From Chiua virens (Eukaryota > Basidiomycota > Agaricomycetes > Boletales > Boletaceae): DNA of 64,000 bases. Shown here piece after piece: positions 1 to 64,000 of this stretch. The position numbers and the translations under genes are program-made. The notes below the pieces were generated by a model. That model was not told the origin of the DNA. It made no database searches and worked only from the letters and a program-made list of their open reading frames with translations. The first letter of the stretch is position 1; each line of letters opens with the position of its first letter. The DNA is taken from assembly GCA_019787685.1 (NCBI GenBank), contig JAHNUO010000023.1, positions 310,001-374,000 of the forward strand, in the 5' to 3' direction.

Positions 1-2
1 TG

Positions 3-813
3 ATAGATCACTTTTTTCAAGATGTCGAGGAACGTGTCCGTACTGTGCTTCAGCCTGGCATTTTACCACCCCGTTCGCTGTCCTGACCCGTCCGTCACGC
101 TCTTATCGCCCCCCGAAACCAAACATCGCTCAGACTTCAGCAAATGCATCTCCCCATATCCTAACAGCACCTTTTACACGTTTTCTTCTCCGGTGCCACC
201 TCCCGACACATTTTCCTCACCAGCTGCCTATGCCAAGGCGGAGAAACGAGCGAGAGCACCGGAGAGGCTCTTGACGAGACATATGAAGATTTTTAAAGAG
301 CAGTGGGCGGGATTGGGGATGAGTATGGACTTGGGACTTGTGAAAGGGGATGCAGAAATGGCTGCTGCGGTTTGGAGAAACCTATTAGGCGGAAGGGGGG
401 CGAGAGGAATATCCCCTCCCTGTGCAAGCGTCACTCCGAGCACGAGCGACTCCGACGACGCGAGCAAATCATTCCGACGTTCCGTGAACCTCGTTGGCGG
501 TCTCGTGGAGAATGTGGACAAAATCGATGTCAATGTCGAGGAGACGACAGACGATTCAAGCGGTGTTTATGACTTTGGTGCGAACGAGAATGATCGGTGA
601 GACGTCTTCGGCGCGGTCGTTTGTATTGCTTCGTTACTCACAAACAGCAGGTACATTGCTTACCCGGAACTTATGGAGACGCTTGTCGCTTACCTTAGAC
701 GCGAGGCGCAACGACTTGAACGGATTCCCGACGAAGCCATCCTTGGACCACGGGTGATGGGTAGGGAAAGTGAGGGAGTGAAGCAGTTGATGTGGGGAAA
801 GGTGAGACCATAG
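3..813 (+). CDS. CBP3: CBP3-type ubiquinol-cytochrome c chaperone, C-terminal part
   Basis: The 5' part lies outside the window. At bases 3-75 an open frame reads I-D-H-F-F-Q-D-V-E-E-R-V-R, a pattern seen in the cytochrome bc1 chaperone family. Downstream the frame at about 168-596 encodes a segment ending in GLVKGDAEMAAAVWRNLLG, the family's most conserved block. A 54-nt intron (597-650) joins it in phase to a last exon reading ELMETLVAYLRRE then RIPDEAILG, and a stop at 811-813. The known family role is in mitochondria: it binds newly made cytochrome b and supports its translation and assembly into complex III. The junction between the first two pieces (roughly 73-80 to 141-168) is not settled. 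An acidic serine-rich stretch (about 430-590) sits between the conserved block and the last exon. Assignment rests on motif recognition. Confidence 0.75.
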
Positions 814-1079
814 GGTGCTTTATACACTAGGTAATTTTATCTCGCTTGATCTGTCGTGAAACTACAATCTTTATCGCATAATATCAGAATATACCTTTCC
901 CACCTTACTGGTAGTACATTGATGCGGCACGCTCGACAGAGGAACGCACCGTTTCATTTTTCATCTGGTCGTAAGTGACAGGTGCTGTAGCCCGGTGCTA
1001 GTCCACCTTTGCCATAAATATGCATTGTATAACTATGAAACACAGGAAACCGACAAGTAAACCGAGGGCACGGAGCGCA

Positions 1080-4000
1080 TCACCCACCCGCCCCTCTTAA
1101 TTTCCACAACACCCGTTCATGCAACGCGCGAATCACAGGTCCAATCGTACCGCTTTCGCATACGACTCCTACATCAATTGGGGCAATCCGTCGCCCTCCT
1201 TCTCCACTCTCGGACGTACGTGGACGTGTCGCGCGGACGGCGTCAAGAATAAGCATGCGAAATTCTGGAATGGGCACTAAGCCGATTCTCTCCAGGTTCG
1301 CGCTTGGATGTGAACCGAAGCCATCACCCGATTCCAGAGAAGGTGCTACTACACCTTGAAAGAGAGGATATGACGCATCTAAAATTGCGATGCGCCTCCC
1401 GGTCATTAGTCTCAAATCGAGGGCGTGCCTGCGTGGCGTAGGTGACGAAATGGAAAAAAAAAGGGACAGAGGGGAACAAACTTTAGGTCGCCGTACAACA
1501 CTCGCCACCACCCAATTCCTTTCACGATCGTATCAAACCATGGTTCTTCGGCAGAGTTGTTGTGCTTTTCTCTCTCGGACCACACGAGCACGCGCTCCTC
1601 TCTCGCACCCATCGCAAGGCGATCCAGCTCGACAGCAATAGGCAACGTGTCTCGAAGGAGCGCTACAAGCCGATGAAGCGACGGTGCCAGAGAGCCGTGT
1701 CGAAGAATCTGACGTAGATATGGTTCAGCTTCTTCGTGTGGGTTAGACCGTAGATGAAGTTGTAGGGATGTGATTGTGTGGGGTGGTGCGAGGGTCTTCG
1801 GATTCAAAGGTGCAGGCGGTGGTGCGCAACGTGAAAAACGGAGCTCGAAGGAACCACCTGTGGGGGATAATTGGTCTGTACAGCTAATCAACACCGTGTA
1901 GTCCTTTGCGGCGAAATGTCAAGAGTGTACGGAAGGAAGACGAACGAAGGCGAAATACCGAAGAGTAAGCGAATTCAACGGTTTGGAGGTCAAACGAAAG
2001 GAGTCGGACATCTCGCCATTTCTTTTCTTTCGCCATTTGAGCAACTATGTCTGTTAGTTAGCGAACCAACTATGCTTTAGAATGTTCCACCTCACCTTCT
2101 CGAGCGATCACTACCATCTTGGACACCCTCGCCCATTCTTCGAGGAATTCATCCACACATGTATCCACCTGCTCGGACAAGAAAGACACAACCGCTTCTG
2201 TAGCATCATAGATGATCCTCTTCGATGGACGAATAATGTCATTGCTACTCCGCCCAGCGGCAGCTCGTTTCCCGACGGGCTGTTGTACGTATTTGAGCTT
2301 GACACAAGTCACGACTTCAGCCTTCTTGTCTGACCACCAATTAAGTGGCATGACGCGGATGTTCGCCATCGCTGCCTCAGCTGCCGGAGCGCCAGAAAGG
2401 ATGTCGGATGATTGAACACAGAGGGCGGGAACGGAGCTTGCTAGGGAAGATTGTATATGCGAGAGGGTGGATGATTGAGAGAGGGCACTCGTTGGACTGA
2501 CGTGCGTGTAAGGTATACCACGCAGCTTGAACTGTGCTTCCACCTTTGTATAGGCGACACGAGCGCTGGGGATACGTCGCATGATGTCAAAACAGTCTGC
2601 TACTAGGAGAGATGCTACTTACCAACAATAAGCATAGAGTTCTCGAAGTGTTTGTGTCTCCAGATTGAAGCTAAAGAAAGATCAGACACAGAAATCACGA
2701 AGGATATTTTTGTAGAACTTACTTGTCGTCCCTTCGTAGGGTGTTCTGGGCCAATGAACCAGCATCGCGCTTCCGCTTTTGTCCCACTCTGGGATCTTCC
2801 GCACGTGGGTCGATGACAACTTCAGGTGGTCGCTTCTCACCACGGATACGTCGAACGTCTAGCCATCCGATATCCTCCATAATCATATTGCCATACATAC
2901 TATCCGATAATACCTTGACCGAGATAAGGGCATAGCGAAAATCTTCTTCAATGATCACGAGGACCAGATAGTGAGACGGAAAGTTAGCAAGTTTGATGTA
3001 CATTGTGCCTCTTGCCAGGGGTCCCAACTTTTTTATCTCTGAGGGAAACGTAATGCGTGTTAAAAGCTAAGGGCAAGGACGAAAGGACATGCTGCATACC
3101 CTCCTTTGAGAAATTACGATGCCGGAAAGCTTGCAATCCGAGATAATTCGCCTTCTGCTCAATGAGGTCCATGATTGTCTATAGAAATCGCGACGTCTCG
3201 TATCAGACTTCCGTGTGGACTTAACCATTGTTGCGACTTACGTCAAATCGCAGCCTTACTAGGACCTCTAGCAGCATAGTCGGATTGTCGTTCAAACGAT
3301 CCGAGACGATTGCAAACCGTGGTCCGCGGGACGCAGCAGCGAGGTCACCCGTGTCCTGAAGATGCATGCGACCAGTTCTGACGTCGATTGAAACAAGAAC
3401 GACCTTGTCCGCACAAAGATGGACGCGGAGTACGTGATACCCGCCTACGCAAGTCAGATATCCCTTCGCACATGCAAATCAAAGGTACGAACCATGAGAG
3501 TCTAAGACGACTTTCCCTTCGGAAGAAAACACGTTGCGAGTCGGACCACGCTGGAGTTGGAACTGAAATACTTTGAGGATAGCTCTGGCATGTGCGTTTA
3601 TAATCCTGTGAAGCATCGCCTCAAAATCGAGGTCGTTCGATTCCTTGAGAATACAAATTAGTTTCGTCAAGTTGTGGGCGCTCAAACTCACCACTGAAAG
3701 TTCGCCAATAGTAGCCATAGTGTCACCTTGATCGATGATAACACCCAACATACCCTTCGTGGGTTCCCACTTGACCTCGAATTTCAGTCCTTCGACTTCA
3801 TCCGATGGTCGCGCTGATCCGAGTTTTGCCTTGAGTTGAAGCTCGGACAACATACGGGCTCCTGGTGACCTAGCAGGTCCGCCACCAGCTTTGGGACTCG
3901 CACGATTCTCGACGATCGATATAGTGAGTGTCCCACCATGCGGGGGTAATTTGAGGCGATTGAGCGCCTGTGCACGCGCTGGGACAACGGTGGTGGCAGG

Positions 4001-5620
4001 GCGTCTTTAGAGTGGTTTTGAGTTCACGGGAAGAACCAAAGTAGTAGGATACGCACAACCAATACGACACTGAAAGTGTCTTGTTACCATCCAACAGCTC
4101 TGCTTTTAAATATTGGCCCCAACCGAGCGAGCACATCCGCATGGCCTAAGGGCAAGATATACGTATGTCAAAATGAATGCGTATAGAAGGACCAACCTGG
4201 TACCATAGAATCTGGAGCTGGTATGAGAGAGACATTGTTTCTAACACAACATAACATATGAGTTACACGTTGCGATCTCACACAATTTACCCACGCAGGA
4301 AATTGTACAATCGGACAAGAGGCGCGTCAACCGTTCCTTCAGGTAATTTCGGTCTCTCTGGAACCTCAGTGCCAGGAGGCAGGTCCACCGGTTCAGGTAG
4401 AGGCAAGTAATACGCCATGCGTGAATCTGCCTCGTTTGCAATGTGTAGCTTAAGCACCCCAGTTGGTTCCTGCGGAAACTCTAATTATCACTGAATGTCA
4501 GTTTCAATCCGAGTCGATCCATATCCAACCAAACCTACCGTCTGCCCCACTCATATCACCTCCGATGGATATGAGGAACTTCACGCCGACAAAGAACCAC
4601 CCGTCATCTTTGTCCGCACCGCGCATGCAGACAGATGTCTCAAACAAGCTGGGGATGGTGAAGTGTACCCTACCACCCGCTGGATCAAACGGGAGATTCA
4701 AATGGGGCACTCAGGGGAAGACAAGGATTGTGTGACAGTACCGATTTGATGTTGAGACATCTCCACAGGTATTATTTCCGTCATGCGAAGACGGTATCGC
4801 ATAATCTCTTCCATGTCGCTCAGTGTTTTGATTACCTCGACGTCGGTCATGGGTGACATGGGAATAATAGATTTCTGTACTTAATACCATGAGTCCATCT
4901 GTAAGTACAGGGAGGTATAATGCGACCTTGATCCCGGACGGAAGACTGTTTATATGTCCCTGAAGTGAGAACGTCGAGCGAGGTCAGAAGGTCGTGATTT
5001 CGAAGTCTGTCAAATTGTCAAGATATGAGCAGATAGGTGAACGGGTATCCTCGCCTTGCGGGATCAAGACTTTCCCTCGCGTAAGTCAGTCCTCCGATGA
5101 CGTTCTCGAATTGATCGTTCTGGTTCATGAGGAATGCGGTAATGTTCTGACACAGAATGAGTATCCGTTACAATTGGGAGGATAATAAAATAGTTACCAT
5201 GCATTTTTGAACCGTCTCCGCATCGCGCGCCCACTTCGTAACAGCATACAGTTTCACCACTTGCTTCTTAGTCTTGACTACCCAATCTGCGATGGTCCGT
5301 TTCCTCGCGGTATCAGACATGTTCGGAAGCCTAGATCACGAAGTTATCAGCTACAGTCCGGCGAATCTTGTGCGCACTCACGTCTCTGCGAGTTCAGACA
5401 GTTCGGCATAGATCGCTTGCATGACTCTAGAAAGTAGTTCTCCGAGCGATATCTGACCGTCGAGGACAACAGGGAGCTCCATTTCGAGTTGCTCAATAGT
5501 AGGTTGCTGCTCGAGATGACCATTGTTTGTGTGTCCATTCAAGACAGCAAGCGCCTCCGCCTTTTGTTTTTGCATGTCGAAAGTGCTCCGGTTTGTGCCA
5601 TTTGTCACTGATAAATCCAT
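1080..5620 (-). CDS. MED14: Mediator complex subunit 14 (RGR1 homologue)
   Basis: Large multi-exon gene. The chosen start is the ATG at 5620 (MDLSVTNG); upstream in-frame sequence looks like 5' UTR with an intron. The N-terminal block reads DGQISLGELLSRVMQAIYAE then LAET. It is followed, across an intron starting at 5381, by LPNMSDTARKR and then the signature DWVVKTKKQVVKLYAVTKW, typical of the MED14 N-terminal domain. Further exons supply GGRVHFTIPSLFE (near 4650), FPSHYLVLVI (near 2960) and a C-terminal part with LSPTGGSFELRF (near 1850), ending at 1080. MED14 is the backbone subunit linking Mediator head, middle and tail, and is essential for RNA polymerase II transcription. Several middle exon boundaries (2600-4450) were not resolved. 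It is divergent from NDUFV1, separated by 264 bp. Confidence 0.87.
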
Positions 5621-5884
5621 AAGATGGTCCCTGTTCAACGAGACAGTCAGTCTACGTCGCCAACGACAAGTGTTGCCCAAGCTCGGGGAAGAGAAAGAAG
5701 GGGTCTCACTTAGCCGACGAGAACAAGGAGAAACATGCCACCCACATTTCCTATTCTGGATATGTCAGCACATAAATGGAACTTTGTCACACATTTTATT
5801 GTCACGTGACTCGGAAAGTTCCGGGGATCAATGAAGGCTTTCCGAGTTGACAAACGAAATACATCGACAACGACGAGCCTAGTT
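5621..5884. promoter_or_regulatory. shared intergenic promoter region, MED14 / NDUFV1
   Basis: The two start codons face away from each other across only 264 bp, so both promoters must lie here or in the first exons. The minus-strand leader seems to contain a 5' UTR intron (donor in gctaagtgagacc, acceptor near 5635). An upstream in-frame ATG at 5831 could extend NDUFV1, but the ATG at 5885 gives a cleaner mitochondrial presequence. No specific factor site is claimed. Confidence 0.4.
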
Positions 5885-7573
5885 ATGCTCAGGGTCTCAA
5901 AATCAGCTGCTCTCTTGCAGAGGCAGTCACCCGTCCTTACCCGTTCTCTTGCGACGGTTGCGGACCCACCTGTCCGGCGTTATGGTGGACTCAAAGACCA
6001 AGACCGTATCTTCACCAACGCATACTGTAGACATAATCATGGTCTGAAGGGGGCCTTGGTCAGTTCAACTTGCTTACCTTGTTGTTTCCTGCAAGTTAAT
6101 TCCTTTTTCTAGTCCCGCGGCGATTGGCACAGGACAAAGGACATTCTGTTGAAGGGCGACTCATGGATTATCCAGACTATCAAAGACTCTGGACTCAGAG
6201 GACGCGGAGGTGCCGGCTTCCCCAGTGGTCTCAAGTGGTCATTTATGAATAAGCCTGGTTGGGAGAACGACAAACGGTATGTTCTTTCTTCCAATCGACT
6301 GACTGTCGACTTATTTCGTTTCAGTCCCCGCTACTTGGTGGTTAATGCTGATGAGGGTGAACCAGGAACGTGCAAAGACCGTGAAATCCTTCGTGGCGAT
6401 CCTCATAAGCTCGTCGAGGGTTGCCTTGTCGCTGGCCGTGGTATGAACGCGAACGCGGCCTACATATATATTCGCGGAGAGTTCGTCCAAGAGGCGAACC
6501 ATCTCCAGCAAGCCATTGATGAGGCGTATCGTGCCGGTCTCCTTGGTAAAAATGCCTGCGGCTCGGGTTATTCGTTTGACGTTTACGTTCACCGTGGAGC
6601 TGGCGCGTACATCTGCGGCGAGGAGACGGCTCTTATTGAATCCATCGAGGGTAAACAAGGGAAACCCCGCCTCAAGCCACCTTTCCCTGCAGATGTCGGC
6701 CTCTTTGGTTGTCCAACGACTGTCGCAAACGTTGAAACAGTTGCCGTTGCACCGACTATTTGTCGACGCGGGTCAGCCTGGTTCGCTGGTTTCGGTCGGG
6801 AACGCAATCAGGGTACCAAGCTATTTTGTATCAGTGGCCATGTCAACAACCCGTGCGTAGTCGAGGAAGAGATGAGCATCCCGCTCAAGGAGCTCATTGA
6901 GCGACATTGTGGTGGTGTCAGGGGTGGTTGGGACAACCTACTCGGGATTATTCCCGGTGGGAGCTCTGTTCCTGTGCTACCCATCGACAAATGTTCAGAG
7001 GTTCTTATGGACTATGACTCGCTGAAAGATGCACAGTCCGGTTTGGGCACTGGTGCTGTAATCGTCATGGACAAGAGTACCGATATTGTCGCGGCTATTG
7101 CACGGTTCTCTGCAGTGAGTCTATCGTATAATTCTTCTATATTTGTTGACGAAAGTTTGCAAGTTCTACAAACATGAGTCGTGTGGTCAATGCACACCCT
7201 GTCGTGAAGGTACCACATGGATGATGAACATGATGAATCGTATGGTTGAAGGTCGTGCTCACCGACGAGAAATTGACATGTTGCTGGAGCTCACGTATGT
7301 TTTTATCCGCTGGCTCAGTACAGATCATTTGATTCCGTTTACAGGAAACAAGTGGAAGGACGCACGATCTGTGCTCTTGGCGACGCTGCCGCGTGGCCAA
7401 TTCAAGGTCTTATGCGTCATTTCCGTCCTGAAGTAGAAGCTCGCATTGACGCATTCCGTGCTGCCAACGGTGGCGTTTTGTTCGGTGGTCGGCTGAAGAG
7501 CCAAGTGGATCCAACACTGGCAACACCGGATAATCTTGGTGTAAACATAATAGAGCCAGGTGATAGAGTATAG
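5885..7573 (+). CDS. NDUFV1: NADH:ubiquinone oxidoreductase 51 kDa flavoprotein subunit
   Basis: Five exons (5885-6058, 6113-6276, 6325-7114, 7164-7294, 7345-7573) give 495 residues with consistent phase, the normal family length. The N-terminus [16 protein letters not shown] is basic and hydroxylated, as in a mitochondrial targeting peptide. Visible signatures are the NADH-binding [18 protein letters not shown], the FMN-binding [14 protein letters not shown] and [16 protein letters not shown], and the 4Fe-4S motif [12 protein letters not shown] with the fourth cysteine in [12 protein letters not shown]. The protein oxidises NADH and passes electrons through FMN to the iron-sulfur chain in the matrix arm of complex I. 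The second intron (48 nt) is a multiple of three and free of stops, so naive translation reads through it. No defects were seen. Confidence 0.97.
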
Positions 7574-7990
7574 TGTCCATAACCGTCTTGCACAATGTCA
7601 TCTCCGCAGATTCATGCCGAACTGAGCAATCACTCCGAAGTGTTGCGGGGTTGACGACCCTGTCGGGCGACAGCAATGAGTCCGCACGGGTCTCCTGCCG
7701 CGGGCATTTCTGAGTTGCTCGTGAGACTCGTGCGACACAACTGCATGATTGTATCTTGTCCACATCAATTCACCTTCGAACCACGTTCACTTATTCCGGA
7801 TCGCATTCTTAGTATAATCACCCATACTTCATCCATGCTCTTAAAATGGAACGAAACGTGCGGAATTTTGGTCACATCAGCGCTTTAATCGAGATTGGAG
7901 TTACTGCCAGGTCAGTTCGGAGCAGGCGACTCCCAGCTCATTCTCTGGTTGTTCCCCTTCCCCTCCGCTATCTGATCGCATCGCCATATC
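7574..7990. other. intergenic, no gene seen
   Basis: 3' flank of NDUFV1. Only short open frames without recognisable motifs or plausible splice structure. Confidence 0.5.
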
Positions 7991-8466
7991 ATGTTCAAGC
8001 TTTTAGTCCTTCTATTTGCCACAACGCTTTGCAAATGTCATGCTTGCTCAGGATATCTGCATCGCCGCACCCAAAGAAAACATCACCGTGCTGGCTGCAT
8101 CAAGCATCATTGTCCAGCTCCACAAATCAGTAGGCGCCTATGCCTTCCACAACCATGCCTCTAAAAAACCGGCCGACATAGTAGATGTCACTCACTGGCT
8201 CCGAAGTCGTCGTCGTCATAATCAGTGCCTTTCCGTGCACATCCGGGCAGTGTCCAGGTACCACGGAGGTGCTGGGTAGTATCCTCTACAAGTTGCGGCT
8301 TGTACAGCCCAACAGCCATACTCCGACGATTGGGATCCGTATCAAAACTTTACGGTAATCATTCAATCCTGGTACAACGGCATTGTCCAGCTCGGTGTCC
8401 CACACATTTTTTTCCTTCGGATGCGTGTCATCTCTCCACCTCGACGGTTTTATGGTGGGTTTGGAT
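7991..8466 (+). pseudogene. disrupted Nis1-like small secreted protein gene
   Basis: An ATG at 7991 opens a hydrophobic leader (MFKLLVLLFATTL), but the mature-protein frame beginning AQDICIAAPKENITV is in another frame, with no intron-sized gap between them. After a plausible small intron ending in catagtag at about 8190, the sequence continues with SLTGSEVVVVI and LGSILYK. The later family block PYQNFTVII and GIVQLGVPHIFF lies in yet another frame. The order leader, SLTGSE-V-VVI, GSILY, PYQNFTV matches the intact gene at 54832-55409. I count at least two frame breaks, so this is most likely a decayed paralogue. The Nis1 family contains necrosis-inducing effectors of plant-associated fungi; no function is claimed for this copy. 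Sequencing error is the alternative explanation. Confidence 0.55.
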
Positions 8467-10150
8467 ACTGATAACCTTCAAAGGCGGGTCTAACTCCACA
8501 GTTACAGCTAATAAACACGACCCTTAATCCTATCACTCCTACTTGATTGTGCCAAGTCAAACTAGACTTTACAAGCAACAAAATCATTTATCCCGCCTGT
8601 TCAGTGGTGGTGGTGGACGATGTACGTCACGGTAGGAACACCCGTGGTGAGCCCGTTTGAAGCATTGGGACTCAGACCCCCATCGGACTGTTCGCGGTGT
8701 ACTTGTGTAGGATTCACATATCATGTTTGTTCCAACTTTAAGATCTAGGACTCTGTTACGCACCTTTGTATTGTACGCAGGATTGGATACGGTGAAAGTT
8801 ACCACTGGTAAATTTGATCTTGATCGAAGGGGGCACCTGATTGAATGTTCGAACTCTTATGTAATCTAGATCGGGTATGCTAGTGTCAACAGCAAGTGTC
8901 GATTTACATATCTACTACATGGAATACTCGGAAAGACTCGGAGAGTAATTTGTTGGAACAACAAGACGGATTGTATGATCTCCTGCATGCCTATGGATCT
9001 ACTGCTTGCATCGTGTACTGCGTTATAAAATGGCGAGGAATATGCAGGTACATAATAGTTAAGGTGAACAGAACCCGTATATACTATTATCACGCGTTGT
9101 TGCATGTCGGAGATGGGCCGAATTCAAGTTGTTACGTGACTCTCGGTGATTTTTGGTCGAACCGGTCGGCCCAAGTCTCCGAGAGTTTGCTTTCCATAAA
9201 TGTACTTCTACATTGAAGTAGGCCACCGAGCCAAGCTTCACTAGTCACTGCGCTTCAGCACGCTCAGCTTCGATGTCCAGACGTCCAGGCCTGCAGGTCT
9301 CACTGCAGTTCGTAACAAACTTTGAGAGACCACTTTGGATGCGATGATACTAGGCAATTTTTCGATCCCATAAGCGGTTTGACCGAATCACATTACTATA
9401 ATGTATGTGCTCGTCGAATTCTCCCTGAAATGACCTCATCATCGTCTGTTCAAATCTAGTCAGAGTGCCTGGCGTGTTTTGAACCTTGATCTTGATCGGA
9501 CGGATGGGATAACTGAGTAAGCTCTCCGAGTCTGTGCCAAAGATAGTTGACACTTGTGTGCCTCCGGGGCCCTTGATTATCGGGACAACTTTGAACCTGG
9601 GAAGGAGGTGGTGCTTTCGGCTTCGCTTTCCATATCCATGAAAAGAAATGTGTACCATTCTCACCTCTCAGATCAACACTCGCTTGGCATTATCTTTTCA
9701 TTCATCCAAGGGCCCTCCACAACTTGAGCTCTCGATGCACTGGCTTCGTCGAGTTTTCGTCATTGATAACCTATCAGTCAGCACCATTCCTTGCTGACTA
9801 TCTCTGTCCACGGCCCGTAGTTGAGTCACTCACATCCCGCGTACGGCTCAAGGATGAACCATGCTCGATATAAGTATGGGAGAGATACCCAAATGTCACG
9901 ATATCTCGCACACGGAGTCCCGACAGTTTTTCATACGCCCGTCAGTCATTGGAATTCAGGTTCTCTGTCAGATCGCTTGCTGCACCTTTCGAGGGGTTCA
10001 TTGCAGTCCCCCTCCCTTCGGATAGGTGCGTTTATTCATTGATCTTGTCCCATTGAGTTTCAACTGGTCTGACCTTGTGGTATGTTCCTCCAGTTTCCAG
10101 ACCACGCTCATCGACTGTTCCGGGTCAGTTTGCCAACTTTCTTTGCAGAC
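8467..10150. other. long intergenic stretch without a supported gene
   Basis: AT-richer than its neighbours. The longest open frame (9350-9664, minus, 104 codons, containing PGGTQVSTIFGTDSESLLSY) has no recognisable domain and no homologous gene in the window. It could be one exon of an unrecognised gene. Nothing else could be supported. Confidence 0.4.
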
Positions 10151-12396
10151 ATGATGAATCCTTCTCAAAGTCAAGATCAAGATCAAATTCAGAGAAACGG
10201 GGTTGTGGGAACAAAATCCAACCATGGGCTTACCCAGGCCATTCTCTCTGTAACTCCCGAATCTCTCTCGTCCCGAATCTCTTCCTCCGAATTGCGGACG
10301 CTTCGCGATGAAAAGAGATTTCCACCAGTCAGGATCCAGAAAAGGGCGAAACAAAGCTCACGGGGAAATATGCCAAATATGCGGGCGATCCACCGGATGG
10401 AGGTCTTAAGGCATGGTGTGTTATCCTTGCGTGAGTAGGCCATGCGTTTTACCTCGCAGCTGCACTAACACCAATGGGCGTTGGGTTATGCGTACAGGAC
10501 AGCGTTAACGACATGTGCTGCGTCGGTGATCTTTATTTTCTGCATTGTTCCCATGAGCTGACATTTCCTCTTCACGTCGTATAGATTCGGATACGTCAAT
10601 GCATGGGGGGTGAGTGTTCGGAATATCTTGGAACAGGCGATGGACTGATGTAGCATCGATAGATATTTCAAACATATTACGAAGAGGTGATGCTACCAAA
10701 TGAAAGCGCGTCCGACATGTAAGTTCCTCTGCCATCTACAACAAATCGACATTACTAACAGCATTCGTAGTGCGTGGATCGGTTCCGTACAGGTCCGTTG
10801 CAAACTTCCTGTTGTCAGACGAGAAAAAATCGTTGATGATTGAGTGCGATTTTTTCCCTTTCTGACACCGTACCTTTTGCGTGACCGTACATGGTCCACA
10901 ACCTGCGTCAAAAGTACGCCTTTGTGTTTCTTCCAGGCCTTATCACCGGACGGTTATTCGACATAGGATATTTCAAGATACCATACTTCTTTGCTAGTTG
11001 CCTCTTAGTAGCATGCACCTTCCTCGTCGCAGAGTGTAAGGAATACTGGCAGTTTTTCTTGGTACAGGGTGTAGGTACTGGGGTGAGTGTCGCTTCTAAT
11101 ATTTGTGTATATGCTCGCTCACTCCTGTTGTAATGTTTTTGTGCTTCTATCGAGCAGCTAGCGTGTGGCGTACTTTTTGGTCCAGCCCTAGGAATCGTAT
11201 CCCATTGGTTCTCTAAACGACGAGCCTTAGCGCTAGGCGTCAATGCTATCGGATCGTCTGTTGGGGGGACGATATTTCCGATCGCAGCACAGAATCTCAT
11301 CCCTGAAATCGGGTGAGTATATCCGACATCTTTTGTCTTCTTTGGAACGAGTCTGATTTTCGACCGATAGATTTAAATGGACGATGCGCATTTTTGGCTT
11401 TATTCTCTTTCTCTTGCTCGGTGTAGCAAATCTTGTGAGTCATCATCCTAAATTTTCTGCGTTCCTTCAGTACTCAGTACACTGTTGTACGTGTACGACA
11501 GACTATAGATAGACGCCTCCCGCCTATGAACGTGGAGGGTGGCCTGTTCAACTGGGCAGCGCTCAAGAATCCAGCGTATTCTGTTTATTGCGTTACCGGA
11601 ATAACTACCTTTCTCGGGTTATATACTGGTGAGTCTGGCGTCTCTGTCTTGCACTCATTCGATACTTCCTGATCTGGGAAGTAGTTGAATCATTTTGGAA
11701 GTCTAACTAACATGTATTGGATAGTTTTAACTTATATCCCAATCAGCGCCGTTCAAGCAGGCATTCCAAATGACTTTGCATTCTATCTCATCGCTGTAGC
11801 AAATGGTTCTTCTGCATTTGGACGAATCACAGCTGGACTCGTTGCGGATCGCCTAGGTAAGCGGTGTCCTGAGAATTGACCCGAGCTTCCATTTACTGAT
11901 ATGCGTTGGATTCTAGGCGCACTCAATGTTATGATCCCATTCACAATTGTAGCAGCCGCCATGACATTCGTCTGGCCGTTCGTGACAACCAAAGGCGGAC
12001 TGATTGGCATCTCTGTAGTATATGGGTGTGTAGACCACGCTACTATTGTTTGACATTGACCAACCATTCTCCAACAGTTTTTCTTGTGGGACATATGTCT
12101 CTCTCCTCGCTATGCCTGCCATGGAAATGGGTGCCGTCGGTGACGTCGGTCGGCGCACGGGTTTATATCTAAGTTTTGCAGCGATCGGCGCCGTTGCTGG
12201 GACACCGATATCTGGAGCCATCAATTCTGCGACAGGCGGCTTTGAGGATGTGGGGTGGTACGCTGGTAAGTGATTCGAGTCAGCATTGTGCTTGACACGT
12301 CCTCACGCTAGATCAGGTGGAATACTTCTAGTGTCGGTGTGCTTGCTCCTGTTGACGCGGTATCTTCATCTTGGCAAGCTGGCGGGCAAGTTCTGA
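10151..12396 (+). CDS. MFS transporter, monocarboxylate-permease type
   Basis: Fourteen small exons assemble to 456 residues with unbroken phase (10151-10269, 10329-10430, 10498-10521, 10585-10609, 10663-10718, 10771-10792, 10915-11082, 11158-11312, 11371-11434, 11502-11628, 11725-11856, 11917-12025, 12078-12265, 12317-12396). The family hallmark PPDGGLKAW precedes the first membrane helix, followed by FGYVNAWGIFQTYYE. Later come FLPGLITGRLFD, LGIVSHWFSKRRALALG (cytoplasmic loop after helix 4) and FGRITAGLVADRLG, and about twelve hydrophobic helices in all. Fungal members move monocarboxylates or similar small organic acids across the plasma membrane; the substrate cannot be read from sequence. 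The start at 10151 (MMNPSQSQDQ) was chosen because it splices in phase to the PPDGG exon; an in-frame ATG at 10082 is an alternative. Two exons are only 24-25 nt. Confidence 0.9.
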
Positions 12397-12518
12397 GCAA
12401 TATATCGTGATCACATGCATTTGGTTAGAGCGAGTAGGTTCAGACTATGGATCAGTAGAGTTTACATTATATATGATATCGATGACTGAACCACCCTAGA
12501 AGACGTGTCATCAGTCAT

Positions 12519-13195
12519 TTACGGATTTGGGGCGTCTAATAAAATGAGTTGAGACGTGTATCCGCCACCAGTGTTAGAGTGCCTCATTGACTCCCACAGG
12601 ATGACCGCATCTCGTGGGGTGATCCAGGGCTGGCTAGTTGTCTTTTGACTGGTCAAATCTCGATCCTGATGGTCACTCGCATGAGCCTTATAGCGCCATA
12701 CATCGCCCAGCCCAGTTCTCGTATCCACCTCGCCCCCCCGCGGCCACGAGCGAGCGCCACCCAGGTACAAAATGAAAGCCGATGACTCAACCAATAGGAG
12801 GTGCCTCGCGAAATTGAGAAAAGCATACCGGAATACCCTGCAAGGTCAGGGATGAGAATGGCGAAATCGATCTCATAGCACTGCTCCGAGTCGAGATGAT
12901 TGCCAAGGAAAGATTGGACATTTGGGAGGGTGGGAGGCATCGTCGTCATCATCATGCGGAGACGTTTGGAGGAGATGAAGGAGTACCACTCAGGGTTTGG
13001 TCTCCCCTTGAACGGAATCGGGACCTGATCATATCTGAAATTTGAAGGTGTAGTATTAGAAGTTCAGAAGTGAGATTACTAACCTTGTCGTGGGAATATG
13101 GATGATATGACGCGTCCTCGTTTGGTACGGCTCAGCACATCACCATGTCGGACGACGCGATCCTACCCATCCCTAACCTTACCCTTCCCCAGCAT
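12519..13195 (-). CDS. hypothetical protein, start uncertain
   Basis: Not recognised. The best-supported part is two exons joined in phase (12955-12882 and 12837-12519), reading from MMMTTMPPTLPNVQSFLG through FRYAFLNFARHLLLVESSAF to the end LLDAPNP. The frame stays open upstream through RYDQVPIPFKGRPNPEWYSF. An intron with donor gttagt near 13080 leads to a segment IIHIPTTR. A possible first exon (ATG at 13195) would overlap RPN7 exon 1 antisense. The short version would be 130 residues. The amphipathic stretch FRYAFLNFARHLLLVE is the only notable structural feature. It is divergent from RPN7. It could be a lineage-specific gene or a chance model. Confidence 0.35.
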
Positions 13196-14673
13196 GTATT
13201 TGTCTTACTTTCTCCCTCACTCAAACATCTTCACGACAAGGCCAGAAACGAGCTACTAGATGGGATCAAAGCGGACAGTGCGTTCATCCATTCCCTGTCA
13301 AGGATCTATGTATACTAGCATATCCATTTTCGATCAGAAATGGCACCGTATTACCGTCTTGTCACGTCCTCTGGTGCCCTCGTTTCCGACCCTACGCTTT
13401 TAGACGATATGGAGAAAGCGAACGAAGAGGATCTCAAAAGGCTCGACGAACGGTTAGCTGAGGCTGAGAAGACTGAGGGGGAATCCGAAATATCGGATGC
13501 ACTGAAAGCCCGCGCGAACCACCTGACGCGAATCGGTGACAGGGTACGTCAGTGACTCCTGCGCTATGCAAGCCTAGTCAACCCCTTCCCTTTGTCAGGA
13601 GCGCGCCATCGCAGCACAGAAGTTAGCGCTTGACAAAAATCCTGGACTCGGTTCGAGGATAGATATATCCCTCGCTCTCATCAGGATTGGACTTTTCTTC
13701 GGGGATAACGCTCTGATCACCGCGAACCTTGAAATGGCAGAAAAGTCGGTTGCATCTCTGACGCGTTCTGTTCCATTGAATAGCATCTTGCAGATTCATC
13801 GAAGAGGGCGGTGACTGGGACAGACGAAACCGCCTCAAGGTTTACCGCGGACTGCATGCTGTCTCTATCCGTCAATTTAAGACTGGTAGCGAGCTCTTGC
13901 TCGATGCGCTGTCCACGTTTACGGCTTCGGAGCTAATCTCGTATACCGATTTTGTTTCTCTCACCATCATAGTCAACACATTGACACTCAAGCGACCAGA
14001 TTTGAAGAAAAAGGTTACTATCATTTACCATCCTTATGTGAGCTATGGAGGCTGATTACCGTTTCAGCTCATCACTGCCCCAGAAGTCATATCCATCTTA
14101 CCCGAATTACCAGTGTTAGGTGACCTCGTGAATAACCTGTATGATTGTCATTACGCCAAGTTATTTGTCGCACTAGGTACGTGTTTTCGCGCTCACAATG
14201 AATTGATCTGGAGGAATTTGACTAATGGATACCCTTCATATATCTTCAATGGCTGTCCTCCATGCCCATGCACACAGCTACTCTCGAACAAACTTATCTC
14301 ATTCCTTCGCGGTTATTGTCTCCACATACCCGTTACTATGTCCGAGAGATGCGAATTCTCGCATACGGTCAGCTTCTAGAATCGTACCGTAGTGTCACAC
14401 TGGAGAGCCTTAGTGGCGCTTTCGGAGTCAGTGTTGACTTCATTGACAAGTAAGTCCAAGTCGCCATCTCTGAGGTAGATGGTGACTCAATGAGGACTCA
14501 GCGAGTTGTCAAGATTTATCGCCAACGGGCGGTTGCACTGCACGATTGACAAGGTCCATGGAATTGTGGAAACGACGCGACCATCCCTGAAGAATGCGCA
14601 ATACGAGAAGGTAGTGAAGCAGGGAGATATTCTGCTTAATTCGATACAACGTCTGAGTAAAGTCTTGTATTAG
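13145..14673 (+). CDS. RPN7: 26S proteasome lid subunit RPN7 (PSMD6)
   Basis: Seven exons (13145-13277, 13338-13543, 13599-13744, 13794-14013, 14068-14176, 14278-14449, 14502-14673) give 385 residues, the expected family length, with consistent phase. Conserved stretches in order are [91 protein letters not shown] and, in the PCI domain, [11 protein letters not shown] then [21 protein letters not shown]7 is a scaffold subunit of the proteasome regulatory particle lid, with helical TPR-like repeats followed by a C-terminal PCI domain. No missing conserved blocks were seen. Confidence 0.97.
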
Positions 14674-14974
14674 CATGCATTATCGACCTGTCGTTCACGT
14701 CCTGTATCATCTACTTATATTCCGGGTCGTTTGCCTACTCAATGAGTTGATGCCATCAATAGTTGTGGGAGTCCTCAGCCGGTCACACTGACACGGCCTG
14801 GTGGGAATTCGATGTGATCGTGATCTTCACGTGCATTCTCCTGCTCCCGTTGCCCATGACTGCGGCGTCAGCTTCATCAGCCCCCATAACAGATCGCTCG
14901 CAATCCTTATCCTTTTATCAGTCATTGCTGTAGTGGCTGGTTGGCGACTGTTGTCCGGAAGAACAAGTTGGAGA

Positions 14975-16264
14975 ATGATGGTTCAACCGAATTCAAAACT
15001 TGAAGGTCGCCATCCGATCTATTGGTTCGACGACGGTTCTGTGATCGTGAGGGTATCAAATAACCAAGCCGACGAGCAAGGTGGTATCGTGCTGTTCCGG
15101 ATACATGAATGCTTGCTCCGTCGACATTCCAAGGCTGTTCTGAAGCAGAACTCGCAAGATGGGTGGGATGTCCCTGCCATAACCATTCCGCTTGCACTAG
15201 GCGTGCACGTACAGGATTTCACGGCCCTGTTGGCGCATCTCTACCACGATACGTGAGCACCCACAAGAGATCGCTGGCATCTTACCCAAAGCCTCACACG
15301 CCCAATAGTCCCCTGTCACTGGAAGCACCCTTCCAACACGTTGCTGCTATCCTTCGCGTCTCTTCACCGGAGCAGCTGGATCTCCCATCCGTGCACGTCC
15401 TGGCAAAATCGTATCTCATAGCCATATTTCCCAGTGGGCCGGCCCCGTTTGTTCACCCGAGTCATCTTGAGGAGGCGTTGAGTCTCGCGTTGCGATATGA
15501 GGTTACCTCGGTGAGCATTCAACCTCCATATTACCTCGACATGTCAAACAAACAGAACCTTTTGTCTTTGGCGCCTTCCCCGGGATCGAACTTGCAGATC
15601 CAAAAAGGCCTTTATTACAGTCTTGTGACCACGACCGATTTTGAGCCGCAATCTGAGTCTAACTCTCCCCCCCAAGACGACAATCTACTTTCTTCCAAAT
15701 CGGTAGCCCTGACGCCCACAGACATCGAACGTTGCCGAAGTCTCATGAACAGTATCGTGGAACACTTTACCCCCATTTTATTTGAACCGGTGTGTCCAAT
15801 TCTCTTGTCTACCTTCTTTTGACCTGTACTTGTCACCTGCTGGCTTCTTTGATGAGTCTCCATCGAATGTGGGCGACCTCCTGCGCTCGAATTTCCCCCC
15901 ACTGGGGTCTGTTCAATAGAATGTGTCTTCTTCAATTTTTGCCCGTTTCCCATCTCTCTTGGTTATTTATCCAGGTTCAGCTCTGCTGATCCGCTCATTT
16001 TCATTTTTCTAGCCTGTAACGCCACACATGGGATGCACCAACCTCTTGGCCGAAAAATGGTTTCCTCTGGTCATACAATCTGCCATCGCAGGAGATAGCG
16101 TGTACAAGCCCCTCGAGGCACTCGAACAACTCAAACAAATTGACTGGGTTGCGGAAGGATTGTGTCTTGCTTGTGTGAGAGAAAAAAGAGAGGAATGGAC
16201 GAATGAACAGGAAGACGTGTGGGAGAAGATGGACGCATGGCTGAAGCTGAAAGTATCGGAGTAG
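14975..16264 (+). CDS. BTB/POZ domain protein, basidiomycete type
   Basis: Four exons (14975-15252, 15309-15510, 15598-15789, 16013-16264) give 307 residues in phase. The N-terminal half is a BTB fold: HPIYWFDDGSVIVRV, then LFRIHECLLRRHSKAV, a loop with PAITIP, and VQDFTALLAHLYHD. This matches the expanded basidiomycete BTB family. The remainder is helical, with a cysteine-bearing C-terminus (CTNLLAEKW, LCLACVREKREEW). The third intron (15511-15597) is a multiple of three and stop-free. It was inferred because removing it restores YEVTS-IQKGLYYSL continuity. The start was chosen at the in-frame ATG pair at 14975/14978. BTB proteins mediate protein-protein contact, often as cullin-3 adaptors; no partner can be named here. 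Confidence 0.75.
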
Positions 16265-17500
16265 AATTTCTGAGAAGCGTTCGTCACGACGGTAGACAGT
16301 ACATTGATCAAAGAGGAAACACTGACGTTGCCGTAGATCGGTTTCGCAAGACCCTGCCAATAGCTTTACATACATACTTACAACGGGCAGCAGGAATGAT
16401 TCGTTTACGTCACCCATGAACATACAGATACATTCCAACATGCGTATGGTAAGTAGGCGTCATGCCAGTAGAACTTGTTCTTGAGCTCAGAACTGACGTA
16501 GCTCACTGAGTGTGCTTGACGGTCACAACATACGTAAAAGCCAATCATGTACAAACAGTTCGTTCATACCGTAAACATCGCTAAGTAATAGCCTCCAATT
16601 GATCAATGATTTCCGCGTTCATCATTTTGTTCCCAATGTGCCAGCCACCCCAAACCTACACAGAACGTGTTGACACTGCCTACGCCGTTAGATACGGAAC
16701 TGTCCATACCAACCCAGACGATGACGTGGAATGTCGGCGGAAGTCCCTTGAGGCACGAACGTTTCAGACCCTGGCCACTGTAAAGCCTACCCTGACCCTG
16801 GTCCTGGTCTCAGCACTGTAGCCGAACAACGAATTGTCAGGCGAGTCCCCCGCAATCTGGCGTGTGCCCGAGTAGCAAGTCATTCCTGGTCTTCACTCGG
16901 AATTATGACCTCGCACATTCTGGAAGAATGCTAAAAATTCACTGAGGATCACCTTTGTCGAACCCTCTTGTTTTCCCGCTATAGATGATAACCTTTTTCG
17001 CCTGAATTTCAAGTGACCAGGCAGATTACGCGTTTCGATGGTGCCTGCAGGGATGTGGAAGCACGGACTGACGTCACGCATTGGTGCTTATTGTGATCTG
17101 TAAATGTGTGAGTAGAAGGACGTACTCAGCGAGGACTGGCAGGTATGCTAATGCGAACTCTGGATTAGTCGGTACTCGCCATGTCTCTAGACATACATAT
17201 AAGTTCATTTCTAGGTCACCTGTCCGAAGACGCTCAAATTCAGGAACTGGTGGGACTTCATCCGCCCTGTTGCCTTAGTAATTCTCAGCATCTCACACCG
17301 ATGACGTACTGAACCGCAATGTCCTTACGACAAGTCTCGACTAAGTTGTTGACCGCCGCTCCATCGGAACTGGCTGTGAAGTTGATGCTGACTGATAAAA
17401 TCGAGCATACATATAGGGTGGTAAATATTTTCCCGTTCTCTTCCCAAGACGTCTCACGTACTTCCTGAGGTAGCGCCATATTTCAGAGGTTGGTTGCGCC
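16265..17500. other. intergenic, no gene seen
   Basis: About 1.2 kb between the BTB gene and the HET-like gene. Open frames are short, lack splice partners and show no family motif. The last few hundred bases presumably hold the promoter of the gene at 17501. Confidence 0.45.
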
Positions 17501-19789
17501 ATGCCCTCCCGCTTCTCAGCCTTCAGAGACCTCCTCTGGCGTCGGTCTATTCCCGTGGACGCAGGGTCGTCCTCGCAGGACCGTAAGTCCCATTTGCATG
17601 CCACCTCGATATTGGCTTATGCGTCCTCAGTCCCCCGTAGCGAGTCCAGGTCGCTCCTTTCGACATTTATATTGCGCCAACATAATCAAGAAACCATCAC
17701 CTGCTACGATTACCTTGGAATCGCCAAGTCACATGGACCAGAGCAGAGATATGTCAGCCCTACTACAGGAATCTGCCGCAAACTCATTGTGCAGTCTGTC
17801 AACCCGAAAGGCCCTGGCGAACAGCGGATCATGGATCACACTACCCAGGCAAGCAGACTTGCCATGTGGCTTGTCTGCACAAACCCGTTCTATGATCGCG
17901 TCTTTTTCAAATGGATTAGCACATGCTTTTTTTTCTCCTTAAAGCTCCTTTGGTCTTTCATCTGGTTCCTCGTGCAATTCCTCACTCCGATGGATCTAAC
18001 AGGCAACTCGGACTCGGGAGAGGACTCAGCCGTGTATAACACCGGGTATTACAAGCCCTATCAACGCCCGTTCGTAGGCCAACTCTGGGCAGCTCGTTCT
18101 CGTAAAGAGTACTCTTCCCGATTCCAAGAGGGGAACGAACAAAGTATCCCAATACACTCCCTCTACCCACGCCTCCTCATGCTACATGATGCTACCAAGG
18201 ACCAGTGGATTCCGTGCACGGACCCTGACACCATCATCCGCACCAAGTACATCGCCATCTCATACTGTGCCGCCGACATATATAGTCACAGCCATAATCC
18301 GGAGAGAGAAAAAGAGGACTTCATAAAGGACGTCCATGCTGCGGTTGTGCGACAGAATTTCGATGCATACTGGCTCGACCTGGAGTGTCTAGGCCAGACC
18401 CCTGAGGAGAAGAAGTTGGACTTGTATTGCATGGCGGACGTTTATCGTAGCGCAGAGCTTACCCTTATCATGCTTGGCGACTCAGATAGCGTTGCGGATG
18501 GATGTGATGCATGGAAACGCTGGGGAGATCGTGTTTGGACACTCCCTGAAGCTCTCCTCAGCCAGCGCCTGCATTACAAGTTCCGTGATCGGGCTGAAAT
18601 CGAGTCTGTCTCACTCCGACAACTCGCGAATCTCGCTTATGCCAAACACGACCTGGAGCAACCAGTCATTAATGCGTACAGCGGGAAAGACCCGTTGGAG
18701 AGACTCGAACGTCTTACCCTCTTGAAGGGGGCGATATGGAGGCGCGGTATTACGCTACCGCAACCGATTTCAAAAACAGCTCCAGTCCTCAATGTTAGTG
18801 CAGAAAAAGCCGTTGTTATTGATGGCCCATATACAGCAGATCGAGTTTATGCCCTCATGGGCTTCTTTGAACACCGCATCCAGCCCAGTCGTTTTGAAGA
18901 CGAACTGCGCGCGTTGGCACGTCTATCCATGGCCAATGACAACGACCGTATCGCCGAGCGTATGGTCTCCCTCCTGCCATCCACCATCACCCGATCATCA
19001 TGTTGGTACGCAGACCACGACGTTTACTGGGCGAACCTCTGGGACGTCATCCCTGAGATCCAAGTCGCAGGCATAACGGAGAACGGTGCGCTCGTCCTCG
19101 ACGGGTGCAAAGCATCATCCATTCGATGGAAGGACTTTCCCGAGATCGCATTTGACAAGTCTGATTCGGTCAGGAGGACGGTCGTCGGGTTCTTACCCCA
19201 GCTCTCGTGGCCCATCATCATTGTCGGCCTCGCCACATGGTTGACGGGAGTCACTGTCACGGGCGGGATCACGCTGTTCGCGTGTGGGTTCGCCCTGCTT
19301 GTTTTCTCCCCCAGGTTGTTTGTGTTTAGCGAGTCGGGTCGTGTGATGGACGCTCAACCGTGGCTCATCGGCATCAAAGGTGTCCTGGACATCGACAAGG
19401 CCGCCGTCCACCTCTATGGCGGGGGCAACAAGGGACGTTATCCGCGCCTCGGCCTCACGCCTAGCGGCTCCGAATTCGCAGTACCTGAACAGGGCAAGGA
19501 TCGTGGAGGTTCTCGGGTGCAGTATGACCTTGCACTCAGGGCCGAGCAGGGATCGCAAGCTGGACGGACCTATACGCTCATCGACACCTATTCGTCGACG
19601 GTGTACTACTTTTGCGCGGACAAGCCGCCGACGGTGTGTCTGTTTACCGGTCGCGAGGGCGGGTTGGGGAGGTTCGTGTTGTGCTCGGAAAGGTGTGAGA
19701 AGAACGAGTTGCACAAGGAGACGGTGTTGAGGATGCCGACCGAGGTGAGCCAAAAGATGGAATTATGTGGGTGGGTTGCTCTTGGGTAA
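17501..19789 (+). CDS. HET-like domain protein with membrane segments, paralogue 1
   Basis: Two exons (17501-17582 and 17631-19789) give 746 residues. The 48-nt intron is stop-free and in frame but is supported by an intron at the same place and phase in the paralogue at 50110. The central part has the pattern of heterokaryon-incompatibility (HET) domains: IRTKYIAISYC, FDAYWLDLECLGQ, EEKKLDLYCMADVYRSAEL and LIMLGD, then WGDRVWTLPEALLS and a later DRVYALMGFFEHRI. There is a hydrophobic stretch near residues 120-150 (FFKWISTCFFFSLKLLWSF) and a double one near 550-600 (IIVGLATWLTGV, LFACGFALLVFSPRLFVF), so the protein is probably membrane-anchored. HET domains are linked to allorecognition cell death in ascomycetes. 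Their role in basidiomycetes is not established and none is claimed. Confidence 0.75.
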   Translation: MPSRFSAFRDLLWRRSIPVDAGSSSQDRKSHLHATSILAYASSVPRSESRSLLSTFILRQHNQETITCYDYLGIAKSHGPEQRYVSPTTGICRKLIVQSVNPKGPGEQRIMDHTTQASRLAMWLVCTNPFYDRVFFKWISTCFFFSLKLLWSFIWFLVQFLTPMDLTGNSDSGEDSAVYNTGYYKPYQRPFVGQLWAARSRKEYSSRFQEGNEQSIPIHSLYPRLLMLHDATKDQWIPCTDPDTIIRTKYIAISYCAADIYSHSHNPEREKEDFIKDVHAAVVRQNFDAYWLDLECLGQTPEEKKLDLYCMADVYRSAELTLIMLGDSDSVADGCDAWKRWGDRVWTLPEALLSQRLHYKFRDRAEIESVSLRQLANLAYAKHDLEQPVINAYSGKDPLERLERLTLLKGAIWRRGITLPQPISKTAPVLNVSAEKAVVIDGPYTADRVYALMGFFEHRIQPSRFEDELRALARLSMANDNDRIAERMVSLLPSTITRSSCWYADHDVYWANLWDVIPEIQVAGITENGALVLDGCKASSIRWKDFPEIAFDKSDSVRRTVVGFLPQLSWPIIIVGLATWLTGVTVTGGITLFACGFALLVFSPRLFVFSESGRVMDAQPWLIGIKGVLDIDKAAVHLYGGGNKGRYPRLGLTPSGSEFAVPEQGKDRGGSRVQYDLALRAEQGSQAGRTYTLIDTYSSTVYYFCADKPPTVCLFTGREGGLGRFVLCSERCEKNELHKETVLRMPTEVSQKMELCGWVALG

Positions 19790-20127
19790 CCTTGGAAAAT
19801 TAATGCTGCCCCCTTCATGATGACTCGAGGATCGAAGTATTGCCTCGTGGTGGTAATGTTACACTGGGCTGCATTCAAACGTGGACTAATGGTATGCCAC
19901 GAAAACGATCTGTAATATATAACTATGACAGTTGGCTTAGTGTTCATTCGGGACATATACTAGCTTTCTGGTCCAGATCTGATATATGTACCTCCTGATA
20001 ATTGTTCTGATCATAGGAAACTTTGCTTTGCATTGTTATTATACGTCGATTTATGCGTGATTTCGAGTGCAAAATAAGTATTGTCATGATAGTATCGTGA
20101 TAGACCCGCGATCCACAAACGATGGAA
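19790..20127. other. convergent 3' spacer
   Basis: 338 bp between the stop codons of the HET-like gene (plus) and the kinase-receiver gene (minus). AT-rich, no gene seen; it must contain both 3' ends. Confidence 0.5.
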
Positions 20128-21530
20128 TCAAACCAAGATCGCGGACCACCTTCGTTTTCCTTCCCGTATCTCCTTCGCATCTTCCTCCAATCCTCGCTTC
20201 TCACCAACGCCACCAACCCTCGAGAATCGCTCGTCGGAGAGACTCATGCCCGCCAGCGGATTGATCCGTCCGTCATCGTCACAGCTCTGGATCGACGACG
20301 ACGACGCGGCGCCAATCGCGAGCGCTTCGTTGAACCTTCCATCTGATGAGGGTGGCACGCCAGCGGGCGGTTTTGGTAACTTGGACGTTTGTTGAGTCAC
20401 TTTGAGATGCATCAGGTGTTTCTGATCATGGCCACATTTCAGGCATGAATTCACCAGGGATGACATATGAGCGCACCTCGAGCATGTCCAACAACCCCTC
20501 CTTCGTAAATGGTTTTGGAAGGATGTCATTCATTCCAGATGAATAGTACGTCATGATCTCACTTGGTTTTGAGTTGCTGGTCATAGAGATGATGGGCGTC
20601 ATATGGTCAAACTGCCTTATCAGCGACGTGGCAGAGATCCCATCCATCTTGGGCATCACAATATCCTATAATCCAACGCGTCGAAGTCAACCCCAGAAAA
20701 GGAACAAACGTCTAGGCGCACCATTAAGACCAAGTCATACTTTTCCAGATTCATCTTGGTCACCGCACCGACGCCGTCCACAGCCACGTCGATCGCACAG
20801 CCAAAGACTTGCAAAAACTTGCTGCTCAGCCGTCGACTTACCGCATCGTCATCCACTAGCAACACACGTGGCGGCACTGCCCACCCGGGAACGAACTCGG
20901 TCGAACGATGCACGTGTAACTTCTTACTCTTAGGTGCATCATGATTCTGCGTAGGAGGATTCCACGGGGCCGGGGGGAAGATAAAGGCACTGGCACCGAC
21001 ACCGACACCAGCATCAGTCCTAGGGTCGTGTTTCGGGATATACTTCTGTGCTAGCCGTGAGAGGGTATTTTGGCCAGAAGTGACAGTCAGGTCTGTCCCG
21101 CTTGACGACGAGGATCTCGTCCTCGTGCTTGTCGATTTCCCAGCGCTATCCTCAGCGTTACTTCGTGGCATCAAATACTGGAGCAGGTACGCCCCCCCAA
21201 ATGCATCATGGTTCTGCGAAGGAGGTGCCCACAGTGGTGGAGGAATGAGAGTGAAGGCATTGGCACCAGCAGAGGCCCTGGAGTTCTGCTTCTGGATATG
21301 ATCCTGTTCCCGACGTGAGAGGGCATCTTGGTTCGAAGTGACAATCACGTCTGTCCCGGTTGGCGAGAATCTCGTCGTCGTGCTTGAACAAAAGGGAAAG
21401 CCATTCTCAGCGCGTCGAGACATCTCGTTCATCTGGACAGGACTCGGACCCGCATGCGCGATGGCACTAGGACCAGGGTGCTCGCCGAGCCCCAGAGAGG
21501 ATGATGATGAGGGCGGACCGCTCGAGGGAC
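20128..21530 (-). repeat. segmental duplicate of SKN7 C-terminal half (copy)
   Basis: From near the stop codon up to the LGLGEHP codons, this segment matches 23808-25250. It has the same order of exons and introns, and the intron inside the receiver differs at only a few positions. Flanking DNA beyond the stop codon does not match. The duplication therefore covered about 1.4 kb of SKN7 coding sequence and stopped close to the stop codon. Confidence 0.85.
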
Positions 21531-22788
21531 TCGTGGGTGTAACGGTTTGAGGAAACCTGTTATGCCGATGCCAATGCGTCAGAATATGACAGAATTAAGA
21601 TCATCGTTAATACCATGTGTGCGCTCCTTTAATAACAACCCGGTCAACATGGTGGCTTGGATCAGCCACGAGAGCTCCATGTTGACTCAGCGAACACGAC
21701 GTTGGCACTTCCGCTGAAACATCTACTCCGGTTGATGACGGTATAAAAACGTCACAAAGGGAGTGAAACGGTGGACAATTGCTGAGGAAAAGTTCGATGG
21801 TAAAGGCTATCGCTTGTGCTGTGGGTCGCTTCTCGGATGACGACCAGCAATGTTGAATTAGGTTCCAATGCGAATCATCAATTGGTCGAGACTCCGGTCG
21901 GCCTGGCTTGTAGCCCCTTGCCAAGCGCAAAACGACGGCCACATCTTCGCGTACTTCCGACCACGGCTGTTTTCCAGACAATACCTGCATGAAGATCAGT
22001 ATAGATCCGCTCATGTGCAGGATTTAAAATTGCCTGGAGAGCGACACAGCCAAAGGAGAATATATCGGTATTTGTAGTCCGGTTACTTAGCGTTTCGTCT
22101 GGATCAACTTGCTCTGGTGCCATCCATCGTGTTGCACCCGGTCGTGCAGTCGACCTCTGTAGATATGCAATTGCTTCGGGGATATTCCCCACCAAAGAGG
22201 CATATCCAAAATCCACCAAGCGTGCCCTATAATCCGCATCGAGAAGCACGTTATTCTGCCCTGCGATTAGCTCGGACAGACGAGGATGATTCTTTTCTGA
22301 CGCACGGTGTTCAAGTCGCCGTGAATGATTGGAACAGAATGCACTGGCAAGCGTTATTCTTTTCGAGTATCCGAAATCATAGTTGGGACTCACAGTAATC
22401 TAGGCCATTAGCGATATCCAGTAACTGTCGAGTGCGGTCAGAAGGATACAAGGTTCTCGGACGTGAAGCAAAACGCACAATTTGAAGTCGATGTCCCAAA
22501 CCTAGATCCGCATCGTGCTTCGTTAAGAAGAGGTGAACTGATTGGTTGGGCATCCACAGGGATACCAGTGACATGGCCCCATCCATTCCAAAGCCATATG
22601 CAATACCCAGGAAAGGAGCGATATTTTCATGCTTCAATCTCCTCCAGATTCCAAGTTCTCGTCGAAGCATCTGCACAATGATTTGTATCCACACTTGGAT
22701 GACGCATAGATGACTAAGTCACCTTGTCGGATTTATGGCCTGCTTCTCCATCGATCGTGAAACTAAATCGAAACGATTTCACCGCAAC
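20128..22788 (-). CDS. chimeric protein kinase fused to SKN7-type receiver domain
   Basis: Nine exons could be placed, all in phase: 22788-22723, 22670-22479, 22424-22394, 22343-22306, 22255-22034, 21984-21614, 21556-20722, 20665-20477, 20421-20128 (at least 745 residues). The kinase part resembles the tyrosine-kinase-like family common in agaricomycetes: VAVKSF, RRELGIWRRLKHENIAPFLG, DIANGLDYLH, catalytic loop HGDLNTNNVLL, VDFGYASL, RWMAPEQV, VLSGKQPWSEV. A 57-nt intron (21557-21613, gtattaac to cataacag) joins it to FPQTVTPTSP, and then to a copy of the SKN7 C-terminal half. The receiver keeps the acidic pair (VDDDAVSRR), the phospho-acceptor Asp (DIVMPKMDG), the Thr (ISMTSN) and the Lys (LPKPF). 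Oddities are Asn in place of the usual catalytic-loop Lys, a GC-AG intron (21985-22033), an internally repeated linker, and a shortened tail. The N-terminal exon with the glycine loop was not found. Confidence 0.78.
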
Positions 22789-23807
22789 CTAGAAAAGAGA
22801 CATGCAGTTGGTAATTTGATCCTGACGATGCAACACGTGAGATCGGGCGGAGGTGGACATTCCAGGGCATTGCTAGTAAAAAAAAAAAAGGTTTGAACCA
22901 GAACAAAGTATCGGACGGACGACAGACACGCAAAATATCGGACGTACTCGGGTCCACTGGCAGACATCTGGAATGTCCATGATGACAACCTAGGGTATCC
23001 GTTAGATTGCATAGGAGGTACGATTGTGGTGTATGGGTAAGCAGAGCGGAAGAAAACGACGAGCTTTAGTCTAAGGAACTCGTACAGCAATCGTGTAGCG
23101 TATACATCCACGTTGATACCACGAGGGGGTGATACAGCGGCCGTTATTACTAGTACTACGTACTGTATTAGTAACGTACTCCATACGCACCTTGCTCAGG
23201 TTTTCTGCGAAGTACCTCGGAATTCAAACGTTTTGTGCGAGGGAAAAACATATTCGTCGAATGCAGTCCATTAAAAGCGTTAGTGGTTAACTCCCATATT
23301 GGAACATCGCCAGTCATCGTGAGGATCAAGTCCAACGTCACGGCTCCGAATCTGATGAGTGGTGAACGTTTATGGTGAGGTGCCACAGTTTCTCTGCGGA
23401 CCAAGAGCGCAGGGCAGCTCCGGCAGTTCAAGTTATAAGTTCCGAGAGGCACGGGATTCCCGGGGTCCTAACCAAGAGCCGTGACGGAACTTGAAGCATC
23501 GTTCTAAACAGACGAAAAGACAATCTTAGAGAAACTGAATTGCTACACATCCCGATATCGTATCCGATTCAACATTTTACATCCTTTTCAACGACAAACT
23601 TAAATTCGTATACAGTAATCAATCACCCACGACGACGAATGAGAGGAAATGAACGAACGCAGTCGAATGAGGCATGTAGGGCATGAGGTGTGATGTATGT
23701 CTGTCCGCACGATGCATAAAAAAAGGCGTGTCAGAATGAGAAAAAGAGTAAAAAGTAAAAGGTCAGTGGAAGCGCAGCGCTGGGTATACCGCACCGCAGC
23801 GATGGAA
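22789..23807. other. region upstream of the kinase gene, 5' exons not resolved
   Basis: It should contain the promoter and missing 5' exon(s) of the kinase-receiver gene. Fragments such as MDIPDVCQW (minus, about 22975) or the open frame 23168-23452 (minus, with LIRFGAVTLDLILTMTGDVP) could belong to it, but no splice path to the VAVK exon was convincing. A run of about a dozen A lies at 22879-22890. Confidence 0.35.
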
Positions 23808-25250
23808 TCAATCCAAAACCTCGAACCGCCCTCGCTTCCCTTCCCGTATCTCCTCCGCATCCTCCAACCCCCGCTTCTCACCAACACCCACATCCAGAGG
23901 CACCTCCATGCCATCGAATGCGGCGAACCCTTCGGGTACACCAACCCCCATCAAATTCTCGTTGTTCACGAGATCCTTGAGAATCGCTTGATAGCGCTCA
24001 TCCGAGAGACCCATGCCCGCCAGGGGATTGATCCGTCCGTCGTCGTCATAGCTCTGCATCGACGATGACGATGACGCGCCAACCGCAAGCGCTTCGTTGA
24101 ACCTTCCATCTGACAAGGGTGGCACGCCAGCGGGCGGTCTCGGTAACTTGGACATTTGTTGGATCACTTTGAGATGCATCAGGTGTTTCTGATCATGGCC
24201 ACATTTCAGGCATGAATTCATCAGGGACGACATATGAGCGCACCTCGAGCATGTCCAACAAGCCCTCCTTCGTAAATGGTTTTGGAAGGATGTCATTCAT
24301 TCCAGATGAATAGTACGTCATGATCTCACTTGGTTTTGAGTTGCTGGTCATAGAGATGATGGGCGTCATATGGTCAAACTGCCTTATCAGCGACGTGGCG
24401 GAAATCCCATCCATCTTGGGCATCACAATATCCTATAACCCAACGCGTCGAAGTCAACCCTAGAAAAGGAACAAATATCTAGACGCACCATCAAGACCAA
24501 GTCATACTTTTCCAGATTCATTTTGGTTACCGCACCGACGCCGTCCACAGCCACGTCGATCGCACAGCCAAAGACTTGCAAAAACTTGCTGCTCAGCCGC
24601 CGACTTACTGCATCGTCATCCACTAGTAACACACGTGGCGGCACTGCCCACCCCGGGACAAAGGTGGAACGACGCACACGCAACTTCTTATGGCTCCCAG
24701 AGCCCGAAGGGGAGGATGTCGAAGAGGATGATGTGGACGCCCCGCTTGAGAGATTTGTAGGCGTCGGCTGTACGACTTCCTCTGGCCCCGGACTCTCTTC
24801 CTTCTCATACCCTTCATCCTCACCACCGACGGCGCCGCCTACGGGATCTCTCCCATCTCCGGAACTCGCACCATCTTCTCCCGGAAACGTCCAATTCCCA
24901 TTTTCATCCTCGACATTACTTCGTGGCATCAAATGTCCGAGCGTAAACACCTGTAAACCCTCATGCGCATTCTGCGCAGGGGGTTCCCACATTTCCGGGG
25001 GTATGATAAAGGGACCATCACCAGCGGAAGTCCCAGGGTCGTGCATCTGGAAATGCATCTGGGATATCCGTGAGAGGGTATCTTGGCCCGAAGTGACAGT
25101 CACGTCTGTCCCGGTCGACGACGAAGATCTCGTCGTCGTGCTTGAACGAAAGGACAAGCCACTTTCAGCGCGTCGAGACATCTCGTTCATCTGGACGAGG
25201 CTTGCACGCGCGATGGCACTAGGATCAGGGTGCTCGCCGAGCCCCAGTAC
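23808..25250 (-). repeat. segmental duplicate of SKN7 C-terminal half (source)
   Basis: Partner of 20128-21530. This copy is the likely source because it sits in a complete SKN7 gene with its DNA-binding domain. It also keeps about 35 tail residues (near the codons for [15 protein letters not shown]) that are missing in the copy. Confidence 0.85.
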
Positions 25251-27423
25251 CCGCTGCGCTTCTTGCGCAGGCAAGAATTGCATTTGTTGATTTAAACTTT
25301 GCAGCGCTTGACTGTTGGGTGGAACCTGAGTTTGTGTATGCCCTAGCGCTTGTAATAACGATGACGATGATGTAGATGGAAGTGGTGGAGCTGGTGAAGC
25401 TATCGCCATGGGTTGGAGAAATGGACTGGGTTGAGGCTGCGAGTTGACAAAGAGGGAAGCTGCTGCAGACGCTGCATTTCCCGTACCTGTTGCAAACAGG
25501 GACGGGGGAGGATGGGTACTAGGTGTCATGCTGTGGGCAATGATTGGGGGAGCAGGGGATGCCACGGGAGTTTTTGGCTGAGGGACTGAGGAGGGGGCGG
25601 CGAGTGTGAATGGTGCCGTTGTGGGTGCCGGCATCTGGGATGCCATACTGTCCTTGGGTTTCGCTGCCTATGGGTAAGTATATGGAACGGAACGGGAAGC
25701 AGGTAGTGATAGCAATAAATGAAAAAGTCCAAAGAGTACCGGCAACACCACTGTTATGCAGGCACCCGTTGGCTTCAAATTGATTGCGCGACGACGCTCG
25801 CAAATGTCCAATAACATCATACAAACCAAGCCTCGATCACACGACCCAACATTGATAACCCGATAAGCGAGTCGCCCATACAAGACCAAGAAGAGAACAC
25901 AGAATAGGGAACGGAAAGTGAATCAGACAACTACTCACCTTCCATGCCTAGAAAATACTGGATCAGACCCTGCATCAAGGCATCCTGCTGTGCCATATTT
26001 TTCTGGAAATTGACCATCTCTCCGAGGACATCACGATAGCTGCGCTCAAGGCCACGCATACGCTCTTCGGATCTGCTCAACTGCGCGCGGAGACCATCAT
26101 TCTGGACCTGCAGAGAGGCGATCTGCTGCTGCAACGCGGAGACCGAATTCTGGAGACCGGTGGACATTGTCTGGAGGGTGGCGGTCTGTGACTGAAGAGA
26201 ATTGGTCTGTGACTGGAGAGCGGTGGTCTGATTCTGAAGGACGGATGTATGCGAGGCGAGGGTGCTAGTCTGTGCGTGGAGAGACTCCACGTCCCCGGAT
26301 GCTGGCCCTGGCGAGCCGGCAGAGACGGAACGAAGAGAAGAGGAGGGAGCATTGCTTTGGGCGGGTTTGCGCATAGCGGGGACCTTGCGCTTTATGTTTT
26401 CGAGGGCGTCGCGCCTGTCGACATGAAAATCTGGATGGCGAAATGTCCAGGAGTGTTCGCCAAATTGGGAGTCGTCGGTGTTCTTGACCTGCAAGGAGGG
26501 TGTTAGCTATCCGGATATCCGGGCCGTCCCTGGTGTCACGGATTCCCATGACCCCCGAAAGGGGTGCCGGGGATCGCACAAAAAGAAGGCAGTTTACGCT
26601 CGATCGTGCCCCGTTTCACACACGCCATTATCGAAGCACGCCAAAAAAGAAGGCGAATTCCCCAGGCCAGTAGGCGATCGCGCGCTCGCCAACGATCAGC
26701 TCACCTTGTGAAAGTCATACTTGTTCAGCTGCCGCACGAATGACGCAAAATTCGAGTGTTTGAACAGCCGAGGGAGAATCGCTTTTGTGAATTCGTTCAT
26801 GTCCTACCAACACGGTCAATATTACTCCTGATACTGCATGTCGCTGGTGCATACCTTAACCACAAAGCAGTCCCCGCTTGGGGCCCATGAGACGACGTTT
26901 GAAAACGCCTGATCCTCCAGCATCCTGCCCCCGATATCGTTAGATGTTCGAATACACCACAGTGGAGCACTCACTTGTACAGTTTCTTCACAAAGTCACA
27001 TGTTGCCGGCATGTTATCGTCCACATCCTTGCTCAACGCCTGTGCGTGCGGGGGAGGCGGGGGAGGCTGTGGGGGAGGCAGCTGCTCCCGTTTCATCTGT
27101 CTGGTCTCCGCGGGTCTCGGTCCGGGCTGGTTATATGGATGGTGGAGTGTGCTTGAACCTGGGAGGATATCTTCCCGAGAATTCGATGTACGGTGCATCG
27201 TACCAGACCATGTCAGAGAGGAACTCGGCGGGGGTGACACATGACGGTGACCATATGGGGAGACCCGGGCGGAGGGTGAGTTGAGTGGCGGTAGGGTATT
27301 AACGTTTGAACGCGAAGGATTGACCGGTGGAAGGTGGAGCTGGGAAGGTGGGGGAAGGTGGGATGAGTGGAATAATTGTTGTCGTACTGAGGAGTAGGGC
27401 GGTCCTTGGGATGGTGGATCCAT
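23808..27423 (-). CDS. SKN7: SKN7-type response regulator transcription factor (HSF DNA-binding plus receiver)
   Basis: Start at the ATG at 27423 ([10 protein letters not shown]). The first exon is proline- and serine-rich with a PPPPPP run. An HSF-type DNA-binding domain spans several exons: [66 protein letters not shown]. Next is a long glutamine-rich coiled coil with heptad-like LQSQT units, ending near FLGMEG at about 25945. After a poorly resolved intron (about 25670-25940) follows a low-complexity linker, then the receiver domain with [19 protein letters not shown] (phospho-acceptor), ISMTSN and LPKPF, and a short tail ending EVLD. SKN7 is the terminal response regulator of the fungal His-to-Asp phosphorelay, acting in the nucleus in oxidative, osmotic and cell-wall stress. 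Its C-terminal half is the source of the copy in the neighbouring kinase gene. Confidence 0.93.
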
Positions 27424-28679
27424 GAAACGCTATCTGTACAATCTGTTGGGAGCCAAGTCGAGGCGGGGCGGGACGGGGCTGGAACGGGACAAGTGAAACC
27501 AGTGGGAAGGCTCCGTCGTGTCTGGACAAGCGACAAACTGAGCTGGGTTGTCTTGCATCCGAGCACGAGTTATTAACCTTGTCGCTCAACCCAAACACCC
27601 GTAAACTGCCTATCTCTACCATTTCATGCCGCGCTCGGCATCCTCTCGGCTCGAACCGGCAGTTCTCGCTCAACGACGTCGTGCACCGATACCCTCGTCG
27701 ATGGCCGGACGAGTGCTGGCCGTGATCGACGTTCTTTATGGCGGATCCATTTTACCGACGGTCTGGACTCTATTCAACGTTAACTGCCTTTTTTTCTCTC
27801 GCGCTGAACGACAACACGGCGCCAGGAGAGATGCACGTTATCCCGTTCCAGGCCACCCCCGCCCCGGTCTAGATCCCCCATAATTGCTTCCGTCAATCAT
27901 CCTCTTTGCAACTACGGTCCCGCCGCGGCTCGAAGTTCCTCTCCTGCCGGCAATCATACCAATTGCTATACGCCGCCATCATAAACGGTTGTTGTCCCTT
28001 TGAGAACCTATCTGGCAAGACGTGTGCTCGAGGTGGACCTCACCAACGTCGACATTAATGTAAATAAAAATCAGGTTCAGCATGTTACGAACTATGTTCT
28101 CCTCATACTTTAACGCTTCAACTTTCAACGTTTCAACATTCAACGACCTGTGCTTGGGCAAGTTTCACTCATTTTATGTTCGGTTTTATTTTGTACTTGG
28201 TTAAATATCCCCGGATCATTATTAAGTACCTTGAATAAATAAGAAGTCGATCGCGGGGGCAGAAAAGTCGGAGGTGGGCACACATCGACTGCGAAAATCG
28301 AAACCTGATCGGCGACGACATGCCGACACCAGCCCCAACAACTTCCGAGTCCCTCGATGTCGATGGTGATGTAATCACATCGAGTCGAGTTAGAGATCGT
28401 ACTTGGCACGTTGGGACCAAAAGCTAGACCAAAACGCAAAAGTAACGGAGGTGGCGGGGTCGAACATATGTCGACGGGAAACAATGTAAAAGGGCAAGCA
28501 GTCCACTCAAAACAAGTACTTGAGTCATATTTCGGATTGTTTTCAGAGACACAAATTTGGTAAGACTGCAGGTCTCAGGCGGCCGAAGAGTGTGGCTGTG
28601 CAGTATCGTTCCGCGTGATCCCGAGCGGGTAAATTTCGTGTCGCGTCCACGCTCGTCCTCTCTTTCTTCTCCTCCAGTC
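27424..28679. other. divergent intergenic region, SKN7 / PDA1
   Basis: About 1.25 kb holding the promoters of SKN7 (minus) and PDA1 (plus). CT-rich tracts precede the PDA1 start. A short simple repeat of the caacgtttcaacattcaac type lies near 28115-28145. No gene could be supported. Confidence 0.45.
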
Positions 28680-30283
28680 ATGGCTTCCCTCGCTCGGTTA
28701 CGTCCCTCCCTCGCACGTCGTATCGTCCGTCTTCTTCTCTTCTCTTCTTCTCTTCCTTCATTAGCACTCATTTTTATTGTGTTTTTAGACGACATTTGCA
28801 CGCACCATCACTACCTCGGCGGACACTACCTTGCTGCAGGACACCATCACTGACCATTCCCAGCCTTTTACCGTCAAACTCCATGAAGATTCTTTCCGCA
28901 CCTTCAAGTGCGATCCACCTTCCTTTCAAGTTCAGGTCCAAAAGGACCAGCTCCTTAAAATGTACAAGGACATGCAGACCATGCGTCGCTTGGAAATGGC
29001 CGCCGACACCCTCTACAAAGCCAAGCTCATCCGTGGTTTCTGTCATCTTGCCATAGGACAGGTAACGTTACACCTACTCTTCCTCGCCTTTCCGCCGTAT
29101 TCATCGCGTTCTAGGAAGCCGTCTCTGTTGGTCTCGAGTATGGTATCAAATCCGAGGACCGTGTCATCACCGCTTACCGGTGTCATCCCTTTGCTGTCAT
29201 GCGCGGCGGCACCATCAAGGGTGTCCTTGCTGAGCTCCTTGGTCGTCAGGCCGGAATGTCTCATGGAAAGGGTGGCTCTATGCACATCTTTACCCCTTCC
29301 TTCTTCGGCGGTAACGGCATTGTCGGTGCTCAAGTCCCCGTCGGTGCTGGCCTTGCCTTTGCGCAAAAGTACCTCGGTCACAAGACCGCCACTTTTGCTC
29401 TCTACGGTGATGGTGCTAGTAACCAGGGTCAAGTCTTTGAAGCGTTCAACATGGTGGGTGAATTGCCTGTGCAGTGTCTCAGACTGAGGATATATGCGCC
29501 TTTAGGCGAAGCTTTGGGACCTCCCTTGCGTCTTCGTCTGTGAAAACAACAAGTACGGTATGGGTACATCGGCGGAGCGCAGTTCCTCCAACACCGAGTA
29601 CTTCACTCGCGGCGACAAGATCCCTGGTATTCAGGTTTGTTACCTCGATTGAACCGCTACCGTGTCGTTGACGTAATGACGCCTCCGTAGGTGAACGGTA
29701 TGGATATCATCGCCTCCAAGCATGCCGTTGAGTTCGCCCGAAACTGGGTTGTCGAGGGCAATGGCCCGCTCCTCATGGAGTTCGTCACCTATCGTTATGG
29801 TGGCCACTCGTACGTACGTTTATTTTTGTTTCGACGATTACTCATGGGATTTCCTTGTCAGAATGTCCGACCCTGGCACTACCTACCGTACGCGTGAGGA
29901 AGTACAGCGGATGCGTAGCACTCAAGACCCAATTCGTGGGCTGCAACGCTACATTGAGGAATGGGGTCTCGCGACGGAACAAGAGCTCAAGGTGTGTTTT
30001 TCTCCCGTCTTCTGCAATCCCACCGTTATTTTCGTCTTCGATTATTAATTTGCCCCTGGTAGCAACTTGACAAGGATGCAAAAGCAGAGGTCGACCAGGC
30101 CGTTGAGGAGGCTAAGCAATCGCCCGAGCCCCTCGCCAAGGATCTCTGGACGGACATTTACTACAAGAACACAGAGCCACCATCCATGCGTGGTCGGGAG
30201 CGTGAGGAGGTACGTGCAGCCTCTTCGGAAGCATTACAATATGGCTTACGCGTCGTCGACCTCGTTAGGTACACTACTATTAA
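28680..30283 (+). CDS. PDA1: pyruvate dehydrogenase E1 component, alpha subunit, mitochondrial
   Basis: Start [15 protein letters not shown] (28680-28724), a mitochondrial presequence that continues after a 64-nt intron with [11 protein letters not shown]. Later exons read [17 protein letters not shown] and [11 protein letters not shown], then [24 protein letters not shown] and [15 protein letters not shown]. The thiamine diphosphate-binding block is [16 protein letters not shown], followed by [15 protein letters not shown]. The regulatory loop is [19 protein letters not shown], where the serine of SMSDPG is the family's inactivating phosphorylation site. The last exon (from 30269) gives EEVHYY as C-terminus, stop at 30281-30283. 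The enzyme decarboxylates pyruvate in the matrix within the PDH complex together with E1 beta. Catalytic and regulatory residues appear intact. Confidence 0.97.
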
Positions 30284-30547
30284 TTTGAGCGGGTGAGGGG
30301 TTAGAGTGCACAGTACGACGTATGCATACGGGACCTTCTACGTTACTTAGATATGGGCGCTTTCGTTTCCTTGGTGCATGGTTTTCACTATAATGATGAA
30401 CCCTCTAACCGAGTGTTCCATTTATCATGATAAGCTCTGGGTCTAAGTGTTCTAGAGGTTAAATGTTCAAGGACCCGTGTCGAGCATCGTGATTCGACAT
30501 CGATGTCAAGTGCGCGGAATATGACTGACTTGCTTTGCAGGCAGGGT

Positions 30548-32300
30548 GATAAACAACCCTTCAAGTTTTCCACTCGACTCACCTGTCATCCTCAAAGATC
30601 TCTCTGAAATCGCAAGTCGATCCCTTCACTGAAGAGGAGCATCAGAAATGGACAAGGCGATTCTATCACTTCCTGAGTACCCCACTGATGATCATTATGC
30701 CTCCCTTCTCTCATCCATCATTGCAAATTCGATGAAAATGTTGGACCTCAAACTTGAATGCACCGACGGCGAAAAGGTTAAAAATTTGATGGAGAAGTAT
30801 CCTGGATTACGAGAAAGGCTGCAATCTGCTTCGAAGGAGAAATCCTACCGCTCTATTCGTGTCCTAAGAATGTATATGATCATCGCTTTGATCATGTTTT
30901 GAATTACCCTACAAAAAAACCGCATTCGCGTGCTACCGTGACTAGGTATTTTACTAAATTATTCCAGTCCTTGCTCCTATCGGACCCATCGAGAGAAAAT
31001 AGTTGCTATCAGCATTGACGTCCCAATCGAAGGGCCCTTCTGTGGATGGACTTTATGAATATCTTCGGATCAACAATTCCACATACTCTTGCAAAGGATC
31101 CGAGATACTAAGGAAAGTTCTGCTCGATCGTGCAAAGTTCCGGAATGGGCAAGACCCGTCTTATGCTAGAGGTAATATATTGCTTTTCTCGTGCACTAGC
31201 TGTAAACGCTCATTCCTTCGCAGTTGGTTAACTGTTACACACGAATCTACGGCCCACCAAGGACAAAACCGGATTCCCTTCCGTGACGACTTCCCTGCTA
31301 GGATTCTCACGAAAGTGACCAAACCCACCATGCAGGAAGAGACTTGTAGATTCCGATGCCACCTCTTTTTTCAGCAATCTTCAGAGTTCTTGGAGAACAC
31401 CTGGGAAGTGATCTCACAGACAAGTGTTGGAAAGCTTCAAGTTTAAGCACGTATTCATCGACTCGTGACGATTTCAAAGCACTGCATAAGGTGTACGACG
31501 ACAAGGTGAACATAGTGATTCTAGACCCATGATTGTTTTTGACTCGTTGAGATTGATAGAGGAACATGATCGCCACAAACGAGTTCAATCTCACCGACCA
31601 CCATCTTGCCGAAGTTGGGAAGACGCTGCAGGCATTTTACGACAACATGTGCTCCAAGGTTTATCTACCATCCCAACTGTAATGAACCAAAACAGGTCAT
31701 TGCCCTTGACGAAGCCCATACGTTTCACGCTAAGCTTGATACTAATTATCACCGTGCACCAGAAGTTCTTCGAACCATCAATTGTTACTCTGATTATAAC
31801 CCAGTCACGGGTAGTAGCTAACTGTGGCCTGATACCGGTTGATTTTCTACAGTTTGGGCTTGGAAAATCGTTCCGGGATCGCCAAGATCGTTCCATGGCT
31901 ATATAAGAAGGAATCCGAGGACGCGTACATAAACTTTCCCATTGGTTGTCTATGAAGTCCAACATCAAACAGATACAGGGTTACGAGCGGAAACTTAATC
32001 AAGCGTCGTACGTTGCGGATTCTTATTCATTACATACAACTAACTGCAAATTCCACATAGATTGGAGGATTTCACAGAGCGACACTGGAAGCGAACAAGT
32101 GCTGCCATAACCAACCAAAGATCGGCAAAGTCCTGTATACTTCAGAGACCAGGCGCGTATCCCAGATATTCATCTCCGACAAAGACCGTATCACAGAGAG
32201 TGGTGCTGAAGCACAGGGTGTTTGGAGGTGCGACTCGGATATCAGCGACCCAGATACAGCCGAATCTCCTGCATACATTGTAATTCTAGCTGATCTTGGT
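30548..32300 (+). pseudogene. decayed P-loop ATPase gene
   Basis: Fragments in several frames lie in a sensible order: KIVAISIDVPIEGPFCGWTL (near 31000, then a stop), a Walker A block SIVQSSGMGKTRLMLE (about 31125-31175), then LLHTNLRPTKDKTGFP, which shifts frame into FRDDFPARILTKVTK (about 31285-31320). A Walker B-like block VIALDEAHTFHAK (about 31697-31735) and a later piece AYIVILADLGVETPD (near 32270) follow. This resembles a basidiomycete family of large uncharacterised P-loop proteins with an SSGMGK(S/T)R Walker A. Stops and at least one frameshift cannot be removed by plausible introns, so I call it a pseudogene. Open pieces continue to about 33353 (PPHQPTFGKSVAHH), whose relation is unclear. 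Expected role if intact: NTP hydrolysis, substrate unknown. Confidence 0.5.
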
Positions 32301-33523
32301 GTCGAAACCCCGGACTGTTGGTGTCGTTCCAACCCAGCTCAATTTCGGAGACACGAAACTCCTGCTACTACGAGGCTCCCTGTCTCCTCATTCATGCGAA
32401 GGGTTGGATTTCAACTTATGTAACATGTCCGTTTCTGACGGATCGCCCCATCTTCAAAACTCACGCCTTGGTTAAAAGGCACCCCATTCCCGCTCAAAGA
32501 CGAATGTACTCACAATTTCTGCAAGGGCAAGTTCAATTCCCGTCCTCCGCAGAGCTGCGCCATGTCCAGTGGCAAGATTTTTCGCCGGTATCGTGGCTCA
32601 CACTGTCAGCAACTCCTACGCATCTGACGATAAGATGGATTGTAGCTCATAATACATCATGTGTCCTGTCTTTGTCGATCATGACGAGTATTCTATACTA
32701 TACAGAGCGAAGACGTTGTAAGTTAGCTTCTGAACACGATGATTCTGTCTTCTTGTTTACAGCAGCTCCATGAATGCATGTAGTGAATGTGCCAGTGATG
32801 AACAACAGCATGAGAAGATTGGAGACAATGCGACACAGTAAATTTGAGACGATGTCGATATATGTCAGCACGCCTGGAGACACGATTTACTCAGAGATCG
32901 CCATATTGTTGATCATGCCCAGCCACTCCCTCCCGAACGTCTGATTCCTTGGATGACACCGTAGTTATCGTAATAGTATGTACGATGACCCATAAAGTGT
33001 ATGCTCAGAAGATCGAACTGAATTGCATTGTGCAAGTACCGTTTGACCTGGAACACTCTCGTATTTTTCGTATCCTTAACATCCTCGAATCAAGTTTCGT
33101 CTTCGTCTCTGAGCGGTGGAATAATATGAGTTGTTGGTCCCACGAGGGTATGTCACCATACGGTGAAACAAGGAAGTCGACAGAAACGGGTCGCGCACTC
33201 TTTGATCCGCCTCACCAACCAACCTTTGGCAAGTCCGTCGCTCACCACGTCGCTCCGACTAAGGACCTGCCAGTGTATGACGGGCAAAGGGGAGATTATC
33301 TTCTCGCTCTCGATGTGTTCCAGAAGGGACTCGAGGTTTGTCTGGTGTGGTAAAAAGCGCCGGTATGTAGCCTGAGTGAGTCTCGAAGTGAATATTGAGA
33401 CGTACTCATCGGACTACTAGAATGAATCAGGACTCTGATCAGTCCGCATCACGAGACTGCAGATATTCTTGTAATGCCTTATAATACATGCTCAAGAAAA
33501 CTAAATTGTATAATGATAAAAAG

Positions 33524-33860
33524 GCTTTATTATCCCTTTGCAACAGTAGGTCCAGTGGAGAATAACCATCGGACAGTCAGTGATTACACACATCATGTCG
33601 TTTGGTAAAGGCTGGCAAGGTTCGTCAGGCTGGCACAGCTTTGCATACTCTTTATAACAGTGGGTTGAGTGCATAATAAATGTCAGACCATCAGTGAAGG
33701 CACAAATTTATGCAATTCAGCAGTAGTGCATAAGGCATATCAGATTGATACAACTTTACATACTCCTTATAATGGTAGGTATATGGAAAATAAGTGTCAG
33801 ACAGTTAGAAAAGACGTACATTACTCGGATTAGTAAAGATGGGCAAGGCCAATTGGTTTG
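33524..33860. repeat. three diverged tandem repeats of about 114 bp
   Basis: Units start near 33524, 33638 and 33752. Each begins with a version of gctttgcatactctttata, followed about 45 bases later by a version of gtgtcagacagt. Copies 2 and 3 are closer to each other than to copy 1. The area is AT-rich, between the decayed ATPase gene and the DUF6698 gene. Confidence 0.5.
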
Positions 33861-34319
33861 AGGGCAGTTGGAAATGTATACCAAACATACCTTTACTGAG
33901 CAAGAACATCGATACTCAAGACATCTACAATTTGTGTCCAACACACATTCGTAGCCAACTTTTTCGTTCATGCTTGAATCTCATCAATACAATCGCTCTG
34001 ACGACATTGTCAAATAAGTGTCAGGAAGATGAAAGTAGGTCAGATATGCATGTGTTGGAAGAGTTTGTCAACCGTGGAACTGGTAAATCAACGTGCAATG
34101 ATTAACCACGTGGTGATGGTGAATAATTACCCACAGTATGATTATGATGGGCAAAGTGAATCATCCTGGGAGTAGAGGCAACCAAAGGAAACATTTTCAC
34201 GCTGTCATCATTGTCGCTCACCAAATGAATAATGGGAAACAAACAACCGGATTGTTCTGCTTTATGATTTCGATCTCAAATAGCCTAGTATAACATTCAA
34301 GTTGAACCTAAATGACAAT
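33861..34319. other. intergenic, no gene seen
   Basis: AT-rich stretch downstream of the tandem repeats and 3' of the DUF6698 gene. No coding signal recognised. Confidence 0.4.
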
Positions 34320-35824
34320 TTAACCACTGCTAGCAATACGGCGCTTCTTCAGCGACTTCGCCACAGACTTCTGGGCAGATCCATCCCGTTCAATCCGAAA
34401 AGAAAAGGTGGGTCCAAATACCATCCTGCATTTTCAATTATTATGGTATGTAAAATGAAGCAACCAAGGGACTCCCCTGTTCCACCATAACAAAAGTTCG
34501 TCAACAAACCTTTTATCCTCTTCGGTCTTGGTTTCTTCGAACCACTCCACTATCGCTTCATAGAACTCATGGGTGTCAAATACACCATCGACGATTGCCC
34601 AAGAACCTGCAGAGGACAGGGCGAAACGAATCTGCAATGCAGTCAGTAATTCATTAGTATCAAATCTGGTGTCGATGATAAACGGCTGATTTACCTGGCA
34701 GGCCACATAGGCTATGGCACGTGGTTGAACTGTTTGCATACCTAGGAGTTTGGCCACGTTTGACCGCGTCCGTCTATCACCTCGGCGACGTTTCCTGCCA
34801 GCAGTTGGCTCGGGACCCTCGTCGTCCAATGCAGAAGTCGGAGAGATAAAGATGGCTTTGAAGGCCTGAAATGGAGAATCAGCGATGATGTATGGATTTG
34901 TGTGCAGGACATGCCTTGACTAAAATTTCGCCCTTGAAAAGTCCGTTGTCGAGATTGGTGGGGTCTGACCGACCACCAGCATACAGGAATGCCGGCCAAG
35001 ATTGCGCGGTGACGAGAAAGTCGGGATGGAACTCGCGAATATTCTGCCGGTGACTGTGTCGTTGGGATACTTAGTTCTGTCATTCAAAAGGTTTGCGGCG
35101 CAGAGATCACTCACGTGGGATCATTCCAGTTATAGTCAACTGGACACAAGAGGCTTCCAGTCGCGTCGTTGTAGAACCCTCTCCCACTCTTGTCTTCAGA
35201 GCTGAGGGGAGGATCAGGCTTTGGTGTCTCCTGCATGAGCCAGTTGACGACCAATACTTTAAGCCTGTGGGTATCGTCAGTGCGGCCGGTGTCAGCACCT
35301 CGTTCGAGCTAAATTCACATCAGTCCTATTGTACAAAGTCCAAGGAAAGAAAATTCTCGCCTGTTGTAGAGCATCGCCAAGCTCTGTCTGGGGAATAGCA
35401 CGAATGGAGGGAATCCACCGTAGAAGTTCTCTGTAGGATCTGTACAAACGGTTCTCCCTTGGGCGTGCTATCAATTACACTGATAAGGAATGTAAAACGG
35501 TACGCACGCCTCTGCGTGGTTCGCAGTGTTCGTGTTGGCAACATGGGCTCGTCGGTCTGCTTCCGCCAACATGTCATTGACACTGTCGTGGAGAGACACG
35601 AGGCGTCTGATGAGTCGTCCTTTGTAACGAAAGCTTCTATGAACGCTACAGATAAAAAAGGTCAGGTCAATGGGCACAGAGAATAATCGCAAGATACTCT
35701 GCGATCTGCTTTGGAGGTTGCCGATATTCAAGTTACGGTCTTGCAAAGCGATAAGACGTGCCATTTGTTGCATCAAAAAAGCAGGATCGACAGTCTGGGG
35801 TGGGGAATCATCTGCACTAGACAT
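34320..35824 (-). CDS. DUF6698-like protein
   Basis: The start is the ATG at 35824 (MSSADDSPPQTVDPAFLMQQ). Exons then give a helical piece GRLIRRLVSLHDSVNDMLAE, LYRSYRELLRWIPSIRAI, RLKVLVVNWLMQETPKP and the family-typical GSLLCPVDYNWNDPT followed by a gtgagt intron. After it come SWPAFLYAGG with DPTNLDNGLF, AFKAIFISPTSAL, VQPRAIAYVACQ, IRFALSSAGSW and FVDELLLWWNR. These match the order of blocks in DUF6698, an uncharacterised family expanded in agaricomycetes and often near transposons. A tail MVFGPTFSFRIERDG ending RRIASSG (stop 34320-34322) fits as the last exon, but no canonical donor gives the right phase. Without it the frame ends at 34434. Function unknown; the gene may be slightly damaged at its 3' end. 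Confidence 0.65.
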
Positions 35825-35937
35825 TGTTCAGGGTGAGATGGGGAAGACAGAATGGAGGTAACGATGCACGAGCAATGTTTTCAAGGTATTTCAGAAGGTG
35901 CTCACGTGGACAAACTGACCAGAGAATCTATAATCCA

Positions 35938-36195
35938 CCGGACAATGCCACGCACACATGCCATGGCCATGGCCACGCCAAAGCCTCCCTGTCACCCGAG
36001 ATGGAAGGAGCTGGGTAGCGCCGCTACCGGACAATGCCGCACGCATCGCATTGCCATGGCCATACCAATGCCTCTTTGTTGTGCCGAAATGGAAAGACAT
36101 ACGTCTGAATTGCTGCCGGGCAATGCCACGCGAATGACATGGCCATGGCTATACCAAAGCCTCTTCTTGTCGTCCGAAAGCAGAAGTAGCGTCGT
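35938..36195. repeat. three tandem imperfect repeats of about 89 bp
   Basis: Units start near 35938, 36026 and 36116, each opening with ccgg(a/g)caatgcc. Each carries a catgccatggccatggc-like core, then a run like ccaaagcctc and a purine-rich end. The block sits between the start of the DUF6698 gene and the F-box-like gene, so it is in or next to both promoters. Confidence 0.6.
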
Positions 36196-36436
36196 ATGAA
36201 AGTCAGGTATATAGCAAAAGGCTGACCAGCGAAGCGATTGAAATAATTAAAAGTTTTCCGGCTGGCCACCTGCAACGAAGTGACGTTACGTTTGCGTCAC
36301 TATCCTGGAGATTATCATGTCAGGATTGTGTTTTATAGCAAGTTACCCCAGTAAATCAAACACGGAATAAATACCTATCTTTACATTCCCGAGGTCTACT
36401 TCATACCCCCGCCATCCCCACCTTTCACTGTTCGCT

Positions 36437-37397
36437 ATGGCTATGGCTTTGGACAGGAAGGAACTGCCCGTCGAGCTAGAGAAAATGGTTTTTTCGTTAG
36501 CGAGTAAAAAGCCGCGCGAGCTGGCTAAGTACATGCGGGTAGCTCGTCGCGTGCATGAATGGTAACGGTTCCTAACTGTCATCTTACACGAGCTGAAATT
36601 ATTCCTGCGAAGGGTGGAGCCTATCCTCTACAATAAAATCAGTATCTCTTCCGAGGCCCACGCAAAGAGCCTCTTACTTTCGCTCACCACGAGGTCGAAG
36701 ACGGTCCTATACCTGTATATCGGCATGCCTGTCTCCCCTCACACTGTTGCAATACTCCTCCATCACTGCCCTCGTCTGATCCACTTCGTCCTACATGGGG
36801 GATGTAACAGCCCCCATCGATTCTACGTCATCCTCGATGCACTCAATAATCTCACGTACCTGAGATACCTCTCGGTCAATCCTGCTCTGTTTTTTCAAAC
36901 GCGCTTCGTACATCTTCCTGATGCGCCTGCCTTCCATCGTGTTACACACCTGGATCTGACCACTGACTCGGCCTGGGAGACAGTTACTAATGGGTTCCAA
37001 TATTTAAACCGCTTGACACACCTTTCAATGCCCTGGAAAATGAGTCGCACGGCTACCAGCTTGCTGACACTCCTCCAACGCCAAAATTTAAAGCTGATTT
37101 TGCTGTGGTTGGATGAAATCGAAGATCAACCCATGGCGATCAAGAGTCTACTCAAACAGAGGTTAGATGACCTGAGAATAGTCCTGCTTTGCCAAGCAAG
37201 CACGTCGTCAAGGAAGCTGAATGGCGGCTTTTGGCTGCGTGCAGAGCGCGTAATCGCCTGGCGCAAGGAGAACAACAGTAAGTATCATCGATGATGCTTC
37301 CGGAATGAGACTAACCTTCACTGGAGTCACTACAGTAGAACGTCCTACAGGGTTAGAGGATATAACTTCAATTAGCGCAGTTCCCAAGGTCTATTAG
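36437..37397 (+). CDS. F-box-like / leucine-rich protein, basidiomycete type
   Basis: Three exons (36437-36561, 36613-37277, 37336-37397) give 283 residues in phase. The N-terminus LPVELEKMVFSLAS followed by VARRVHEWVEPILYNKI is the usual F-box-like opening of an expanded basidiomycete family. The body has leucine-rich-repeat-like strands such as CPRLIHFVLHG, LNNLTYLRYLSV, VTHLDLTTDS and LNRLTHLSMPW. Such proteins usually act as substrate adaptors of SCF ubiquitin ligases. Because the F-box part is short, that is inference. The last intron has a perfect gtaagt donor; reading through it would end the protein at 37294 instead. Confidence 0.55.
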
Positions 37398-37576
37398 TAC
37401 TGTGGTATGACTTTTGTGCTGTACATACCTCGGTTGATGGTCATCAAGGATACGTGTTTTGCTATGACGAAAGAGAGATTAGCGTTATACAGTAGATGCA
37501 TTGGGGGTATTGGCACCGTACGAGAGCGAGTTCAGTGGTATAGATCCAGAGCGAACGTATGAGGTGCATATCCTCG

Positions 37577-37920
37577 GCGCTTCAAAGGGTCCTCAACCCC
37601 ACTGTCGCTCGATTCGAGGTGGCGACGGGGCGACCCTATGGACACAAAGTCCAAAAGCGTTCTCTGTGCGACACAAAGTCAGACAACAGAGAGGTTCGAG
37701 CGGCACAAAGCCAGCTCTGAATCGGGGAGCTTGGGACGAGGAAGCGCAGGCGTCGGCGCAAGGTCTTGAGGGCAATGCACGTCGATGGCAAGGAGGGCGG
37801 AGTCAGGGTCTTCTGGGAGGATGTTCGGAACGTGCGGCGCAAAGTCTTAAGCGTGGGAGTTGCGACGTGAGCAACTGGGCACGGGAGGCATCAATCTTGA
37901 GGGTGGGCGGTGACAAGGAT
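37577..37920 (+). repeat. dispersed repeat copy 1
   Basis: The core starts gcgcttcaaagggtc and contains gcgaccctatggacacaaag and gttctctgtgcgacacaaag. It shares most of its length with copies at about 41005-41310 (same orientation) and 41752-42034 (inverted). A related short block (ctgtacataacctcggtt-like, near 37410) also precedes copy 2. Open frames across it are not coding. Confidence 0.75.
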
Positions 37921-38079
37921 GGGGAATGCGCGACGCGAGGCAGTGAGCAATGTGAATGTTGGGACAGTGGTCACATCAACTCTGCTTCTCTGTTATCGGT
38001 TTTCTCGTCTTTCAAACTCAGATACTCACTCCGACACAGCTGTGCTCTCCATTTAATGTACGTGTGTAATCGATAGTGA

Positions 38080-39130
38080 ATGCCGCAGTCTCAGACCGTA
38101 TGTCATATCATGCCCCTCAGTGACCATCTATCTGAATCTCGTAGCCCCTCCCTTACCTCGTCGGTCGATTCAGCAAAATCATCTTCCTTACCCAGTCCGA
38201 AGGAAGACGACTCTCTTGCCGCCGCAGCGTCTCCACAATCTAAGTCCATTGACAAGTCCCCATCCCGGGCCCCCCACGGTCGTTTCGATCAGCACAACAT
38301 GCCCTTTTCCGAGACTTATCCTCACAGTCGCTACCCTGAAACCACTCCTCCCTCTTCTCCCGACAATCGTCGAAACAAACGGGTCGCTTTACTTACGTCC
38401 CATTCCTCGTCGAATTCAAAGCGACGATACCATTACCATCCTTACATTCCCAGGGGAAAAGGGCCTGTCCCCCCTGCGCTGTACTATGCAGCACAGTCAC
38501 TTGGGATTATGTCCCCCACCGATGTCACGCTTGACGAAGTAGAGCAGGTACGTTGTAACATTATGTGGGCCCGCCAACTAACTCACATGCAAATAGAAGA
38601 AGGAGGAGCTCATTGAGGCCCTTTCTGCCATGCCCGACACCATTTTACTGTCGGCACTTGAATCCAAACGGGCGGATCACGAGTGCATTGCCCTACGGCT
38701 TGCACTCGCCAAGGCAGAAATGAAATCATCGGAGCAGCATATGGTCTTTCTGACCAACATGCATGACCAGCATGCTGGAGCCCACGCCGTCAGTGGGGCA
38801 TACCTGAATCTACTTGATCAAGTCCTCGGTGCTCGCGGCCTAGAAGATGTCGAAGATAGCAAGCAATTTTACAGGGACACTCATTTGGAGCAGCTTACGG
38901 CGTTGGCCATTTCCGAGGCACAATTGGGTGAAATGCAGGACGTGATTGGTCTACGGGTTTCAGACCTGTTCGAAAGAGGCGGTGTTGGGAAAGTCCGTGT
39001 ATCTCATGATTCGGAGGAGCATTTCAGCGGATTTAGCGATTCGGAGAGGACATCGTCCGAGGAAGGTACTGAAGACGGATCACCGCTCTCCCCCCATTCC
39101 GCAGAATCCCAGGTGTCCTCTCCATTGTAA
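38080..39130 (+). CDS. orphan protein, serine/proline-rich with helical half
   Basis: Not recognised. Two exons (38080-38547 and 38597-39130, donor caggta, acceptor aaatag) give 333 residues in phase. The N-terminal half is disordered and rich in Ser and Pro (SLPSPKEDDSLAAAASPQ). Then comes a basic tyrosine-rich patch KRRYHYHPYIPRG and a helical region (KKEELIEALSAMPDTILL, ALRLALAKAEMKSSEQ) likely to form a coiled coil. The C-terminus is acidic and Ser-rich. It starts just after repeat copy 1 and is followed by another orphan gene on the same strand 130 bp later. Alternative to a second start: an in-frame ATG at 38110. Confidence 0.55.
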
Positions 39131-39260
39131 TCTTGTATTATTCTGAATCATTGCCTTACGAGTCTGTGTATGCATGTTGTCATCCTGATGCTATGAATAG
39201 ACTAACGTCGTACATCTAATTGGACCATTTCTTCTGACTACCGCTGATACTCGCTCGACA

Positions 39261-40851
39261 ATGGCACACACAAACCCCCAGGTAAGTATGTCTCTCTATA
39301 GACCAACGTCTATAAATTATTTTCTAGTACTACTATCAGCATACATCGCACCAATCACCGGTATCCGCAGCTTCCACTGGCAGGGAAAATCCAACCGTCA
39401 CTTTCGAGGATCCCGCCCAAGATTTACAGCCTAACCCTGCGGCCGTGTCTTCATCCATCGACGCTGGCATCCCGACTGATGGCGCTGAGTGGTTCCCTGT
39501 TCATCATCATCCCGTGTCAGCTTTCGGTCCACAAGTGGACAATTCAACCATCGGGGCAGTCATCCACGCACCGATCAACCCTTCCTCGCACTTTCCACTT
39601 TACGAAGGCTCCACACCTTCATCCTTTGACTCCATTGGTGCTCAACAAGCCATCAGTTGGAGGCATCACGCTGGCGTGCACCCTCCAGCACACGATGCTT
39701 CGTGGTTCTCTGCCGATCCTGTGTCAGCATTCGGTCCACAAGTGGATGATTCAACCATCGGGGCAATTATGGACCCACAGATCAACCCTTCCTCGCACTT
39801 TCCCCTTCACCAAGGCTCCGCAACTTCATCCCTCGACTTCTTTGGTGCTCAACAAGCCGATTTGAGGGCTCAGGAAACTTATCCAGCCGATTCAATGATC
39901 GGCGCCGCTCCATCAGCTCCCCCTACTACTCAACACGTCTTGCCCCCACCAAAGCCAGCACCTAAAAAACGAGTGAGTGTTGTCGAAACGTTTCGACTTG
40001 ATAAGATGCTAAAAAAATCGATCAAGAAACGTGAACCTCGCAGCAGTCAGTCAAGAGCTGCACTGTCTCACAACGGCAACGGCAACGATGGCACACCTGT
40101 TGAGCCCTGTGTAACGCTATCGGCGATCGCTGTTACAGGGGTCATCAAGCGCGCCAAAGCCTACGTGCAAAATAAAATGGTTACGGGGGAAGCCGTCATG
40201 ACGGAGACTGTACGGAAAAACCTGATCGTGGATGCCATGAACAGCGCCATGAATTCACTGTTGGGTGCTTCACCCGTCGAGACTCCCAAAACATTGCGCA
40301 AGGAAACGGCGCGACCCATCAGTGACATACTACAGCAATGGAAAAGCTATGTTGCGTCTCACGCGAACTCCACTCTCGGACTGCGAAAAAGGTTTCAGTG
40401 GGGGGAGCCTAGCTGCACACCAGAAGAGGCTATTGCTTACCGTGCTGCAAGGGCAAATGAAATCATACAGGGCTACGACCATCTGCGCGACGGACCCACC
40501 TCTCCCCTCTTCACCGCAGGCTACTTTCAGGATTTGGTGATCGAACATCTATATGTTCACTCACCGACGTTATGGACTTTCATCGACCCCTCAGACCCCC
40601 ACCCAGCGCTGGACAATCTCTTTGCGTTGGGGGTAGCAGCGATCGCTGCATCGGCCCGTGATTACCGCGAAGGTCGGATGGAGAGACAGGAGGTCAAACC
40701 AGCCATGTGGCGGGATGACTACCGCAGGGCGAAGGATATGATCAAACGTTTGAGGGAAGACGAGGGGGAGAAGCTACAGCTGGATCAAATCCAGGAATGG
40801 ATAATGGGCCAGAGATTGGTCGAGGTCGATCCAGCTGCGTGGTCTGAGTAG
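39261..40851 (+). CDS. orphan protein with internal tandem repeat
   Basis: Not recognised. A 21-nt first exon (39261-39281, MAHTNPQ) is joined by a gtaagt...ctag intron to 39328-40851; together 514 residues. Residues about 70-190 hold two copies of a 59-residue unit sharing PVSAFGPQVD(N/D)STIGA and INPSSHFPL. A basic stretch (RLDKMLKKSIKKREPRS) follows. The C-terminal half is helical and more regular (AIAVTGVIKRAKAYVQNKM, TSPLFTAGYFQDLVIEHLY, RRAKDMIKRLREDEGEKL). No domain is known to me. It lies between repeat copies 1 and 2 with the preceding orphan gene, which may suggest a shared mobile origin. Confidence 0.6.
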
Positions 40852-41004
40852 GGTGATCCGAGATGCAGGGGGTGTTAGAGGCGATGTCAAGCACGCTGGG
40901 GATGGCAGTGGCGAGTATGATGAGGAGGAGGTACATTAGTAGAGGGACTTTGGTGCTGTACTTACTTCGGTGAAGTGGGCGAAGAGAGGGTGGACGTAGA
41001 GGGG

Positions 41005-41310
41005 AAGCGCTTCAAAGGGTCTTCAACCCTACTATCGCTCGATTCGTGATGGCGACAGGGCGACCCTATGGACACAAAGTCCAAAAGCGTTCTCTGTGCG
41101 ACACAAAGTCAGACGACAGAGAGGTTCGAGCAGCACAGAGCCAACTCAGTAAGATCCGGTGATCCGTGGACGGCGCAAGGTCTTGAATGTGGGCGTGGCA
41201 AGGACGGATTCGGAGTAGTGCGTGAGCAACTAGGCACGAGAGATGTCGATCTTGAGGGTCGGGGGGTGCGTCAACGACTGGGCACGGGAGGCGTTGATCT
41301 TGAAGATGGG
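41005..41310 (+). repeat. dispersed repeat copy 2
   Basis: Same orientation as copy 1, sharing gcgcttcaaagggtc, tatggacacaaagtccaaaa and gttctctgtgcgacacaaag. Near its right end it carries the piece gcaact(a/g)ggcacg(a/g)gag followed by gatcttgaggg twice in tandem; copy 1 has this piece once. It is 3' of the orphan gene ending at 40851. Confidence 0.75.
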
Positions 41311-41751
41311 ACCCCAGCGTGGATGGAATGGATACGGACACTGGTTAGCACGAGCAGTCTATGAGAACTCACATTCGGGGACGTACCGAGCCCCAACCAT
41401 GCTCCGAGACCTTACCACCAACGGCGCAACTAGCCTTGTCGCAGAAAACGACTCAGTTAGAACTCAGTGATCCATTGATGAATTGATGACTCACCGTACT
41501 CATTGGCACCCTCCAGGAAGCTTCTTCCCACCTGTTGGAGAGATTCCGCACTTGATGCTTGTAAACAAGCAACAATAACAACACGAGTCCACAACACTTC
41601 GACGAGTTATTGTGGATTATTATACAGTGACAAACATTATCAATCATGGACAACCGACTTTCAGTGTCAGATCTCCGTCCTTGCCACCGCCTACCATCAA
41701 CGTCTTCCTGGATCGTGCCTAGTACCTCCCCTGCTTTATTATCGCTCATCC

Positions 41752-42034
41752 TAAAGACTTTGCGCGACGCCTCCTGCGCCTGGACCGACGCTCGTTCCAA
41801 CGACTCCGCCCTCCTTGCCACCGACGTGCATTGCCCTCAAGACCTTGCGCCGACGCCCGCGCTTCCTTGTCCCAAGCCCCGATTCAGAGCTGGCTTTGTG
41901 CCGCTCGAACTTCTCTTGTTGTCTGACTTTGTGTCGCACAGAGAACACTTTTGGACTTTGTGTCCATAGGGTCGCCCTGTCGCCATCACGAATCGAGCGA
42001 TAGTAGGGTTGAAGACCCTTTGAAGCGCTTCCCC
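41752..42034 (-). repeat. dispersed repeat copy 3 (inverted)
   Basis: Reverse-complement of the same family. The core reads ctttgtgtccatagggtcgc on the plus strand and ends tttgaagcgcttcccc. With copy 2 it forms an inverted pair separated by about 440 bp. Both copies also share an extra block, agaggggaagcgc, next to the core. Confidence 0.75.
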
Positions 42035-42203
42035 TCTGGTTCCACCCTCCCGTCGTTCTGGTCTGCCTCGTCGCCGCACCATCTCGCACCTCTGAGTGAA
42101 TTAGACTCTGCTACCATCAATCCAGGTACAGTACCTAACCCTTAGTTCATCGGCATGATCCTAACCAATATTTTAGCCCCATTCTTCCCCCCCCCAACCC
42201 ACT

Positions 42204-44295
42204 ATGGCCTCGAAATTTACCCCCCAAACTCGCGCTCATGATCGTAAGCCCTGTCTCACTCTGTTTTCGACATCAAAACCCACACAGTACACCAGCTACG
42301 TACAAAAGCTTGGATGCCAAATCAATTGCTACAGATTATGGTACTACGACCATCTACACCTCGCCCAACATGTCTTTCGTCCCCGAACCCCATAATGGCA
42401 AAGAGGAACTATGTGCTCGAGCAGACGGACGATTTGGTGCCGCGGACTGTTTCCAATGGCCACAGATGTACTGCGAAGAGTACCGTTACGCCGTCTGTAT
42501 CCGTCGCAAGGAAAACTATCCGGCGCCCGACCCTTTGTCATGGGCATGGTATCGCCCCACACCTGAAGACTTCGAGCCCATTCCCCACGCTGCCTTTCAG
42601 GTTGGGAAGCTGAAGCAAGAAAAGGCAATCGGCGTCGCTTCCTTACTTCGGATTGCATCTGACCGCCACAAGGAATGGAAAAACACCCGTGGCGACAAGC
42701 AAGACATCGCGAGTAGGATGGTCCAGTCCCTGAAACACGACATCATGCTACTCCTCAACCATCCCCTTACCTATCGTGATATCATTGTCTTCGTCGCTCA
42801 AGCTCAACGGTATTTCCTCGACACTTTGGCGTTCCTCGACTATGTAATGTATGTTCAACCTCGCGTTGCCTACCCTTCTGGTCCCCCCCTTCCTGTCCGG
42901 TCCCACTGGATGGGTTGTTTCACGCAAGAGACGAAAACTTGCAACGATCTCTTCCACGCGGGTGTGCCAGTATGGCTGATCCGTCCCTGCCACACTATCA
43001 CCCCTGAGACCAACATCGAGAGACCGGTCAAGTTCACGTTCCCCGATGATATTATCCGTAGCATGTACGCCGAAGCTGGCAAACCTGCACGACCTTTCAA
43101 CAATCTCTATCACGGACGAGGAGGTTTCAATCGTCATTTCCACACGCGGCGCGCCTACACAGGTTCTGCAAATCAGAACTCCAGTATTCCCGATCCCTCC
43201 ACCCCTCAACTCTCCTCGCAAGCGGGTAAAATGCCCTCTCAAGCTCAGTCCAGGAGAGCAGAGAAGAAGCAGAAGCAGAAGCACGGTCGACCCCAGTCAG
43301 GTAGGTGATATCTACCGACATTATCGATAAGGCGTGGGCTAACCCATTGTGAAGCAAACTCTGCAGGTCGTGACAAGTGGGCAGAGCTGTGCGTGCCCGA
43401 TATGCCGCTCTCCTTCCGCGTGTGGGAAAACGCATTGAAACGTGTCGACAAAGACCCGTCCAGGGTGAAGAAGGGCTTGGTGGATCAGGGATATCGTGTC
43501 CCAGAACCAGCCCTACTTATCTCGCCACAAGCCCCTGAGCGCCGCCAGCTGTTTATGACAAACTGGCTTGCAATTCGTCCTATGTGGATTCGTCGGCTCG
43601 ATCACGACCCCCCCGCTCGATTCCCATCTCCCCAACAGTGGAGGGAGATACTCCATGGCGTGCCCTTCAGGGAAGAGCTCGAAACTGCGGTCACAAGCCG
43701 CAGCGATTCTGCCAAGGGTCGTAAACTGGCTGTGCTGGATGCTCTTGGTGACGAGGTTGCTGCCCTGACGCAAGGATCTAGTTACGCCCCCACAGAACAG
43801 GTGGATTGGCGCGGCAAATTGATTTCAATCCCCTCGCTGACCAACCCCCCACCCCGCCTCGTCAAAGCTATCCTATGGGAGATCTACGAGACTGGTTGGC
43901 GATACGAGCTGTGTGCTCTCGATCAAGTCCTCAATCCTCGCTTGTGGGCTGAACATCGTACAGAACGACTCGGCTTCCTTCATGGTATTTTCTTGGGCAG
44001 TTCGGGTCTCGTGCTGTGGTCGGAGCCTCTCCCATCCAGAGCTGGCAATCTCGGGCTGACAGACAGTTTTCCTGACGACAAACGGGTCTTACATGCATTT
44101 TGTCTGCTTCTCTCCACCTGGCCGAACGCGCATCCTTCTTTTTCGTACATTAATTTAAAGCCAGGATCGAAGTGCGTGGAAGCCTATGAGATCATGTCTC
44201 GGGCGTGTCTTTTTTACATCCAGACGTTTTTTGATTATTTTGGCCGTCCTCCTCTCGTTCCCCATCGGTTTCCCTTAGAGTATCACGATCTGTAG
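42204..44295 (+). CDS. orphan protein, large, unknown function
   Basis: Not recognised. Three exons (42204-42243, 42296-43300, 43355-44295) give 661 residues in phase. The N-terminal half has a Cys/Trp-rich portion: ADGRFGAADCFQWPQMYCEE, RYAVCIRRKENYP, LSWAWYRPTPEDFEPIPH. A helical block (HDIMLLLNHPLTYRDIIVFV) and a basic Lys/Gln-rich stretch (RRAEKKQKQKHGRPQS) around the second intron follow. The C-terminal half is regular (PLSFRVWENALKRVDKDPSR, HRTERLGFLHGIFLGSSGLV, YIQTFFDYFGRPPLVP). It begins 170 bp beyond inverted repeat copy 3 and lies on the same strand as the Plavaka gene that follows. It could be a passenger gene of a mobile element. Confidence 0.6.
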
Positions 44296-44765
44296 TTTTT
44301 TTTACCAGCATGATGTAGCGTTTTTCTTTTATTGTTTATGTATAATCCGTTTTCACTTACAACATCGCGGCGATCTTTTGGCCTATAGTTTGTAGAATCC
44401 TTGCCTTACATCAGGTACGTCCAGTGACGTTGAGCGGTTAACCCCTCAGATTACAGCCCAGAACTTGCGGTGTCAACAAGTGAGTGCTTACGTCGCTTCT
44501 GATTCCAACGTGCCCTCAGCATTTTCATTGGCATCATTACAATCAGAACATGCGGTGAGTGCTTGCCCTTTTGATCGCAACGTGTTCTCAATACTTTCAC
44601 TCACATCATCACCTCATTTTCTCAACGCTCTTGTTCTTTTCTGAGATCGAAGCAATCGGTCTCCGCCGCTATTGGGAACAAAACCCAAGGACACTCCCGG
44701 CCTCCAACTTCATCTCAAGCTTGGACTCCCACCGTCTCGTACTTCAGTACCACAGCTTACCACTG

Positions 44766-47700
44766 ATGGCCACTACCTTCAGGTGCCACCCAGATTGTTC
44801 CCGCACCTTCTTATCCCGGAGGGGCCTGACGCAGCATCGATCTACGTGCGACGTTTACGGTCCTGCACAGGCTGAGCGACTCGCACGCGCTAGTTCGACC
44901 TTTCTGTTGACGGAGGAGCCTCCCAACAAGCGGGTCAGACTTGGCGCTGATGAGGTATGGCTTTCTATCATGAATTCTTTGAATGTGTTACTCAGATGGA
45001 TTCCAGTGCGATAGGCAATCAAATCTTCCAGGGCCCTCGAGTATTGGTCCTTTGGCGTTGGTCACGGAGGTCAGTGAGGTGAGGTCTTGCCCATTTCGAG
45101 TCTTTCCTGCAGCTCAAACCCTGCTCCTTCTGAATCAGGGCATTTCGAGTCAGCAGCGACCACATGCCCATACCCAAGATGCCCCACCCTCGCAGGTTAC
45201 ACCCGATGCGCCCATTGAATCTTCCTCGCAACAAATACCCGATGCCCCTGAGATCGCAAGCCAGCCCCTTCCCCCTCGTAATCGACGACTGCCTGCAAAA
45301 TATCGAGACTTGCTCCCTGAGCCACCGTTGCCAGCAATTGACCCCCATCCTGCCCCTGCGACCACTTCCATTATCCCACGTGTCTTTCTGCACGTGTGGG
45401 ATTCCTTCACCACACAGTTCAATAAGTTCGGCATTGCGCGTGCATATCGCCATCGCCCATCGCACGATCCCGACTCTTTTGTTTCTATGGAGGAATTGTC
45501 TCAGTCTAGCCAGGACATTCTCCCTAGCTCGGCCAAGGCATTGCATGGTGACTACGTCCCGCCTTGGCCATGGTCCAATATGTCTATCTGGCGACTCATG
45601 ACCTGGAAAAACACCGGAAGTACTCAGAAATCTGATTCAGAAATCACCCGACTGGTCCATGAGGTCCTCCAAGCCCCCGACTTCGACATCCAGGATCTGT
45701 CTAGGTTTGACTCCTCCAGAGAAACATCTCGGTTTGACGCTGCTGAGAAGGAAATACCGACAGGAGATGTCTTCGGGGTCGACAGATGGAAACGTACATC
45801 GGTCGACATATCAGTACCCACAAGGGAAAAGAAGGTCGAAGGCAATGGACTGACGTTCTCTGTGGATGGTCTTCGTTATAGGCCTATCATGGATGTCGTA
45901 CGAGCAGTATTCGCAGAGGTATCATCGAAGAGTTTCCATTTCACCCCTTTCAAAAGGATTTGGAAATCTCCGGTCACTGGTCGCCAGCAACGTGTCTATG
46001 ATGAACTGTACGCCTCGGACGCCTGGAACCAAGCCCACGATGAAATAATGAAACAGAGAAGAGACGACAGCTGCAAGTTGGAAAGAGTAGTTGCAGGCCT
46101 CATGTTCTGGTCGGATTCGACTCGACTCGCCCAGTTTGGGCATGCGTCTGCGTGGCCCATCTATCTTTTCTTTGGAAACCTCTCCAAATATGTTCGATCC
46201 AATCCTCAGTCAGGGTGCTGTCATCCGATTGCGTTTATCCCTTCTGTAGGTTGATTTTCTGCTTTCTTGCGCTGCTCTCGAAGTCTCACCCAACCTCTCA
46301 GCTTCCGGAGTCCATCAAAAAAATTTTATCCTCGGTGTCTGGCAAGAAACACAACCGTGACCTTCTCACTCATTGCAAACGAGAACTCATTCAAGCGATC
46401 TGGACGTTATTGCTGGACGATGATTTCGTCGAGGCTTACAAGAATGGAATCGTCGTGAAATGCTTCGACGGCATCACCAGGAGAGTATACCCTAGGATAT
46501 TTACTTACTCAGCCGACTATCCAGAAAAGTGAGTCAATTGCATACGCTTGCTGGTGTGAAACTGATTATTTGAATTTGGAAGAGTTCTCCTTGCTACCAT
46601 CCGGGACAAAGGCTGCTGCCCCTGTCCTCGCTGCCTCATCCCCAAATCAAAGTTCCATTGGACCGGATTTCTCAGAGACGTTGCTGCAAGAATTTCTCAG
46701 GCAAGAACCTACTTGGCGGATAAGATCAAACTCGCGCGACGGGCAATCTATGTACTTGGCCGGCCGTTGAAGGGTACAGCTGTAGAAACCCTTCTCAAAG
46801 ACGAATCCCTGGTTCCGACTTTGGTAAGAATCCTCTTCGACTTATTGGGAGTGACCTCACTAACCCTCTCAGAATTCTTTTTGCGAGCGACTCTCACCCT
46901 CGGGATTCAGCCTGTACCCGATTCTAGTTGTAGATTTACTCCACGAGTTCGAGCTTGGCATTCTCAAATCGGTTCTCAAGCATCTGCTCCAATTGATTTA
47001 TGCTGCCGATCCACGTGGGATCGACATACTCAATGAACGGTGTGCTCGACATTCTTCCAAGGGTAATTTGAACGTGATTGCTGACAATTAATCTGATAGA
47101 TTCATGCAAATACCATCTTTTGGATTGAACGCAATCCGCCGTTTCCCTCCGGATGTAGCGGACACAAGCCAGCGACCGGCATGGTTCTTTGAGCACGTAC
47201 TACAGGTAGGATCTTTCGCGCGTCTCGGTTTGCAGTGCTTAATGAGCTTCACTGCAGTGTTCCATCCCCGTGTTCGAAGGACTTTTCCCTCATGCGCACG
47301 ACTTAAACATTCAGCGCCTCCTATTCCGACTCTCCGAATGGCATGCATTGGCCAAACTTCGAATTCACACGGACGATTCGCTCACACTCCTCCAACAGTC
47401 GTTACGGACCCTTTGTGATCAGCTTCGCCACTTTCAACGAGCCACCTGCACCGCCTTCAAAACTCGTGAGTTACCCATGGAAGCTGCGCAACGGCAGAGG
47501 AGGGAATTGGCGGAGGTCAACGCTGGACGTCGAAAGAAAGAAGTGCGCTCAGCGGCCTTGCTCCCAAAAACATTCAATCTCAACACGTACAAGTTCCACG
47601 CCCTGGGTGACTACGTCGCAATGATCAAGATGTTCGGGACGACTGACTCGTTCTCAACCCAAATTGTAAGTGTAAAGCTTTTTCCTGAAGGTTTATTTTT

Positions 47701-48973
47701 TCTTGCAGCATGTCTCTGACGTACCTCTGACATACGTGTGCCTTCAGGGAGAGCTGGCGCACCGTCAAATCAAGAAGATGTATGGACTATCGAACAAGAA
47801 GAATGTCGAGGAACAGTTTGCGAGGCAAGAGCGTCGTCGCACTCTTCTGAGACGACAGCACGACCAGGACCAAGTTACAGATGATGTTGACTCTTCGCCG
47901 ACGTTGCATCACTCGATGGCAAGCCAAGCTCGAAAGGACAATGTCCTTAATCTCCCTCGGTTCCTTGTCGACCATATTGACGACCCGGCTATTAAGGCGA
48001 GTGACTTTGGTTGATACATATACATGCTTACATGTCTCCTAGCCTGATTTCACCGCATGTCTCAAGGACCACCTGTTGTCCAGATTACTCCGCCTGGATT
48101 TTGACGGCGACGAGCGGCTATTCACCCCGGAGGAACGAAATGAATTGCATCTTCTGAACCCAGACCGGATCGTGGAGTCGAAAATCGTTCGCATCAACTA
48201 CACAAGCTATGATATCCGCAGAGCCCATGATTGCCTGCGGACAAACCGTTCTTCTTTCCTCATGACTTTGTCGAGGGAAGAAGGTCCCAACTATCACCCC
48301 TTCTGGTACTGTCAGCTACTCAAGGCATTCCATATTGACGTTTCCTACTCTCCCGGTGGTGTTAGCGGTTCAAAGGAGACGATGGAGGTCCTCTGGGTCC
48401 GTTGGCTAGGAATTGATCCGGACCATAGGTGGGGTTTCCAGCAGTGCACTCTTCCAAAGATTGGATTTGTGCCTGAAGACGGAGAGAGCCCTGCTTTCGG
48501 CTTTCTGGATCCCTCCCTGGTGATCCGTGGATGTCACCTCATTCCAGCTTTCATAGATGGTCGCACCGATCAATTCTTATGGGGCAGCATGTCAGTAGCC
48601 AGACTACCTGGGGAGTCTGATGATTGGGCAAGGTATTATGTAAATATGTGAGTTTTATTTCACATATCTCGACCTCTTGCATGCTAACAATATTAGTTTT
48701 GCTGATCGAGATATGTTCACTCGCTATGCGGCAATTGGTGTAGGTCATGACACCGCGTACTTACGACACAACCATGGGCTGGTTGACGACCAATTATCCG
48801 CTGGCGATGAAGAAGAAGAGGTCGATCGTATTGAAGATACTCGCCCAAGGCATGTATCTCAAAGCGATGAGAATCCTGACGAAGAGGACGAGGACGAGGA
48901 CGATTCAGATGTAAATAGTGACAACAGTATGAGTGACGGCTATGAGGACAGCGACTCGGATGCTTATTTCTAG
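44766..48973 (+). CDS. Plavaka-type transposase
   Basis: Start MATTFRCHPDCSRTFLSRRG, a C2H2-like zinc finger (C-x4-C ... H-x4-C). The first intron (44955-45006) joins RLGADE to a proline-rich linker. The conserved body includes VFLHVWDSFTTQFNKFGIAR, PPWPWSNMSIWRLMTWKNTG, TSVDISVPTREKKV, FHFTPFKRIWKSPVTGRQQR, YDELYASDAW, VVAGLMFWSDSTRLAQFG and YLFFGNLSKYVR. Later exons hold CCPCPRCLIPKSKFHWTG, VVDLLHEFELG, KFHALGDYVAMIKMFGTTDS, GELAHRQIKKMYG and a C-terminal acidic tail. This order matches the Plavaka transposases of basidiomycetes. All breaks between blocks can be explained by small introns and no internal stop was forced, so the gene looks intact. Exact boundaries of some 3' exons (47050-48060) were not all fixed. 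Confidence 0.85.
44766..48973 (+). mobile_element. Plavaka DNA transposon, termini not determined
   Basis: The element must extend beyond the transposase gene, but I could not find a convincing terminal inverted repeat pair or target-site duplication. The three dispersed repeats on its left side are candidates for related terminal or internal sequence, but none was recognised to its right. Confidence 0.5.
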
Positions 48974-50109
48974 CTATGACAATGACCATCCAAATCTACT
49001 TTTAATTATGAGTAGTTCGATGGCTCGTTCAAAATGTAAATGTATTTATTGCCTACTAACGGTGTTGGCTGCGATAAGGGCTTATAACTCCTTGCAGTAA
49101 TTACAGAAGTTTCGAAAGCACTAAAGACATTACCAGCAACTACCACAATTGCAGTAGTATACAAGAAATGCGCCAATGCCTTGCTAGTATGTATATTCCA
49201 TGGTAATAATGTAAATCATCCTCGTAGTATGGCAACGATCCTATAAATTTGTGTAACCCCTTATCGGACCTCGGTCAGATCTGCAATGTTGTATGATATT
49301 GATTACACAAGCAATTCCCAGCAAGTTAGATACAATGGTAGGGTATTGGTCGTGATACGCATGAACCCATCTGCCTCAACTTGGATTCAACTTTCACACC
49401 TTTTGCCTGTTTCAACCCATCTATCTATGTGCCAGTGTTTCATTGAACGATTCGAGTCAGGTCATCAGACAAAGCTTCGTTGGGCGCTGGCGCTGAAACA
49501 CATTCGATAAAAGCATACCTGAGAAGTCACGCCGGAGGAGGCGGACTCGGAAGGTGTTGCCATTTCTCACTCCAAGTCGTCGATCGACCATGACCACACG
49601 AAGGCCACAGATATGTCCTGGGACCTCGCTTGCTTACTTCGCCTTTGCAGACCTAGGGATGAACGGCACAGGATGGTTGAACCCTTGATTGTACGGAGGG
49701 CGTATGTGAACACTTCCGCAACTGCCCGATGGGCAGTTGTATCGGACGACGACGTGTGTTACTCTCATCAAGTTACTGTAACAAGAATCATATTGAAACG
49801 CTTGCCTCATTGGTGCAGTTTGGTGATCAGGCTGATATGTGGGTTCGTGCATCTTCTAATACCTGACGATACCTAGTCCAGTCCAGCGTTTAAAAGCTCA
49901 GGCTCTTCCTTTCTCTTCCTTTCAGATCCCTCCTTGCGTACCTCCCAACTACGTCTATATCATACTCCATCGTCCAATATTCATCAAACCCAGCACGCAC
50001 GAATCCTGTTCCTAGACTAGAAATAGTCTCGTCTTCAAGTTCCCCCCGTCTTTCGAATTCGTTTAGCTGTATCTCCTTGTACCCTGCCCTTTCTTCTCCC
50101 ATCCAATTC
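48974..50109. other. intergenic, no gene seen
   Basis: Right flank of the transposase and promoter region of the second HET-like gene. Open frames at 49286-49510 and 49613-49876 lack motifs or splice partners. Confidence 0.45.
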
Positions 50110-52454
50110 ATGTCGGCGAATACCAGCCTACCTATTTCCTCCTCACTTGGTAACCCGCGCGAAAGGAATGAACCTCCGCTTACGATCCCACATCCACCTT
50201 CGCAAAATTGTAAGACCTACTCACGTGGTACTCTTCGTGACCCGCTAACACGTCCTCAGTCCCCGGTAGTCGGCTTATGTCCATCCTCCCAACGACATTC
50301 CAGCGTACACAACAGACTGTTACCTGCTACGACTACCTCGGACGCCCCCAAACTCACGGGCTAGGACAAAGATATCTAAGCCCAACTACAGGGGTCTGCC
50401 GCAAACTTACTGTACAGGCGGTCCACCCAATGGGTCCCCACGAACACCACATCAAGGACCACATGGGCCGGGCGAACAAAATAGGCCTATGGCTTGCCTA
50501 CACGAACCCTTTTCGCGGTGGGATCATGATATTTTTGAAATGGATTGGCACTTGGCTATTATTCTCTTTGAAGCTCCTCTGGTTTCTCCTCTGGATTATT
50601 ATTGCAGGATACCTCTTCGTGCAGGCAGGGATCCCTTTGTCAGATGATCCGACAGATGACTCGGAGGTGTATAACACGGGCCGTTACAAGTCCTATATCC
50701 GCCCCTTCAGGAACCAGCTTTGGGAAGCGCGCTCCCGCAAAGAGTTTTCCTCCCGTAGCAAAAAAACTGTCAAAGGACGAGACATCCGGCTGCACACACT
50801 CTATCCTCGCGTTCTCATGCTCCATGATTCTACTCAAGCTCGATGGATTCCCTGCGAAGACCGTGATACAATCATCCGCACCAAGTATATTGCCATCTCG
50901 TACTTCGCCAGAGACATGTATAACTATGGCCCTAACCTGAAGAGAGAAAAGGAGGAGTTCAAGGAGGAAGTTCGTGCTGCGGTCACGCAGCAGAATTTCG
51001 ACGCCTACTGGCTTGACTTGGAATGTCTCAGCGACGAGGAGGAGAAGAAGAAGGTGGACTTATTTTGCATGGCGGATGTGTACCGTAACGCCGAGAAGAC
51101 ATTGATCGTGCTTGGAAAATCGGAGGGCAAGGGTGACGAAAGCAAAGCATGGGAGCGATGGGGAGATCGCGTCTGGACGTTCCCTGAAGCTCTCCTCAGT
51201 CGGGATCTTTGTTGTATGGTCCGTGGACGCACTAAGATTGGATCTGTGACTCTCCACCAGCTCGCCAACCTTGCCTATCTTAATCACGAGAAAGAGCAGG
51301 CGATTGTCAACGCTTACAGTGGGAAAGACCCGTTGGAGAGATTAGAGCGTCTTAGCCTCCTCAAGGCGGCGATATTTCGGCGTCATCTTCGGAAACCCGA
51401 AAACAAAACCTCTGCGTCCGGTCCGTCCTCCTCCAATCCCGACTCCAATACAGGACAGACTTCTCAGAATATCGACTTATACGCGGCAAACCGTGTATAT
51501 GCCCTCATGGGGTTCTTCGAGCACCGCATCGAGCCCGATTATGAGGAGTTGGAAATGTGCGCGTTGGCACGCTTATCCATGGCCAACGATAGCGACAGCA
51601 TTGCCGAGCGTATGGTGTCCCTCTTACCCCCTCCCTCCAGGACCGAAACAGAAGTGAGCTGGTATGCAGATGAAGACATCTACCAAGCAAACCTCTGGGA
51701 CATTCTCCCCGAGGTTCAAGTTGCGGGCATTACGGAGGGTGGTGCACTCATCCTTGATGGGTGTAAAGCAGCATGCATCCGGTGGAAAGACTTTCCAGAA
51801 GTCGCGAGCATGCAGACGGATTCGATTAGGAGGGCGCTCGTTGGGCTTTTACCTTACTTCGCATGGCCTGCTATCATTGGTGGTATCGCGACTCGGGAGC
51901 TCACCACTACGAGCGCAGATACCCTCGGAGGCACGGTCCTGTTCGTGTGTGGCATCGTCCTGCTTCTTATGTCACCCCGGTTGTTCGCGTTCAGCGAGCA
52001 GAGTCGTGTGGTCGATGCACAACCGTGGCTGATTGGCGTCAAGGGCATCTTGGATTCCGACGAAGCAGCGCTGCGTATATTCCCTGGAGGAAACAAGGGA
52101 CCTCACTACAATATCGAATACACTCCCAGTGGTTCCCCATTCGCGATATACGAAGAGGGCAGGGAACGGGCGGGATCCAAGGCGCAGTACAATCTTGCCC
52201 TCAGGGCCGAGCAGGGAGAGTATGCTGGACGGATGTACACGCTGATCGACACGTGGTCAGCAACGATATACTACTTTAGCGCGGAGAAGCCACCCACAGT
52301 GTGTTTGTTCACGGGTCGGGAAGGCGGGATGGGGAGGTTCGTGCTGTGCTCGGAGACGTGCTACGCGAACGAGTTACACAAGGAGACGGTATTGAGGATG
52401 CCGACCGAGGTAAGCGAGAAGATGGACCTGGGTGGGTGGGTTGCCGTTAAGTGA
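50110..52454 (+). CDS. HET-like domain protein with membrane segments, paralogue 2
   Basis: Two exons (50110-50209 and 50260-52454) give 764 residues; the 50-nt intron is in the same position and phase as in paralogue 1. From TVTCYDYLG onward the two proteins align end to end: CRKLTVQAV, KYIAISYFARDMY, FDAYWLDLECL, CMADVYRNAEKTLIVLG, WGDRVWTFPEALLS, NAYSGKDPLERLERLSLLK, NRVYALMGFFEHRI, PTVCLFTGREGGMGRFVLC. Hydrophobic segments are again near one fifth (KWIGTWLLFSLKLLWFLLWI) and near three quarters (VLFVCGIVLLLMSPRLFAF). The first-exon proteins (MSANTSLPISS here, MPSRFSAFRDL there) do not align, so the N-terminus evolves fast or was replaced. Function unknown; HET-like domains suggest a possible recognition role. 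Confidence 0.78.
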
Positions 52455-53473
52455 GCATCATGACCTAGTGATCTATTCGCGAGCTGGGGAAACTGGTAAG
52501 CGCACTGGTTGAGAGTTCCCTGATGCATACTTATTTGACATGTGTTTTATTCGCGAATTTTATCCGCGATATTAGGTTGAAAAATTACAACAGGCAACGA
52601 CAGTCCGTGCTGTGCTTGGCGCCTGGCATGCATTGCGAGTCTTGAGGACTCACCTTGTTACCCTATTCTAGTATGCACGAAATCATTTATCAAGTGACAG
52701 TCGCGCTTGGCGGGTTGTTCGCCGAATGCCGCTGACGAGACCTGAAAGAAAGAGAGAATATTTCCGCAGTTTCCAATTGCTTTCACGGTGTTCTATATTG
52801 CCTATTATTTACTACCTTTGCAAAATACACCGCTTGCGTCTGAATCTCATCAGTACATATTATGTGTCCGCACGAGTCAGCTAGGACGCAGACGAACCTT
52901 TGGGAGCCCGTGTAACTCTATGAGGGTCGACTTGAAGGGGTTCAAGCTCAAGGTTAAAACGTTAACGTTCAAGGTTCGAAAGTGAAGTACTTATACGTGG
53001 CACCGATACGGGACCCTTTATGGCAAGCGGCTAGAACAAATTATTGTTCGCATCGTCGATCTCTTGCAACCCCATGTCGAAACTTGTCATACATGGCTAA
53101 AAGAGCTCAAACCCCGGTCATGCTAGCCGCCCTGTGCATCATTGACACGTCATGATAATGGCCACGGGTTCCCCGAGTCCGCAAATATTAATGGCACTCG
53201 GCCCGGACCACGCACGCCGAATTTAGCCATCGCGTACCAAAACCGATTATCTGGGTGAGCCCGCTCAGACGTGTACAGCCAAGGAATGGGTTTGTGACTC
53301 AGAGTGAGACAGTTGTGTCCCTTGGTCCTTTTCTTGCGCAATTGCTCGCCCGCCGACGCCACACACCCGGGCCTCATCCAAAGCCCGACTCGAACTCGTC
53401 GACATTCCCAAACGGCCGGCACGGACATCCACGCTTCCTCCACCGAATTACACTGAAGAGTACCACTTAGAGC
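52455..53473. other. intergenic, no gene seen
   Basis: About 1 kb without recognisable coding sequence; a simple repetitive stretch of caaggtt/cgttaacgtt type lies near 52940-52980. Confidence 0.45.
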
Positions 53474-53744
53474 ATGGCGTTTAATTTTATACCCTCATCG
53501 AACCCAGACACACACACTGCCCGTGCCAGTGCCACTGTGACCGTAACCACTGGCAACGACTTGCCTGGAACATATCTAGGAAATGCCAAGTGAGTGGCCC
53601 GGTCTATCACACGATAGTATTTACTGGACGGTCTCATGCTCCTCGGACCACTTCAGTTCCGTTTGCCAAGTGTCCGAGTGGCTAGGACGAAATTTTGCGC
53701 GCGTACTGCCACGTTACCTCACATATCGGCGGTTCGGTGAATAA
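53474..53744 (+). CDS. possible small hypothetical protein
   Basis: The ATG at 53474 opens MAFNFIPSSNPDTHTARAS, rich in Thr, Ser and Val. A gtgagt...cttcag intron could join GNA to SVCQVSEWLGRNFARVL, with a stop at 53742-53744. No family is recognised and there is no independent support, so this may be a chance frame. Confidence 0.22.
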
Positions 53745-54831
53745 GCCTCGCATTCCGACAGTCTGCGGACAGGTACAGGAGCAGGAGATACGGGGGCTTA
53801 ATTTTCCTTTCTCCCACACCGACCGGCTCTTCTTGCGAGGACTGCGGAAAAAAATGACCCGTCAATGCGGATTTGACTACGGAGCAAATACCGCTCTGAT
53901 AGATTGTAATGTCCCTTTTGACATCTCGACTCGCCGGCTGACATGTTCGAGGCCGTGCCAGTTAAAATGGATGACTGATATGTTGGGGACTGAATGTCGG
54001 ATGTTGAGTGATCGGCGGCGATCGTATGACCGTCGCATACCCCCAAAGTCTCTTTGATCGCGAACATCCTGACATCCGTTTCTCCGCATCCTTCCTCTCT
54101 GCCGTCTCATATCTTCCGGGCACTGAAGGTTGGTAAGCAGGGCGTCTCAATGAATTGAAATCAGTAGGTCATCAAAGCTTCAGGGGTTATATCGTCGGCG
54201 GACGATTTTACGGTCCACCGGTCCGAGAAGGTAGTGAGCCCCTTTGTTTCAACAGATCTGTCCTTGGCGCAACACAAGGAAGTTTCACTTGCTAATATCG
54301 ATTGAAATTGTTGAATGATGCTACGAACGGTTCCGGTGGTCAGCGCCTCGAAATCCCAGATACTCGCGGAAGCCTGAGCGCTCTGAATACAATGCGTCAC
54401 CTTCCGCACTTCATACAGCCCTTTCGCTGGGTGTGTAATGTACCTTTGGTCAGCGTTTGGCTAACCCTATGTGTTCTTCTGGATACTTATTGAGCATGGC
54501 TTGTTTGTGTAGGTTGCATCGACGCATCCACAAAACACGATTGATTAAGATGGATAAGATAAATTAGGGAGCACGTTTTCCGCGTAGCTCAAGTGTGGTA
54601 CGAACGGCGAAAGTCGCTTATTTGTCCCTGCGTTCGCCGCCTTCCGAAACATTGGAGATCGGAAGGTAACGGAGAAACTATGAAATCAACCCATCGTTCA
54701 AGCCAACACATGATTTACATATCCTAAAGTCCACTCCACAACATTACACAACAAACTGTCCATAAATGTCCCGATTGATCCAAGTCCGAAAGTCCCAACA
54801 AACTAAACTAGTGTCGACTATATTGTTCGCA
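53745..54831. other. intergenic, no gene seen
   Basis: Overlapping short frames on both strands, none with motifs or splice support. Confidence 0.4.
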
Positions 54832-55409
54832 TCATGCAATCGTGATCGTCTGGTTCAATGTCTCCAAGTACGGATATAGCCCTGCCTAATGGCCAAACGT
54901 GAACACCAGTCAGCGTCCGATCCGACAATCGCCGGCATGCAATTCAACTCACTCCAATGAGTGTAACATGCGTCACACCAACCAATGCAGCACCCGTCGT
55001 GAACGAACTAGGCACCTGAACGGTGAAATTCTGGTACGGCGGCAAGTATTCTTCATGGTACTGCGGGTCGAACGGCCCGTTGTATAGAATGCTACCCATG
55101 AAGTCTGACGGGGACGTGCAAGGGCGGTTCGGGCAGGATTGCAAGCCGATGACGACGGCAACCTCTTCAGAGCCCGTCAACGAGTTCTACACGAAGCGGC
55201 ATGAAATAAAAATGATGTTAGCTGGATGTTTCCTGCGGAGAAACCCGGAGGAGAATGTAGAGAGCGGTTGGACATACGGGGCGTTGCACTTGAACGGTGA
55301 GGGCATCACCTGGGCTCACAGTTTGGTTGTAAGTCGGTAGCCCAATGTCAGCGTTTTGCGCAAAAGCGGCGGCGGCGAAAATGAACAGGGTAAACAAGGA
55401 TTTAACCAT
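54832..55409 (-). CDS. Nis1-like small secreted protein
   Basis: Three exons (55409-55278, 55186-54953, 54885-54832) give 139 residues in phase. The signal peptide is MVKSLFTLFIFAAAAFA with likely cleavage before QNADIG. The mature part shows NSLTGSEEVAVVIGLQSC, a second cysteine pair in CPNRPC, GSILYNGPFDPQYHEE, PPYQNFTVQVPSSF and a C-terminal LETLNQTITIA. This is the pattern of the Nis1 family of small secreted proteins, which includes effectors of plant-associated fungi that act on plant immunity. In saprotrophic basidiomycetes such genes are common and their role is not known. NFT and NQT are potential N-glycosylation sites. A broken relative lies at 7991-8466. The family name rests on my recognition of the motif order. 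Confidence 0.75.
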
Positions 55410-55571
55410 GATAAGCGAGTGCTAGTAGTTGAAAGAGAGAAGGCGCAAGCGACGTCGAAGTAACACCCCACTTTTTATACGCGTGCGTGACGTCGGAAAG
55501 AACATATCATGGGCATCATTGCCCGTACGAAAATCGACCGCCCGATGTTGGCCGAGAGATGGCTCCGAGAG

Positions 55572-55769
55572 TTAAGGAACGCAGCTTCCACCGGGAGCTT
55601 GTTCTACGGTGATCATCACCGTGCGCTCGGTGCCATTGTATTGAAGTAGGATTCGCAATGGAAGATGCACGCCGTTGGAAGTGGGCAGTGCAAAGGTCGC
55701 GCCAAAAAAGCAAACCAAAAGTCTGCCGCGCACTAACAGCGTGGCATGGTGGCGTGTTCGAGAATTCAT
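55572..55769 (-). CDS. possible small secreted protein
   Basis: A single open frame of 65 codons with a positively charged N-terminus and a hydrophobic stretch LLVCFFGATFALP that could be a signal peptide, then LRILLQYNGTERTVMITVEQ and a single Cys near the C-terminus. No family recognised. It lies just upstream of the Nis1-like gene on the same strand. Confidence 0.22.
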   Translation of the reverse strand: MNSRTRHHATLLVRGRLLVCFFGATFALPTSNGVHLPLRILLQYNGTERTVMITVEQAPGGSCVP

Positions 55770-58700
55770 TTGGGCAATAGACTGGCCATCACTTGCACCA
55801 AAGCACGCGTTCGTGTTCTGGTGATTCCTTGCGCTGCCGGGCTCGGTGTTCCAACGTGCTGATGCTGATGGACGACATCGCCTCCATTGTTATGTCGGGC
55901 TTGAAAGGTTGACATTCGGCGGAGTCTTTCCGTCTCCGAAGACTGTCACGGTGATTCCTGCATAATAATGCAGTGAGCTGCAATATCTGAACTGACCTCG
56001 ATTAGCACAAGTATTGCGAGACAAACTAACATTGGGCCATGTTCGAACGAAATCCGCGTTGCCAGCATGTACTTCCGCTTGCACAATCGACATACCTTTT
56101 CGCACGGTTTTGCATTCTACATATAGTTTGGTTCTGTTTGCCGTTTGCTCAACTGCGGTGAACGTTCGAATGCTGGTTTGAGCGACCTGCCACCATCACA
56201 ACGATCGGTCGTGAAGCCCAGAAATTATCGCTTCAAATTGTGTGTATTTGCAATCCCACACTTAACTTTACTGCCACGCTTCGAACACGTGAGCTGACTT
56301 TGACAATTACACTGTATCATTGCTGCTTCTCAGGACGACGTCAAACAAAAAGACACGTGTACGGGATGACATTCCCCGGCCCGTATGCCAGCTCCCGTTC
56401 CCAACAGAAGGTGAGATACATAAAACAATAATAATATGCAAATTTCCAGGCTGTTGCGTACCAGTGTCGAAGCGTTTCAGCCATCCAGTGACCGTTTCAG
56501 GCGGCGCCGAGTCAGGCCCGGCAACGTTGGGCTCATCTTTCTCAACCCAAGATTGACGTTAGCCTCCCAACTCAACTGCCACTCGTTGCATGACCTTCTG
56601 TGTCTCCAGGTGTGGGGTCAACGTTAAGTCATTTAGTCCTCTTACAACGAACGTCCCCGTACGTCGATCAGTTTCATAGTTATAGTTTGTACGTTGTCCG
56701 AATATCGGGATTCGGTGGTGATGGATGAGGATGTGGCTCAAGGTTTCTCCGCGACATGATCCCCTCACTCAATCACTTAACCCTGACAGCTCGCCTCGCT
56801 TGCGCTTGGTTTGGCGTAACGCTGCTGCGGGCCCCTAGTGGCCCGGCCGGAGGCCCCTGGGTTATCTGAATACCCGCCGCCCCGGTGGTGCCGGCCAAGT
56901 AAACTCGCACACTAGTATTTACTTGGAATTGGAGGTACGTGTCGCTCCCAGAGTGTGATCCTGCAGAATCCCAGAACAATCTGCCGTGTCACATCCGTTT
57001 CAGAGGTCAGAAATTTAATCTTTGCTGATGATCGTGTTACATAAACAGTGCTGACGCGCGGGCCTTCCTAGGGCGCCGGTGCCCGGAAATTGTATGTCAA
57101 TCCGACGTTGCACCGTTGCGAAATGTCATTCAGACTGTGTTTGCTGCCTTGCAATAGGGATGGAATTTCAGCGGATTATCGAACGATGACGCCACAAACT
57201 TATATCCCATTGTTGCGGCGTCACAGAGTTCTATCACCCTGTGATGGCGGATTTGACGTGATTCTGATGAGTCGGATATGCGCCCATATATCCGCGTACC
57301 TGTCTACCTCCAAAGTTCGACAGTTGGCCTCAGAGCCCAAATATCTGCCAGTGGGATGTCATTGCGAAACCGTCCTTTGCAATCCCCTTGTTGCCGTTCG
57401 GACCTCACCTCGCGTGAATTTTTGAACGAGTTTGAAGGGAAAGCGGCAAGCGTCGACTCGGGATTCCTCCACGTTTCGAATATCTTGCTGAGAGCTGCGA
57501 TCTCGATCTGATGATCACGCTGGCGATGAAGTTTTCATTAGCGTCTACCCCTAGTCATCCCATACACGTCGGAGTTAGTGCTGCGGTTCAATGCTGCGGC
57601 TTGACGCGGGTGATGCCAGGACAATGAAGGTAACGCCGCTACGAGTATGCCAGCTGGTCAGACAGCGAAATGTGGGCCGACGCCAATCTTGCATCCCGTT
57701 TGTCAATTTTATTGTGTCATTCCCACCATCATGATTTCCTCTGATAGTTCGGCATCTGCCTATAGCTGGTTCGATACCGTTTGAATCACTAGACTCTATG
57801 ACGACGATCTAGCCAACAAGAGAACAACACGTTCCTAATTACCCATCGATCGTTGTGTATTTGTTTCATTGAATCGATCCGCTCTAGATTTGGGTCGAAA
57901 GCTTGTCATCGTTTCGTCAGTGTGTCATAGAATGGAAGGTCGACTTTTCCCTGTTAAGTGTATCTCGGCGAATAACAATGAAAATGGGGGGTCACGTTAC
58001 ATGGAACGTTGCTGAGCTTTTTCGCTCGTCGAAATGTGTTCACGTCATAGATAAGTCGGCGTGGTACGGTTTCCTGCATTGTCCGTGGCGGTGGGATAAC
58101 CTTTTTATTATTGCGTGACGTACACACTCGCTCACGACGAGTCTCGAGGGGGCACAAACCTGAGTACGGGAAATTTTCCCGAACTGCATTTGGAAACTTG
58201 GCGAGAGATACGATCAATCCAACAATCAGCGCGCCCATCCAGCGGTCGCGATCTAGGGCTCGGGACATATTCAGTCAACGGTGGTGTTAAGCGAGATATC
58301 CTCGATATATATATCAGGCTACTCCGACCGCCACTGGGATTTTAAGTGGACAACAACGTCAGAAGTACCCTTTCCAAGCAGAGCGAGGTCGGGTAGGTCT
58401 GAAATAGTCTCGCTACCGAAGGTTAGTTCTGGTGCCCCAAGGAGGTTTCCGATGATGTGATGGGGCTTCACAAACAAATGACGAGAACGCAGGGTGTAAA
58501 AACACGCTGAGTGGATCTACCCCCATCGGGAGAGGATAGTCCTCTGCTCCCTGGGGATTGTCGAAAGCGCCAATAGGGTGGAAAAATGAAGCAGGAAAAG
58601 GGAGGACAGCTCGTGACAAACAAACAACGACGACCGGATGTGGAAGGGGGTTACCGGCCATGTCCCCAGTGGTACGGTATCGTTCCGACGGGAATCGCGG

Positions 58701-59865
58701 GAACGAAAGGAGACGCTAGTCAACTCGAGTTGATTGCGGGGGCATTCAAAAGCCACCCCCTCAGTGGAAGTCCACCGGCTCGTGATTTATGTACACTGGA
58801 AGCAACAGCCAAGGTGCCTGGTGCCGGTGTTGAGAGCGGTTCCCATGCCGCGGCGGCCATGCCTATATTCCGGGGCGATACATAGCAATGGCTCGGTCAA
58901 AAAAGAGTTTTTCCTAAGCGAAAAATGATCGTTGGGATGATATGACCGGGAGAACGAGCGGAACTAAGGTTCGCGACCAGCGTCGGTGCTGACTTACGTG
59001 TTGGGAGAACACGGAGGGTGAATTGCGCCCAGCGAGCGTGGGCCAATCAAGGATGACGGAGAAAGTCTGGTGATCTCGGTGATCGAAAATAGCGAGGGCC
59101 CGTTCCAAGGATGGGCAGTGGGGTTGAGGAAGGGAGTAGAGTGAGAACGTCGCACGTTGGATGAAAGGTGCTCGATGAGAAACGTGAACTAGATAATTAC
59201 ATTGACAAAAAGTTCGTACAAAGAACTACGGAAGCGACTCTGAGTTGATCCGGCAGGAGAGTGAGATCGAGTGGCGTGTGAGTGAGAATCAGATACCGTG
59301 ACAACGTTTGTGACATCGGCTAATAAGAGTAATATTTATTTATTATTTTTTAAAAAGTAGATCGGAGTTGGCCGAGAATCCTTGGAAAGGTAAGATTTGG
59401 TTAGTTATGTACCCGGTTGTCTTCTGACCACGACCATTCCCTCCCAACTTCCCTCCCTCGCATGGTCCTTTGACTGTCCTCCCTTTTCTCTCTTCTCCCC
59501 TCCGACAAAGCCTCGCCGCAACCAAGGATACCGCTTGTGGTATGTCCCCCCCATTTCCTTTACTTCCTTCCTCATCTTCCCCAAAGATCTCGCGACCCTT
59601 GCCGGCTTCTCCCCTTCCGCTCTCACTCGTGGACCAGCCTCAAAGGATCTATCAGTAGTACGCTTGAGCTCGGCTCGCTGCTCTGATTTTCTGCGCACAC
59701 TCCCTTTCCCTTCCATAGCAAAAGGGCCTTCGCTGAACCTCGGTTCGCGTACCTTTTCCCCTGTAAAACTCTATCGTCGTCATACCTAATCTTCGATCGG
59801 CTCCCCTGCCTTTTGTCGCTTGCTATCGTCTCTGTACTTTCTCTTTCCTGTAGATTCATATCCCC
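55770..59865. other. gene-poor interval of about 4 kb
   Basis: No exon with recognisable protein sequence was found on either strand. A GC-rich patch with ggcccggccgg-type runs lies near 56830-56890. From about 59400 the plus strand is strongly CT-rich, as expected for the leader of the bHLH gene. The interval could hold non-coding RNA genes or decayed elements, which I cannot identify. Confidence 0.45.
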
Positions 59866-61387
59866 ATGGCCTTTTCCCTTCCGATCGTCCCTCCTCCCGC
59901 TTCTGCCGACGGGCAGTCTCCGCCCACCGAGGATGGATCCGTTTCTCCGAAAACCCCGGTTTCCCCTCCAAATAACCAGCCTACCGCTCTTCCTCAGCTA
60001 TCCGAGTCCCCAGCTTCCTCGCACTCTCAGTCTCCTTCCCCCGGCGCTGCTACTACCCAGCCAAAGAGGAAACCCAGTCGTCGCGCCAACACCGCAGAGC
60101 GACGTGCCACCCACAATGCTGTGGAGAGGCAGCGGAGAGAAACTTTGAACGGCAGATTCTTGGCAAGTCATTTTCCGATTGTGTTTTTATCCGATTAATT
60201 AAACCACGTTTCAGGACCTTGCTGCTTTACTACCAAATTTGTCACAGATCCGCAGGCCATCCAAATCTGCTATCGTCAACTCTTCTATCGCCCACAACCA
60301 TGCCGCTCGTCGTCACCGTCTCCTCGCATCACGTGAATTGCGCCTGCTCAAACTCGAATCCGATGCGCTTCGCCGCGAACTAAACGAATGGCGTGATCGC
60401 GCGGGGCTTCCCCGTGTTGACGAACCCGTCAGGGGAGACGGCTTTACAATGGTGCTTAATGGTGAGGTTGAAGTTCTCACGGCCGCCATCGGAGAAGAAG
60501 AGGATGAGGGTCAAGGGCCGTTCGATGGTTTCGAAGAAGGTGACGAAGAGCTCTCCGGTCCCATACCAACGATGATGGACGATGCCGAGGATATCATGGT
60601 TGCTGACCCAGTCAAAAACGGCGGCGTTTTCGGACACAATATCGCTGCAGGCAGTACGATCCCTACTGACATGAACATGGTGGGAATGATTCCCCGGGCT
60701 CAACCCACTCCACATGGTGGTCCAATGATCGCCCAGATGCCACCTTCCGTCTCTTTCGAGAACCCAGCAATGCCTGCGCTCTACGAACCCCAGATCAATT
60801 CGCATTTCTCGAACGCCGGTCATATCGCACCACATGGCATTCCAACGCCCGAGGCCGACAAGGTGTCTACCTGGACCGCGAACATGTACTCGGGATACAA
60901 CACTCAGCTCCCAATTCAGGCCCAACGGTCCATGATGACCCCTTCGAATAGCCATGGTGTCACTCACTCGCCATCCTCGGCGGCGACTGTAGCTTACACG
61001 GACTATGCATATCTTACCAACCTCAAGCGACAGCAGATGTTGGCCCTTCAGCACCCGCACGGTGCGATGACCTACGCAGTCGATGGCGATGACTCGTCTT
61101 CCGTCGGTTCTGGCCGAGGTGGACGGGAGAGAAGCGGGAGTGCCTCTGCGGGCAGTGGATTCGGCTCCCCACATGGTACCTCAGGAAGTTACGAGCTATC
61201 AAATGCGATCCCGGACTTCAACCTGGCGAGAAGGATGGGTACCGCTGGACTCCACGTCAACACCGCAGTATCTGGCTCCTGGAATGGGCGTGGAGATGAG
61301 GGCACGAACGGGATGGTTATGAAACAAGCTATGAATTCTCCAATGCACATCGTGCCCAACGGTGGCGGATATAGTATGATGGTGTGA
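59866..61387 (+). CDS. bHLH transcription factor
   Basis: Two exons (59866-60162 and 60215-61387) give 489 residues. The N-terminus is Pro/Ser-rich, with a basic nuclear-localisation-like PKRKPSRRA. The basic region THNAVERQRRETLNGRFL has the His-Glu-Arg positions of E-box-binding class B bHLH proteins. Helix 1 continues across the intron into DLAALLPNL, and helix 2 carries RPSKSAIVNSSIAHNH followed by a leucine-containing extension (LRLLKLESDALRREL). The C-terminal half is low-complexity (Gly, Ser, Met, Pro). The intron 60163-60214 has a GC donor (ttg|gcaagt) and is the only splice choice that keeps phase and the domain. It should bind CANNTG E-boxes as a dimer; target genes are unknown. Confidence 0.87.
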
Positions 61388-63739
61388 GGGGTCGTCGTAC
61401 GTTCTATTCCTTTTTTTGTGTTGCTCTCTTCATCGACGGCTTGGTGTTGCACACGTCTTACTAGCTCTCTGCCACTTCCAACTCTTGGACTTTAGGGAGA
61501 GCCTTCGGGTTCTGTCGTCTTGTAATCATCCGTTGGTTCCTCCTCACCTATCATGTGACGCGACTTGTTTGTATGTGTCACATCAGATCGCAATATCCTC
61601 TGTTGTCCATACGCCACTCCCTTAAATTATCCCTACAAGTGTCGATGTTTACTATATCCAGCCTCCTCCGATCTGACTCCGGCCGTCTCCGTTTGACGCC
61701 TCCTCCCAACCCCACTTAGCCTAATCTCCGTGAGGTATACACTGTATTATCACTCTTTTGTGCGCTGTCCTTTCATTCTGTGTTGAAGCTGGCTATATGC
61801 AGAGTACAGGCCCTTGTCATTCCTTAGCCGCCTTATACCTAATCCATTACCAACTCGAAAACAGCTTGTAACCTTTGCCGACAGTCTAAACAGTATTTCC
61901 GGTGAACCGTAGTCGAAAAAATTAATCTGTGTACGGCAAATGTGATTAACTCTGCTGATATTACCGATCCCACCGCGTATATATGTAGGTGAGATATATG
62001 ATGCCGATGTCAAGGCGGAAAGTGGTCGTGTGACGGTGCAGCGGACGGGAGACCGTGCGTGCGTCGCAACTACATCGTGGACCAATCCAGTCCGCATTCG
62101 CACTCGTCGATGGGTATGTTGGTTTCTCGCTACCGGTGATGTGGAAGAGGGGGCATAGCGAATGGCTTTATGCGGTCGAACGCGGGGTGTCACCGACACC
62201 AGCATGAACCGACCTGGTTTTTTTTCGACCGACGTGTGACGCCCGAGAAAACACATTCTCCGCGGTCCGGCGCCGGATGCACCAGTCCGGGGAGGAACCG
62301 TGAGCCGTCACACGTAGACGTTAGTCGTGCAGTGATGCGGAACGCTACCGGTTCCGCGTCCTGCGCTCGTGATAGGTATCTCGGCAAGGTAGGGCTCACA
62401 CACCTAGAGAGGACGCGTTGAAGCCCCGTCTATCGATCCCGTGGAACCAGTCCAGACCGCGCGCTGTGGACGCTTGCGGGGTATCCTGGGTTCATGATAG
62501 GTATTTCGGTTAGTCAGGTTCACGCTGAGAGAAGCTGCCTGTCGATATGCCTCTGTCCCCTTTGGCGCGCCGTCTGGGCATCGACGTGCCAGTGGAGCCA
62601 CTCATCATGCATGCCAGAGCGATAAGACGGGGAGCACACAAGGTCATACCTGCTTATCTCGAGGATACGCAGGAGAAGCCCCAAACGTCCGTTGATGTGA
62701 CGGTCAGCCCTCGTGGGCATGGCACGACGGTCCCAGGACATATAAAAAAGGCAACCATAAAAACCCGGGTCGACGGTTGGGGTACGGGAAGTCCGGCGAA
62801 AACCACTCAAGACAGAAAATAAAATGTGTAAAATAAAACAGGAGGCGTCATCGGCGTTTGATAGGGGCTAAGACATGTGTCCGTGGCGGGCCGGCTCGTT
62901 GGCGAAGGATGACTACGTATGTCCATGCGAGGGATCGCGGCTTGTAGTTATGCACAGGGACCATAAAGATCGACGGACGGTCGTTGGTAAACCGCCGGCG
63001 GCCAGAAACCGAAACTGTGGTCCAGGGGTGGATCGTTGCGCTGATAATGGGTGAGAAAGGGCACACACCGCCGCCAGAAAGAATTCGCGATGCCAGTGGG
63101 CTCAGCGCGAACTTGAGACCTCGGTGGGATTTAGGATTTTGACTTGTGATGTTGATACTATGACTGTGTTTCGACGCCTCGTGTACTGCCCGGCGCACAC
63201 GTCTCCGGACGCTCGAGGACATGGTCGGCGTGAAACGCGTGGGCGTGGCAATAACCCCACATGTGGATGGTTAGCCGAGCGAAAGGCACAGGCCCGACAC
63301 TCCGACGAGCGGGGGAGGGGGGTGAATGGTTAAGCCCTACTATAGACATAACACGGGGTGTCCTGCGATCTGTTCCAAGGATGGACCAAGGCTACATATG
63401 GAGAAGTTCGGGTTAGGGCTTCGGATTTCCCGCCGGAAGGATCTTTTGATGTTCTGATGGCGCCACGGGTCATTTGATGCGAGAACGAGAACTTACAGGG
63501 TATGTTGTGATCGACTGCTGCCTGGCACTTGCGTGCCCAGTACCACCACTTCGAATTCGAAACGTCGACGTCGGTCCAATGAAGACTAACCTAACTTTGG
63601 CTGCGAGATCGTTAGAGATAACATTTGAGTGCACCAGGAGAGACAAATTGTACCAGTATAGGAATCGTAACCAGCCGGATCGCTGCTAGCTACGACGACC
63701 GTCCCGTCCCGTCTTGGGTTCTGACAGCGAACACAGACA
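61388..63739. other. intergenic, no gene seen
   Basis: Contains the 3' UTR of the bHLH gene (61388 to perhaps 61700) and the ADE8 promoter at the right. A weak direct repeat tgataggtatctcgg / tgataggtatttcgg occurs near 62370 and 62492. No coding exon supported. Confidence 0.45.
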
Positions 63740-64000
63740 ATGGCCACAGAGACACCAAACAATGTCCCCCTGCGCCGAATCGCCGTCCTCATCTCCGGTT
63801 CAGGTATGCCCCGTCCGTCCCCCTCGCCCTCGCTCACCCAGGCTAGGCACGAACCTCCAAGCGCTCATCGACGCCTGCAACACCCCACGCCTCCCCCACG
63901 CCCACATCGTCCTCGTCTTCTCCAACCGCAAAGCCGCATACGGGCTCACCCGCGCTCACACCGCCCCCCCGTCCATCCCGACGGGCTACCTCGCCCTCCA
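63740..64000 (+). CDS. ADE8: phosphoribosylglycinamide formyltransferase, N-terminal part
   Basis: Start MATETPNNVPLRRIAVLISG at 63740. An intron beginning gtatgc (about 63803) and ending ggctag (about 63845) restores the family signature LISGSGTNLQALIDAC, followed by HIVLVFSNRKAAYGLTRA. The gene runs off the right edge. The enzyme transfers a formyl group from 10-formyltetrahydrofolate to glycinamide ribonucleotide in purine synthesis. Only the first 60-70 residues are visible, so catalytic Asn-His-Asp residues further on cannot be checked. Confidence 0.9.
   Translation, partial: MATETPNNVPLRRIAVLISGSGMPRPSPSPSLTQARHEPPSAHRRLQHPTPPPRPHRPRLLQPQSRIRAHPRSHRPPVHPDGLPRPP

Follow-up and report, generated by a model that had tools for sequence, protein, structure and literature searches.

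The window, a stretch of 64,000 nucleotides, covers positions 310001–374000 of contig C23 in the genome of the bolete Chiua virens (Boletaceae; 48.3 Mb in 136 contigs). It holds on its minus strand, in order, an SKN7 gene (27423–23808), a gap, a kinase (22788–21614) and a copy of the end of the SKN7 gene (21495–20120). The parent SKN7 gene, delimited by protein match and Pfam (P0003, 970 aa), encodes an HSF-type DNA-binding domain and a receiver, and the sole HSF-domain match on C23 (336693–336803, window 26693–26803) lies inside it. The kinase and the copy can be joined, by exon joining and Pfam, into an open nine-exon chimera of 745 aa (20128–22788, minus strand) with exons at 22788–22723, 22670–22479, 22424–22394, 22343–22306, 22255–22034, 21984–21614, 21556–20722, 20665–20477 and 20421–20128. 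The exon lengths given in the preliminary description (66, 192, 31, 38, 222, 371, 835, 189 and 294 nt) were reproduced to the base; they amount to 2238 nt and 745 codons without an internal stop, and the frames at this locus are open across about 2.2 kb of exons. The nine-exon model has no start codon. Exons 1–6 encode a TKL-like kinase (residues 14–243, 118.5 bits; best Pfam match PF07714, Tyr/Ser-Thr kinase), and exons 7–9 are the copied end of the adjoining SKN7 gene, with a receiver domain at residues 538–647 (91.4 bits). Among the matches listed in an NCBIfam scan, all are far below the curated cut-offs. The preliminary description was right that linker and receiver were copied from SKN7, to which the copy is 93% identical over 20228–20926, and the motifs it named (VAVK, HGD, DFG and APE in the kinase; the acidic pair, Asp, Thr and Lys in the receiver) are all present in a motif scan. 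It had also argued that chance would rarely keep nine exons in phase. That argument falls, because the phases of exons 1–6 are those of the kinase family and the phases of exons 7–9 those of SKN7, which leaves the join between exons 6 and 7 as the only free one; nine phased exons were accordingly rejected as evidence in themselves.

The copy comprises the linker, receiver and tail of SKN7 (20120–21495, minus strand; source 25247–23800). Its receiver domain, introns included, lies at 20401–20892 on the minus strand, with the phospho-acceptor Asp codon at 20665–20663, and all five active-site residues (DD, D, T and K) are found in LLVDDD, MDIVMP, PIISMT and LPKPF. Skn7 receivers are marked by a Cys at DD+17 (98% of Skn7s) and Arg or Lys at K+4 (PMC8510515), and the window receiver has this Cys and a Lys at K+4. 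It shares both with its parent, as well as an Asp at DD+1, and the two receiver proteins are identical over 127 codons. The chimera differs from SKN7 in the DNA-binding domain, of which Pfam found none in the chimera, in its rearranged linker and in its changed C-terminal end. When the tail was placed in a tree of 11 rows, the copy paired with Chiua SKN7 (95/88) on a branch of 0.42, against 0.0022 for SKN7 itself; the copy therefore arose after the other sampled bolete genera had split off. The copied linker contains an internal repeat (21001–21131 and 21259–21389, 66% alike), to which one copy in the parent corresponds.

Compared with SKN7, the 127 receiver codons carry 11 synonymous and 0 nonsynonymous differences, the 89 tail codons 21 synonymous and 21 nonsynonymous ones, and the 181 linker codons give Ka 0.40 and Ks 0.68 in a gappy alignment. 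With a further 7 differences in the 111 bases of its two introns, the receiver block has 18 neutral differences altogether, a neutral divergence of 0.093 (synonymous sites plus the two introns). At this divergence about 14 amino-acid changes are expected on an unconstrained copy, and the chance of finding none is about 1×10−6. These results indicate that the receiver copy is under selection. As it shows no amino-acid change despite its neutral divergence, and as exchange between alleles is unlikely (see below), it is very probably translated and used. A different outcome would be a dead locus, in which gene conversion from SKN7 has recently overwritten the receiver of a non-functional SKN7 fragment lying beside a kinase pseudogene. 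Synonymous divergence is indeed lower in the receiver (11/83 sites) than in the tail (21/67 sites; P = 0.009), which suggests gene conversion. A 12-letter C-terminal end, which all 10 further SKN7 rows compared keep in identical or similar form, is also missing from the copy, and the glycine-rich loop of the kinase is deleted. Gene conversion was considered as the sole reason for the identical receiver; it may account for the lower synonymous divergence, but not for the 0 amino-acid changes among 18 neutral differences. A divergent allele of SKN7 is unlikely to have been the donor, because three single-locus haplotype pairs differ by just 0.4–1.2%, though five pairs of clustered kinase loci, which are either alleles or paralogues, differ by 1.5–7.4%. 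Considering also that all frames remain open across the exons, we regard a dead locus as improbable.

The kinase half (21614–22788, minus strand) is a TKL-like core without a glycine loop. Its motifs VAVK, HGDLNTNN, DFG and APE supply the beta-3 Lys, catalytic Asp, DFG and APE of active kinases. It belongs to a family with at least 145 exon-wise matches in the genome (E of 0.001 or better), 4 of which come from the window itself and many of which are weak matches to other kinases, and it groups among bolete kinases in a kinase tree. Sixteen paralogous loci, some of which are probably haplotype copies of one another, align over the six kinase exons with small gaps (a one-base gap in L049), and their stops are confined to the unconserved tail past the core. 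We compared the core (262 codons, 253–260 of them comparable per pair) between the window and 8 chosen paralogues. In the pairs printed, the codon-position pattern of the window against the paralogues is the same as that among the paralogues themselves. Similarly, the window kinase alters 3 of 94 otherwise invariant residues and the 8 paralogues alter 2–7 of 93–98. These results suggest that the kinase core has not been free to drift for long.

The kinase is damaged at its 5′ end. The stretch that lies between PPPPDLT and VAVK in the paralogues, including the glycine-rich loop, is gone from the window kinase; related bolete proteins have about 26 residues there, with a loop such as GGGFGDVY. 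A remnant of the paralogues' glycine-loop exon (PPPPDLTCCIVRIK) survives at 22856–22815 on the minus strand; the loop and the donor of that exon are deleted, and after the remnant the window holds just the end of the following intron and then VAVK. One glycine-loop pattern matched nowhere in the three frames of 22789–23800. A candidate first exon of 11 codons (22948–22980, minus strand) begins with an ATG at 22980, which may be usable as a kinase start. It would be in frame with VAVK via a 159-nt intron (22947–22789) of middling splice sites (donor 4.8, acceptor 3.3) and without a branch-like site. Intron 5 (21985–22033, minus strand), which the preliminary description did not mention, is of the GC-AG type, and its donor gcaatt scores 4.7, compared with 5.7–7.2 for three GC donors of paralogues. 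GC-AG introns recur at this place in the kinase paralogues (gcacgt, gcaagt and gcaggt, with L040, L046 and L056 as examples); other paralogues have GT donors there, and L049 reads gaaagt. The window kinase is probably inactive. The preliminary description had envisaged a Ser/Thr/Tyr-type kinase covalently joined to a receiver, coupling two signalling chemistries. It was correct about the parts and their origin, and its architecture exists elsewhere, but an active kinase in that arrangement is unlikely in Chiua in view of the public annotation and the joining donor (see below) and because the nucleotide-binding loop is gone.

Whether the two halves form one protein depends on the 57-nt intron between exons 6 and 7 (21557–21613, minus strand). 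Without splicing, the kinase frame stops at a TAA (21609–21607). This intron had been called normal-looking. That description suits its acceptor, cataacag, which scores a good 6.3, but not its donor, gtatta following atg, which is weak at 2.4 where the lowest of 45 reference donors scores 4.1. Of the 3 in-frame GT-AG joins with a length of 45–120 nt, this intron provides the best; when the stretch was shuffled 5000 times, 462 shuffles joined at least as well and 2673 contained a join of any quality. Four of seven paralogous loci (L041, L046, L047 and L049; read by eye) seem to have an intron near this position, which favours the joining intron; against it, at one paralogous locus the annotated protein, P0022, continues across that position without an intron. 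Furthermore, RYTHESLER (21540–21514) resembles the next short exon of the paralogues in a weak alignment, and its frame differs from that of the SKN7 part, which counts against a clean in-frame capture. In the public annotation the copy is a separate gene, P0123 ('CheY-like superfamily', 397 aa, starting MNEMSRR; 20128–21432, minus strand), with exons at 21432–20722, 20665–20477 and 20421–20128, and this model does not reach the kinase. Among the best 120 of 1091 matches, no annotated Chiua protein of at least 410 aa spans the chimera.

These observations allow two transcription units, a damaged kinase paralogue ending at 21607 and an independent receiver-only protein, P0123, from 21432, which would take phosphoryl groups from Ypd1 and serve as a sink or competitor for SKN7. 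The public annotation has exactly such a protein, the joining donor is weak, the glycine loop is lost, and selection on the receiver requires no more than a receiver protein. Receiver-only proteins make up most of the unclassified fungal response regulators (PMC8510515). However, only 174 nt separate the kinase stop from the P0123 ATG, which leaves little room for a separate promoter, and the P0123 start is an internal Met of the SKN7 linker. We give this possibility somewhat less than an even chance. A single fused kinase-receiver product in Chiua, which we put at about an even chance, is favoured by the same 174-nt gap, by selection on the receiver, by a kinase core like that of the paralogues, by the joining intron being the best of three and having counterparts in paralogues, by the same architecture having arisen several times elsewhere (see below) and by one HPt match in the genome. 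Against a fused product stand the weak joining donor, the weak GC donor of intron 5 and the 462 shuffles that join as well, together with the separate P0123 model, the missing long Chiua protein, the damaged kinase 5′ end, the frame of RYTHESLER and the reading of P0022.

The course we favour begins with a partial duplication in the Chiua lineage, which put the linker, receiver and tail of SKN7 close behind a TKL-like kinase paralogue in the same orientation. Starting from the kinase, transcription would most likely continue into the copy, and splicing of the last kinase intron would join the frames of kinase and receiver. The product would be a pseudokinase, lacking the glycine loop, that bears a live SKN7-type receiver. 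SKN7 receives phosphoryl groups from an HPt protein (PMC8510515), and the receiver of the chimera would take them from histidine kinases through a Ypd1-type HPt protein, for which the genome has one match above the cut-off (C4:697237–697473). The Chiua kinase lobe would serve as a binding platform, and the effect of the chimera would come from partner binding or from competition with SKN7, not from phosphotransfer by its own kinase lobe.

The combination is not confined to Chiua. Using Pfam and protein searches, each of which scored the roughly 8000 candidates with the most words in common and listed the best 120, we identified at least 10 other database proteins that join a TKL-like kinase and an SKN7-type receiver, kinase first. 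These are P0032, P0103 and P0127 from Tulasnella strains 419, 418 and 408, P0122 from Hohenbuehelia grisea, P0124 from Pleurotus djamor, P0191 from P. pulmonarius, whose truncated receiver scores under the Pfam cut-off, and P0056, P0131, P0138 and P0167. The last four are unbroken frames on contigs of 1750–2374 nt, which suggests that they are transcripts, and P0167 represents 11 member sequences. All have the same two domains in the same order as the Chiua chimera. Every scanned kinase motif, the glycine loop lost in Chiua included, is kept in three of the ten, P0122, P0167 and P0056 (with HAD for HGD). In the remaining seven, at least the glycine loop or the beta-3 Lys is missing from the motif scan, owing to truncation, gene models or real loss. 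The Cys at DD+17 and a Lys or Arg at K+4 occur in all 9 fused receivers examined (P0191 left out). In P0103 the conserved receiver Lys is replaced by Thr, and this fused receiver is likely a pseudo-receiver; P0032 keeps the Lys. The best-scoring solved kinases for P0122 include EGFR, Eph, Src, TNNI3K and B-Raf. A structure model of P0122 (mean pLDDT 70.3) shows confident kinase and receiver folds and a linker of low confidence (residues 298–351 under 50), and informs on the separate folds, not on contact between kinase and receiver. In the intact siblings the receiver could switch or place the kinase. A further Tulasnella protein, P0004 (sp. 424, 671 aa), is named skn7 and has two receivers without a DNA-binding domain. 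Related kinases in other boletes and Pleurotus often swap partner domains according to precomputed Pfam columns; taken together, the database records P0008, P0007, P0019, P0193 and P0029 join such a kinase to WD40 repeats, a GATA finger, an AIG1-type GTPase, a caspase-like domain and a homeobox domain.

We then addressed whether the fusions share one origin. The receiver tree has 46 rows, namely 10 fused receivers (the Chiua copy included, P0191 left out), 35 SKN7-type receivers hand-picked among the hits and one outgroup. The kinase tree has 36 rows, 9 fused (the window kinase included, P0127 and P0191 left out) and 27 hand-picked others, with no Rim15 sequence among them. The fused rows require 6 changes in the receiver tree and 5 in the kinase tree, at least 4 of which lie on well-supported branches in each, and a single fused clade is rejected in both (P = 1.5×10−5 and P = 4.9×10−94, respectively, AU test). 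The kinases of P0032 and P0103 group with Tulasnella kinases. Both trees unite P0167 with Hohenbuehelia and P. djamor (96/92 and 100/98), and their fusion has therefore persisted across at least one split between genera. The placement of P0131, P0138 and P0056, which have long branches, is unsure. Part of the annotated fusions may be merges of gene models, which is unlikely for the fusion common to Hohenbuehelia and Pleurotus. The siblings and the Chiua chimera thus differ in origin, and a TKL kinase appears to have been put on an SKN7 receiver repeatedly in mushrooms.

Other systems resemble the chimera in part. Group VI hybrid histidine kinases contain a Ser/Thr kinase-like domain together with histidine kinase and GAF domains. 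Like the chimera, they have a kinase-like domain and a receiver on one chain; Pfam found neither a histidine kinase nor a GAF domain in the chimera. The kinase of Rim15 is of the AGC class. Rim15 shares with the chimera a kinase and a receiver on one chain, with the receiver C-terminal. It appears to differ in kinase type, the best Pfam match of the chimera and the best-scoring solved kinases for P0122 being TKL/TK-like, and it differs in the receiver, which in the chimera is SKN7-derived and has the SKN7 Cys. In Basidiomycota, Rim15-type receivers have an Asn at DD+1 (PMC8510515), and the window receiver has Asp there. One of the known fungal regulator classes is Rim15, in which a protein kinase carries a receiver at its C-terminus (PMC8510515). 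The earlier restriction of known fungal receivers to histidine kinases and SKN7/SSK1-type proteins was therefore wrong, and a kinase and a receiver on one fungal protein are already known. By description, the kinase half also resembles FslK, a TK-related lineage of TK-like fungal kinases that is expanded in Agaricomycetes and has known truncated members; a receiver fusion is not mentioned in the sections of PMC3937382 considered here.

A literature search by title and abstract start found no description of TKL-receiver fusions of mushrooms. Table S4 of PMC8510515, outside the scope of that search, concerns a small number of fungal regulators that contain enzymatic domains and belong to no class, and may bear on these fusions, so their novelty is provisional. 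We tentatively propose, with confidence just short of even, that Agaricomycetes repeatedly built regulators from an SKN7 receiver and a TKL-like kinase, in which the phosphorelay, perhaps together with redox signals via the SKN7 Cys, would control a Ser/Thr/Tyr-type kinase instead of a DNA-binding domain, and that the Chiua locus is one such birth beside its parent with the receiver already under selection. If made as single proteins, the fusions would tie the fungal phosphorelay directly to TK-like kinases, a group that has expanded in mushrooms and whose function is largely unknown (PMC3937382). The same receiver has entered these fusions repeatedly and independently, which suggests a readily reused input module in the SKN7 receiver. 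Active-site motifs are intact in the Hohenbuehelia member P0122 and in P0167, which is Pleurotus-like, and oyster mushrooms are open to cultivation and manipulation.

Parts of the assembly appear to contain both haplotypes (C8/C26, C7/C35 and perhaps C10/C45), and three locus pairs on C8/C26 and C7/C35 show 98.8–99.6% identity. An allelic SKN7 copy elsewhere in the assembly was considered and rejected, the SKN7 stretch being found on C23 only. In the neighbourhood of the chimera, an open frame with a HET domain (heterokaryon incompatibility) at 17474–19786 on the plus strand lies directly downstream of the SKN7 copy, and another at 50241–52451 on the same strand is about 71–73% alike over matching stretches. 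A Plavaka transposase domain is located at 44983–46251 on the plus strand, near two inverted repeat units (37577–37804 and 41802–42028) that are about 94% alike.
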